Source: Rhodamnia argentea (lineage: Eukaryota > Streptophyta > Magnoliopsida > Myrtales > Myrtaceae). From it: a DNA stretch of 64,000 nucleotides. The notes beneath the pieces were generated by a model. That model saw only the letters and a list, made by a program, of their open reading frames with translations, was not told where the DNA came from and did no database searches. Shown one piece after another: positions 1 to 64,000 of this stretch (the stretch's first letter is position 1; each line of letters starts with the position of its first letter). The stretch spans positions 27,761,826 through 27,825,825 of the forward strand of contig NC_063150.1 in NCBI RefSeq assembly GCF_020921035.1. The letters run 5' to 3'. A program made the position numbers and the translations under genes.

Positions 1-545
1 ACGGGTCGACTGGTTTAATGTGTTGAACTGCTTCTGGTTCACAGTTCGTGATGATGTCATTTGTGGTGCAACTGGCACACAGCTTAGACGGAGACATGCT
101 GTTTTCAAACTTAATGGAATACTTTGTCCTCCTGTCTACATGCTTCATCATTCATTTTTTAAGTTGAGAGAGAGAAGCAACTGGTGAAATCACTGAAACA
201 TCTTTTAATAGGACACCTGCTCAGCTGACTCGTGAGCAGCACAGTGGGACTTCTTTGATAGGTTGCTTTTGTTTCATAGAAATTAAGTCTGTTTAATGTT
301 ATTGACATCACTTTTGTTTTACATGAACTGCGGTGCAATCCGTGTTTTTTCCAGCCAGGTATTTAAGAATACCAGACCAGTCTCAAGCTTGGCTTCCAGT
401 TCAATCTAGTTGAACTGACCAGTCCATTTACTCTCTGTTTTTCTTCTCTAGCTCTTATGAAAATTGAGGACTTGATGGTCAGAATTTGGCTGTGGTGTTC
501 AACTCATTATACTCTAAAGCAGTGGTTTTTTTCCTCTTAATTTAT

Positions 546-649
546 CTCTGGATGATGTTTATATATATATGACAGACATTTCTTCTTATACTTTAGACTC
601 TGGATAGTGGCTATATGTATGATGGACATTTCTTCTGATACTTTTGACA
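546..649. repeat. 52-bp tandem duplication at an intron 3' end
   Basis: Two imperfect 52-bp copies, each beginning CTCTGGAT and containing ACATTTCTTCT, lie head to tail at 546-597 and 598-649. The second copy runs directly into the splice acceptor of the first PRL1 exon visible in the window, so the duplication doubled the polypyrimidine and acceptor-proximal part of that intron. Confidence 0.7.
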
Positions 650-653
650 TCAG

Positions 654-2362
654 GATCCACAAGTCGTAACTGGCTCCCATGATACAACTATCAAGTTCTG
701 GGACCTTAGATATGGTAACATAACAGTATTTGCAATTCCTTTCACTATTAGTTATATTTTTTATTCATCATTTTAATTGCACAATGTGTTTTTGTCTCTT
801 TGCAACCTTGTTTAGGAAAAACAATGACCACCCTCACCAACCATAAGAAATCCGTCCGAGCAATGGCCCTGCATCCTAAGGAGTGAGCATTTTGCAAGAG
901 ATTAGTTAATACCTGTATTAAACCTGTTTAATGTGCTTCTAATGTTGACGTGTGCTTTCTGTTATTACAGGAACTGTTTTGCATCTGCATCGGCTGATAA
1001 CATCAAGAAATTCCAGCTGCCTCGAGGGGAATTTCTCCACAACATGCTGTGAGTATTTAAATAAGCCTCAGCTGTCTGTATAGCATCCATTTGATGGCTG
1101 ACCTTTTTAGTTGGAGACCTGTTCTTCTTGTGTCTATCAAAACACATCGTGTTTACGAGAAAAAGGGTGTCAACACCTTTTTTCTCACTGACCTTTTTAG
1201 TTGGAGACCTGTTCTTCTTGTGTCTATCAAAACACATCGTGTTTACGAGAAAAAGGGTGTCAACACCTTTTTTCTCACATTGCATGATGAATGTGCTCTA
1301 TTTATTGAAAAAATTGATAAAAGCTTCTCTATAGAAGTTCAGACGGTGGTGAGTACAGCTAGGTTGTCTACCCTTGAATCCTGTTGTTTTCTGCTGATGT
1401 GACTTCACTAGATTACTCCGGTGCTTAGCGTTCTCAAGGACAAAGGTTTCAACATTTAGGTTCATGTACCAAGGAAGTTGCTTTCTGCATTGTCCTTAAG
1501 CATGTGCTTTGTTTTTTGCACAATTTAAGTTAGGGTATATCTTGGTCTAAAGGCCTGAGGCTTTGTATAGGTTGTCATTTCTTCAAAGTGGTGTCTACTG
1601 GCTAATGCTGTGCAAATTACACTTCATCTATCTATTAATTCCTCAAAGCGATCATGTAATGTATTGGCAATGTTTATGTAATTAAACAGCTCACAGCAGA
1701 AAACTATAATCAACACAATGGCAGTCAATGAAGAAGGTGTGATGGCTACCGGAGGTGTGTTTCTTGACTTGCTTTGTTCCATTTTTCATTTTTGTTGCAA
1801 CTTGATAGCTCCGGTTCAGAAAAATGTTAGGTGGTGTTTTAGATCTTAAGCTGTTGTCAAGCATCTACTTGCTTTACTAAGCTTTAGCGCACTTAAAAAC
1901 CTTGACTTAATGCAAGTGAGAAAAACCTTCTTCCCACCCTACCTCTTGTCATCATCCTCTGGTTGATGCTTTGATAGAAACCTTCTCAAATTTATCTTAT
2001 TTACTTTTTGTTTGTTAAGGTGACAATGGGAGCTTATGGTTCTGGGACTGGAGGAGCGGCCACAACTTCCAGCAAGCTCAAACAATCGTCCAACCTGGTA
2101 TGTTTGCCAAACATTTCCATCATTTTAAGAGGTTTTTCCTGATTCATTGCGCATAGTAACATGAAAATTCTAATGTGAGTTGCATTCAGGATCCTTGGAG
2201 AGCGAAGCTGGAATATATGCTCTCTCCTATGACATAACTGGCTCACGGCTGGTGTCATGCGAAGCGGACAAGACCATAAAAATGTGGAAAGAGGACGAGC
2301 TTGCTACCCCAGAAACTCACCCTCTCAATTTCAAGCCTCCCAAAGATATCAGGAGGTTCTAG
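654..2362 (+). CDS. PRL1: PRL1/PLRG1-type WD40 repeat protein, C-terminal part
   Basis: Six exons are readable: 654-714, 816-882, 971-1048, 1690-1754, 2020-2097 and 2190-2362 (stop TAG). All introns are GT-AG and the phases join cleanly. The translation contains [45 protein letters not shown] and ends KPPKDIRRF, which matches the last WD40 blades and C-terminus of plant PLEIOTROPIC REGULATORY LOCUS 1. In this family the protein is the WD40 subunit of the spliceosome-associated NineTeen/MAC complex, in the nucleus, with roles in sugar, hormone and immune signalling. The 5' exons (N-terminus and first blades) lie before the window; the exon expected just upstream was not found in 1-653, which is intron. 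The third intron carries a 90-bp perfect duplication. Identification is confident; the choice between PRL1 and its PRL2 paralogue is not resolved. Confidence 0.93.
1098..1277. repeat. Perfect 90-bp tandem duplication with internal hairpin
   Basis: Positions 1098-1187 and 1188-1277 are identical as far as I can read. Each unit ends in a near-perfect palindrome (GAGAAAAAGGGTGT, CA, ACACCTTTTTTCTC). It lies within the PRL1 intron 1049-1689. The open frame spanning it is a by-product of the unit length being a multiple of three. Confidence 0.93.
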
Positions 2363-4174
2363 TTCTTGGTGGGCATCCAATTGCAATTATGTGTCCGTCC
2401 TTTCATGCAGCCTGTCACTCCAACGGATCTTCTGCATCTGCTCTTCGAAAGAAAGCATCTGTGGAATGGCACACGGAGCCTGCAAAGATGGTTCTAAATG
2501 AACGTTTTCTTGATGGAGCAGAATTGAGCCGGAATGAAAACCAGAAGTCAGGGGGACAACTCTGATTTTTCCTTAGCTCATGTAATTGTATCTCAAATTA
2601 TAGTTTGCTGTATTCTGTACAAACGCTCTGGAAAGCTGTGAGGACGGCGTAAAGAATAGTTATAATGATGTTTGTGATGGACTGTCAACCTTGAAAAGCG
2701 GGGCGTTTGAGAGAGAGAGACAATGCATCCCAAGCATTGTGCGCTTTGCTTGGGAGACAATGTAGCAATTTTGCATACCGAGAAGGAATGGCACTTTTCA
2801 CCAGCAAGGCCAACTCAACGTGGCCTTGTTACATGTCTGTCGGCTTCCCGACGAATTAGATACGCATTGATTACCTTCTTTATCGACTGACTCAACCCTT
2901 TTGTGTTCCCCAAACAAAGGCGGTTGGCAGCGAAATTCAAGTTGGATCATACTTCAATGTGTTGGTAAGGATGTTCAACCGACTCTGGTGGAATCATGGG
3001 ACAACGTGGAGTGCAAAGAATTGAGCCAGCCTTTGGTCCATGTCCTCATGTCAAGTCAATTGTCATACTAAAAGTCACGTCCAAATCTCTTTTAGCTCAT
3101 CGTGGAAGATAGTGATGGATTTTGGTTTAGTATCTTGTCTAGACTCATATGGACTCCCCCATGCAAGTACCACAAATTTTCTTTGTTTAATACCATACAG
3201 TTGGTGGCATGTCTTCCTATCATTGCCCACTGAAAACCCCATTTCCTTAAAATCTGCCGACTCCCACTTGTTCAAACATCAGAAAAAAGCAAAATATTCG
3301 ATGACAGAGATTACATCTGACAAGTGCAACATCATCTGTTTTCCTAGAAGCTATGACTAGTTCCCCAGCCTATCCTGCCGCCATGGAAAGAGAACTTTTT
3401 GGCCACTCAAAGACGGATAACTTTATTTGAGTGGGCATATCCTTAAAAGCCTTTGCGAAAATTTGAAAGCAAAAGCTTACCCAAGTCTTTTTGGTATTTT
3501 CTTCCTGTCAGGGTAAGAACAAATAATTTGATAGGAATTAGGGGAGTCCTTCAGGGTCATGGAGCCTGTGGTTATTTTGAGAATACTTCTGCGCATCCAC
3601 GAACTTAGCGCTCAATTGTATCGCCCTCCCGGCCTTTTTCTGAAGAAAACCCCATCTCCAATACAAAAAAAAAACCTCCGGATTCATCCGATGTTCCACT
3701 AAATAACCATAGACCTCGTATGCTAGTGCGGCGATCGCTCGACCGGCGTAAGGACAAAACGAAAAATCGTTACAAGACACAACTTATTATAATAGTAAAA
3801 GTAGCAACTTTGTGAAGCTCGATGACCAGACAAGGTATTAGAAGTTAGAACTAGGGGGGCATGAGCTCCAAAGATTGAACCGACCCCACGTGTGATGCCG
3901 GCATGAAAAGTCGGAATTGTGCGAAGTTGCTCCCCCCACATGGAACTCTCACTAGTCAGCCCCAACCCCAAAGAGTGTGTGTGTATATATATATTAATTT
4001 TTTAAATAATTGGTTATATATATAATTATTATTATTTTTTAAAAATAATTGGTTTGGTCTCTTTAGAGCGCCAACGAAGCAGTCTTCCACGCGTTCTTGA
4101 GCGACTCTCCGCCTACAATTCATGCACGAATCTCACTCCCCCCTCTCATCTTTCTCTCTCTTGAACCATTCAAA

Positions 4175-4205
<31 letters not shown>

Positions 4206-4237
4206 TCACAGAAAAACGCCAAAGAGAAAACGAGACG
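2363..4237. other. PRL1 3' UTR and intergenic spacer
   Basis: The PRL1 3' untranslated region probably occupies the first few hundred bases. No coding stretch is recognisable after it. About 3,975-4,055 is low-complexity sequence, a short TG run followed by alternating TA and AT-rich blocks. From about 4,170 the sequence is strongly CT-rich and forms the UXS leader. Confidence 0.6.
4177..4205. repeat. CT-rich leader microsatellite of UXS
   Basis: A run of CTCTCT broken by one TTT lies 30-60 bases upstream of the UXS start codon. Such pyrimidine-rich leaders recur in front of other genes in the window. Confidence 0.7.
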
Positions 4238-6960
4238 ATGGCTTCCTCCGAGCTCACTCACCGGAACCAATCCCATCTGCCTCACCCATCTCCTCCTCCC
4301 CCGCCGCTCTCTCCCGGAACCACGTCCACGTCTCGCTCCCAGCTCATGGCCGCCGCGCTGCACCGCCTCCTCTTCGTCTTCCTCGGCATCGGCATCGCCA
4401 CCCTCTCCTTCCACGCGCTCCTCCCCAAGCGCTACTCTCCTCCTCCGCCGCTGCCGACGCCGCTGCTGCTGCGTCACCCGCACGTCGCCGTCGCCTCCGA
4501 GGTGCCCCACCGCCGCGTCCTGTACGAGGCGGCGGGCATGGGCATGACGAGCGCGGGGGGGAAGGTGCCGCTGGGGCTGAAGAGGAAAGGGCTGAGGATC
4601 GTGGTGACGGGCGGGGCAGGGTTCGTGGGGAGCCACCTGGTGGACCGGCTGATGGCGCGGGGGGACAGCGTGATCGTGGTGGACAACTTCTTCACGGGGC
4701 GGAAGGAGAACGTGGCGCACCACTTCGGGAACCCGCGGTTCGAGCTCATCCGGCACGACGTGGTCGAGCCCATCCTCCTGGAGGTGGACCAGATCTACCA
4801 CCTCGCCTGCCCGGCATCCCCCGTCCACTACAAGTTCAACCCCGTCAAGACCATCATATCCTTTCTTCTTCCCATTATCTTTTCTTTCTTTCTTTCTTTT
4901 CTTACTGCAACCCTAATGCAGCAGCATTATATTCCTGAGGATGAGATCTAGATGGGTACATATTAACAAGAATTAAGATTGTTAAAATTTAGAACTTTTT
5001 GTGGAAGGTCAAACTGGTGGGGTTTGTTTCCTTAATTCGAAGTGATGCTTTTTTTTTTTTTTGGTCTTCACAAGACGAATGTGGTGGGAACGCTAAACAT
5101 GTTGGGGTTGGCAAAGAGGGTCGGGGCACGTTTCTTGCTCACCAGCACCAGCGAGGTTTATGGCGATCCCCTTCAGCACCCCCAGGTCGAGACCTACTGG
5201 GGTAACGTCAACCCCATCGGTCAGTCTCTCTCTCTCTCTTTCTCTAAAAGATGTGCACAAATTATTCTGGTTAGGTTAGCTGTACTAGACACTTGCGTTA
5301 TCACGTGTGATTCAGTTGAAATTCCTTCGACAATGGTGCGAGACCCGCATCGTCATCTGAAGGTGATCAAACGGGCGGGCTTGGGTGATGTTTAAAAGCC
5401 GGCGGCCCGCCGAGCCTGAGGTTGAATACGTCGATTTTTCATGATATGGGTGGACTTGGGCAATACAATAGGTCCGACCTTCGGACTTGGCCCGCGCCAG
5501 CGATGATCGCTTCTAATAAGGACCACCACACTTTTGTGCATCGAACATCTAGCTAATGTCTAGATGACATTCAATCTAATGGGACCTATGCGAGCTCCAT
5601 TGGACAATGTTTTAGGTGCCTGGTGCATTTGATCCAAAGCCCACCGGTAGCTCCATCATGAATGAGATCTGTTCATATGGATATTTGGGTGGTTGCAGGC
5701 GTGAGGAGCTGTTACGATGAGGGGAAGCGCACGGCGGAGACTCTCACCATGGACTATCACAGAGGTCTGGCAATTGAGGTACGAAAATCAAATCCATTGA
5801 AAAGGAGTTGCTGCGATCGGAACGTGGAATCAAAGTGACGGTCGGAAGTCGCGTGCAGGTGAGGATCGCTCGGATTTTCAACACCTACGGGCCCCGTATG
5901 TGCCTCGACGACGGCCGCGTCGTGAGCAATTTCGTCGCTCAGGTACGGGTCTCTCTTTCGTCCTGGCACAGAGAGTGGTGCAGGATCAGTACAGTCAAAA
6001 TGAAAATTGGACTCTAGGAGTTGGATCTCTTCTCATAATATGATGTTGGCGATCGAAACAGGCTTTGCGGAAAGAGCCTCTGACTGTTTACGGCGATGGG
6101 AAGCAAACCAGGAGCTTCCAGTACGTTTCCGACCTGGTACGTGCTAGTTTCTTCGTCTACCATTATCGAGCTAAATCACGTGCGAATTTTGCATCATAAT
6201 AGCCTTCTATCTTTTTCTGTTCTGTGTTCAGGTGGAGGGCCTGATGAGGCTGATGGAAGGCGATCACATCGGTCCCTTCAACCTCGGAAATCCCGGCGAA
6301 TTCACCATGCTCGAACTTGCCAAGGTAAAATCGAATTTGTATGCTTAGGTTTAAGCACCAGTGCTTTGTTAAATCGCTCTTCCGAAACCGTCCTTTAATC
6401 TGGTTTCCGATATTAGTCCTTGTCACATCAAAGAGGTGATCATCTGGATGAAAGTTATCATGGACCAATGCAGCTTCCATATGGCGCTCCACAACGGAGC
6501 GACCCTTCGTTTCGGCTCCAACTTGTTGCCCGAGCCTGCATATATAGAGAAAAACGCTTAGTATTTCCTTGAATCGGGCGGCTATAATCGAGCCAGACCG
6601 CGCTTTACAACCAGAGCCCTGCCCAAGTTTATCCTCGAGCCAATTTGGTTCGAATGGGTCTTGGCGCGATGATAAGCCACCAGCCCCTACCTTTTTCCAA
6701 ATTAGTCAACGTGTTAATGTTGGGTGCAGGTGGTACAAGAGACAATAGACCCGAATGCAAGAATAGAGTTCAGACCGAACACGGCGGATGATCCCCACAA
6801 GAGGAAGCCCGACATCTCCAAGGCGAAGGAGCTCCTTGGCTGGGAGCCCACGATCTCGCTCCGCCAGGGCCTCCCGCTCATGGTCTCCGACTTCCGGCAG
6901 CGCATCTTCGGCGACCAGAAGAGCACCGAGGCCTCCGATTCTGCCACCATATCGGCGTGA
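4238..6960 (+). CDS. UXS: UDP-glucuronate decarboxylase (UDP-xylose synthase), membrane-anchored type
   Basis: Seven exons give 442 residues: 4238-4855, 5072-5219, 5699-5778, 5859-5942, 6062-6136, 6232-6324, 6730-6960. The enzyme decarboxylates UDP-glucuronate to UDP-xylose using bound NAD, supplying xylan and xyloglucan synthesis. A Pro-rich N-terminus, one hydrophobic segment (about residues 38-62) and a second Pro-rich stem indicate the Golgi type II membrane class (UXS2/UXS4-like), not the cytosolic class. The Rossmann glycines GGAGFVG are at 125-131, the substrate motif [10 protein letters not shown] follows, and the catalytic YxxxK is Y261/K265 in [19 protein letters not shown] and [15 protein letters not shown] are typical. 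The ATG at 4238 is the only in-frame ATG, since the open frame upstream has none. Intron 1 (4856-5071) has AT-AC ends; all others are GT-AG, including a very short 80-base third intron. Exon joins and length agree with the family (about 445 aa). Confidence 0.95.
4856..5071 (+). other. U12-type AT-AC intron in UXS
   Basis: The intron begins ATATCCTTTC and ends CTTCAC. The donor matches the U12 consensus RTATCCTTT at all nine positions. A perfect U12 branch-site match, TTCCTTAAT, lies at 5028-5036. Joining ACC ATC (end of exon 1) to AAG ACG AAT restores the invariant family sequence [13 protein letters not shown] in frame. No GT donor exists near the end of exon 1, and using the AG at 5073-5074 as acceptor would delete the conserved lysine. 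The branch A to acceptor distance (about 36 nt) is long for this class because a 15-base T run lies between them. Confidence 0.88.
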
Positions 6961-9166
6961 TCGTATAATTGCATCGCAGACACAAATATATAGTATTCAA
7001 TCGAAGGAACGGGAGAATATCCATTCCTCGTTCTTCGAGTATAGAAGAGGGAAATAAAGAGATCAATGTTAGTCGCAGAGCGTTTTTGAGGGCATTCTCG
7101 GTATCGAGACCTCGAGAGGAAGGAGCATAAGCCTAGAGGAATAAGCATGGCCTTCATGGTTAGATGATGATTTTTACTGTTATAGTGGGTTAATGAGGGT
7201 TATGAGATTTATGGATGTTTAGATGTTTTTCCTTTTCTTGGTGGTATGATAAGTTTGCATAGTTTCTCTTCCGTCTTAAATGCTCACCACACTATTTTGC
7301 ATGTTGCTATGGTTACTCGTATGGTAAATGTATGCAACGATTGAAGCTCTTATGGGTGGGAAAATGTTGCATAGAAATGAATGTTAACTGCAATAAGGTG
7401 ACTCAAGGCTGAAGTTTAGCAACTCAACTACAAATTATTGTACTAAGTATATGAGCATGGATGGGACTTAACAATTAACAATATGTGGTGGTCACAAACT
7501 TAGAGCTAAATAAATGGAATCATAGTAGTTTCCGATCTAATATTATGACGTCCCAGCACACCACACCTTAAGGCTTACCAAACTTGCACTCTACTTTAAT
7601 ATTTCATTATACAATGGCGCATGTGGAAGCTTTAAATGGAAAATCAAAACAGATCAGGTATACAAAACAAGTGCATGGAAAAACTCCAAACATTAACTGG
7701 CAGGCACGCCTATATAAGGGGTATGGCCTTTATGGTTGGACTAAATATATATAACATTCACGCATTCACAAAATCATGAACAACATTCAGTTCTCAACCC
7801 TTTGTTTCATCATACAAATTTAAATAAGCTTAGTCGACATCCACGGGTTTAACAACTGGGAAGCGGGATCCAAAAGACAACCACCAAGGCCAACCGATTA
7901 TTATGTATATCCAAAAATTGTCAACGACTCACCACCACAACTCCGCCACACAACATGCCTATCCCTGAATCCCATCACACCACCATTCAACACGATCCGT
8001 CCCCAGTATCATCATCATTCTCGTCGGAGACAAACGGAAGAAGACCCAGAAGCACATCATCCTGTCTGACCATATACAATGCCACGAAAAGGTACAAAAC
8101 AGGAGGCGGACATCATTCCTACTTCAATTGCTAATGTATTGTTTAACTTTTGGAACTTAACATCAGGATGATCAGCATCCACATGGTCCTTCTAGGAAGA
8201 GATGCATTCTCGAAGGACTGCATGACACAGGGTTGAAGCAGCAGGACTAACTCGAGTCATTCTTATTATCTGAAAATCACAATTCAACAATAGTGAGCTA
8301 GCGACCCACGAATGAATGTCTAACCGAATAGAATGCAAGCATTGAAATTGAAATCAGAACATGGCATCAATAATTCATAATTTGATCATATGAATGAGAT
8401 GATATGTATGAGATTCTTTCGAATTCTCATTATGCAACGCCAGCTTACAAAAGATTTCCCTTCCGGATGTACGTTTTCGCCGCAAATACACGTTTCCGCG
8501 GTGTCAGCCGTCCTCGTGGATAAACGTCTCCACGGCGTCTATTCTATCACCAAAGGCATTCCAATTCGCATGAAGCACAAGAGCAATCCCCGAACAAATC
8601 AGAGGCATCCCAAATTCCCTACGGCTCCACGGGGCATCGTCGGCCACAGCATGATGGGATAAGTCTCATCTCATGATAGATGCCATGATGTGTACACACA
8701 AGACAATCTTACCTTCGTCAGCACCCTTTTTCAGTTCGTTTATTCATAATTTCAACAAAATTCAAGCAATAACAGGCGAGATTTCAAGGATACAATTATA
8801 TTTTCAATCATTGACGTATGATTCCAACATCAATCCAAACAAACTATAAGAATTAGAAATCCACTCGCCTTTTCAATCGAAATCTCGAAATCCAGAGACG
8901 ACGAATAGACAGTCCGAGCCAAACAGGGCGTGAACAACGATCGGGGCATGGACAACGGCAGACGTAGACGGCAGTGGTAAGGCAGCACAAAAGGAGTAGA
9001 TGGCTTGGCAACAAGGTAACGGCCCTTTCTGACGATCGTATGTCGAAATGAACCGACGTCAGAAGTTTATATAGGGGAAGCAGAGTGAAGCTAGTCCGCT
9101 TCGGGCAAGTCGGCACTCGAAGGGCATAGCTGCAACATGTGTCACACGCCTGCGACAGGCATTCGC
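6961..9166. other. Intergenic spacer, no gene recognised
   Basis: After the UXS 3' UTR the region is AT-rich and has no reading frame resembling a known protein. The stretch 7,540-8,270, starting near GACGTCCCAGCACACC, is styled like degenerate retrotransposon-derived sequence and shares the words GACGTCC and GTATGGCCTTTA with 17,010-17,165, but I could not define ends. Confidence 0.45.
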
Positions 9167-9260
9167 CACGTGTCACGTGGCATCGCCTTGCCACAATGGG
9201 ACACGTGGCTTGCTACGCATCCTCCCCCTTGCCACATGCGGACACGTGGCCCCCCACGTG
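9167..9260. promoter_or_regulatory. Cluster of five G-box (CACGTG) cores
   Basis: CACGTG occurs at 9167-9172, 9174-9179, 9202-9207, 9243-9248 and 9255-9260, mostly as ACACGTGGC or CCACGTGTC. These are the binding cores of plant bZIP/ABF and bHLH/PIF factors. The sites partly form inverted pairs. No gene is recognised within 1 kb on either side, so a regulatory role is unproven. Confidence 0.5.
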
Positions 9261-9419
9261 TCGGCATGTCCCTATGTCCTCATCCGATCCCAATTTCTCA
9301 TTTATTCCACCCAATCGGAATTTAATTCAAGTACCATATATTGCCCTGTCATCTCGTCTTCAATTCTAACTTATTCAATAATATTTTCGAATAATCTAAT
9401 TGAGGTTTTAGGAAGCATC

Positions 9420-9715
9420 AACCTGCATTTCTGACAAAAACGTCAATTACTCTTCGAGATACTCGAGGGAACACAATATATACTTATATTTTTTTTATTT
9501 TATATATCGTAAAGACTCGTCCTATTGATAACGTGGTGAAATAACATATCAAGTTATGGTGCTGGAAATTATAGAAGTTCGCATGCATTTGTTTTGTTAT
9601 CCTTGTTTTAAAGCATGCAGAACATACGATTTGTCATTTGTTCCCATGTAAGATGAAAACTTAGTGCCTTTGTTCCACTATAGCAAAAAATTGTGAAATG
9701 AAACATATACGTTAC
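9420..9715. repeat. Duplicated DUF26 upstream flank, orphan copy
   Basis: Shares several long, diverged blocks in the same order with 11,388-11,790, for example CTGACAAAAACGT, TTGATAA-GTGGTGAAATAAC, AAGTTCGCATGC and AAAACTTAGTGCCTT. At 11.4 kb this sequence is the upstream flank of a DUF26 pseudogene; here the gene that should follow on the minus strand is missing. The 11.5-kb copy also carries an insertion of about 100 bp near 11,553-11,670. Confidence 0.7.
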
Positions 9716-10529
9716 ACGATTGGTTAAACTTTGATTTCTTCTATTATGTTCTAATTTTCTTTCGTTAGGGCTATGATACGAGTCGACATGATGATATGAA
9801 TTTCATGATATTTTTGTTTTGCAAGTGATTTCGTTCATATGAGTTATATATTATTGTGTTTAATGCTTTTAAGTAACTGGTCACCATTTAAATGATCTTA
9901 TGTACATATTTGAGACTAAGAAGTGATAATATGCAATTGTTCCTTATTACATATAACCACAAATTAAATGTGGATAAAAATATACTATGTTATTTGTGTG
10001 GCTTTCAGTGATAAGGTGATCCAAAAGATTCATTATAAATCGGGAATATTCTCATATTTTAATGCACTTATGTTTATTTAAATTCACATAGAGACATAGT
10101 GGATGGATAAACTGAGTAGGTTTACTATACCTAGAGATAGAATAGTAAATAGAAGAGGAAATTTCACTATTATATGTTTGATATCGTTCTTGTATGCATA
10201 AAGATGTAAAATTCATATTTAGTGGTTATGGTGAAATCGGATGCTCCAATGTATTTATTTAATTGATTTATTGCATCTAGTTCCGAACCTTTTTCTTTTA
10301 AGATTGTCAATTTTATTTTGTTCTCAATTCTATTTTCACTTGTTAGATAAATTTTAGAATCAGTCTATTTTTAGTATTTAATTAGTTTATTAGTCTTCAA
10401 CCTCTATGGGAAGATATCTTTTCTCATCATTATATTTCTTGTTTGACAAGTTCACTGACACGTACAATTGCATTGAGAATTTTACGAACATTGAGAAGAG
10501 AGAGAGACAGAGAGAATATGGATACTTTT

Positions 10530-11097
10530 CCATGTCATATAGACATCTCTTGTGAGCAACGCTTGCTATTAAATGAAAAACAACATTTCCCAGAAAGAGA
10601 AAACTCTTTAGATGTAATTGCCTCGAGCCTTTGTACCAAAAACAAAACTGCTAAATAGGATTTTCCACAAACTAGTGAATAACAACACTGTGCAATTGAT
10701 TTTAATTTTGACATTTTACAAAGACCTTTTCGTAAACATTCGAGTACAATGTAGGATACAACTGTAGTCTACTTGCAACTTGAACACAAAATAACATCTG
10801 AGACATGTATGCTATATTGGTACAGTTTATTACTAAGACAGATTTACTCGCGAAATTAGTAATCTTCAAATCTCATTCTGCAATCCTTAAGTTGAACTTG
10901 AGCACCTCAACTCCGACCGCATTCGTCGTTGACATGAGATGCAGCTTGCTTCAAGCACTCACCGCAATCAGATTGTGTCAATGCCCCGGTGCACACTCCA
11001 TGGCCCTAACAGTCCCAATACCCAGTGTAATAATTGTAACCTTCTTTTGGTGTCTTATCACATATGTCATTCAAAACAAAATCGTTGTAAAGGCCAT
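10530..11097. repeat. Segmental duplication, copy A (DUF26 gene body and 3' flank)
   Basis: Aligns collinearly with 15,597-16,195. Shared landmarks include TTAAATGAAAAACAACATT, GATGTAATTGCCTC, CAATTGATTT and the gnk2-domain coding region read on the minus strand. The homology continues from the 3' flank into the coding region and ends inside the 5' half of the gene in the second copy. Confidence 0.8.
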
Positions 11098-11251
11098 TGC
11101 CCTCTAGCGGAGCGTACTGCCTTCCACTGCATATATGATAAACCTCTAGTAAGTCAGCAGTACATCTTATAATATTGCTGGAGCAAAACAACCATATGAT
11201 GAAGAGTGTCACCATATGTGGCAATGTGTTCATGATTTGACTCTCTACCAT
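10856..11251 (-). pseudogene. Gnk2/DUF26 secreted cysteine-rich protein, pseudogene copy 1
   Basis: Read from ATG 11251, the frame gives a hydrophobic signal peptide (LFIIWLFCSS), then YHICSGRQYAPLE, NDICDK and YNYYTGYWDC. The core motif C-x8-C-x2-C (CTGALTQSDCGEC) and CRMRFEDY follow in the same frame. Intact members are secreted ginkbilobin-like proteins with antifungal or mannose-binding activity, or ectodomains of cysteine-rich receptor-like kinases. The frame is interrupted by TAG at 11006-11008 (where copy 3 has Tyr) and TGA at 10907-10909 (after ECGRS). A TAA at 10856-10858 is close to the natural end. There are no frameshifts, so decay looks recent. A TATA-like TATATAAG lies about 40 bases upstream of the ATG. 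Copy 3 at 15.9 kb is its duplicate. Confidence 0.82.
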
Positions 11252-11387
11252 TTTTTCCTCCTTTATTTTACAGAAGCTCAATTTACGTGCTCTATATAAG
11301 AGAGATTCTTCTCATCAGTTTCTCCACAAAATTTTGTTTATGTTGTGGAAGTATCTTTTGGATCTTACGAAGCCTAGACCTACATAT

Positions 11388-11790
11388 CTGACAAAAACGT
11401 TAATTACCCTTTGAGTTACTCGAGCGGAAAACGTGTATATATGTGTGTGTCCATATTATTGATATATTAGAGAGACGCATCCCATTGATAATGTGGTGAA
11501 ATAACATATCGAGTTATGATGCTGGAGATTGTGAAAGTTCGCATGCGTTTGTTTAATAATTGATCTCTAGATGTTATTTGTCTCTCCAAGTGACATGCAA
11601 TTTCTGCAATCAATATGATATATAACTTGACATATTACATGGAATTCTTCCCTCCCCCACACACAAAAAAATTTGTTATCCTCGTTTTAGAGCACGAGGA
11701 ACATAGAAGTTGTCATTTGTTCTCATGTAAAAGGAAAACTTAGTGCCTTGGTTCTAGTTTAGAAAAAAAAAATTGTGAATTGAAAGATAC
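11388..11790. repeat. Duplicated upstream flank of DUF26 copy 1
   Basis: Counterpart of 9,420-9,715. On the minus strand it lies just upstream of DUF26 copy 1, so it probably contains ancestral promoter sequence. Confidence 0.7.
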
Positions 11791-11794
11791 ATGT

Positions 11795-12482
11795 TGTCAT
11801 CGATGACTCCACATAAGAATATATTAACAGACCAATAACCTTACATAGACTTAAGACACATCGCCAAAATTAAAAAATTATGTGGAAACAAGTGATCGAT
11901 CTATAAAATTAACAGAAAAGCAGATAGATTAGCCATTAGATTTATGCGATTAATTCGAGATGACATATGTCCACGGAAAGAGCAACAAAGGATTTCACTA
12001 TAATTCAAGCAATATAACGGAGATTATTTCTATTGACACATGATTTTTTACCGACAAGTCATTAATATAAAAAAAAAACTTGAAATTTAGATTTCAAATC
12101 ACAACAAGATCGATTTTTCAAAGGAAAAGAGCCATTTAACATTTGAATTATCATTCGCCTTATATTTGCAAGTCATTTCCGCTTTCATTTCGAAAAGTCA
12201 AAAGTTTGACTTTAGGGTTGACGGTTAAATTTTGACTGGAAAATCAACCGAGGGTCAAAATTTTTCTTTTTGCACAGAAACCACCAAAATATTGTCAGTT
12301 CCATTTTTGCACTTTAAATTGTCAATAAATATGAAGTTTGACCCATTAGTTGACTATTTGACCAAGAAGTCAACAATTGGTCAACCATGTGTAGAAAAAA
12401 TTGGAAAAAAAATAAAAATTCTCAAAATCAACTCCTTTTCACTTCAATTTGACTTTGGCATTGGAAATTTTGCAAAAATCAA
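11795..12482. other. AT-rich spacer
   Basis: No gene is seen. From about 12,180 the words TCAAAAGTTTGAC, GGTCAAAATTTT and ATTGGTCAACCATG recur on both strands (TTGACY/RGTCAA), giving a cluster of W-box-like TTGAC words. The composition is too AT-rich to give this much weight. Confidence 0.4.
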
Positions 12483-12704
12483 TTAGGAATATGCTTTTCC
12501 CCAATTCTAAATGATGGGGCTCACATTGTGGTAAATTCAATTGCTGATGATGTTCTTGATGTCATTTATGATGATACCGAGAGAAGACTGCAGCGCAAGG
12601 TGACATTTATCCATGCCCCAGCGACCTTTCAGGGGCTTATGGTGTTGTGTGATAGACTTCAAAGTTTAACCTCACGGAATCAATTTATGGGTGTGTTTAG
12701 GTGA
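12483..12704 (+). other. Short coding-looking fragment, unidentified
   Basis: One frame stays open and reads like protein, with NDGAHIVVNSIADDVLD and VIYDDTERRLQRK, ending at TGA 12702-12704. I do not recognise the family. There is no convincing start codon and no partner exon nearby, so it may be an exon relic of a displaced gene or chance. Confidence 0.25.
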
Positions 12705-13228
12705 CAATGGTGATGATCGTTTTTAACTCCCTGTACCAGTCAGAGATTAGGAGCTTCGAGTGAGTAATCCGAGTCCGATCGAGCTTCCGTCGCTCATTTT
12801 TTTTTTTTTTTTTTGTCAAAGGAAGTGTGTAGGGTTCCAATTCCTTCCATGACAAAAGTCTCTGCCCGATCCACCCGATCCACCGGATATCAAAAGCACG
12901 CCGATACTTTCAAAAGCAAGTCTCCTTGAACAGCGATGGTGTCTTCTTTTGATCGTCAATGCGAGTTGGAAGCGGCAACGGAAATGGCTAGATTTCACAG
13001 AAGAGCTGGTTAAGGCTCGAGGCAAGATCGCAGATGGACAGGAGGAGGAGGACGACGACGACCGGAGGGATGAGATGGAAGAGGAGGTGAACGGAGAAGG
13101 CGAAATGGTGCTTCCTACAATGAGATATGGGAGAAGCCATGTCTAAAGAAAACTCCTCCGGAAGAATGAATGCCCGAGAGAGGAAGAAGGAGGGAAAGGA
13201 CTTTGTGTACGGGTCAAAGTTGCGCAAA

Positions 13229-13732
13229 TTAGGTCGCCAACGAGAAACACCGACTCCTTTTTGCACTTTTCCATTGTTGTACTATTATAAGAACGAAAGC
13301 TCGGCCCATCGACAAAAATTCGGATGTCAACACATAACTATTTAGAAAATAGGTAACCCTCGAATCTAATTCTACTGTCTCGAAGTATAACTTGATCCCA
13401 CAACATCGGGCACATTCTTCATACATGAGATCTATGGCTTTCCCTATGCACATGCCACAATATGAAAGAGTCGATGTTCCATTGCATACTTTATGGCCAT
13501 GGCAATTTTCAGTAATCGATGTGATAATTGTAACGATGGACCGAAGTTCCATCATATGAAACCATCTAGGATGGTAATTTTCTCGACAATATAAAGTAGA
13601 GTCCAACCAATCGTACGTCCTTCCATTGCATGTTCCGTATACCATTCTCGTATCGGAACTACATTTCCCAACATTGAAAGTACAAATTATCCCTATGAGC
13701 ATGAGTCTCGCAATATCTTGTGATACAGTCAT
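13229..13732 (-). CDS. Gnk2/DUF26-like secreted cysteine-rich protein, copy 2, diverged
   Basis: An uninterrupted 167-residue frame runs from ATG 13732; upstream codons in frame lack ATG. Residues 1-25 form a signal peptide (ARLMLIGIICTFNVGKCSS). The mature part has VYGTCNGRTYD, ENCHGHKVC and CNGTSTLSYCGMC, an intact C-x8-C-x2-C gnk2 motif. The later EECARCCGIKLYF resembles the family's C-x4-GA region. The final conserved Cys of the motif DCRMR is replaced by Ser (LDSRV). The last 40 residues (from about YFLNSY) match nothing I know and look like read-through past the ancestral stop. It is either a diverged functional secreted protein or an early pseudogene. Copies 1 and 3 flank it on the same strand. 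It is less similar to them than they are to each other. Confidence 0.65.
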   Translation of the reverse strand: MTVSQDIARLMLIGIICTFNVGKCSSDTRMVYGTCNGRTYDWLDSTLYCRENYHPRWFHMMELRSIVTIITSITENCHGHKVCNGTSTLSYCGMCIGKAIDLMYEECARCCGIKLYFETVELDSRVTYFLNSYVLTSEFLSMGRAFVLIIVQQWKSAKRSRCFSLAT

Positions 13733-14307
13733 GGTTTGGTTCTCTATCTTTTCCCTTTTCTCCGGACCTTTTCTTCTTTGAAGCTCCAATAGATAGTCTA
13801 AAAAGGTTCTTATAAGTTTGTCACCAACGTTTGTTTATAAACTCTCTTAAATTATGCGAGGGCTAAAAGCTTATTGCCTTAAAAGCAAAATTACTAAATC
13901 CGTGAGCATAACTCATTTTATCGGTGGTACAATGCACTTGATTAATTAGTGTCACCAAAATGTAGAAGCATGTACGTTTTTTTTTTTGTATTTTCTATCA
14001 ATGAATCAAATTAACAGTACTTTTTATGATAATTGGTATGTTCGTGCTTATGTTAGGCAATCCCCGATCAACAATAAACAACTTGTCCTCTCTTATCACT
14101 ATGGTGAATCTGTGCAAGTGGAAAAATGAATCTCTATAACACAACACACAATAAAAAGATGAAATTGTTGACCTCCTCGCTTTACCGGTATGTCTTGTGC
14201 TTATTCTCATCCTCACATTGAGAAGCAGAATCTTCCATGTACTTATTCTTTAAAAGGAGTATTTCTATGAAAATTGTTACAAAAAAAAAAAAAACCGTTA
14301 TAGATAA

Positions 14308-15274
14308 GGCCCAATACAAAAAAAAAACCTTCAACCTTAGCATTTGTGACAATTATATCCAAAAAAAAATTTGTCTCATAAAATACCTCCAACTTTTATT
14401 GTTATTCCAATTCTACCCCCCAAACTTTTACTTTTGTCCCAATTCTACCAACCCATACCAAGAAAATCCTCAACTTTAGCATATGTCTCGATTATATCCA
14501 AAAAAACTTTGTGTCTCATAAAAAACCTTCAACTTTTACTTTTGTCTCAATTTTACCACCGTTAACCTTCCATCCATAATCATCATTAGTTAATCTCATG
14601 TGTCCGACAAAAAAAAAATCCTTTGTGGCATTTTCACGTCGTTAATGAATTACACTTCAGCAAAGCTAAAATGAGAAAACCTCGAACTTCTCTTCTATTG
14701 TTTGCTTCCCCTACATATTGTCGGGAGATACATAGTCACTTAAGATGGCGCATTCCCTATTCTCTTCGTCACTCAATAGCTCAAAGAACGGCTAGATATG
14801 GAGATATTTGGAGGAACGATCTAAAATCTCATCGTCCCCGAAACCTCTTGTTTTGAAATTTCGAAAATTCATTGGTAAGTTCGGCGAGAAAATTCGAGCC
14901 ACACGGGATTAGCTAACGGTGATTATAGACGGAAAGCCGACAATGGTAGAATTGAAATAAAAGTAAAATTTTTTGATTTTTTATGAGACAAAAATTTTTT
15001 TGGATATAATTAGGACAGATGCTAAAGTTAAGGGTTTTTTAGATACCAGACGAGCAGAATTGGGACTAAAAATAAAAGTTTCGGGGGTTTTTATGAGACA
15101 AAAAAAAATTTGGATATAATTGGGACATATGCTAAAGTTAATGGTTTTTTAGATATCAGACGAGCAGAATTGGGACTAAAAATAAAAGTTTTGGGGGTTT
15201 TTATGAGACAAAAAAAAGTTTTGGATATAACGGTCACAAATGCCAAAGTTGGAGGTTTTTTTGGGTATTAGGCC
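14308..15274. mobile_element. Mutator-like inverted-repeat element (967 bp, non-autonomous)
   Basis: The left end is GGCCCAATAC and the right end GTATTAGGCC, inverted. Both sides carry the 10-bp direct repeat TTATAGATAA (14298-14307 and 15275-15284), a target duplication in the 8-11 bp range typical of Mutator-like elements. The inverted arms are long (about 270 bp each) and internally repetitive. In the right arm a unit of about 110 bp (GGATATAATTGGGACATATG ... TTATGAGACAAAAA) is repeated. The core, about 14,580-14,950, has an open frame at 14,623-14,856 with no recognised homology and no transposase motif. It could be captured host sequence or chance. Confidence 0.85.
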
Positions 15275-15596
15275 TTATAGATAAGGATGAAGCTTGGACA
15301 ATTAATTTAAGGTCTCAACTTCAAGATCAAATATTTGGACCGATCCTCAACTTCGGGGATTGATTCTTGCTCGAATCTTGACCAAACCTCGGACACTCTT
15401 AACAGTTTCAAACTATCAAGATCAAATATTTTTGTTCATTAAGCCTAATGAGTTGGTTGAGTGAAGCTCTTGATCCCTATGCAACAAACTCAATGTCGAA
15501 TTACATCTACTCAAGGTGTAAATGCAAAGCATTCACGAGTACTAATAAGTGGAATGGTTATATATCAAATGTTATTGTGAAAAAAGAAGAAGAGAA

Positions 15597-16195
15597 TATT
15601 AGATATTTTTCCATAGGCACATAGAAGTCTCTCCTGAGCAACACTTGATATTTAATGAAAAACGACATTCTCCAAAAAAATAAAACTCTCTCGATGTAAT
15701 TGCCTCAAGCCTTTCTACCAAAAACCAAACTGCTAGACATGATATTTCACAGGCCAGTGAATAATAACGCTTGTGCAATTGATTTAACTTTGACATTTTA
15801 CTAGTCCTTTACGTAAACACGCGAGTACCACGTAGGATACAACTGTAGTGTGCTTGCAACATGAACACAGAATAGGATATGAGACATATATGCTTTATTG
15901 GCACAGTTTATTACTGAGATGGACGTGATGTGTATGACTTACTCGCTAAGTACGTAATCTTCAATTCTCATTTTGCAATCTTTAAGTTGACCTTGAGCAC
16001 CTCGACTCTGATCGTATTCTTCGACGAGACGAGATGCAGCTTGGTTCAAGCTCTCACCACTATCAAATTGTGTCAATGCCGCATTATGCACTCCATGGCC
16101 ATAACAGTCCGAGAACCTAGTGTAATAATTGTAACCATAGTTTGGTGTCTGATCACATATATCCTTCAAAACAACATCTTTGTAAAGGCCATAGT
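15597..16195. repeat. Segmental duplication, copy B (DUF26 gene body and 3' flank)
   Basis: Second copy of the segment at 10,530-11,097, in the same orientation. Homology stops near 16,195-16,205, inside the 5' half of the coding region. Confidence 0.8.
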
Positions 16196-16205
16196 CCTCC
16201 GAAAT
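15939..16205 (-). pseudogene. Gnk2/DUF26 pseudogene copy 3, 5'-truncated
   Basis: The frame reads DYGLYKDVVLKDICDQ, YNYYTRFSDCYGHGVHNA and GAQGQLKDCKMRIEDY, clearly collinear with copy 1. It has no in-frame stops within the body, but the diagnostic cysteines are gone: the C-x8-C-x2-C motif is now H-x8-S-x2-S, and the next Cys is Tyr (VEEYDQS). The signal peptide and first conserved block are missing because homology breaks off at about 16,205. With its disulfide framework lost and its start removed, this copy should be non-functional, although the frame is still open. This is the reverse of copy 1, which keeps its cysteines but has stops. Confidence 0.78.
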
Positions 16206-16502
16206 CAATCGAACAATACGCCGCAATCACTCAGAGGGTGATTGCCCAGAGCTTCAATCCTGCGTATGCATGAAAGGTTGTAGGAAATCACCGTATTCAA
16301 ATGTACAAGTCGGGATCACATTGTCTACGAACTTGTGATCTGCTTTGAAATACCAATTTGAGAAATTTGTTTTGAAAAGGAAATGTCTTCCGAGGCTACA
16401 AGCTGCGTCCACATAGCGAGCAAAGGGCCAAGGCTACAACTTGCGATCACTGGGAGACATTGCTAGAGCTCCGAGATTAACGAAACATTTTGAGAAAACT
16501 CC

Positions 16503-16709
16503 ACTAGGAGGAAATTTTGGGAAAAAATTCTGAGATTGCCAAAGCTAATCTAACGGAGGATTATCCAAACATTTCACTAGGGAAATTTTAAGAAGGATTC
16601 CGAGATCGTCTAAACAAATCTAACGGAAGATTGTCAAAATAGTCCGCTTGGGGAAGTTTTGAAAGGGAATTCTCAGATTGCCTAAGCAAATCTAATGGAA
16701 GATTGTTTT
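16503..16709. repeat. Three diverged tandem repeats of about 70 bp
   Basis: Units start near 16503 (ACTAGGAGGAAATTTTGG), 16576 (ACTAGGGAAATTTTAAG) and 16646 (GCTTGGGGAAGTTTTG). Each contains GAGAT-GCC/TC-AA followed by AATCTAACGGAAGATT. No gene is associated. Confidence 0.75.
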
Positions 16710-17221
16710 CCAAAGGATGCAAGAGGGCTTTCAAAGTCAATCAAGCAATGATAAATTTCAACATCATTAGAAACTCAGGTTTTAATAAGAATGCCAAATT
16801 AGAGTACTTTCATGTGCAAAGTCTACTCTCACTAGTTTTCAAAAGTCTTTTGCTTTATCATTTCGATGAAAAATCAAGTTCAATTACCAAGAATTCAATT
16901 CAAGAAATTGTTGCTTAAGGATTTTGGGGATATTCGCAGTGAATATATGTGAAGTAATCAGAAAGGTCTTTGAAAGGATAGCAATGTTGGTTTGCTCATG
17001 GGTTTATGTGACGTCCTAGGTCGTCACTTTTTAGCTAACAGCTCTGTTAGTCTGTTATACTTATAACATGGTGCACGCTGAAGGAAACAAAAACCTACAC
17101 AGGTCCATAACTTAAACAATCAACCAAACCAAACACACGTGCCAAAAGTGTATGGCCTTTAGAGGTTTATCTAACCTGTATATGTCATGCAATAACAACA
17201 TCCAACGCATATCATGAACAC

Positions 17222-17224
<3 letters not shown>

Positions 17225-17270
<46 letters not shown>
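17225..17270. repeat. (TA)n microsatellite
   Basis: About 22 uninterrupted TA units. Confidence 0.95.
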
Positions 17271-17272
<2 letters not shown>

Positions 17273-18644
17273 AGTTATATAAATAGTTTGATCAATCAAC
17301 GATCACGAAAGAAAATGCTGGGAGGGTCAAATGGTATCAGCTACTCCAACTACTACCATCATCCATATTCACGTCCACACTACGGTGGCCGTCTAAAAGT
17401 AATTGTTGTTTCACCATCACCCAAAAGCTTGCCTATACAACCTGTCCATCAGGCATCACCCTCACCACTACTAGTCTGAAAAACAGTTTTATCTACAAGG
17501 GGTGAGTATGAAACTCAGCAAGTCAAGCATCTAACAAAGCAACTATACCATACACCAGTCACTCAATCAATCAACAAATAACAAGCCATGACTTTCAGAG
17601 AAACACATAGACCATGAGCACAGACAATTGCCAAATAAAACTGGAAGACGACTCTACTGTCATGCCATATGACTTTCACTGGCTTCATGAATCACAAGCG
17701 TATGAGCAAGCACATAACTCGCTATCCCATTTCATCACAAGACTCCTACAATACAATGCAAAGCTGCAATCCATATGACTCACTTGCAATTAGTCTCATC
17801 ATTATTATCAAGTGGGACGAACCCATCTCTTAGGACCAATCCAACGATCAATTCCAAGACTAACCCGGATCTTCCGGAACCAATTCGAGCTTCGCACTCT
17901 GCAGACATCGACACACGAGCATCAACACACAGCATCCTAAATTCCATACTGCGGAGAAACAGAGGAGATAGAGATGCAAGTGTTTGTTTTTTTTTTTTAG
18001 AAATTTCATTACCCCTCATTCTTCAAGAATTAGAGAGATCATTTACAAGATTGAATATGTTCACTTAAAATATTTTTTTATTTTAAATCTTTCTTATCAT
18101 TATTTTTATTCCCTTCCATCATTTCTTAATAAATTTTTTATGAAGTAATAAACTATACTGTTGTACTTAAAATAAGTAATGTATATAGATACAAGGTGTG
18201 TGTGTATGCATGTATGTATGTATGTAAGTATGTATATAAACTATATATTATAAAGTGGAGAAAAATTAATGTATAAAATTAAAAATAGAATAAATAAAAA
18301 TAAATATTATATTTTTTTGTTATTTTGGGGTTTTTTAACATTAGAATTCAAATATAATTTGAATATTATTGTCATTTTAATTTTACAATTTAAGAAGTTT
18401 ATTATCCAGAAAAAATAATTTTTATACCATGAAGAGAAGAAATCATATCCACCTCTATCTTACCTCTCGTATGAGATAATTTTATCCAGGCTATATCCAT
18501 CTTATGTCCTACTTTATTCTATTCAGGGCGGGCACCAAACACAGAATAGGATAAATTTTATCATATTCTGACTTTTATCCTATCGTGGGCTCAGAGTTTT
18601 AAATTCGTTTCGATTCAATAAAATTATATTCAACCAAAAAGAAA
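17271..18644. other. AT-rich spacer, no gene recognised
   Basis: The open frames here are short and lack family resemblance. A stretch near 18,180-18,240 has short TG and TATG repeats. Confidence 0.45.
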
Positions 18645-18679
18645 AGAAATGAAATGAAATGAAATGAAATGAAATGAAA
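18645..18679. repeat. (GAAAT)n pentanucleotide repeat
   Basis: Six or more GAAAT units upstream of the eIF2-gamma gene. Confidence 0.9.
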
Positions 18680-18694
18680 GAAGATGTGACAAAT

Positions 18695-18880
18695 AACCGG
18701 GATTGAATTACCATTGCGGTCCGACCAAAAAGAGAAAATTACCATTTCGGGTCGCGCCGTGAAGCCTAAGCAGATGTCATTCCAAAAGAAGAAGATGTCA
18801 TGTGATGGCTAACCGGGATTGAATTACCATTTCGGGTCGCGCAGTCAAGCCCAAGTAGATCTCATTCGAAAACCCTGTCG
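18695..18880. repeat. Duplicated promoter-proximal block upstream of eIF2-gamma
   Basis: AACCGGGATTGAATTACCAT occurs at 18695 and again at 18811, and ACCATTTCGGGTCGCGC occurs at 18741 and 18826. The first copy contains an extra 31 bases, which is itself a partial duplication around ATTACCAT. The block lies about 50-250 bases upstream of the CT-rich leader. Confidence 0.75.
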
Positions 18881-18998
18881 GCCCACCAGATCAGTCCACA
18901 CGCTGCATCGCATCGATACGACGCTCTTTCAATCCCTAAAACCTTCTCTTCCTCCTCCTCCTCCTCCTCCTCTCTGTAACACCACCAACGCACAGCCT

Positions 18999-19001
<3 letters not shown>

Positions 19002-19036
<35 letters not shown>
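19002..19036. repeat. (CT)n in the eIF2-gamma leader
   Basis: About 17 CT units on the sense strand in the probable first, non-coding exon. A leader intron is inferred from GCAG/GTACGC near 19,070 to TTTCAG just before 19,631. Confidence 0.85.
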
Positions 19037-19038
<2 letters not shown>

Positions 19039-19656
19039 CCGGTGGATTCGTCGCCAAACTGAAGAGCAGGTACGCTTTCCTTTCGTCACCTCCGCTTCCC
19101 AGTCCGGCTTGCTGGTTCGCGGCATGTCGATCGAACCCCGCCGCTCCCGAAATCTCTCCTGCGGGATCGGCAATCGAAGCTTCGATGCTTCTTCTACGCG
19201 TTGGTCTTCAGTTTGGTCGGAGGATGCACGCGTTTAGGGCTTCGTGGAGTTCCGAGTCTGTAGCTGAACTTGAATGTAACTGTGCACGAGAATCCGAGTG
19301 GATAGGGTGTCAATTGTCATGAGAGGTTGCTCTTTGCCGATGTCGACGATTTGTTTGCTTACATTCGAGGCTTTGCTCGTGTTTTATGTGTCGTTTGGGT
19401 TCTTAGGTCGATTGAGTGACGTTGAGACTGCTGCTCAGAGTGACGCTGGTTCTGGTTTATCGTTGTATAGATTTGAACCGTGCTCTCTCTTTCTCTATCT
19501 ATCTATCTTGAAGGATGAATGTCGACCTTCTGTTAGCTACGTGAGGTCGTGCAGGTTAACCGGATATGCGTGAGGGTTTCTTTCCTGGTTTGATTCTTAC
19601 GGTTCCTTGATGTGTTACGTTTCTTTCAGCTAGAGGGTTTTCGGGTGCCAGCAAAA

Positions 19657-22600
19657 ATGTCGAGAAAGGGTTTGATGGAGCAGGACTTAAATAAATTGGA
19701 TGTGAGAGAGTTGCATCCGCTCACTCCTGAAGTGATATCCCGCCAAGCCACAATTAACATTGGTAGTTATCTGTTCCTGCATTTGATGCTCTGTGTTAAC
19801 GATAGTGTCTCGCCATTTTTCTTTGCTCTGATATTAATGAACGTACATTCTTCACCATCAGGTACAATCGGGCATGTGGCGCATGGAAAGTCCACGGTTG
19901 TTAAAGCTATATCTGGCGTTCAGGTGAGTGCATTTGCTGTATCTTTTTTCCGCCATCCCCTTCTGTGTTACACTTGTTAGTCTGGGAGTCCTGACACTTG
20001 CCCTCTGGAGTGTGAAACACAATGTGACTGAGGAATGTTTATAAACTGAGTAATTTGTGAAACCCTGTGCCTCATTACCATTAAATGCTAGAAATATAGA
20101 AAATAGCGCAGCATATTAAGCACTGGGGAAGCTAGCTTCAATCCATGAGTTCGTTTGGTTGTGCGTTGCTTATTCATTGAAGTAAAGAAAGAAGTAAGCT
20201 TTACCTTTTTGAAGGGTAACTGGTTTCAACTGCAATACTGTTAATGCTGAGTTGGATGCTCTCTCTGTTGTAATAGAGTTTTCTGTCTTCTGTCATAGAT
20301 TAATCACCTCTACTAATCAGGAGATCCTTTATTTGGGATGTACTGTACATCCTCTTGCTTTTATTGGAACACTTGATGAGTTGATGCTTGATGCTTTGTG
20401 TTCACAGACTGTTCGTTTCAAAAACGAGTTGGAGCGGAACATCACAATTAAGCTTGGATATGCAAATGCAAAGATTTACAAATGTGAAGATGAACGGTGT
20501 CCTCGGCCTATGTGCTACAAGTATGTTGATTCCAGAATGTGTTATAGTTTTCTCTCCTCACAAGGTGCTTCTATTTGTTTTTAACGTTATTGAGTTATTT
20601 TCTAGAGCATATGGAAGTGGGAAAGAAGATAGTCCTATGTGTGATGTACCTGGGTTTGAAAATTGCCGGATGAAGCTCCTCAGACATGTGTCCTTTGTAG
20701 ATTGTCCTGTAAGTCCCACACTTCCAACATGTTAATGGTCTAATATTCTTATGGTGTCACACTTAATTACATAGCGTGTTTCAATGTATATCAAAATGGT
20801 GATCATTATGTTAAGCCTTGCCTTTTGTGTTCTGGAATATGGAGGTTTTTCGTCAACTTTGATTCTGCATGGCATGGTGTGCTTAGCAGGAGCATGTAAT
20901 TTATTGTCTCTAAATGAATAGCACATATTTTCCTCTGCAGACACAAATTCTTTGAATTCCAGTGTAATAGTTCTGTCAGCTGGTTTGGTGTTCTGCGCCC
21001 TTTGCCTTAGTAGCTCATGCTAAGCTCATCGTTTTTACTATAAGAAATGAACCTACGATTGCATATTCATTTTGTGGCATCTTGGACCCTTCCTTTTGCC
21101 ATCACTTATCTGCCTTTGCTTTACCTGTTAGTAGAATCGTTATGCACGACAACATTGCTTTGCCTGTTGGTAGAATCGTTATGCACGACATGTTGTCATA
21201 TGTACTGTTTAGGCGGTACTTAGTAGCCATTTTGTAGCATCTGGGACTGTTCTTCTCGTCTTTTATATGCCTTTGCTTTACCTCTAAATAGCATTACTAT
21301 GCATCACATGTTATTAGGACTAGGGTACATGGTTCTTGTATGCGGCATTATGACGGTACTGATAAAGCAGTAATATTCCAGCAAGTTGATTATGTTCAAG
21401 ACTGTGTAGACTATGGTTTTAAGTTGGTCTATATAGTACGAATGGGAATTTGCAGACTAACCATGTGGGTTTTCTTTCTTGTTATGTCCCATCATTCCCC
21501 GTGTAACTGTTATCTTTTTTATTTTTGTTGATAGGGCCACGATATTCTTATGGCTACCATGCTTAATGGAGCAGCTATTATGGATGGTGCATTGCTGCTC
21601 ATTGCTGCAAATGAGAGCTGTCCCCAACCACAAACTTCTGAACACTTGGCTGCTGTTGAAATTATGCGCCTCCAACATATTATAATCTTGCAAAACAAAA
21701 TTGATCTTATACAGGAAAATGTTGCCAACAACCAGCATGAAGCAATTCAGAAATTTATTCAGGTGATTCATCTAATTACAGCCTCAATTTACATCGCATC
21801 CTATCTGTAGTCTGACCTGCATGTGAATAATTTTGCCTCCAGGGAACTGTTGCTGATGGTGCACCAGTTGTCCCAATTTCTGCACAGCTAAAGTACAATA
21901 TTGATGTTGTTTGTGAGTACATCGTGAAAAAGATTCCCATTCCGGAGAGGAACTTTGTCTCTCCACCAAATATGATTGTGATTCGATCTTTCGATGTCAA
22001 TAAGCCTGGTTTTGAGGTTGATGAGATAAGAGGCGGCGTTGCGGGTGGAAGTATTCTCAGAGTATGTTCTTCATTTGCTAATTTTTCTTCTTATCCATGA
22101 CTAGTACTTGTGCTCTTAATTTCAGTGCATCATGTGAAGTTGCCTCATAGCTCTTCTATTTTGCATTCACAAGGCACTAATATCTCCCTCTCTCTCTCTG
22201 CAATGGGTTCTTCTAGGGCGTTTTGAAAGTAAATCAGATGATTGAAGTTCGTCCAGGAATTGTTGTTAAAGATGCGAGTGGTAATATTCGTTGTACACCA
22301 ATATACTCCAGAATAGTATCCCTGTTTGCGGAGCAGAATGAGCTCCAGTTTGCTGTGCCTGGAGGTCTCATTGGAGTTGGTACTACCATGGACCCTACCT
22401 TGACCAGAGCTGATAGATTGGTGGGTCAGGTTCTTGGGGAGGTTGGATCGCTGCCCGAGATCTTCGTTGAGCTTGAGGTATAATGCTGGACGTATTTTAT
22501 TTTGCTGTGATGCTCCCTGTACAATGTGGTTGCCCAGGTATTTCCGGCTTCATAACTTCAACTCCCATCTGTTTTGCAGGTGAATTTCTTCCTTCTGCGA

Positions 22601-22882
22601 CGACTTCTAGGTGTCAGGACAATTGGATCAGAGAGGCAAGGAAAAGTATCAAAGCTGACCAAGGGAGAGATCCTCATGTTGAATATCGGCTCAATGTCAA
22701 GTGGCGCTCGTGTCATAGCCGTGAGGAACGATTTGGCTAAGCTGCAACTCACTTCTCCAGTGTGCACGAGCAGAGGCGAGAAAATTGCCCTCAGTCGGCG
22801 AGTTGAAAGCCACTGGCGTCTGATCGGATGGGGCCAGATTCAGGCTGGAATGACCCTCGATATCCCACCAGCACAATTTTGA
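19657..22882 (+). CDS. EIF2G: Eukaryotic translation initiation factor 2 subunit gamma
   Basis: Eight coding exons, 464 residues: 19657-19762, 19862-19923, 20408-20520, 20606-20708, 21535-21762, 21843-22061, 22217-22477, 22580-22882. This is the GTPase subunit of eIF2, which carries initiator Met-tRNA to the 40S ribosome in the cytosol. The G1 loop is GHVAHGKST (39-47), the effector region is around [13 protein letters not shown], and the zinc-knuckle cysteines lie in [15 protein letters not shown] and SPMCDVPG. G3 is DCPGHD (ending at D131), G4 is NKID (182-185) and G5 is SAQ (217-219). The beta-barrel domains follow, with [20 protein letters not shown] and the C-terminal [12 protein letters not shown]. 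All introns are GT-AG. The start has family-typical [16 protein letters not shown]. Length is normal and no defects are seen. An intron in the 5' leader is likely. Confidence 0.96.
21110..21330. repeat. Diverged repeats in eIF2-gamma intron 4
   Basis: The phrase GTAGAATCGTTATGCACGAC occurs twice about 48 bases apart (near 21,132 and 21,170), each preceded by a CTTT-CCTGTT motif. A third, weaker version (TAGCATTACTATGCATCACA) is near 21,288. Confidence 0.65.
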
Positions 22883-23857
22883 GTGAATTGTCACATAAAA
22901 GATTTGAAAAGCGAGAGAGAGAGATTTGTGAAAGAGTCGGTGAAGAGTTAAAAAATGTGGGAAGGCAGACAATTGCTGGGTACAATTTTTGTCAGATGGA
23001 GGAGAAAACATTTATCTGAACTCATTGCTTTTTGTTGTGTGATTTTTTTACTTGCTAGGAGTCAACTGACTTCTGTGACAAATCCCCTGTTCTTGGGGTC
23101 GAATACACACTCCTTTTTGGGTGAATGTGGCCTATTCTTTCATAAAGGCACCCTCAATGAGACTAAAGTCATTCGCTCATTGAGATGATTTGGTCTTCTT
23201 GATTATGCCATCGTAACCCTCAATGTTCTTCTGTTGGTCGTTCAATCTACATGTGCACCAAGCTCACTTGGCTCAAATGTTCGCTCGCTGAAAGGCGGGT
23301 CACCGAAGCGCACATTCTGCCTCCTGCTCACTCTTCACACTGCCAACTTCGACGTGCGGAACCGGTGGCCAAACAAGCTGACTGTAAATGAAGGTGGAGT
23401 AGTTCAAATTATCACTCGACGAGCACAACCACCACCGAGGGAACATTTTTCTCTTTGTTTTCGTTGAGCAAAGAGAGGAGAGGAGGCAAAGTTTGGCTTG
23501 TTGGCGACGTTCTCTTCGTATGTAGGTTGGTCAAAATATAGGCAAAAACACCTCGGGATGCTACGTACGCGTTTCGGGTGGAGAAAATTAGGCGAAACTC
23601 CTACCGTGCGCCCTGTTATAAACAAAAGATAAAAGAGGATTTTTAACAAAGGCAATGATTTCCTACCGCCAAGGTCGGAGACTCGGAGGGCACTCCCTCC
23701 AATCATATCTCTATTTCTATTTGGTGAGCTACAAGTTACGAATTGAAAAAGTTCCACAAAAACACGGGTCTTTTAACAAAACTCTGGTGACTAAAATAAC
23801 TAAAACTAGGAGAACATATGAACTTTGGTTCGAAGACACGGCCATCTATATTTATTT
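22883..23857. other. eIF2-gamma 3' UTR and spacer
   Basis: No coding similarity is seen on either strand after the eIF2-gamma stop. Confidence 0.5.
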
Positions 23858-24292
23858 TTAGAAAATGACATGAATGGCCTATGAACTTTGGTTCGACATG
23901 CAATGGGGTTTATAAACTTTAACCCAATACGCAATGTCACCCTCGAACTTTAAATTTATTCAATGTAATTCTTGAAATTTTTGTATATGTTCAATTTAAT
24001 CTTTATACTACATAAAAATGTTCAAATATCGTCCTTCCATAAATTTAAGTTCGGGGAAAACATGGAACATTTTTATATGGTTCAGAAATTTGAGTAAACA
24101 TAAACCAAAAGTTTAGCGACCATATTCAATAAATTTAAAGTTTGGGCATGTCGTTGTATGTGGAATAAATTTAAATGACTACATTGAACAAATTATAAGT
24201 TCTTTGATAATAAAAAAAAAGGAACAAATTATAAGTTCATGAATTACATTATAAATTGGGCCAAAGTTCAAAGGATCGTTTATGCATTCCTT
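23858..24292. mobile_element. Probable inverted-repeat MITE upstream of eL22
   Basis: The left end AATGACATGAATGGCC-TATGAACTTTGG and the right end, read inverted, ATGCATAAACGATCC-TTTGAACTTTGG, are similar, as are further subterminal words (AATAAATTTAAA, TTCAATGTAATTC). The element is AT-rich, has no coding content and ends about 150 bases before the eL22 start region. No target duplication could be fixed. Confidence 0.45.
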
Positions 24293-24462
24293 TTGTTTCT
24301 CTTTTAAAACCACCAGGCCCAAATCAACTGCTTCGGCCCAACTCAAACTCGCCAGGCCCACTGACGAAATACCAAAACCCTAGTTGTACTTTCCTGCCTC
24401 TTCTCTCTCCTTTTCTCTCTGTTGATTCTCAGCGGCACGCCATAACCAGAGCAGCTCCAAAG

Positions 24463-24464
<2 letters not shown>

Positions 24465-24500
<36 letters not shown>
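24465..24500. repeat. (CT)n in the eL22 leader
   Basis: About 18 CT units on the sense strand, roughly 85-120 bases upstream of the start codon. Confidence 0.9.
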
Positions 24501-24505
<5 letters not shown>

Positions 24506-24583
24506 GTGGCATTTTCTCCTCACTCTTTCGTTTGGTACAGTCACAGAAGACGTAGGTAAGTGTATTCAAGTTCTGTTGGAGAG

Positions 24584-26220
<1,637 letters not shown>

Positions 26221-26680
26221 GAATCTGCTCCAACATTAGAATATCATGATTCACTTGCTCAAAAGATGTCGTTCACCATTTTCCAACATTTCAATGTTCT
26301 TATTGGATTTTGGTTTGTAACTCTCTGGCTTTCAGATTGCAAGCAGATTTATTTTCGTTGTCCTTTTCACTATGAATCGAGTTTTGAGTTCCAAAATTGT
26401 TGAGCTAGGGACATGAACACCCTCATGATGAAATATGCTACTTAGTGTGTGCTGGAGATTTAATTAAAAATGCATCTTAGCTAAGAGCAGAGGGCTTGGA
26501 CTCTGTCTTGCTAAGATTGAAGGATGGTTACAATATACCCATTACTCTGGTTGATCTAAAGATAGAATTTGCATTTTCATGAAGATAACAATTCAGAGAT
26601 GAAGCTGCAAGCTTATGTCTGCTAACTCATCGAGATAGAACCTGCTTCTCTCATGAGATCTGCTGTACTTCGATACTGTC
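26221..26680. other. Convergent 3' regions of eL22 and KCS
   Basis: The eL22 (+) and KCS (-) genes converge here with 460 bases between stop codons, presumably occupied by their 3' UTRs. Confidence 0.6.
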
Positions 26681-28009
26681 TTACTCCATTTTGCCTTCCC
26701 ACACTTTGGCTGCCTGTGATCTTGCTGGGTTTATGCACCTCCACATGGCACTATTGCACTTAAACCCACTCCCTAAGGCAATCTGCCATATCCTATCCCC
26801 CTCTTTTACTCTCCCTTTGGCTTCTGCGTAAGCAAGCTCATACCAGATGGATGAAGCTGAGGTGTTCCCAAACTTGTATAGAGTCATCTTCGATGCTTCC
26901 AGATCTTCTTCACCCAACTTCAAGTTCTTTCCGATCGCTTCTATGACGGATTTCCCTCCGGCATGTATGCAGAAGTGCTCGAAAGCTCTCCTGAAATTCG
27001 GTATGTAAATCTCTGTTTTCCTCCTGGTACTGAGCTTTCGCTTGATAATGGACAATGCGTACTGGAACTGCTCTGTGTAAGGCAGAACCAGAGGGCCTAA
27101 GGAAGCCATGTTTGCTTTTAGTGCTTCCCCAGCAACAGTCACAATGCTCTTGGATATCGACACCCCAAGTTCGTTCTCGGAGTCCACATCCTGGTACACG
27201 CATGCATAAGATTGATCGTCATGAGCTCTGGTCGTTCGGACAATGTGTTGAAGCTCATACTTGGCCGCCTTCTTGTCTTGGTCTCGGCTCGACATGAGCA
27301 GCGCCGCGCTTCCCATTCGGAAGAGACAATTGGATATCAACATGGATGTGTTCTTACCCTTGTACCAGTTCATGCTGAGAATCTCGGTGCTTATGATAAG
27401 GGCCAAGGAGTTCCTGTGAACCCTCAACAGGTCTTGTGCCAGGCCTACGGACACGACACCGGCGCTGCACCCCATGCCAGAGAGGTTATAGCTTTGGATA
27501 TTGCTCCTCATTCCGAACTTGTTCACCACCATGGCAGTTAGAGACGGCGTGGGACAAAACATAGTACTGTTGCAAATCAATATGTCTATGCTTCTAGGGC
27601 TAACGTTGTTCTTCCTCAGCAACCCATGTACAACGGGGAAAATGACCGTCTCGGCTTCCTCTAGGCCAGAAGAAAGTGATTTTGTTATGGGTAACTCGGC
27701 AATCGATGCGGGAATGCTGGTCTCTTCGCTGAACCCTGCCTTCTCGAAGATCTTGCTTAGGAAAGCTTTGCTCTTTTGATCGACCTTTTCGTCGAGAAAA
27801 AGATGCTCCTGGAACATGCACTTAGGTAGCCGACAAGAATCGGGCGGCCTATAGCAATTGAAGTCCAGTAAAAAGACTGAGGCTTTTCTTTTACTAACAA
27901 GGAAGACGACAGCCACAAGACCGAGCATCACCAATGGAAAATGGCGATGGGCGAATGCGAGAACAAAATCCAGTAAACTGAACACATGTAGTGATGATGC
28001 CATGGTCAT
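26681..28009 (-). CDS. KCS: 3-ketoacyl-CoA synthase (fatty acid elongase condensing enzyme)
   Basis: A single-exon frame of 442 residues. KCS enzymes condense malonyl-CoA with long-chain acyl-CoA in the ER, the first step in making very-long-chain fatty acids for waxes, suberin and sphingolipids. N-terminal hydrophobic segments are at about 8-38. The FAE1/Type III PKS-like domain starts around LDFNCYRPP, and an ICNSTMFCPTPSLTAMVVN block follows. Catalytic residues fit the FAE1 spacing exactly: Cys181 in NLSGMGCSAG, His349 in HFCIHAGGK and Asn382 in FGNTSASS. WYKGKNTSMLISNCLFRMG and GFKCNSAMWRC are also present. It is slightly shorter than most family members (about 460-520 aa), mainly at the N-terminus, where one transmembrane segment may be missing. 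Met3 (28003) is an alternative start. Subfamily is not assigned. Confidence 0.93.
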   Translation of the reverse strand: MTMASSLHVFSLLDFVLAFAHRHFPLVMLGLVAVVFLVSKRKASVFLLDFNCYRPPDSCRLPKCMFQEHLFLDEKVDQKSKAFLSKIFEKAGFSEETSIPASIAELPITKSLSSGLEEAETVIFPVVHGLLRKNNVSPRSIDILICNSTMFCPTPSLTAMVVNKFGMRSNIQSYNLSGMGCSAGVVSVGLAQDLLRVHRNSLALIISTEILSMNWYKGKNTSMLISNCLFRMGSAALLMSSRDQDKKAAKYELQHIVRTTRAHDDQSYACVYQDVDSENELGVSISKSIVTVAGEALKANMASLGPLVLPYTEQFQYALSIIKRKLSTRRKTEIYIPNFRRAFEHFCIHAGGKSVIEAIGKNLKLGEEDLEASKMTLYKFGNTSASSIWYELAYAEAKGRVKEGDRIWQIALGSGFKCNSAMWRCINPARSQAAKVWEGKME

Positions 28010-28082
28010 TAAGTGTGAAAACTCGAACTGATTCAGCTCGTGGTTGATGGTTTGGGTACGGAGGCTCTGAAGAGGACATCAA

Positions 28083-30126
28083 AGAATTGAGGAAGGTGTA
28101 TTGGCTTGTCGTCTATGGGAAATCCTGTTATATGGAAGTGGGAACTGAAACACCGCTTTGGTGCTTTGTCCTGAGAAACTAAAGTTGTCACGGCACTGAC
28201 AGTTGTTAGTTACAAACGTTGTTAGTGCATGTTAAAGCAATCTTTTGCCTTGTGGAATGAACTACAGAATTTCGATTCTGTTATGAGAGTGGGAGTTATA
28301 GAACACGTTTTTCGTATCGGTGATGTTTGAACATAAACCAACTCGGCCGCAAGCAAATCCTCACAAGTTGTAGTTGCATTCACATTCACACTGGATCTAC
28401 AAAAAATTATGTGTATCGCAAGCGTTTCCTGCAATTCGTCGACTATGTTCGTCACACTGGCAGAAGGACGAGCACATCCGGCTTTTTACAGTTAAAACAT
28501 CAGTCGAATGCATACAAGACTATTGCTCTGTCATAGCCTCTTTGTCAGTTCGCCCGACTAAACGGAAACCTAACGTTAGAGAGAGAGATTGCAGCAAAGA
28601 GATTCTCTTTACTGCTGCTTCTCTCTTAAGCAAACACAGGATCCACGATCTCAAAGACCTCCCCACAGTCTATCCAAGTACTTGAGGTGCATCAAGTGCT
28701 CAATGGCTGTGCAAACTTGATCATTCGCCGAAACCGGGTATATATACTTCCTATCACTGACTAGAAGAATGCAAGGCATCCATAGCAGTGACTCGACTTG
28801 ATTATTTCGACTGCACTTTAGTAAGTAGAAGCTTTGTATGATAATATTTGGACTTGACATGGATTATGAAGCTCATGTAATTACAGCAATCTTCTAGGTC
28901 CAGAAGATGATGGTGGCTGACGAGATTTTGTGTAGGTTCACACAATGAAATAGACCATCCTAGCGGGCAACAATGACCACCTTCTATGTGTTGTTTGTTT
29001 ATGTAATTTCTCATGCCAGCAGGACCACAACAATAGGATCATCCGTCAATTCACGCGGCAAGTGGTTCTCTTCAATGCCCTTTGCTAGAAGCAAAACCTT
29101 CTATCAAGAACTCAGAAATTTCTGCAGCTCAATGGTTTGAACGGGGCATGTTTAGAGTAGAATTCCAGGACCTGCATTCAACACCATTTCTTTTGAACTC
29201 GGAGAAAAAATTGCAGAGGGTTTGGCGCAGGACTAATTTTCATGCCCTTCCTTTCTATTGGAATAGTTGGATCGAACTCCTCGCCGATATTAAGGACTTG
29301 CTGAGAATCTCAGTCATCAGCTTGGGTTGGTACCAACTTGCACAGTAACACACACAGGGCCATTCAAAGGAAGAGATTTCGACCGCAAAATTCAACTGTG
29401 AAGAGGTTATGTGAGAGAAGATGACAAAACCCGTCTTTTTCATCTCAGTCGAAGAGAGGATTCGCATCGAACAATGTACGATACAGACATACACGCTTGA
29501 ACGGAAGCATGCTTGCGCTGTTTTGTTTGTGTGCTGTGGAGGTAGAGATTGAATGGACCAAATAGAGTGAAGCCCACCTCAACGAGCACGCTCAGTGCAG
29601 TTTCATGCAAATATTTTGACCAAACAAGCCATAAATGGAACTTCAAGTATTGGACATATCGTTCTGTAGTCGACACAATAAACTGAGTCGATCATGGCAT
29701 AAAAGATCGTGTAAGTCCATCCATGTCTTACTCTCATCAAGTTGAGGTAGTTAATCATAGTTATATAACACGACCGACTTGTTCATGGATACTGATTGTC
29801 AACTTGGTTCCAATTACACTTGTAAACTATGTTAATGCAGCTGCTATGTATGAATTAAGCTTTCGATCCTTTGTTAATACTCGCAATCGGCGGGATTTCC
29901 AACCTTGTGGATAATCTGAGGATATCAGTACCATTTTCCATACTTCAGGCCACTCATTTCTGGGACAAAGCTAGGACAGCAACATATATAGCTGGTCAAG
30001 TTCTTCTTGGTTGATCTTTCTGTGGTCATACTCTTCTTCAACTTGCATGCATGTGGGGGTGGCTCATCCAAAACTACACTTTCTCAAGGCAGACCTATAT
30101 GCCTTCTGCATGATTGCGCGTGCTCG
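28083..30126. other. Spacer between KCS and phylloplanin, no gene recognised
   Basis: About 2 kb separates the divergent KCS (-) and phylloplanin (+) genes. The frames seen are short and lack family resemblance. The KCS promoter should be in the first few hundred bases. Confidence 0.5.
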
Positions 30127-30128
30127 CG

Positions 30129-30150
30129 AGAGAGAGAGAGAGAGAGAGAG
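30129..30150. repeat. (GA)n upstream of the phylloplanin gene
   Basis: About 11 GA units on the sense strand, roughly 50 bases before the TATA box. Confidence 0.85.
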
Positions 30151-30195
30151 GGGCACATTCAGAAAATGCTGCAGCAAGTTGGGCTTTCCAGCCCC

Positions 30196-30202
30196 TATAA
30201 AA
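30196..30202 (+). promoter_or_regulatory. TATA box of the phylloplanin-like gene
   Basis: CCCCTATAAAATGGC places TATAAAA about 105 bases before the start codon, a normal distance allowing a leader of about 70 nt. Confidence 0.65.
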
Positions 30203-30304
30203 TGGCTGCGAACCACCGGTATCTTACAGCAAACACTCGCTTCGCTACTGAAACAAGTCCGCCAACACACTTCACAGAACTCTTTCCCATAATCACTTCG
30301 AATA

Positions 30305-31418
30305 ATGGCTCCAAAATCACTTTTCCTGGTGTCACTCATTGTTGGGGTGCTTGTGGTGGGTGCCCCAATGGCTCAGGCACAGCTAGGAGGACTAGGAGGA
30401 CTCATTGGCTCCCTCCTCGGCCTGATTCGGATCAATGGGATCGTGCCATGCCTTCTCAGTAGCACCACTTCACTCATTAATGGCACAATTCCGGTTTTCC
30501 CTAGTAAGTCACTCCTCTTGTGAATCTATGCAATTCCATTGCAGCCACACATGAGCACGCTATATGGTCAAGTAGCGCAGCTAGTGAATCACAGTTTACA
30601 CGGTCCGTACCTCATAATTACGAGGCCCAAACCTTTTGCACACTGTGCGATTTGCTTATATCGGATTCATCCCCTGTAAAATATCGTCTAGTTAACTGAG
30701 TGTCCAATATCTAGTTAACCCGTCTTCCATGTCGCCTATGGCATTCTGCATATATAAGCTCTGTCAGCAATCTAAGTCATTCAAATGAATGCGTTGGCAA
30801 CGAGGAAATAATTCGGGACAACCAGTACAAGGTGCATGGCTCTAACTGTAGGTTTCACATGGAATTCTCGAATTTGATTAGTTGAATCGTGTTCTTGCAC
30901 CAACCTCGGCTGCGAGCCTACAAACCTGTCATCATGTCATGTATCCGGTATATGCAGTGTTTTTGCTCTGCTCATTCAAGTGCCAAAAGAAGAAAAATCG
31001 ATGGTTTCTTCGAGGTGGCATCGTTATTTGACGTGGTTCCGATAATCATATGTCCTTCCAGATGGATTTGACCCAAAAGAAATAAGATTTTCTACACTGA
31101 ATGCATTTGTCCTTCCCCATTCTGTTATATGCAATTGCAGATGCAGTGGTGCAACTTAAGTGCGGAGGCAATGTGGTGTCCTCTGCAACCACAAATCAGA
31201 ATGGTGTGTTCTCAATTCTGTTGGACCCTCTCCAGTTCATCCTCTCCACAGTACTCAACACTTGCCAATTAGTGGTCCCAACCCCTCTCTCGAGCTGCAA
31301 TTCGAGCTTGCCCATCGCCGGGGTCCTCCAGTCAGCATTGCAGTTCGTCGGGAACACAGTCCAGGGACTCCTCAGTATTGCCAACATCGTTCCTACCGGA
31401 TTCAATCTCATCGGCTGA
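30305..31418 (+). CDS. Phylloplanin-like secreted protein (pollen Ole e 1 family)
   Basis: Two exons, 30305-30503 and 31141-31418, encode 158 residues. The A|AT junction gives PVFPNAVVQLKCGG, the conserved family joint. A cleavable signal peptide ends at about AQA (residues 1-25), followed by a Gly/Leu-rich stretch GGLGGLIGSLLGL. Then come INGIVPC, NGTIPVFP, CGGNVVSSATTNQNGVFS and a Leu/Val-rich half with CQLVVP and SSCNSSLPI, four cysteines in the mature part. Phylloplanins are secreted onto leaf surfaces from trichomes and, in tobacco, block oomycete spore germination. Here the role is inferred from similarity. The intron is GT-AG, 637 bases. A TATA box lies 105 bases upstream. A partial relic of exon 1 from a second copy lies about 1 kb downstream. 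Confidence 0.9.
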
Positions 31419-32431
31419 GCCGTTTAGGCATGCAAATCGGACCCCGACCCGGGCTAAGTTCGGATGACTATAACAATAAATGATACCATATGTAAAGCAA
31501 ATAAGGTCATGTTTATTAATGTGGCGTACGGGATATTGCAAATGATGCTTCCCTAAGTATTAGATGACTTTCAAGATGATCGTGTATCGCAATGAATCGT
31601 AATTTCCTACGGCGTTTAGTCGAGCAACAGAATACAATTACTTTTCAATGGATATTTGTCATCTCGTTGTTCTCCTCTAGTACATTTCTTCATCTCGAAA
31701 ACGTTTGTGCAGGTAGGTCTTGCGGCAGTGAATTACCGACTAACATTATCTTCTTCGAGCGAGATCTCTTCATCTTCGGCAGCAATGATAACCCAATTTA
31801 GAAGGGTAACCCGCAGTGCACATTCTTTTGCGCAATATGACATCATGACTTTGATGAGGAAATGCTAAACCCTGATGGAAAGGACGACGAGAAGATGCAA
31901 GATAGAACGACACGATTATCCTTGCATTATACCACGAAACGAAGGTTTTGATGCGCATTATTGTCGACGGCTCCAACCTTGATGAATTTCTTGTTCTACC
32001 GTCCGATCTGGTCGTGAGAACTCATCACGTTAGGACATGGGTGATTCATGTTTCGTTCTCTCAGATTTCACAATCCAGAGAACATGTGGGTGGTTGGGTT
32101 TATCAGGGACAAGATCACCAGGACATGCTAGGCCCGGTTGTGATTCTTCTCGTGAACTTGATCGGACACATGACCTGAGAAATATTACAGAGATACTTGA
32201 ACACGATTAGTACTCCTAGTCCTAGGTTAGTTTCCATCTTTTCTTTAACCCTATTTCTCTCACTCTCTCCCCCACATAGGCTTAGACACGGAGATCCACG
32301 GTCTATCTCCCGCTCTCTGCCCGGCATGCCATCGTCACTCCGGCAGAGCTGTCGCCACACTGTCAAACTCAAAGATAAGACCATGGTTGTCGTGGCCAAG
32401 CTCCGTCACAGAGGGCCCATCCACAACGTTC
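31419..32431. other. Spacer downstream of phylloplanin
   Basis: No gene is recognised. The frames at 31,592-32,178 have no family resemblance. Confidence 0.45.
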
Positions 32432-32487
32432 GAGTGCAAGGCAACGGCACCGTTGTTCCTGTTTTTCCCGATAAGTCACTCATGTTG
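32432..32487 (+). pseudogene. Phylloplanin exon-1 relic
   Basis: The sequence coding VQGNGTVVPVFP matches the end of phylloplanin exon 1 (NGTIPVFP). It continues past the exon into intron sequence: CCCGATAAGTCACTCATG here against CCCTAGTAAGTCACTCCTC in the gene at 30,500. Since intronic bases are shared, this is a DNA-level duplication and not a retrocopy. The donor GT has become GA and nothing resembling exon 2 follows. Confidence 0.55.
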
Positions 32488-32589
32488 AGGAAACCTTCTA
32501 ATATGTTTTGAAATTGACAAAACTATTCATTGTTTATATCCATCTTGAGTAATGCGAGAAATTTTTATGTATTCAGATAATATTCACAT

Positions 32590-33800
32590 TGAAAGGACTC
32601 TTTATTGATTGAAAGACCTACATGAACAAGTCTAGATGAACGGGAAGTTCATGTTGACTTAGAAGCATCAAGGTTTTATGTCTACAGGGTCCCCAGCATC
32701 ATGGTTGTTAATATATCTTTGCAAGAACAATTGATCATATCCAACAAGCCAGAAACAACGTCATGCGTGAATATCAGCAAGGCTACTACGTGGCTATCAA
32801 CAAAGCAAACGCTAGATATTAGCAAAGTTTATATTCTAAGATAATTATGTTGAGATGTTTTATCTTGTTGCTCTACAGTTTGTGATCTAATATGGATTCC
32901 TACTTAAGAAGATCTTGATTGACCGTCAATTTTAAAGATTATCTCCGTAGAATATTCAATCACGCGAGATGTCTTGATTAGTTGACAATCATCCCGAAGG
33001 CAAAATTCTTTCCATAGCTGAAGCACTCCACTTATGGAAACCGAGATTTGTTCGTATGGGCGACTAAATCTATTGGTATCTCCGATTGTTCGATTACCCT
33101 AACCTTCTCATCATTTGTCCAAGCTTGGTGATTGATCCTCTTGAAGTTTATCCAACGGGAAGTGTGGATATTGAGGAGTATAAAAGGAGGCGGTGAAGAG
33201 AGAGATAGATCAAGAGTTAAAAATTCCAAGGTTCAAGAAAACTTCACATGTTCATATTTTTCTTCAGTTCACTCACAATTATAATTTTTTGAGAAATGTT
33301 AGCAAAGCGATAGTTTGTGCTTAAGAGTGAGATAGTGAGGCTATCAACTTGAGTATAAGCAGCACCTACTTCGAAAAATAAGGGCTTGAAATATAAGCAA
33401 CACTCATTGCCGTTATTTTTCATTGATTATCTAATGAATTCAAACCGGTAGGCTATCACTATGGGAGAGTAGGCATAAGCTTGCACTAAGCCGAACATCC
33501 GTGTTTAAAGTCTTCTATCTCTCTGCTCATACTTACTTAATTATTACTTGATAGAAGTTTCTACACTTCTAAATATTACTTCAACCCGATCATATTCACA
33601 CTCCGTTTCAATTGGTCTTGATCATATTCAACTTGATTCATCTAATTCCCCCATTTAAATTTCGATTTTGTTTAGAATCACATATTTATATCTCTCTAGG
33701 TGAATCCTAGCTAATATCAACTCCCTTAACAAGGCTCTTCCTTCCCGTTCTATTTTCTTCTCCACAATTGCACCTGTTTTTCCTAGCTTTATTTTCATCT
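32590..33800 (+). mobile_element. Probable solo LTR or LTR remnant (Copia style)
   Basis: The region reads like a plant LTR: U3-like sequence, a TATA-like GTATAAAAGG near 33,179 with a purine-rich leader (GAAGAGAGAGATAGATC), then AAACCGGTAGGCTATCACT and AGTAGGCATAAGCTTGCACT blocks and CT-rich termini. TGTTGCCCAACA near 33,805 could be its 3' end. I found no tRNA primer site, gag or pol sequence, and no matching second LTR. Ends and target duplication are not fixed. Confidence 0.35.
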
Positions 33801-34017
33801 GCACTGTTGCCCAACAGTAGTGTCCCTAAAGGTGTTTTTCTTAGCTTTATTTTACAGGGGACCCTAAAGATGATTTCTTAAAAAACCGCCTTCTAATTCA
33901 ATATACATATTACTATCGCTTTAACGGAAACTTTGTATTTTCTTTATGATAACTTTTTTTTTAACATTTATCTTTATGGTTTTAGAAATATGTGAAATAT
34001 ATTACATCGTTCATCAA

Positions 34018-35200
34018 AATATAGGGTTTTTTTCCAATTTAATTTTTTTTTAAATATTTACAAAATTATTTTTTAAAAATAAATATTTACAAGTTTGGGC
34101 CTCGCTCAGCAGTTGGGCTGCCGAGCAGCTCTGCTGGGCCCAGCCCCAGCTGCTAGGCAGCCCACCTACTCGGCAGCCCAGCTGCCAAGTGGGGTTGGGC
34201 TTCTTTTCTTTTCTTTTTTTTTAATTTCATTTTTTTAAGTATTTTAATTATTTATACTTATAATATTTAGTTTATTTTGTATTTTTTTAACATGTTTATA
34301 TTTATTTTATATATATATATATATATTTTCTTGGGAAGCTTATCTTTATAACATAATTAGTAATAATTAATATAAAAATTATTAAGATCTATAATTAATA
34401 AATAATGTTGTAATTATGTAATTAATTAAAAATATTCATAAAATAAAATTGGTAAGATATATGAAATTAAGGAACCCCATTCTTAATTCAATATCTTTAT
34501 AATATAATCAATCGAAAACCTATCTAGACGATCCCGAATAGCAAAAATTGCCATTAATAAATCCCGAAAATACTAGAAAAAATAGGAAAACTCATCTAGA
34601 CTATCCCGAATTGCAAAAATCCATTGTTCATCACCGCCAACGGCCGAATTTGTTTGGGGAAAGAGGGAAAGGAGGGTTCGTTCGATATCGAGAAGTAGCA
34701 CCGAAGGGAGAAAATGCAAAATTGACAAGGAAAACGGAGTTTTTTGGGGAAAAAGCCGGGCCAAACCGCCTATGGCTATTTGCCAATGGATTCGTCTCGA
34801 AAAATTACGTGAAATAAAAAAAAATTGTCTCAAACGGACGCCCGAGTGATGAGATATGTTTTTCCAAAGTTTTGCCATTTCTTTACTCGTTTCCACTCTT
34901 TTGCTGCGGTTTTTAACTCTTTTTCTGCGGTTTCCAACATATTCCCGCGACTATATTACATTATATCACAACATTATTTATTAATTATAGATCTTAATAA
35001 ATATTCACATTAATTATTGCTAATAATGTTATAACTATAAGCTTCACAAGAAAAAAAATTATAAATAAAATAAATATTCTAAGTATCAATAATTAAAAAA
35101 AATATGAAATTTTCAATATAGCCGGCCCACATTGTTTTTTTTTTTTTTTTGTAAATTTCGTATTTTTTTAAATAATTAAAATACTTAAAAAAACGAAATT

Positions 35201-35231
<31 letters not shown>

Positions 35232-35380
35232 AGCCCAACCCCGCTCGGCGGTTGGGGTGTCGAGCGAGCCTCGCTCGGCAACCCAATTGCCGAGCGAGGC
35301 CCAAACTTGTAAATATTTATTTTTAAAAAATAATTTTGTAAATATTTTTTTTAAATTAAATTGAAAAAAAAACCCTCAAA
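34018..35380. mobile_element. Large inverted-repeat element with arms of about 410 bp
   Basis: Left arm about 34,018-34,430 (AGGGTTTTTTTCC, AATATTTACAAAATTA, TTTGGGCCTCGCTC, AAGCTTAT, AGATCTATAATTAATAAATA) and right arm about 34,950-35,380 carry the same words in inverted order. Each arm has a GC-rich patch in the middle (GGGCTGCCGAGCAG / CCGAGCGAGGCCC) next to an A- or GAA-rich tract. The core (34,440-34,940) has a short open frame with no recognised homology. No transposase is seen. The structure fits a non-autonomous Mutator-like or foldback element; no target duplication was fixed. Confidence 0.65.
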
Positions 35381-37356
35381 ATATATCGCAAAAAAAAATT
35401 GTTGAAATATCATGCAATTCAATTTTTTTATTTAAAGAAATTCCCATGTTTCTTTCCCTAGACATGCATATCTAGAATTCACTACTTTTCATGACCACCA
35501 ATGAAATTAATCCGAAAATTTTTCAATTAAAAACAAACAATATATATATATATGAATGTTTTTTTTTTTTTTTGGTGGAGTACATCCTCTAAATTGACCT
35601 GAGCTGTTTTTTTCCCCTGTCCTTCTCTTTTTTACTTTGTACTTCACTGCGTCTTCCGTCGCCATCACCATCCCCCGAAACTTTCCAAGCTCTCCCTGCA
35701 TCATCATCGATCTTCATCAGTCCTTTTCTTCGATCATAATGATATATGGACTCCACAGTTTCACTTCTTCTTTTCCTATTGAAATCTCTCGTTTTTGGCC
35801 AAACGACAAATGAAAATTACAAATCGATATGTATTGAATATCAACGAAGAGAACCAAATCTGCTAGTTGAATATCGAATAGGATATTCGAAATATTAATT
35901 CTTAATTATGGTCTTTTATCTCTTAGTAGAACAGAACGAAAGATGTTCTCGTTAATATCAATAGGGGTGAGCAGTTTCGGGTTTCACTTTTTATTTTGAA
36001 CCCGAAACCTACACGTCGGAACAAGTTCCTCATTTTTTGAAATACGAAACCTATCATGCATATAATTCACTTGACCACAACTCATTTTGAGACATGAATA
36101 AAATACGAAACATCACAAAGTATAATCTCAGTCGTAAATATCGTCGATAATGGAGACTCAGACTAGTTGTTCCATATTATATCTTCATCATATATTAAGA
36201 AAAACTTGTTACGGGTTTCTGATTTCGGGTTTCACTTACCTAAAACCTGCCCGTCAGAACAAATTCTCAAATTTTTGAAGCCCAACTTGCAACACTGAAA
36301 CTTATCCGTCGGAAGAGATTTCCCAATTTTTAAAACCTACGTAACAATCCTAGAACCTAGAAGCTGAAACAAGTTCCCCACCGATTCAATTCCAGATTCT
36401 ACCCCGAAAACATACTCGCCCCTAAATATCAACATGTGCCAAAGCAATTCTATTGATTGTGAAATAATACTTTTTATTTACTTTCTCGAATGGAAAAAAA
36501 ACATATACTCAGTTGAATTTCAGCCAAATAATCGCAATTTAATTTTAGAAATGAAGAGTCCTCCAATAAAGAAAATGTCTAGTAGGTGGGGAAGCAAGGG
36601 AAGGCGGGACCGGCACATTCCTATCTCCTCCCACCCTCCCACTCTGTTCTTCCATACCTTCTTACTGTTACAACAGAACAAGCTGGACCAGTTCGATTTC
36701 TTCTACAATTTTTGGCGTCATTCATTCACGTTACAACCAAATTGTCCTTGGTTTTTGCATTCTTCTGTCAATTATGACCAAACAATAGTGAAGATTTTTC
36801 TAATCCCAAATCAGTGATCTACTTAATAAATGCTCTGTGGGCAGCTACAGAACATGCCAGACAAGTCCTGCTTACTTTGTATTAGCCCAAGACCAAACAT
36901 GTGTGTCCATGTGACGTGACAACCCCAAGTAAAAACCCTCCCAGCCCCCCTCCAACATGCATTGTTATTGTAGTCAACAAACACCTGTACCATTGACCAT
37001 TCGATCAGATTCAGCAACCCAGAAGAAAACAATTAACACTACAAAGAATACAAGATCAAGAAGATGAACGATTGAACAATCACATGGGACTCTCTGGATG
37101 CTCTGTCTCTCCCCAGAAAGAGGACAGAGGGAGAGAGGTGGAAGGTGGGTCAATCTCAAAACCAACACATATGAGCATTCCACTGAACAAGAGACATGAA
37201 TGAGCCAAGAGAAAAAAGTGGGAATCAAGTGCTACACTGTGATGCAAGCTGAAACTAATGAAACAGATCCTTATCAACAAGCATTGTAAAAATGACTGAT
37301 TTATGTATAAGACCAGACTCGGACTAACAAGCGCCTCCTCTCTCTCTCTCTCTCTC
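35381..37356. other. Spacer, no gene recognised
   Basis: AT-rich sequence with several diverged repeats of a GGGTTTC-CTT and CCTACACGTCGGAACAAGTTC type between 35,960 and 36,420 (AACCTGCCCGTCAGAACAA is another), suggesting an old dispersed repeat. The last 330 bases are probably the 3' UTR of the minus-strand gene that follows. Confidence 0.4.
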
Positions 37357-38511
37357 TCAGCCTCCAACAGCCAGTAAGGAAGCTCCGTTCATGCCTGAAG
37401 TGGGTTTGATGGAAGCACTGGCAGATCTCTTCCCTGAAGAAGGCCTGCTAAAAGCTCTCATGGGGCTTGCAAGAGCCCAGCCCCAGCTCTTGCTCCTGCC
37501 GTGATGATGAGAATAAACTGGCGGCTTTGATGACACGCCGCTGTGATTGACATTGTCTTCGGCTGAATTGGAGGATGATGGGACCCAGTAGGATGAGGAA
37601 GATGCTGAGGATGATGAGATGGACGAGGATGAGTTGGCAATAGCAAACCCACCAAAGATCCCCCCACACCTGACCCTCTCCTTCATGCACTGATGAGGAT
37701 GATGATGAGCCTCCGAGGTGGTGGAGGTGGAGGCTCTGGGTGGCTTGCCTTCTCTGTGAGACTCCACCCTCCTCAGAGTCGTGCAGTCCCCAATGAACCC
37801 AGTGGAGATCCTCTCAAAGAAGTCCCCTGAGAAGCTCCTGCTCCCACACCCCACAGATCTGGATCTTGAGACCTTGTTATTGTTCTCAAAAGATGAAGCG
37901 GAGACGCCATTTTGAGCAGCGACAGCAACATTATCTTCTTCGACCACAGCTTGTCCTGTCCTCGACAGAGAATGCCCTGAGTCTCTGTCCCTTGCGTTTT
38001 GCGGCCTCGAGGAGGAGGAGAGAGACATGAAAGACCAGAACCCACCCCTCTTTCTGGGGCTATAAACATGCCCACCGACGTCATAAAAATGGCAACTTTG
38101 AGGAGTAGCAGCAGAGAAGGCGATGGACCTGCTCCTCCGGAACACCATGCTCGGTGCAGCATCCTCCTCCACCGTGGCTTTCTTCTTCTTCTTGGCCAAA
38201 AAGGAAGCGACTTTCGAGTGCTTGGCGTGGTGCGCACTGTGGGCCCGGTGGGGCATCGAGGAGGACGTGAACGACAACGTCGAAGGGACGACGTCGTCGG
38301 ATCTGAAAGACGGGGAAGGCGACGGGGACGAGGAGTTGCGTTGGCTCGGGAAGGAGAGGGAGGAGGAGACGAGCTTGCCGAGCTTCTCCTGGAGGCAGAA
38401 GGCGCAGATCCCGCCGCCGCCCGAAGCGTTGAAAGGGTGGAAGTTGCAGTGCATGCCGTCGACGCCCATGTCCGGCTCTCCGACAGCCGCGACTGCTTTG
38501 AGATTCTCCAT
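37357..38511 (-). CDS. Ser-rich protein with OCTOPUS/DUF740-like N-terminus
   Basis: A single-exon frame of 384 residues from ATG 38511. The N-terminal block CNFHPFNASGGGGICAFC has paired cysteines (C-x-x-H ... C-x-x-C) followed by LQEKLGKLVSS. This layout resembles the N-terminus of plant OCTOPUS-like/DUF740 proteins, which sit on the plasma membrane and act in phloem polarity, but the match is from memory and weak. Further blocks are FLAKKKKK, RRSRSIAF, GGFWSFMSLSSS, RSRSVGCGSRSFSGDFFERI, GFIGDCTTLRRVESHREGK and a Ser run, ending SWGWALASPMRAFSRP. It is basic, low-complexity and probably largely disordered. The pattern FWSFM plus RSRSVGCGSRSFSGDF recurs in an uncharacterised plant family. 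There is no signal peptide or membrane segment. The leader on the minus strand is CT-rich. The frame is confident; the function is unknown. Confidence 0.8.
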   Translation of the reverse strand: MENLKAVAAVGEPDMGVDGMHCNFHPFNASGGGGICAFCLQEKLGKLVSSSLSFPSQRNSSSPSPSPSFRSDDVVPSTLSFTSSSMPHRAHSAHHAKHSKVASFLAKKKKKATVEEDAAPSMVFRRSRSIAFSAATPQSCHFYDVGGHVYSPRKRGGFWSFMSLSSSSRPQNARDRDSGHSLSRTGQAVVEEDNVAVAAQNGVSASSFENNNKVSRSRSVGCGSRSFSGDFFERISTGFIGDCTTLRRVESHREGKPPRASTSTTSEAHHHPHQCMKERVRCGGIFGGFAIANSSSSISSSSASSSSYWVPSSSNSAEDNVNHSGVSSKPPVYSHHHGRSKSWGWALASPMRAFSRPSSGKRSASASIKPTSGMNGASLLAVGG

Positions 38512-38994
38512 CTGCGCTTTGCTTTGCCTGTCTCAGGCGCTTCAACAACGCATTTGGGTTGCTCGCGGTTTCTTTCTTTGTGGGTGTTTCGAGTCTCCCT
38601 TCTCCTGCGATGCAGTACTCTTCTCGATATGATAGAGAGGGAGAGAGGACAAGGAGATGGGAACAAAACTGGTCAGAGGGAGAGAGAAAGGGTGATGATT
38701 ATTGAGGGATAGAAGGAAGAAATATTATGGCGTGGAAGAGAGTTGATATGATATGCCTGGGGAAATGGAGACGATCCTCTTCATTCATTCATGACTCTCT
38801 TTTGCTTTATTTTACGGATTTTCGTTTCTTTCTTTCTTTTTTTTTTTTTTTTTTTTTTGGGGTTCTCACTACTTGGAGTTTTCTTTGGAATTTTTTTATT
38901 GTTTTTTTCATTGAAATTAAATAAAAAGAATTATGTGCCTGATTTCACTTCCCAATATTTTTTAAAATAGACAAAAACTTCGTTACTCATCCAA
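38512..38994. other. Promoter and leader side of the Ser-rich gene
   Basis: CT-rich on the minus strand near 38,630-38,690, consistent with a leader. A T-rich tract is at 38,835-38,860. Nothing else is recognised. Confidence 0.45.
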
Positions 38995-39830
38995 AAAAAT
39001 AAAATTTTCAAATAAAAATTTAAAGTGCTCTTATTTTCTCAAATAAAGACGCCAAGTGAACTTTATTTTAAATAAAGACTTGAAGTAGCATAGCGGGTTT
39101 TAAATAAAGCCATGGAGTCTCAAAAAAGGACTTGGGCAAAAGGGTGTTTTTGTTATTTATCCATTTTTTATATTTTCTTCATTTTTTATTTTTTTATTTG
39201 TAAAAATTAAAAAAATAAAAAAACACATACACAAGCGGGAGGGCCGACGCCGCCCCACCATCATTGAGGGGTTGGCAAAGGCCGGCCCCGTCAACTAGAG
39301 GCGAGGGCCAGCAATCCCTCTCCCAAATTTGGGCAAGAGCCAATGACCCTCGACTAGGGGAGGGCCAACAACCCTCGACCAAGGGAGGGCGGGCAACCCT
39401 TGACCAAAGGAGGGCCGACGACCCCCGCCCGCATCCGAGAGAGCGCCCGACCTTCTCCCTATTTTGGCGAGGGCCAACGGGCGCTAGCGACCCCCCCGAC
39501 CTTCATTGGCCCCCTCCCCTTAGCGATGGGGTGACGACTGCAAGCGACCATCCCATTATTGTGTGTGTTTTTTCTTTTTTAAAATTATTTTTAAGAAAAT
39601 AGAAAAAAAAGACAAATAAAAGGAAATGACTAAAATGCCATTGAAATCGAACCCTTTCTTGAGATTCCATTGCCACTTCAGGCCCTTATTTGAAATAAGG
39701 TTCACTTCATATCCTTATTTGAGAAAATGATGGCACTTCAAGCCCTTATTTGAAATAATATTCACTTTGAGCATTTATTTGAGAAAATGAGGGCACTTCG
39801 GGCCCTCATTTGAAATTTTTTCAGAAAATA
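38995..39830. mobile_element. Inverted-repeat element with GC-rich tandem core
   Basis: The arms 38,995-39,220 and 39,600-39,830 are inverted copies: TTTCAAATAA, AAGTGCTCTTATTTTCTCAAATAA and AAAGACTTGAAGT on the left match the inverse of AAATGAGGGCACTTC, TTTGAGAAAATGA and CACTTCAAGCCCTTAT on the right. Within each arm a unit built around TTATTTGA and CACTT repeats two or three times. The core, 39,235-39,550, is sharply GC-rich, with repeats of GGAGGGCCAACAACCCTCGA type. Frames across the core are low-complexity by-products. No transposase or target duplication was found. Confidence 0.6.
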
Positions 39831-42800
39831 ATATCATCATCATAAGTTAAAACCAACAAAACCACCACAAATTATGCCATCACAAAATTCATTGGATCAT
39901 CTCATATTTAGATTTTGTGACAAACATAAATCGTATTAGAAAATATGAAATAAAATAGTATTATATAAATTAATACATAAGTCGATGGCAAGTCAATTTG
40001 ATAAAGGATAAGGATGAATGTCACTGCTAATTTTAGGATAAGCATACATTTCATTTTCAAGCACTCGGAGATAAAATAAGGTTTCAATAATAAAGTACTA
40101 TATCTTAAATTGACTAAGAAGTTTTCCTGAATGTTATAAAAGAAAATATAGTAGATAAATGGCAAGAAACATGTTAAAAAAACAAGACGTCGATTGATTA
40201 ACGAGGAACCCAGCAAGGAACGAGCATGGACGATGAACGGATCGGGAGGGAGGCATGCCCGGCCGGTGACCAGCACAAACGACACTCGATCGGCCCGTGC
40301 TTGGCCGGCACGAGGTTGGATTGAGGTGCACCCGCCGGCCCACATGGCACAAAGCAACAGTGCTCGGGTTATGCCATTGCCCGGAGATGGCGCCGCAAGT
40401 CGGCATCGGCCATGGTCGGAACCGACAACTCCGCCCTCCACTCTATTCCACCCCACTATGGACGAACGGTCGTCCATCGATACTTGTTTCCGGAAGATTC
40501 TAGAAGATTAAATGGATTTGATGCAATGAGATAATTAAGCTAATGGAAACTTAACTCATATTAAAGTAACTAGGTTCTAAAAGACTGCTAGGTTGACCAA
40601 TAAAATGATGCTAAGCAACTAGCTTCTAGAAAATAAGTAGGGGGACCAATAGGATTAGGATAAGTAACTAGTCTAGAGCTTAGTATTAGATATGGAGTGC
40701 TATGTGGCCCAATCACAAAAGGATAAATAGCTAACCCAAGACTTAGACTAACACATATTAAACATAGATTGCTAAGTAGCTCAGTCACAAAAAGATAAGT
40801 AGCTAGTCATAATTAATGATGATAAAGACCATTTGCCTATAAATTAAGAATGGTTCCTAATTTTGAGACCACATCATCTTTTTCCCTCTTCCCATTCTCT
40901 CACCTACCCCCAAACCAACTGCTCTCTCTCATGCGGCCAAACCGCCGCAACACCACCTCGTTGGGCCGCCGTTACACCACACGTTGCCACCTTTTCTTCT
41001 CGTCTTGCTTTCTTATTCGGCCGTTTGCATGTCATAATAGAGCAAACTACCATTGTCCGAGTACGGATAAACGGAACTATTAGTTTTAAGGTGGTAATGT
41101 CTATCTAATGCTTGATGACGTATTGCATTGATTATGTGTGTGAATATATGTGTTGTTGCATCAATAATTACATTAATTGGATATCGGAAAGGAGTGCGTA
41201 CGTGAACGAGGATCGAATGGGAAAAAAATCGAGCCGCTAAGGCCAACCGGGCCGGAACCCGCATAACCAAGAATCTAGTCCAGTCTAGGACGGACTAGAA
41301 TTGGGTTTGGCCCTTTGGGCTTGGTCCGGTTCAGCCCTAGGTTGATCGGTGCTAGGCAGATCGGTCCGGGTTCGGCCGGGCCGACTTTGTCTAGCCGGAG
41401 ATGGTTCGAGTGGTCCCTCGCCTGTCTCACTTTTGTTAATCCAATCCCGCATATTTTTATGTTAAGAAGAGATGATAAACAAGCATGTGTATGCGGAAGA
41501 GCATGAATGCATGCAAACATGAGAAATGCATGCTTACTCACTGTCTAAAGGAACAATGAAAGCCAAAGTTGGCTTTTATATGGGAATTACGTGCCGACTA
41601 CGAGGTCGGATTTTAGCCTTGTTACTAGAAATGATTATGAGTTGTCGTTTCTTGTGAAGGTGACAATGCAAACAAGACGTCGTCTTTTCTCAAACGATGT
41701 TGGGCCTACGAGAAAGCGTTCTCGAATAACGACTACGAAATTACGAGAATGAGCCGACGAGCTCATGGCCCTTACGAGCAAACAAGTTACATAATGAAAT
41801 CGTCGCACTTGCATGCTTGATGTGTGTGGTACATGTTATTTTTACAATGGATCACAGAATAGCTTTGCATTACTAATGCCACTACATCGAGTCTCGTATC
41901 GATATTCCCGCTTTAGACCTAATAATTTCATTTACTGGATTACTAGCTCATCCCTTGACTTTTCAGGAAACCGAAATGGATCCGCCGCATGGCACGCTAT
42001 TTGGTATACCGACACACATGGAGCTCTCCCAATAGGAAGTAGTAGATTTAGAGACAAATATGTATATGTCAAAGTCAAGACTACTGTTTGGATAGATGTT
42101 AGTTTACCGATGTAGCTTCCCCACACTTTTGTCTCCTGGTTCCAGCAAGTTTATGGTATACTTTCGGCCTTATATATAACTTTGACGGGCCGCTAGCTTT
42201 TTAGAGTGGAACGACACCGTAGGTCGGTGCTCGAGTTATCACGAGGAAAGAGTCTTAGTAGTCTAGCAATAGTACGAGGAAGTAGTATGGTAGTTGTATC
42301 GTAAACTTCCCAAATTTTGAAATGCTCATAGAAATCGCGAGGTTTTGATGTATTATAAAATGTATGAGACGAATAAGTATAAAACTAAGTATGTTTGTAA
42401 AAATCTTGGAAGCTGCTATATCTATTTAATTCGGTCGCATACCGCCATACTTCCGCATCAAGTGTAAAGGACGATAGAAAGTAGGGAAAAATATTTAAGG
42501 TGTGAGTTCACGGGATAACGTGTCCGAGATGTCACAGATTTCCTTATTGGGATTACCGGGTATATTCATCCTACATACCAACTAGCCAAAAAAAATTATG
42601 GTTCGTGGAACGACTCGTCGTCAAAGAAAAAGAAAATTGCCAAAAGTGATTGTACTATGGTCGTCAAATATCCCGTCAAATGAATAAAACAATGAGAGAT
42701 GGCATTTCCGCATAACAATTTACACAACTTTGAAAAGAAAAAAAAAACGGAAGATTCCAAATCAGAAATATCTTGAACAAAAATGAAAATTTCTAAGCAG

Positions 42801-42939
42801 TTGTCATCGTATCAAGAAGATAATGATTTATTTTTTTAGAGAGAGAAAAAAAATTAGGAAAGAGATTAAAAAAAAATGATAACTTTTTTCAGAGGCCAAA
42901 CCAAAAAAAAAATTTTTTTGATGGCATTGAAGTTATGGG
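39831..42939. other. Gene-free region with diverged repeats
   Basis: From 40,560 to 40,820 an imperfect unit of about 60-80 bp recurs, built on AAAAGGATAAGTAGCTAG, GACCAATA and GCTAAG. The stretch 41,270-42,560 has the look of old retrotransposon LTR sequence (GGCCTACGAGAAAGCG, GGTGCTCGAGTTATC, CGGGATAACGTGTCCGAGAT) but no protein domain. Open frames at 40.0-40.5 kb are composition artefacts. Confidence 0.35.
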
Positions 42940-43115
42940 AGGTTAGGGGAAGAGTCCCCATGCGAACGTGAAAGGCATTGTCCTTTTCAGCCTTTGAAAA
43001 AGGAAAATTTTGCAAACAAGACAAAGCCGATGCCCTAAATTTTTGGGTCGGGCCTACCTTTTTGGCATAGTCATTCAGAAGAATCTATTAATCATTTAAA
43101 TCTACAGGCCCCATT
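42940..43115. repeat. Dispersed duplicate, copy 1
   Basis: Collinear with 45,832-45,985. Shared blocks are GAGTCC-CATGC, GTGAAAGGC-ATGTCCTT, TTTGCAAACAAG, CTAAAT-TTTGGGTC and GGCATTCAGAAGAATC (or near versions of these). Confidence 0.7.
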
Positions 43116-44937
43116 AACAGAAATTTCTTCATTTAAAGCTTTCTCTTTTTCTTTTTTTCAGTATGCTTATGAAAATATTTTTTCTGCTGCTCCCTCAATA
43201 AAAATTCTGAATTTTTGCAGGTTCTTCCAGAAGAAAAAATTTTGATGCTTGTTGTGACAACTCAATAATTAAATTCTTTATTTCATTGCGAGAAAATCAA
43301 TTGAAATTGATACGCCTCGATATTTTGTTGATCTTGTGAATTGAATGAGATATATCAGCTAAAATCAGAACAAATAATTCATGTACATAATGTTTTGTAG
43401 TTACTACGTACCGATGTGAGGATCGGCTATGTCGAGATAACATTGTTGTTCCACATTAGTAAATGAGGATACCTTACTTACGAAAAATAGGAAAAGTATT
43501 TCGTTAAGAGCGGCTCCCTCTATTAAAATGGAAGTCTTTTAATAAAATTATGGATATTGGAAGAAATGTTATGGATAGGGAATTTATACAAGCGACCTGC
43601 CTAATTTTATTGTCGAAAATTTTCGGGATCAATGATTGGATCATGCAAACCGAAAACATCTTTTCTTGGATAAAGAAAGAGATAAAGTGACATTACAGAC
43701 TGATTATTGTTGTTTGCTTATATGGATTCTCTCACTTTAAAAAGGATTTATTACTTTGTGATTTGATTTTCTTTTTTAGACAGAACTTTGATAAACTAAT
43801 TGAGCTAGTTTTAGTGTCTTTTTCCTAATGGGGGTAGGGGCCTTTTAGATCCATAGGTGCTTCTCAACTTCCATGGATCCTTTTCCAATTTAATTTTTTA
43901 CCTAGAGTAACTCCTCCTTTTTCCCCCCTTTGATATAGGTATTTCTTAGACTTATTGCCATGTGATTTCATTTAAATGGAATACATGTTATAGACTCTAT
44001 AGCAATCATACAATTTGACTGACTAGTGTTGTGCTGGGTCCACATGGTAGAAATCCAGTACCTTCATTCGGAGAGATCGTTAAGAGAGAACTGAAATCCA
44101 AACCTATCAATATATTCAATTAAACTCATATTCGTTGTAAATATATATAAAAAAAAAGCTCAACCCAATGAATTATGGACTAACTAGAATATATTAGTAA
44201 TTTCAAATTAAACCACAACCCCCATTATGAGACTTCTTTTGCCCAACACCCTTACACATGTAACTTAACAAATCTCTCCCTTACATTCGAGCCCACTCCT
44301 CCTTAATTCGGGTATCTTTCCGCACCAATAACTTTAGAATATACGTTTTTTTTTTTTTTTTTGGTCAAAGAGAATGTCCACCTTAACCTGACCAAGTTTG
44401 GTAGATGCTGGTGAGAGGACAAAATTTACCCTTTCATACATCATACTCCACCTCAATTACCCTTGGTGAGAAGCTGGGGAGCACCATTCACCACCTTGAT
44501 CAGGAGTCATATCCGAGCCTTCTTTTCTATATTATATTCAGCAGACACCGATATACATTGAGATCGGGAACAATCAACCGTTGATTTTAATATCACTTGT
44601 ATCAACACCTCATCCAACAGACTCAACAATATCATGCTCTTCGTCTTTTCCATTAACTCAACCTCATTGGCCTCGTTCATCAATTTAGATAATTTGATTT
44701 TTACAATCCAATATCGTCGCTAAAACCTCAGGTTATCTATGTGGCATGCATCTTAATGCTCCACAACTAGAATAAATTGCTTCTCTCGTTAAACTTCTCA
44801 ATATTGACTCTCACTCCAGGCATAATGACAAACACGATATTCCACAAAATGACTAGACAAGAAAATGCCCTAGATGAATTCTAGAAACCCTAATCCTGGC
44901 TCTAGTAACGAGTTGTGATGGGTCGACGCAATAAAAG
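43116..44937. other. Spacer, no gene recognised
   Basis: Nothing coding is recognised. A long T run is at about 44,347-44,362. Confidence 0.4.
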
Positions 44938-45320
44938 CTGTGATACCAATTTTTGCGAGTATAGAAGCCAACATCTATTGTCATTTAGTATCAAACCCGA
45001 AAAAGTGAAATTACCAAAGAAATCAACAATGGACGAAAAAGAAATGAAATATTTATGTGGTTCGGCCAAAGTAAAGCAGGCCCTACTCGTTTTGACACTT
45101 TAGTATCCATTGGAGCGTTTAATTTTTCTCTGTGAATTGCGAAATTACTGTGAAAGGTTGTGAGTAAACACAATTGGAAATCTCCATGGTGTTTACCCGG
45201 GGCTAGCAAAACGCAAAAATACTCGAGCTTTTGAGTGATTACAAACTCTATAATCCTCTCCAGATTCGTGGATTCAGACGCAAACGTAGACATCTAATGC
45301 CTTTATCATTTCTCCGGTAA
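44938..45320 (-). mobile_element. Probable LTR retrotransposon remnant (LTR end plus primer site)
   Basis: On the minus strand TTGGTATCACAGC (44,938-44,958) resembles the initiator-Met-tRNA primer site TGGTATCAGAGC, with one mismatch over the first 12 bases. It directly follows sequence containing GTGGTTCGGCC (in the plus reading near 45,056), a word common in plant LTRs. Only one LTR side is visible and no pol sequence follows. Confidence 0.35.
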
Positions 45321-45831
45321 TTTCGTCCCCCTAGCCCGCAATAATTCGAAAAGAGTAAATTGTCTCAATGACCCTCACGCCCTCGTCGCGTGACGGAGTA
45401 GTTGTCTAATCCTTTTGGCCTTTTGCGTTTTGGGTCCATCAAGTTTCGAGTCGTCTCGACGCGACCCCATTGACCATCAATTCGACAATGGACGTGACGA
45501 AAACGCACGGACGGATGTCCTGCTCCAACGTGCGTCTTTTTATTAACATGCCTTCGAAAGTTAAGACCACGTTCCATCGTACAGGAGCAATTAAGGCCAT
45601 TATCTAAACTTACCTTCATGCTCCATGATCCTTGTATACATATATCATATATCATGGGAAAAAATTACCAAAAAAGTTCCTAAATTTATTATAATTATTT
45701 CAATTCAATCCTATTTTTTTGGGCCAATTCAGACATAAACAATTAGCATTTGTGCTTCACCAAAAAAAAATAATTTACATTTGTATCAATTCAATTAATC
45801 TGATCAATTTTAATCGACCATCGCTGAATGT

Positions 45832-45985
45832 TGAGAGAGGGAGAGAGTCCACATGCACAAGTGAAAGGCCATGTCCTTCTAGCCTCAAAAAAATTTGCAA
45901 ACAAGCCGAGCCGACACGCTAAATTTTGGGTCATGCTTAGCTTTGCATAGGCATTCAGAAGAATCGTAAAACTACACAAATCCAA
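45832..45985. repeat. Dispersed duplicate, copy 2
   Basis: Second copy of the segment at 42,940-43,115, in the same orientation, 2.9 kb away. Diverged, with small deletions. Confidence 0.7.
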
Positions 45986-46060
45986 ACTGTAGAATGAGAA
46001 TCGCGTAATCGTGGATCTACTCTTATGTTTGTCGAACGTGGAATTAAGTTTGATAGGTTT

Positions 46061-46061
46061 G

Positions 46062-46094
<33 letters not shown>
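46061..46094. repeat. (GA)n microsatellite
   Basis: About 16 GA units in the gene-free region. Confidence 0.85.
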
Positions 46095-46097
<3 letters not shown>

Positions 46098-46718
46098 CAT
46101 CGGTTCCCGTGCTTCGATTCTGTTAGCGTCATGCTAAGCATGAAAGTAAATTTGACAAGACCGGACCACGAATTGGATTCTTGCTTTCTGACCAGTTAAG
46201 TATGTATTGCCATATTTACTCGAGCGAAACTCACATTGAAACATGAAAGACCAATCTCAAATCACGTTCGAACTCATGTATCCACTTGAAGTTTCGAGTA
46301 GACAAAAGGTCGGTGGTGGCTCGTCTTTGAGAATCACAAGGGAAAAGCATGTCAGTCTTATAGATTCGAGCATCATTCGACTCCGCTTTAAATAACCGTC
46401 AGCTGTTATTACTGTTATGGGTTCTGCGGCTAACATGGATAAGCAAACGCAAAATGGACAAACCCATCCACACGTTAATCTCGAAATTTCGATGAATGGA
46501 ACAGTTGAAGAACAGAACGCACTTGAGATGAAGCTGCGTATAATTATTGGATAGCAGTGCCTCTTTAAGACTAAAAGCTTCAGATGGTTCTTCACTTTCT
46601 CTCGCTTTCCCCTCGCTTTACCAACATGAACATTATTAAGAATTCATGAGAACCACATATTGAAACAACAGACCTGAAAGAGAGAAGCTTCTCGTGACGC
46701 GAACAAGCAAGTCGAGTC

Positions 46719-49700
46719 TTACATCCGAGATTTTGCCTGCCCAGATGGAGCGCCCTGCAACAGTACAGTTGTGCCCGTGTTAGTACAGAAGATTACTAGA
46801 CACAGGTAAGCGAAATTCTTATGGAATGACTCATGCAAGGATAGGCACTAAATATATGCCCAATAAAACGGATTCATGGATTCAAACCCTCGACTGTTGG
46901 AATGAAGACAAATTAGTGCTCAACTCGCAAACCAAAAGAAGCACATCAAGTCAAGAAACTAGCAGATCTCAGCTGCCAAACATGACATTTGACGTGTTAA
47001 TTTGCTGCTCTTCAGATTTGTAAAATATCAATGTGCGTATATCCCTACAGTTTTATACAGTAGTGTATTTCTCACCAGGGGAATTCCCTTGGCTGCCCGG
47101 TCGGCCAAGTAGGCGCAAGGCTTGAAGAATCCTCCATACAGTTTCGACCACTCTTCCAATCTCGAATAAATGTACTTGGATCCAAGAGAATCGGCCCAGA
47201 ATATTATGCCTCCCCTGTCAGAAACAAGATTCAACAGATAGGTAGAAGTTTTCGTAAAACAAATAAAGGTACATATCATTGAATCCAATAAGCATACCTG
47301 TAAGGTGGGAAACCCATGCCCATTACGGAAGATATGTCAAGGTCAGCTGCCTTAACAGCGATGCCTTCGTCAAGAACCCGGCATGCTTCATTCACCACAG
47401 GGAAGAATATCATTTCCACGATGTCCCTCTCCGGCAACTTCACAAGCTGTTTCCACGATCACTTATGTAAAACCTTTCCACTAACTTAGCTAAGGAAGTC
47501 TATTTTGACAGAGAGAGAGAGAGAGAGAGAGAGACCTTGGGGTCAATAGAGACACCAGAAATGCTCCTGGATTTCTCAACATACTTTTTCAACTCAGGAT
47601 CAGGGCTAGCTTTTCGTCTATCATCATATAAGTAGAAGCCTTTACGTGTTGCTTCACCTGCCACAAGTGCCATAAGAAAATTAACAAAGTTGTCAGATGT
47701 CAAAGGATGAGAAAGATGCCAGCCACATCACAAGTCCCGGAGCTCAAGAAGCTTCAATTCATTTTCTTTTTACCTTGTCTCTTATCTTCCTGTAGAAGTG
47801 GAATGAGCATTGACTTATAAGTTCGTTCAGGAAAATTCTGGACGAATTGTCCGCCGGTTGCAACAGCCACGCCAAACCCGACAAGGTCGGCCAATCTGCA
47901 GACAACCAAATGTGAGACAAATGAGAACATCTCACGAAAATGATAGAGATTCAAAATAACAGCTTAGATACACCTAATATGTGTTAACCACCTGAATGGA
48001 CCCATTGGCATCCCGAATTTGGCAATTATTCTGTCAATTTGATAGATATCGGCCCCGCGCTCTACAAGCAGGATAGCTGCCATTGTATAAGGGAAGAACA
48101 TCCTGTTGACAGCAAAGCCCGTGCAATTTCCAACCACGACTGGGGTCTTCTTTATCTTTTTCCCAACATCTAACAGGTCAACAATAACCTGGGGAGATGT
48201 ATGCTGAGTACGTACAATTTCCAGAAGGGGCATGACATGGGCAGGACTGCAATGGAGATATTAGTCAGCAACTGAGCCAAAGGGTAGGTGCACAGGGGAA
48301 GAAATTGGCAATGTTCAAAGTACCAACGAGTACAACTCTGCATATCATGTTACCTAAAGAAATGAGCACCAATAATCCTGTCCTGCGACCTGGTCTTCTC
48401 ACCAATGAGGTTCAAGTCAATTGTGGAAGTATTAGTCGCAAGAATGCAACGGGTTGGGCAACTTCGCTCGAGATCAGTAAAAATTTGTTGCTTTAGCGAA
48501 ACATTCTCTATCACAGCCTGTATAAAGCACTATCATGTACCAGCAGATACTTAACCTTTCCACATTTAAATGTATCCACAGTCTAATACTAATACTACCT
48601 CAATAACCATGTCCACATCTTTGAAGCTCTCATAGTCTAGTACACCCTTAAGAAGAGACATTGTTTTTTCAAACTTCTCTTGCGTCATGCTGCCTTTCTT
48701 CACACGGCTCTGCAGATTAGCTGATGACAAGTACTTTCAGTTTAAACATTTCCTGACACAATTAAAGCAATATAGAAAATGTATCAAGGCATTTGAAAAC
48801 ACGAGTGGACATAGCTCTTACCTTTCACTCTGCCTATGCCAGCCTGCAAAAATTTATCATTCACTTCTTTAAGTATCACGGAATAATTGCTGAGAACCAA
48901 TGCTGTCGCTATTCCTGAGCCCATCAATCCGCCACCAACAACAGCAACTTTCTTCACTTGCCTAGGCATGAGGCCTCTGTCAGTAATGCCTGGAACCTGT
49001 TCATAACTCAGACAAGTAGTGTAGCCAGATTACATGACAAAGAACAGGCAACAGAGGATTATCAGGAAGAAAAATTTAAAGAAAATCATTCGACTGAGAT
49101 ATGTACTCGAGGTTCATACATACACAAAAAGGACTGGCAATGTATACATATTCTCCCAATCTTAAAACAATTTGAGAAACAAGGTTTCCCATTATTACAC
49201 TCATAACAATCCATATTCAAGTTTGCGTTAGAGGATTTACTACAGGTTATGCCTTGATACAACATCATGGATGATTCGGTTCACCTTCCCTTGTTTAAGT
49301 GGGAGTAAAAACTAAGGGGACATAAGTAGTTCGGTAAGCTCAAACTTGCATATGATTGTTAAGAAGTTGAATAAACCAAATGCTTCCGAACTATCAGAAA
49401 GCAGTCTTCTGTTCCTGAATACTCGTAATATGAAATTTTCCTTTCTTAGGTAGTTACTCTTCTACCTTACCAACTTTAAACCTGCTCCTATAAACTATTT
49501 CATAAGAGAAACAACGGATGCTTGATTCTCTACGGGCATAGTCTTGCAAGTTAGATCTCTACAATTTCACACCAGGCCACAACAAATGCGATAATGCAGA
49601 CTTCATTCAAACCTTTGAAGTTCCACGTTGAGCAAAGAAGATATGAACCAGGCTCTTGCACGTGTCAGACTTGAGAAGCCCGTCAAAAGCTTCAAGTTCC

Positions 49701-52601
49701 TGTAGCACCGGATACATAGTTTTACAGATCCAGATCTTCTAATACAAACAAAGGATACAAAATGACAAAGTTGTGACCTTCCAAAGTCCAGCAATTGGAC
49801 CAGAGACTACACCCTCTTCAACCACGTCAATGCAAACCAATGGATGAGTGAGATTAGGAGCTTGTTTCTTTGTTTGAGCTCTTGCGAACTTAAAAATTTC
49901 CCTGGCCTCTCCAAGAGGCTCTAACTTGTCAGTCTTGTAAAGACTAGCAATCCATGGTTTTCTATGCTCCAAGATTTCCAGCGCCCACCGGCGCGCTGTG
50001 GTGACTAACTCATTTGGTGAAACAACAGCATCCACGAGACCTAAGCCACATGCTTCCTCCCCTTTTACTGGCTTTGAGGTCTACAAAAGAGCAGATAATA
50101 TGACAGGATTACGAAGTATGGAAGTAAACTGTACAGGCCAATAAAATATGGTAAAATATAAGTTGAAGATTAAAGAAGGTGATCTACCAGCATCATCTCA
50201 AGAGATTTGGATAGACCAACAAGACGTGGAAGCCGCTGCGTTCCTGAACCAGTTTACATGCATAAGAAAAGGAAGCCGCAGTTTTGCAAAGAGCACGCAG
50301 ATGATGCAAGAATGTCATTGCTCTACAATAAAAATTCATGATGGAACTCAGGCCATCATGAGGAGAAGAAGATATGAGCAGGAACAGTTCTGCCTAAAGC
50401 ATTGAATTATCCTTTTCCATCCATAGATTAACAGTAAAGTAGACAAAAGTTGTCGCAGGCATATATGATGAAAAATCAAAACCAGCCTGAGAACACCATT
50501 CAATGCTTATGTCGACTTTGCATTTGGAAGCTTATACACAATTTCCATACTGCTTCTATGTCAACACCTCACACAGGTTTCTAACCTCCACTGTATCGCA
50601 GCTCCTTTTCTTTAAAAAACCCATTTTCTTCTCAATGTCAATGCCACTACGCTAGAAACTACATACATAAACTTCTGACTCCAAAGCCTACTGAAGGGAT
50701 TAGGAGAAAAATCACAAACGCAATAGCACATCTGCTTGGGCAATTACGTACCTCCAAATCCAGGAAGAATCCCAAGCTGCAATTCAGGGAGGCCTAACTG
50801 TGCACCAGGAGTGCAAATTCTTGCATGGCACGCCTAAAAAGCGAGATGGAGGAAAAAAAAATCGATAATGAAAGAAGATAACGCAAGAAAGCTCTTGACA
50901 TGAAATACGAAATGTGTCCACAAAAAAACAATACGTACCATAGCAACCTCTAAACCTCCACCCAAGGCCAGGCCATCAATGGCAGCAACTGAAGGTTTTC
51001 TAGAAGCTGAAAAGAAACATGACCAATCAAAATATTGAAAAAAGCTCACCTCAGCTCAAAGATCTTGAGAGGTATCTTCTGCATACCTTCGACAGTCTCG
51101 GTGAGAACTTCCACGGATACGAATCCACGCTTTGGTTTCTCCACTGGCAAGACAGAACCCACATGAATTTGAAACTGACAACAATCTTTACCATATTTAA
51201 AGAGCATCAGATCATAAACATACCCTTGCCAGTTTGAAGTCCACCAAAGGCCGTAATGTCAAAGCCACCAGAAAACTTGCCATTTGCACCTGCTCTAGCA
51301 CAAAAATTATTAGGCTCGTCTCACTATTTCCCATTGACTAGTTATTGGGAAGAATATCTCTTCTTGAACATTTACCTGTAACGACAATTGCTTTAACATC
51401 ATTTCTTCGCAAGGCCTCATCATAACTCTGCTTTAAGCTGTTCAGAACTGGAGTGGACAGAGAAATCCAAGCTATAATCTTACGTATTGATAACAAAATT
51501 TAACATAAGAAGTTACAGAAATATGCGTTATAAGCCATGAGTTCAAGGTTACATCAACAACATCGGAGTCATTACATCTGCCAAAATGTGAAAGCACAAT
51601 GGCTAAAAGTACAAGGTCAGTAAGCGATCACAGTTTTGCTTGCATTATTATTTTGCATATAAACCCAAGAATCCACCTCAAGGAGCTTAGCATAAGAGAA
51701 ACAAAAGCTTTCCATGAGGAAGCAATATGATCAATCAGGTTACAATCATCAACTGAAGTCAGAGAAACAAAAGTCTAGCACTCTCACAGGCCAAGATAAA
51801 ACCTCCTATCAGCAATTACACCCATTTCAAGTTGTAATCAGAGATCACAGCAGACTTCTCTTGTTAAGTATTTCTCATTCCAATAGTACATGCAACAACA
51901 ATCTCACAAGAGCAGCTCTGGGAGGATCTAGACTCCGAAATGCCACTTTTTGCAAAACCTGTCAATTAAACCACGCTAGCATCCAAGCTTCAATCCTAAA
52001 AGCCTAATAGGCATCGGCTTTTGTTGACATCTTATCTCTTAATCCGGCCGGTATCCACTCACTAGAACCATAACCGTTATACTAAAAAACACTTCGATCT
52101 AAACATAAAGACGGTCACTGAGATCTGCTATCATCTCTTCATGCGAAGCAGAGCACAGACTCTTCACTTGCTCGAAAGAACCAATTCTCAAATTCTAAGA
52201 AACCAGTGACAGCAATAAGCCACAAGCAAATTCACTAGTCAAACCTACAGAGGACACTAACGATGCAATCAAGCTGTTCATAGAAGCCATGAGTGATATC
52301 AGCAACAAACATCAAATCATAATTTCAGAAAGTGAAAAAAGCCCAGCAGCGAAATCCCCACTCCACACCACATCACAACATCCGGCTCAAAGAAAGCGGA
52401 AAAGGATGGATTTTTAAGAGGGCTCGAACAAGACCAGTCCAATCAAAAACACTCCAGAGAAAAACCAAGAACTGATCAAGAAAGAAGAGTGAGGATACCA
52501 TCAATAGAGAGAGAATTAACAGGAGGGTTGATGATGGTGATGAGAGCCACCCCATCAGCTCCCACTTCTAGGGTCGTTCTCCCCTTTGAGTTGCTCCCCA
52601 T
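46719..52601 (-). CDS. MFP2: Peroxisomal fatty acid beta-oxidation multifunctional protein
   Basis: Eighteen exons on the minus strand give 725 residues, the length of Arabidopsis MFP2. In transcript order: 52499-52601, 51376-51447, 51224-51289, 51087-51143, 50939-51006, 50752-50833, 50188-50243, 49778-50080, 49613-49699, 48822-48996, 48599-48720, 48354-48517, 47992-48246, 47774-47895, 47536-47657, 47298-47446, 47076-47214, 46719-46754. The protein joins 2-trans-enoyl-CoA hydratase and L-3-hydroxyacyl-CoA dehydrogenase, the middle steps of peroxisomal beta-oxidation. The hydratase part has FSGGFDI, DGLALGGGLE (Glu119) and GLPELQLG (Glu139). The NAD fold GGGLMGSGIA starts at 319, and HFFSPAHVMPLLE supplies the dehydrogenase His449. 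The last exon, 11 codons plus stop, ends KSRM, a PTS1 peroxisomal signal. All donors are GT; that of intron 15 is GTCTCT inside a TC repeat. Confidence 0.96.
47511..47534. repeat. (GA)n / (TC)n abutting the MFP2 intron-15 donor
   Basis: On the minus strand exon 15 ends CCCAAG and the intron opens GTCTCTCTCT, so the microsatellite starts at the second intron base. Confidence 0.92.
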
Positions 52602-53120
52602 CTTTTCTCCTCTCCCCTAGAAACAAGGCCTACCCTTTTTCCTTCCGCGAGACGTGTTTCGATGCAAGAATTCAAGGAAAGAAATCGTTGGATCTTTCTC
52701 GGATCGGGATCGATGTGCAAGTATTTATGGCGGTGTCGCGTCGTCCTGGGGGAGAGTGGCGCTTTGCTCAGCTTGTAAGATAACTCCAAGAAGTTACCCA
52801 GGATTTTGTCTTAGCATAAGAAATCAAATCAAGGTTTACAATGAGATTAGGCATTTATTCATCTTTGACGATTGAGTATTCATGGCCTTAGCAAGTTCTC
52901 CGACAGACTCCATCCCATGCACTCCTCAAGATCATCGAAACAGATCTTCGTGAAGGTGCACAAAGAAGACGAATATCCTCTGCCATCTAATTAATCTTTA
53001 ATTTAGACATTTGATTTTTTCCTTATGACGTGAAAAGTCTACTCGAATAAGTAGATTTAAACCTGCGAAATTCCTCATCAATTTCGTTAAATAAGAAAGA
53101 ACCGAATAGAAAATTTTGAA
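52602..53120. other. MFP2 leader and promoter side
   Basis: No coding similarity. The MFP2 5' UTR lies immediately upstream of 52601 on the minus strand. No clear TATA box was picked out. Confidence 0.45.
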
Positions 53121-53488
53121 AATAAGTATACTAAAAGCCCTAAAACTTATCACGAAAGTATAATTGAGTCATACAACTTTTTAAAAGTACAATCAAATCT
53201 TAAAACTTGTCACGAAGGTGCGATCAAATCCTAAAATTTATTACGAAAGTGCAATCGGATCTTAAAATTTTCTAGAATTGCAATCAAAATAGAATAACTC
53301 AATTTTACCAATTTGACAAGTTTTAGAACTTGATTACACTTTTTGAAAGTTTTATTACCCAATTACACTTTCTGACAAGTTTTAGAACTCAATTACATTT
53401 TATAATAAATTTTAGGATTTAATTACTCTTTTTGAGAAATTTTTAAGATTCAATTACAATTTTATAACAAATTTTAGCACGCACTTAT
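53121..53488. mobile_element. MITE-like inverted-repeat element, family member 1
   Basis: The left half has AATAAGTATACTAAAA, CTAAAACTTATCACGAAAGT and AATTGAGTCATACAAC. The right half, read inverted, has ATAAGTGCGTGCTAAAA, TTGTTATAAAATTGTAATTGA and TCTAAAACTTGTCAGAAAGT. Inside each arm a unit of about 40 bp (AAA-CTT-TCACGAAAGTGCAATCAAATC) repeats three or four times. No coding content. Confidence 0.65.
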
Positions 53489-54492
53489 TTTTTTTTTTCC
53501 TACTGAATTCCACGTAGGCTCCACGTCGGATAAACGGCGTGAGCTAATTAGACGCGCAAGCTTCATTCGACTGTTTGACTTTTCTTTCTGTATTTTTCCT
53601 TATTGGCTGAGAAAAATATTGGAAACGAAGGCTGTCGTGCAATCATTTTGTTCAGATCAAGATGGATAATTGCTTTTCTGATAAGAGGATGAGATTGATA
53701 TTTCCCATGTTCACGCACTACGAGGCGATATCATCTGACGGTGGTGGAGGAAGGGCGTGGGACCCAAAAAAAAAAACCTCCTTTTTCCATTAATATTCTG
53801 ACAAAAAAAAAACTCTTTTTTCCATTAATATTCAGAAAAAAATAATTTTTTTTACTTTTTCAAATTGCTCCAAAATTATTTAAAAATAATAATAATAATA
53901 AATTTGCGTAATCAAATGGACTTCTATATTTAAAGTTACGTTACTAAATGAATTTCTACTTCGGAAAGACTATTGCCATGTACGTCCTTAATTGTCCATA
54001 AAGAATAAATTGGGGAGAAAAGTAATAGGCAATAATTATAAAAGTAAATCAAATTGCAATATAAGTATATTTCAAACGATTTGGAAAAAAAAAAATGTAC
54101 TCAATGGTGCCTTAGAAATGATAAACACAACGAGCATATATCCATTTACCGTCATTCCAATGATAGTGTTTTTCCGTTGTCGTTGTCCTCTTGTTTATGT
54201 TGGAGACGTTCCTAAGAAAACTTCTGCAAAGCTAAAAAAATCCATAGCCGGCCTTAGTTTCTTCTCTCTTATTATCTCATCTCTCTCTTATCTTTACACG
54301 TCTTTCTTTATTAACCTCCATGGAAGGAGGGGAGTGTGAGCTAAATCTCTTCTTCCCCTTCCCTTTTTCTTAGTCTGTTTTGATTTCCTATTTCCTTTTC
54401 TTCGTTTGAGAGCTTTTATCTTCCGATTTAGTTTAAATCTGAAAGCTTCTCTCCCCGTTATAGGGAGCTTTCTATCTTGATCTAGTCTAGAT
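53489..54492. other. Spacer, no gene recognised
   Basis: AT-rich, with a duplicated phrase CTCCTTTTTCCATTAATATTC/CTCTTTTTTCCATTAATATTC near 53,777 and 53,813. Nothing coding is recognised. Confidence 0.4.
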
Positions 54493-54771
54493 TTGAGGTT
54501 TTTTGCTTGTATGTTACATGGGTTTCGCTTTTCTCGAGTTTCATTGGCGAACGAGTCTAGTTTCGAAGGGGATCGGAGGAATTCTATAAATATTTCACTC
54601 TCACGGGTGTCGGATCCGTGCCCGTTCAACCTTTTTACTCTGCTCGGCGATGATATTGAGGATGTCAAACCTACACGCATACCGCCGAAAGGCAAAACAA
54701 TAGACAGGAGATCTCGGTATGTGCTCATTACTGAACACGGATTCAATGATCGGTTGCCGATTTTGGTGTGA
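54493..54771 (+). other. Possible gene fragment, weakly coding
   Basis: An open frame contains PFNLFTLLGDDIEDVKP and PPKGKTIDRRSRY. The first part faintly resembles the N-terminus of plant RGG-box RNA-binding (HABP4/SERBP1-type) proteins (NPFDLLGDD-), but the match is short and from memory. There is no convincing start region, no RGG boxes and no partner exon. A phrase AAGAAAACTTCTGCAAAGCT occurs at 54,211 and in near-identical form at 54,955, hinting at rearranged copies of one sequence. Confidence 0.2.
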
Positions 54772-57071
54772 AAAAGTCATACATATGCTTTTTGAGAGTG
54801 TAACTCATAATTTGTTACGATAATTTCTCTTGTTATCTCTAGAACTTGTTTTATTTTGAAATTTTTTGGGATTTGTCTTAATTTGCACTTAAACTGCAAT
54901 GTTTCGCTTTTGTGTTTTGAGGAAGTGAATGAACTGTTGTCAATTTTGACAAGAAAAGAAACTTCTGCAAAGCTAATTGTGCCCTACCATAATAGCCATT
55001 TTTTAAAATTTAACAGACAAATTGAATATGATATCTTTCAAGATTCGTGAGCTGGTTCTAAAGAGGGACTCAGAAGGTACCGTTGATGCTCCCCGGGTGA
55101 GTAAGTGAAGAGCCAGAGCCATGGTGGAAAGATCGAAACAGTGGTGGCTCACCTCCTTCTGCATTTTAGAATGTCGACGTTATCACAAACTCATTGACAG
55201 ACGTAGACGAAGAAGAAGACTGATTGCGGGGGCAAAACCGACACGTATACGTTGTGATGAGAGTCCTTGCTGAACAACTTTCACGACAATTGCCAGCTAA
55301 GACCACATTAGGTTGCGATTATTGGATATTAGCTGGTTTTATTGCTGTTCTCCGTTGTCAAATTTAGAACGTGATTAAGTTTTTTTTAAGGAGAAAGAAT
55401 AAATGAAACTATGACATGATTTTACGGAGCAACGGCGGTTGGAATTGTCCCAATGGTTTGCTTGTTTTATTTTATTTTCTTTCTTTAGATTTTGGGTCAT
55501 GGTCACTGATCCAGAGGGGGCACATGGGCCAACCATTTAGGCCTCTAGGCTAATCGGGCTTGGGCTGGACCCATTAGGGCCCATGAGCCTGAACGGCTCA
55601 AGCCCAAAATGTAGCATTGCCCAGGCAATGTCCGCAGCCTAACGAGCCCGTTCATTTTCATAGTAGTGTGATAGTTGATCGAGTGATCCAAAATTTGAAT
55701 TTGCAAGCCGAAGTTCACAAATTTGACTCCAATCTTCTATACTTTGAAATCTAGATTTCAAAGTATGGATGTTTCATCAATCTTGACTCCCTTTTTGCAT
55801 TGTGGTGAGGCGAGGATGGGGGCTGTGTTGAATTCCCGACTTTGAAATGAACATTTTCCTGAAAGTGAATTACGATTTGTTAATCTTGGACGTCCTTTCG
55901 GCATGTTAAAAAAAATTTTTTTTACTTTCATGCGCCTAAAAGAAGAAAAGGCTTTTGGTACTTTTTTTATGGGAGAAAAGGCTTTTGAGATGATCGTCCG
56001 AGAGCTAGATTTGCCTCAATCGGGTCATTTATCTTCCATTCAGTCACGAGTTCGATTCATTGTGTGAGCAAATTTATGAACAGTTTGTGCTGTATTACCT
56101 AGCTACGACATATCTCATGTGGAGATATTTCATGATGCATTTGTTTCTTAAAAAAATCACGTTGTAAAAAGATATTTCCTGAAAATAATCTCTTATATCG
56201 TTTATAAAGCCGATTGAATGAATGAATCTTGATTATAAACTCAACAGTAACAGTGACCATCACTTGCTAATATTGGTCCTAGTTATTTTCAAGATAGAGC
56301 GATAGAAGAGAGGAGATTCTCAAATAACGAGGATGACCTAATGACTTCGAAAGAATTGAACGAGCAACTATACGAGGTGAAATCTCAAGTATGATTATGC
56401 AGGATGGCAATAAGTTTAACCTATCTCTCAACCATAACTTTCTCTAACGTAAAGTTGCTAGAGTACAATTAACTTTCGGATTTGAAATCGCATCTTACAT
56501 ACCTTGCATTAGCCATTATTCACAAGAACATTTTACAATCATAGTAAGAGGGAAGAGGGTCGACGATTTATTTGATGTGAGATATCTCATTGTTCGAGAA
56601 ACCCTAGATGGTATCGGAGTAATGAATCGCAACAAGGGCGTTCTAACGCTTTGATGATAACATGTGAAGCCGTGTGTCGCTAAAAATGTATAGAGCGTAC
56701 GACGTAAGCATCTTTATCACAAACGCTAGCAGACAAGATAATTTTCCATTTCGTCGGAATCTTTATGAGGAAAAATAGGTGCCACATATTGAGCGGTCCG
56801 GAGTTTACAAGTGGGGTCCATTTGTACTCTCCTAGTCCTAGGTGTTGTATAGTGGGTTCAATATATTATATATTCTGTTCTGATAATAACATAATAATGC
56901 ACCCCCATCATTGATTCCCAAAATAAAAATTTGTACGGTACATATCACCTCGACATGACACGTGACCAACTCAAATAGCAAGTAGTACAAAAAAAAAAAA
57001 TCCCCAAGAAGCACACACAACTCTTAGACCGTGAAATTAAAAAAACGAAAATCATCGAATTTATCTTTTGA
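54772..57071. other. Spacer, no gene recognised
   Basis: No supported gene. Frames are short, and a few stretches (56,540-56,830) look like old dispersed repeats. Confidence 0.4.
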
Positions 57072-57285
57072 AATTAATGTATTAAAAGTTTTAAAGCTTA
57101 TCATGAAAGTACAATTGAGATATAAAACTTTTAAAATGAGCAATTAAATCTTAAAATTTATAGAAAAATATAATTAAATTATAAAAATTTTAAAAAAATT
57201 TAAGATATATTTTTAATAAATTTTAAAGCTTAATTAATTTTTTTTAAAAATTTTGTGACTCAATTAGACTTTGAGGGTACTTATC
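57072..57285. mobile_element. MITE-like inverted-repeat element, family member 2
   Basis: Begins near AATGTATTAAAAGTTTTAAAGCTTATCATGAAAG and ends, read inverted, ATAAGTACCCTCAAAGTCTAATTGAGTC. The left arm closely resembles family member 1 at 53.1 kb (ACTAAAAGCCCTAAAACTTATCACGAAAG). It ends about 70 bases before the GA-rich leader of the dynein light chain gene. Confidence 0.55.
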
Positions 57286-57352
57286 ACTTTTTCTTTTTTT
57301 TTGTGTAGGGACCGTCTCCGAACGATAAATTCGAAATTGAACCAGCGAACAC

Positions 57353-57376
57353 AGAGAGAGAGAGAGAGAGAGAGAG
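57353..57376. repeat. (GA)n in the DLC leader
   Basis: About 12 AG units on the sense strand, 115 bases upstream of the start codon. Confidence 0.9.
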
Positions 57377-57490
57377 CTGCTTTATTCTCTGTGGCTGCTC
57401 TCTTTCTCTTTTGGCATTTGCCGTATCGATCGAACTCTGCTCCCTTCACCCAATCGCAGCCGAAGAAGTTCCGCGAAGTAGCTCCGGAAA

Positions 57491-60400
57491 ATGAGCGCCT
57501 CCGAGCCTGCGGCGGCCAAACCCTCGTCGGCCTCCGCCGGCTGCAATATCACCGTCAAGAGCACCGACATGAAGGACGAACTGCAGAAGGAGGTCTTCGC
57601 CATCTCAAAAGCCGTAATCCCCCCTTATCTGTCTTCTTCCTCTCTCTAATTCGTCTTGTCTATTTGGTGGATCACCCTCCAGTTGGTTGTCTATTATTTG
57701 GCCATGAGGTTTCTATGTTGTACGATTCTGAAGCTGATTGGCCCTTTTTTTTTTTTTTTTTTTTTTGGGTGGGGGTGATAGGCATTCGAGAAGCACTGTG
57801 TAGAGAAGGACGTCGCCGAGTATATCAAGAAGGAGTTCGACAAGAAGCATGGATGCACCTGGCATTGCATCGTCGGTCGCAACTTCGGTAAATCCCATAT
57901 GCTGTTCCTGTGCTTCTTGCCATATTAGCAAGTTTCTGATGCGGATTAGGCGTGGTCTACGGCATTCACTGAGTACGGGGTAGATCTGGTCTTTGGTGCG
58001 GTCTCTACCATCGTATCACATAGTTTCGTGTCTCTTCATTACTTTCACGGTTGCTGCTGCTAATTTACTTATTCGTAAGCGATTTGTCTTTGTGGCTATG
58101 TGATTATTCTTCTCCACAATATGACTATGTGGAAACGATTCCTTTTGCTGACAATGGAGTGATAGGACATTCCACTTTGCTGGTCAATAAATCACTTAGT
58201 ATTTCGAAACGGAATCCAGATTCCAGGTCATCAATATAAGCTCTCTAATGATCAGTGATGGCGGTGTTGGTAGACATAATAGTGAATGATGTTCTCTTGT
58301 TATATGGTAGTTTGAAGAAAAGGTTGAATAGATGTCAAAAGATTTATATGAGGTTCTCTCTCAGTGGAAGAATCCTTGGCCAGGAGCATCGGTAATCAAA
58401 TGATACATTTCATAATTTGCTTAACTGACTTAATTGTTTTGATGTGCGTGTACTAATACTTCATCAGTCGTGGGAAGAGACCATTTGCTTTGTTGCTGAT
58501 ACTGGACTAATGATAATTCAACGTAAGATTGCCTCCACAAATTCCTGCTTTTCTGTGTACTAGCTGGATTCCACTAATCAATAGGTGATGGTTCCTAGAT
58601 CGACGCTAGCTTGAGAGTCTGTGATCTACTTAGAACAGATTACGCATCATAGTTCTATTAGAAGAAGGAAAGGACACGAAACGAGAACTAGTTAGCGCAT
58701 GTTTAAAAGAAGGGATTCAGTGAGGTTAGAAAATGACTGTAATTCTCCCCAGTTAAATTATGCTTGATTAGTTCTTCAATAGAATTGGACTAGGAGCTCG
58801 TCAAACTTTGTCGAACTCTCAAGCCCCTTGCCTTAAACATAGGAGCCAGCGGCAGCTTGATTGAATCAATTCCATGGTTGACTTGTTTGTCCTTGTCTAT
58901 ATATTACTGCAGTATCTCAATTGGATCTCAACTCCTTGGTCTGTCAAGGGGCTGTTGGCAGCATGTCTTGAACTTGAGGGGTGATTATTTGCCTTTGTTT
59001 CTCGAAAATTATATGGTAGTCTGATATGTTGTTAATGGTGAGAAATTTGAACCCTGGAGCATCTGTGTACCTTGCTTTCATGCATTGGTTTAAATGTCTA
59101 TCAAGCTCATACCATAGGCTTGATTTTTCAAAGTGATGCTGCTATAGTGATGAGGATAAGGTCTCGTGTCCTGGCATCATCTAATTTGAAGAAATTATAG
59201 AGCCATATTGGTTGAATGTTGGAACATGTAGAGTACTACAGTATTTGAATCCTCCACATTTCCTAAGTCTCCGCATGTGTACTTTTCGTTAGTTTATTTT
59301 GAGTTATCTATCCATGATTAATCATAGTCATCCTTGTATAATAGGCATCTGAAATAAGTGTTATTGGAATGCCCAATAATATTGTTACTGTTAGAACTTT
59401 CAACAAGTGGAAGGATCTTACTGGTTCTGTTGCCTGCATGGCCCATATTGTTTTTCTTTGCAGCAGGATTAACTTAAATTACCAGCTGGTTGTGCCTTTT
59501 TCCTTTAGACCATTTTGTGGCCCTTCTGTGTAAGAGGATAAAAGTACAGTTAAAATGTCATATTCCTTCGATCTGATGCTAATGATGTATAAGTCGGCTG
59601 CTCAGAAAATTCTTGAGATGTACTTTTTTGGTATCAATTTGAATGCTTCATATGTAAGCGCCAACTGCAAGCCAACTTGGGTAGCAAGTGACACGATAAG
59701 CAAGTAACAAGGTTATCATTTTCTTGCTATTTGTGATTGAACTAACTTATGAAGTGTTAGATATTGGGATGACTAAGTGTTCTTGGCAGTATAAAGCTTC
59801 TATTCACTTAGAATTTGGGGGTCAGGAACCTTTGTGATAATCATTTATTCTCTTTTAGATTTCTTGATCTTATGGACTATGCATGGGTTGGCAACCTCTG
59901 TGTACAAAGTACATATCAAATCTTGTCACCTTAATAATAAATGTCTATAATTGCTCACCTTTTGACTACGAACGGCGAGCCATTTACTTTTGCTTGAGCT
60001 GTGATGAGACAGGTCATACTCCAGGGTATTTGGAGGTGCATGTACCCCAGTACTATTAAACATGAGAGAAGAAGCGCATCGGCTAGCTCCTATGGAATTA
60101 CTTGAACAACATTATATTTAGCAACTGCTTATCTTAATATCCTTTTGAATTCTCAAATTGATTGCCACGTATGCATAGCTGATAATCCACAAACACAGTT
60201 GAAATTTATTCACTCCTCCTTTACTTGGGTGGAATCATTGCCATTAGGTAGGTAGGTAGGTAGGTAGGATATTGATAGGGAATATATAGACGTTTTTCTG
60301 GGCATGATGCAAGTCTTCGGTTGACTTGCCTGAAGTTCTACTTTGAATCAGTTAATCAAGACCATCATCATGTTGGTGCGTGAGGGGTGACTTTGAACAT

Positions 60401-60680
60401 ATTACACTCGGTTGCGTAAATAAGTTGGTTTTCTATCAATCGATACATCTACTAATGTATGACAATCTACACCATATGTTGACTTCATCGATTATTCCTT
60501 TCACCCGAGACGATTGTGGCAATTACCTTGTCTTATAGCAAATGCAATTTCTAGTGCTTCACCGAGTTCAATTAACCAGTTTTGCGTTTTGATGTAGGTT
60601 CCTATGTGACCCACGAAACAAACCACTTTATTTACTTTTACTATGGTCAGAAGGCCATTTTGCTGTTCAAATCTGGATGA
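57491..60680 (+). CDS. DLC: Dynein light chain LC8-type protein
   Basis: Three exons, 57491-57613, 57782-57887 and 60598-60680, encode 103 residues. After a plant-type N-terminal extension rich in Ala and Ser (about residues 1-18) comes the LC8 domain: [56 protein letters not shown] and [20 protein letters not shown]8 is a small dimeric hub that binds short linear motifs. Flowering plants lack dynein heavy chains, so here it presumably serves other partners. Junctions are A|A and G|GT, all GT-AG. The first intron ends with a 22-base T tract and GGGTGGGGGTGATAG. The second intron is long (2,710 bases) and holds a TAGG repeat but no other gene. Exon 1 is GC-rich; no defects are seen. Confidence 0.95.
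60245..60268. repeat. (TAGG)n tetranucleotide repeat in DLC intron 2
   Basis: About six TAGG units. Confidence 0.9.
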
Positions 60681-62143
60681 TTTTATCCTTCTGAGGTTGA
60701 TGTTGACCAGACGCTGATGATTCGACGCAATTATGGTGCTATAATTTGCTTCCGTATGTATTACACTGCACTGGACAACCATCAGTAAAAGTAAGGACCT
60801 TCTGGTGCATGAAGCTGTATATTATTATATTGCACTTTGCCTGGCATCTTAATGTTCTCCTAATTTAAACATATGAATGAAGAAGGTAATCATGGTGTCA
60901 TCTCTCTCTCTCTCTCTCTCTCTCTGCATTGAGTGCTGATTGCGCTTGGCTGATCACATGTTAACTGCATCAGTGGCTTTGAATTATGTAGTTTTGTCAC
61001 TAAGGCGAAAGTGTTTTATCATCTCTGCACGTGCTGTTGCTTACCAAATTTTTGTCTTTTACTTTCCATAGTTGTCGAAGAAAATTTAAAGATTATCCTT
61101 GCCTATTGCCAAGGATCTTAGTTGCCTTAACCGAGTTTCAATTGGCGAGTCAGGTGGTTTACATGAACCGTGTCACTAGGATAGTAGGTTCTTCAACTAG
61201 CTAACTACTTTCGAGGGCGCAAATACTTACCTGGGCGTGGTTATCTTGGACCAGGTCATCTATAGCCGTCGATCATGTGGGTCCCACAAATCTAACGGCA
61301 TGGGTTACAGTTTGTCCTTGGATCGCAGCCCAAGTATAACCCCTGACAAGAGGGTCCTGAATTGACTTTCTAGTTTTTTGCTACATCGCAGATAACTCAT
61401 AATTCAAACGCACATGGGAAATGGAAATTGAGCCCATGAAAGAAAGTGTCTCCCTTTAGGATGACTTTTGACTATAAATTGTCCTGATGGAAGTAGAAAC
61501 ACAGACATTCATAAAGTAATTATGATATTGCGGATCTAGTGTTTCAGGTAAAGTGTATGAACTTCTTATCGAGGTTTGATGTTTCTGGAATCTCTTTAAT
61601 ATACAAAAGTTTATGCTATCAAGGCCACAGGTTAACCTGCTAATAGGTGAAGACACCCTACTTGGTCAAGGAAGCCATGAAGCTAGCAAGCTGAATCCCT
61701 AAAAAACGTTGTGATCGATGACTGAAAATCGAAAAATGTTGGCTAAACTTTCGTTCTTTCTCATTGATATCGGTTGTAAAAAAAAAAAGGGTAGAGAGAA
61801 GTGCGCGGCAAATGCATATCATTCCCAAAGTGTGCGAAATAGGATGAATATCCGACACTTCAATCAAAAATGGAGAAATCTTCATCAAAGGACATCTTTT
61901 GTTTCCTAGGAGAATGAATTCGTTCAAGGGCCGAGAGTTGCACAATTCGGTTCAAATAAGTGCACATTCAAAATTCCCACCTCAAAAACCACCACCACCA
62001 ACTTCCATTGTGTGTCTGAGAGGGAGAGAGTGTCACTTTCCAGGGAGAATTTATGGACTGCAGCAGCATATCAGGACAGCTTAAGTGGAAACCCTATTCT
62101 TATTCCTACCAAACCATAATTTCTCCTTAAATCTCAGCACCTA

Positions 62144-62178
<35 letters not shown>

Positions 62179-64000
62179 GGATTTCAAACCAGCAAAAGAA
62201 AAAAGAACAAAAACCCTATTGGCACATATTAGGGAAGCATTAGATTCCATGGTCCTCTTCTTTTGTCTTATTGTACCCATTTTTTTTTTTTTTTTTGGGG
62301 GGGGTCGAAGTCTTATCGTACCTTTGAACTGCAACTTTAATGCCTACCTTTTCCAACACGAAGTTTGTGACATCTATCTACCGGAAAATGTCGTTCCAAC
62401 TTTCTAACTCCTTCCCCTACATTTTTCCCTTTTGCTGGACTGACCACACCCACTCACCATTTGGCATTCATCTTCTGTTTCCCTGGTTTCCCCTCTGTGT
62501 TGCTTGCGACAGTTCAGCTCAACCAGCCTCCATTTTTGACCCCTGATGCACAGTTAGCACCCTACGTCAAAGTAATTTGTGCTGTGAAAATTCACAACAA
62601 AAAAAAAAAAAAAAAGGGAAAGAAGAAAAGAAAACGCCGTCCACTTCCCCTTCGGTTTGATTTTCATCCTCCAATTCAAAACCTCTATGCAAAACCACTC
62701 GTAGCATTTGTAGCTGGACAACCATTCGTAGCCACCTCGAGTCTTAGGAAAAACCAAGGTCGGGTGAGTCGGTCTAAGATAAGAGGAGGCGCTCTGCCAT
62801 GTGGATACTATCTCGAAATCCGGCACTTTGCATGGGGAGTAAACTTGCAGTTTTACGCCTGCCGTACCTTACAGTTCCTTAAAAATCAAAGTGCCAGTTA
62901 ACTTGGGACCCATGATGCTGTGTTTTATAAGTAGCGTGTGCAAAATATACTTTAAATTTTGGGTTGACCCTGTTCTTGTCTTTGCTTTAGGTTTGGAAGA
63001 TAGAGAGTTTATTTGGGCAGTTCTTTGCTATTTGCTACCTGTAATGGGTCATGTTTTCCACCCAGGAAACTCACGTTTCACAAAGGTCATCCGAGTTAGG
63101 TAAGTCCACATTTACTTTTCACCCTCCTCTAACTTTTGCCTATTTATAAAAAAAAAAGGCGATAGCGGGTATTGGAGATAGAGGGATGGAGAGAATGTTG
63201 AATACACAAGTCTTCTTTGTCTGGTAACTTTAACCGGTTCGCAGTTACGATAGAAGAAACTGTGAGCTGATCTCTTGTGCTTGGCCCCCAGCAAGGGACA
63301 CTGCGAAATGTCGTCTCTGCACGGAGTTCTGGGGAGTTGCTGCTGGTCGGTGCTTGTCTGTATCGATCGAAGCTCTCTCATGAAAACGCTTGCCTCGTCC
63401 AACCTATGCAAAACTCGAACCTTAAAAAAGGTGGAAGTTAAAACAAGGAAGAAACTAGGTAAAACAATAAGGAAAGGTAGGGCTTGGGATGAAACTCTCT
63501 AGGAGGGTTGTCATGCTAGGTGAAAACTCATCCGCCTAGCTTTCCACAGTGAGCTTCCTTTGATGTTGATGGAAAGGTGAGGTGTTAAATATTTGGTTTC
63601 ATGTACTTTTTATTTTTTGTTCTAAGGTTCCGTGTCCTTGGATGAGGAAGAATAATTCACTTTCCTTAAGTTCAAAGTTCAAACCCACCTCTATAAGTTG
63701 AGTTATTCTTAGGGTTTTCTCACCTTTTAAGTCTCAAAGATTAGGTCCTGAAGATACTCAGAATGAATAAAATATGGTGATTTTGCATGTCACTAGAAAT
63801 TAAAATATGTGCTAGGTCCAAATAGGCAATCAAGAGGGGGTGAATTGGCTTTTCAGATATGTAAAAACCAATTTTTTGTAGGACTGAATCCTTTTGAAGA
63901 GGTTGTTCCTATACGCAACGTGAACCGGCCACATGTAATGCGCAAAATTAAAGAGTTTAGGATAAGAGAAACTGGAAATAGGATTTACGGAGGTTTCCGC
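60681..64000. other. DLC 3' UTR and gene-free end of window
   Basis: No gene is recognised on either strand. Microsatellites (TC)n occur at about 60,901-60,925 and 62,145-62,174, and an A-rich and a T-rich tract at about 62,600 and 62,280. The last 190 bases contain AATCAAGAGGGGGTGAATTG, a phrase familiar from dispersed plant repeats, running off the window edge. Confidence 0.4.

Follow-up and report, generated by a model that had tools for sequence, protein, structure and literature searches.

The first intron of a predicted UDP-xylose synthase (UXS) gene of Rhodamnia argentea is, judging from sequence comparison, very probably a genuine U12-dependent AT-AC intron that was inherited from before the UXS duplications of its group, uses the AC at position 5071 as its 3′ splice site and gained, in this copy, an additional stretch between the branch site and the acceptor. 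UXS is a cell-wall sugar enzyme in plants, and AT-AC introns, which are cut by the minor spliceosome, are rare. The gene is located on the plus strand at positions 4238-6960 of the window, i.e., the whole 64,000-nt stretch of DNA that was analysed (C1:27761826-27825825), and the genome searched comprised 346.7 Mb in 74 contigs.

The UXS gene and its product

The gene consists of seven exons, all on the plus strand: exon 1 (4238..4855, 618 nt, with a phase-0 end, ...NPVKTI), exon 2 (5072..5219, 148 nt, beginning with AAG and equal in length in the paralogs L173 and L174), exon 3 (5699..5778), exon 4 (5859..5942), exon 5 (6062..6136), exon 6 (6232..6324) and exon 7 with the stop (6730..6960). 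Removal of intron 1 (4856-5071) and of introns 2-6, all of which are GT-AG, gives a product of 442 aa, whose N-terminal hydrophobic segment, encoded by exon 1, was judged by eye in the translation. The gene is predicted to encode a UXS because the sequence of its catalytic domain matches that of solved UXS. The best solved relative of the product is human UXS1 (UDP-glucuronate decarboxylase 1, 2b69; 447 bits), and the alignment is gapless across residues 117-425, including the exon 1/exon 2 junction, while the top-scoring solved chain without a UXS name reached 148 bits. None of the best 25 of the 29 matched NCBIfam models reached its cut-off (0/25), because this library was made for prokaryotes. 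Additionally, a TC repeat of 15.5 copies is located at 4175-4205, within the presumed 5′ leader of the gene, and the start of intron 2 is CT-rich both in this copy and in L173.

The exon 1/exon 2 junction

Intron 1 (4856..5071, plus strand) is a 216-nt, phase-0, U12-type AT-AC intron by its sequence, joining ATC to AAG. We enumerated the possible junctions by combining GT, GC or AT donors at 4780-4999 with AG or AC acceptors, for introns longer than 50 nt that end no farther than 5159 and leave an in-frame, stop-free product. Among the 120 pairs so obtained, only AT 4856 - AC 5071 yields the full-length, gap-free family sequence with NPVKTIKTNV, and no listed GT-AG or GC-AG pair gives a full-length protein. 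With the donor at 4856, the AC at 5070..5071 is the sole listed acceptor that keeps both the conserved lysine and the full length. This junction was compared with the best 80 bacterial and the best 80 viral UXS relatives, taken from scans of at least 593 and 310, respectively. The AAG codon at 5072-5074, which the initial annotation had placed at the start of exon 2, encodes a conserved lysine, which is kept in 155 of these 160 relatives (78/80 bacterial and 77/80 viral). The junction region is without gaps in all 160; the T preceding the I of TIK is likewise kept in 160/160, while the I itself varies (40/160).

The conserved lysine separates the AC acceptor at 5071 from an alternative AG at 5073..5074 (+), three bases beyond the AC, whose use would delete the lysine of TIKTNV. 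Another AG, at 5041..5042 (+), ends 7 nt beyond the second branch A, and its use would place a TGA directly after exon 1, stopping translation at codon 207. There is no AC or AG within 5043-5069; therefore, if the AG at 5042 is skipped, the next acceptor is 5071. If intron 1 were retained, translation would stop within it, at codon 238.

U12-type signals of intron 1

The 5′ splice site of intron 1, ATATCCTTTC (4856..4865, +), matches ATATCCTTT with 0 mismatches, which is the RTATCCTT criterion for a U12-type intron; the consensus is printed as RTATCCTTT in PMC2846911. The branch site, TTCCTTAAT (5028..5036, +, i.e., -44 to -36 relative to the intron end), fits the consensus UCCUUAAC, or TTCCTTRAY, with 0 mismatches when C or T is allowed at the last place, the candidate branch A being 5034 or 5035. 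Both consensus sequences were taken from PMC2846911 and PMC8199999. The best other branch-site match of intron 1 has 3 mismatches.

With both strands counted, the window contains a single exact donor that is followed on its own strand, 40-1000 nt downstream, by an exact TTCCTTAAY; 200 dinucleotide shuffles of the window gave 0.015 such combinations on average. An exact branch site within the last 60 nt was found in 22 of 5000 shuffled introns. Two further ATATCCTTT sites are present in the window, at 60137 (+) and 25525 (-), a number easily reached by chance (1.07 per window on average in shuffles, both strands), and neither of them is followed by TCCTTRAY within 220 nt. The genome also carries a predicted U12 snRNA gene, which scores 87.3 bits, above the family cut-off, with matches in none of 14 control genomes, and which contains GTAAGGAA, complementary to the branch site of intron 1.

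The initial annotation had described a U12-dependent AT-AC intron with this donor, branch-site match and AC acceptor, whose removal restores TIKTNV, and each of these elements was found where it had been placed. The U12-dependent AT-AC identity of the intron is well supported by the consensus matches, the restored protein, the AT-AC introns at the same position in two paralogs and the predicted U12 snRNA gene.

Intron 1 in the paralogs of the same group

Six further UXS loci (L173-L178) were compared; these were the best candidates, weaker matches of 26-34% identity being left out, and the UXS locus counts are thus lower bounds. Over the compared exons, of which exons 1 and 7 were only partly included, 279 of 301 residues in L173 and 268 of 301 in L174 are identical to those of the window gene. 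In both paralogs, intron 1 lies at the same codon boundary as in the window gene, ATC|AAG, in phase 0. The intron of L173 (ATATCCTTCC ... TCCTTAAT ... TTAC) is an AT-AC intron of 134 nt with a branch-to-acceptor spacing of 14 nt, and that of L174 (ATATCCTTGT ... TCCTTAAC ... ATAC) is an AT-AC intron of 159 nt with a spacing of 12 nt. Against the consensus, each of the two introns shows a single mismatch in the donor (9 nt) and a single one in the branch site (9 nt), and none in the 8-nt TCCTTRAY core. The three introns are thus alike in their boundary, phase, AT-AC ends and U12-type donor and branch site, whereas those of the paralogs are shorter, more closely spaced and, unlike the window copy, without a T run of 8 or more in the last 40 nt.

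The synonymous divergence between the window gene and L173 is approximately 1.29 (Nei-Gojobori), and it is saturated with L174, indicating that the U12 signals have outlived much of the neutral similarity. Since its boundary, AT-AC ends and U12-type signals recur in two paralogs, intron 1 appears to be an old shared trait, and the U12 intron itself does not single out the window gene. We take L174 to belong to the UXS1 class and the window gene and L173 to the UXS2/4 class. Rice genes have been reported to fall in both UXS classes (PMC3629030); thus, the intron may be older than the monocot-dicot split.

Branch-to-acceptor spacing and the T run

In the window copy, 36 nt separate the second branch-site A (5035) from the last intron base. 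This lengthened branch-to-acceptor stretch (5037..5071, +) includes a run of 14 T at 5049..5062 (+), a homopolymer length that comes from a single assembly and may be off by some bases. The reported distance has an optimum of 11-13 nt and is usually 10-20 nt (PMC3584512, PMC8199999); the latter range, which is usual rather than defining for U12-type introns, is exceeded in the window copy and includes the values of L173 and L174. Judged against these published reviews and the two paralogs, the branch site is indeed unusually distant, as had initially been proposed, and the predicted long spacing is peculiar to the window copy among the three UXS genes sharing the intron. All spacings were measured directly on the sequences; a MAFFT alignment of the three introns sets the branch sites one column apart. 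The accompanying proposal that the distance arose by expansion of the T tract holds in part: the T run is the main component of the extra spacing, but it provides only 14 of the 22-24 nt by which the window copy exceeds its paralogs, the rest being 8-10 other bases.

Two ways in which the effective distance could be shorter were rejected. A nearer branch site was ruled out, with no candidate of fewer than 3 mismatches starting in the last 40 nt. A distance-shortening hairpin was also discarded: the 5036-5071 segment folds no better than its shuffles (-2.6 kcal/mol, z -0.06; 80 of 200 shuffles fold at least as well), two longer stretches gave z values of -0.11 and +1.13, and the acceptor itself would be paired in the predicted stem.

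The search range of U12-intron detectors matters for a branch site located this far upstream. A detector scanning from -40 to -5 (PMC2846911) would miss it, while intronIC, with its range of -55 to -5 (PMC7367187), would catch it. Gene finders that accept only GT-AG introns would probably misplace the junction of intron 1 or drop a codon. Together, three paralogs with one U12 intron and spacings of 12, 14 and 36 nt offer a natural series for the effect of distance on minor splicing in a plant.

Proposed origin and splicing of intron 1

According to the explanation that we favour, intron 1 would have been inherited as a U12-dependent AT-AC intron from before the duplications that produced the UXS genes of this group. 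In minor-spliceosome splicing, U11 and U6atac would recognise ATATCCTTT, the U12 snRNA would pair with the branch site TTCCTTAAT, and the AC at 5071 would be used as acceptor, so that ATC is followed directly by AAG and TIKTNV is restored. A stretch including the 14 T would have been gained between the branch site and the acceptor in the window copy, rather than lost in both of the others, moving the AC from approximately 12-14 to 36 nt. The AC at 5071 is probably still used, since no other AC or AG intervenes after the AG ending 7 nt beyond the branch site, and the window intron is probably spliced somewhat less efficiently than those of the paralogs. The points against this explanation are the GT-AG introns reported for Populus (PMC3629030), the suboptimal distance of 36 nt, and the single donor and single branch-site mismatches in each paralog.

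If the same U12 intron were spliced from its donor at 4856 with an AG as the principal acceptor, one lysine would be lost (5074) or an immediate stop would make the transcript unproductive (5042). One of these AGs is only 3 nt beyond the AC, and the other, ending 7 nt beyond the second branch A and leading to a stop at codon 207, is far nearer to the branch site than the AC is. Nevertheless, we consider it improbable that either AG is the main acceptor: AT-AG pairs are reported to be disfavoured in U12 introns (PMC3584512), the lysine that would be lost at 5074 is the one kept in 155/160 relatives, a distance of 7 nt is below the usual range (PMC8199999), and the introns of L173 and L174 both end in AC. 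It is extremely unlikely that intron 1 is of the U2 type, spliced by the major spliceosome either as a GT-AG intron with other boundaries or as an AT-AC intron with the T tract acting as the polypyrimidine tract. The T tract does resemble a polypyrimidine tract, the other UXS group of the same genome has a nearby GT-AG intron, and only GT-AG introns are reported for the UXS family in Populus (PMC3629030). Nevertheless, the enumerated GT-AG and GC-AG pairs fail to give the full-length protein, the donor is an exact U12 consensus whose pairing with an exact branch site is found once against 0.015 expected, and U12-type signals are also kept in two paralogs that lack the T tract.

The remaining readings accept the U12 type of the intron and concern the consequences of its lengthened stretch. 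A decaying gene copy, in which this stretch already impairs splicing, is compatible with the favoured explanation as to intron type and would be in line with the suboptimal spacing and with the stop at codon 238 that a retained intron would bring. We consider it very unlikely, given that the 442-aa frame is open and that the nonsynonymous divergence from L173 is 0.045 versus a synonymous divergence of 1.29 over the 301 compared codons, from which we infer that the UXS protein has been under constraint. The change in spacing could nevertheless be recent despite this constraint. Alternatively, the gained stretch might have made a formerly constitutive U12 intron switch between 3′ splice sites: the AG at 5042 would lead to the immediate stop and the distant AC at 5071 to the enzyme, and the proportion of productive transcripts of this UXS isoform could then depend on the length of the T tract or on a protein that binds the U tract. 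This reading is decidedly improbable. The favoured explanation, a U12-dependent AT-AC intron spliced to 5071, is compared with published introns below.

Relation to published U12-type introns and UXS genes

According to the table in PMC7367187, 13-26% of U12-type introns are AT-AC in the four plant genomes that it covers. The window intron resembles such plant introns in its exact 5′ splice site, exact branch site and AC end, and differs from them in its 36-nt spacing, compared with the usual 10-20 nt (PMC8199999). Its T run also departs from the description of U12 introns as having no distinct polypyrimidine tract (PMC3584512). Many minor introns have been reported to be spliced about twofold slower (PMC8199999). 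In the initial annotation, removal of intron 1 was suggested as a possible limit on UXS output and the T tract as a possible modulator of it; both effects are hypothetical.

The literature searched, which did not extend to the main Arabidopsis U12 catalogue and supplementary tables, yielded no report of a UXS gene with a U12 intron; UXS terms were not found in the U12 papers PMC2831892 (UDP, dTDP), PMC2426677 and PMC4892727. It is quite possible that a UXS U12 intron has previously been listed in a database. What is new here is that two further UXS genes of the same group are predicted to carry AT-AC introns of the U12 type at the ATC|AAG boundary.

In Populus tomentosa, where cloned cDNAs were compared with genomic clones, GT-AG ends are reported for every intron of the seven UXS genes (PMC3629030). 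In Table 3 of that article, exon 2 of PtUXS1 is 145 nt, compared with 148 nt in the window gene, L173 and L174, a difference of 3 nt, or one codon less. Such a difference would arise if the Populus boundary had been set after AAG to obtain an AG, or if the intron truly lies one codon downstream. The gene models of PMC3629030 may thus contain a mis-set exon 2 boundary or reflect a real difference.

The other UXS group

In the loci L175, L176, L177 and L178, which we take to be the cytosolic-type UXS group, a GT-AG intron separates VK from TIK (VK|TIK) at a point 6 nt upstream of where the AT-AC intron lies (TI|K). In gene-oriented coordinates, with L176-L178 reverse-complemented, the exon end and next exon start are 1869/1985 in L175, 1766/2377 in L176, 2545/2709 in L177 and 2439/2607 in L178. 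Their donors are GTGCTT, GTGATT and GTGTGT, none of which is U12-like. Like intron 1 of the window gene, this intron splits the same conserved motif between codons; unlike it, it lies 6 nt upstream, has GT-AG ends and lacks a U12-like donor. It may be an independent intron or the result of a U12-to-U2 change through a splice-site shift. A change of this kind has been reported once, between Trichinella spiralis and Caenorhabditis elegans (PMC2846911). The two cases are alike in that one gene has an AT-AC U12 intron and its relative a U2 intron at a distance of a few codons; they differ in that the nematode case is between species, whereas a change here would have taken place between paralogous gene groups.

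Within this group, L177 (C8:14.84 Mb) and L178 (C8:18.66 Mb) are 99.4% identical over 5.4 kb and are located approximately 3.8 Mb apart on one contig, reflecting either a recent duplication or an assembly artefact.

Other features of the window

The minus strand at 26681-28009 contains a single open frame of 442 aa with a match to the FAE1/CUT1 family (PF08392, 394 bits), which is presumably a 3-ketoacyl-CoA synthase; the seven other window open frames submitted alongside it had no Pfam match. An exact 90-bp tandem duplication is present at 1098-1277, and direct repeats that are 83-85% alike, perhaps remnants of a mobile element, are located at 10722-11104 and 15803-16199, approximately 5.1 kb apart.
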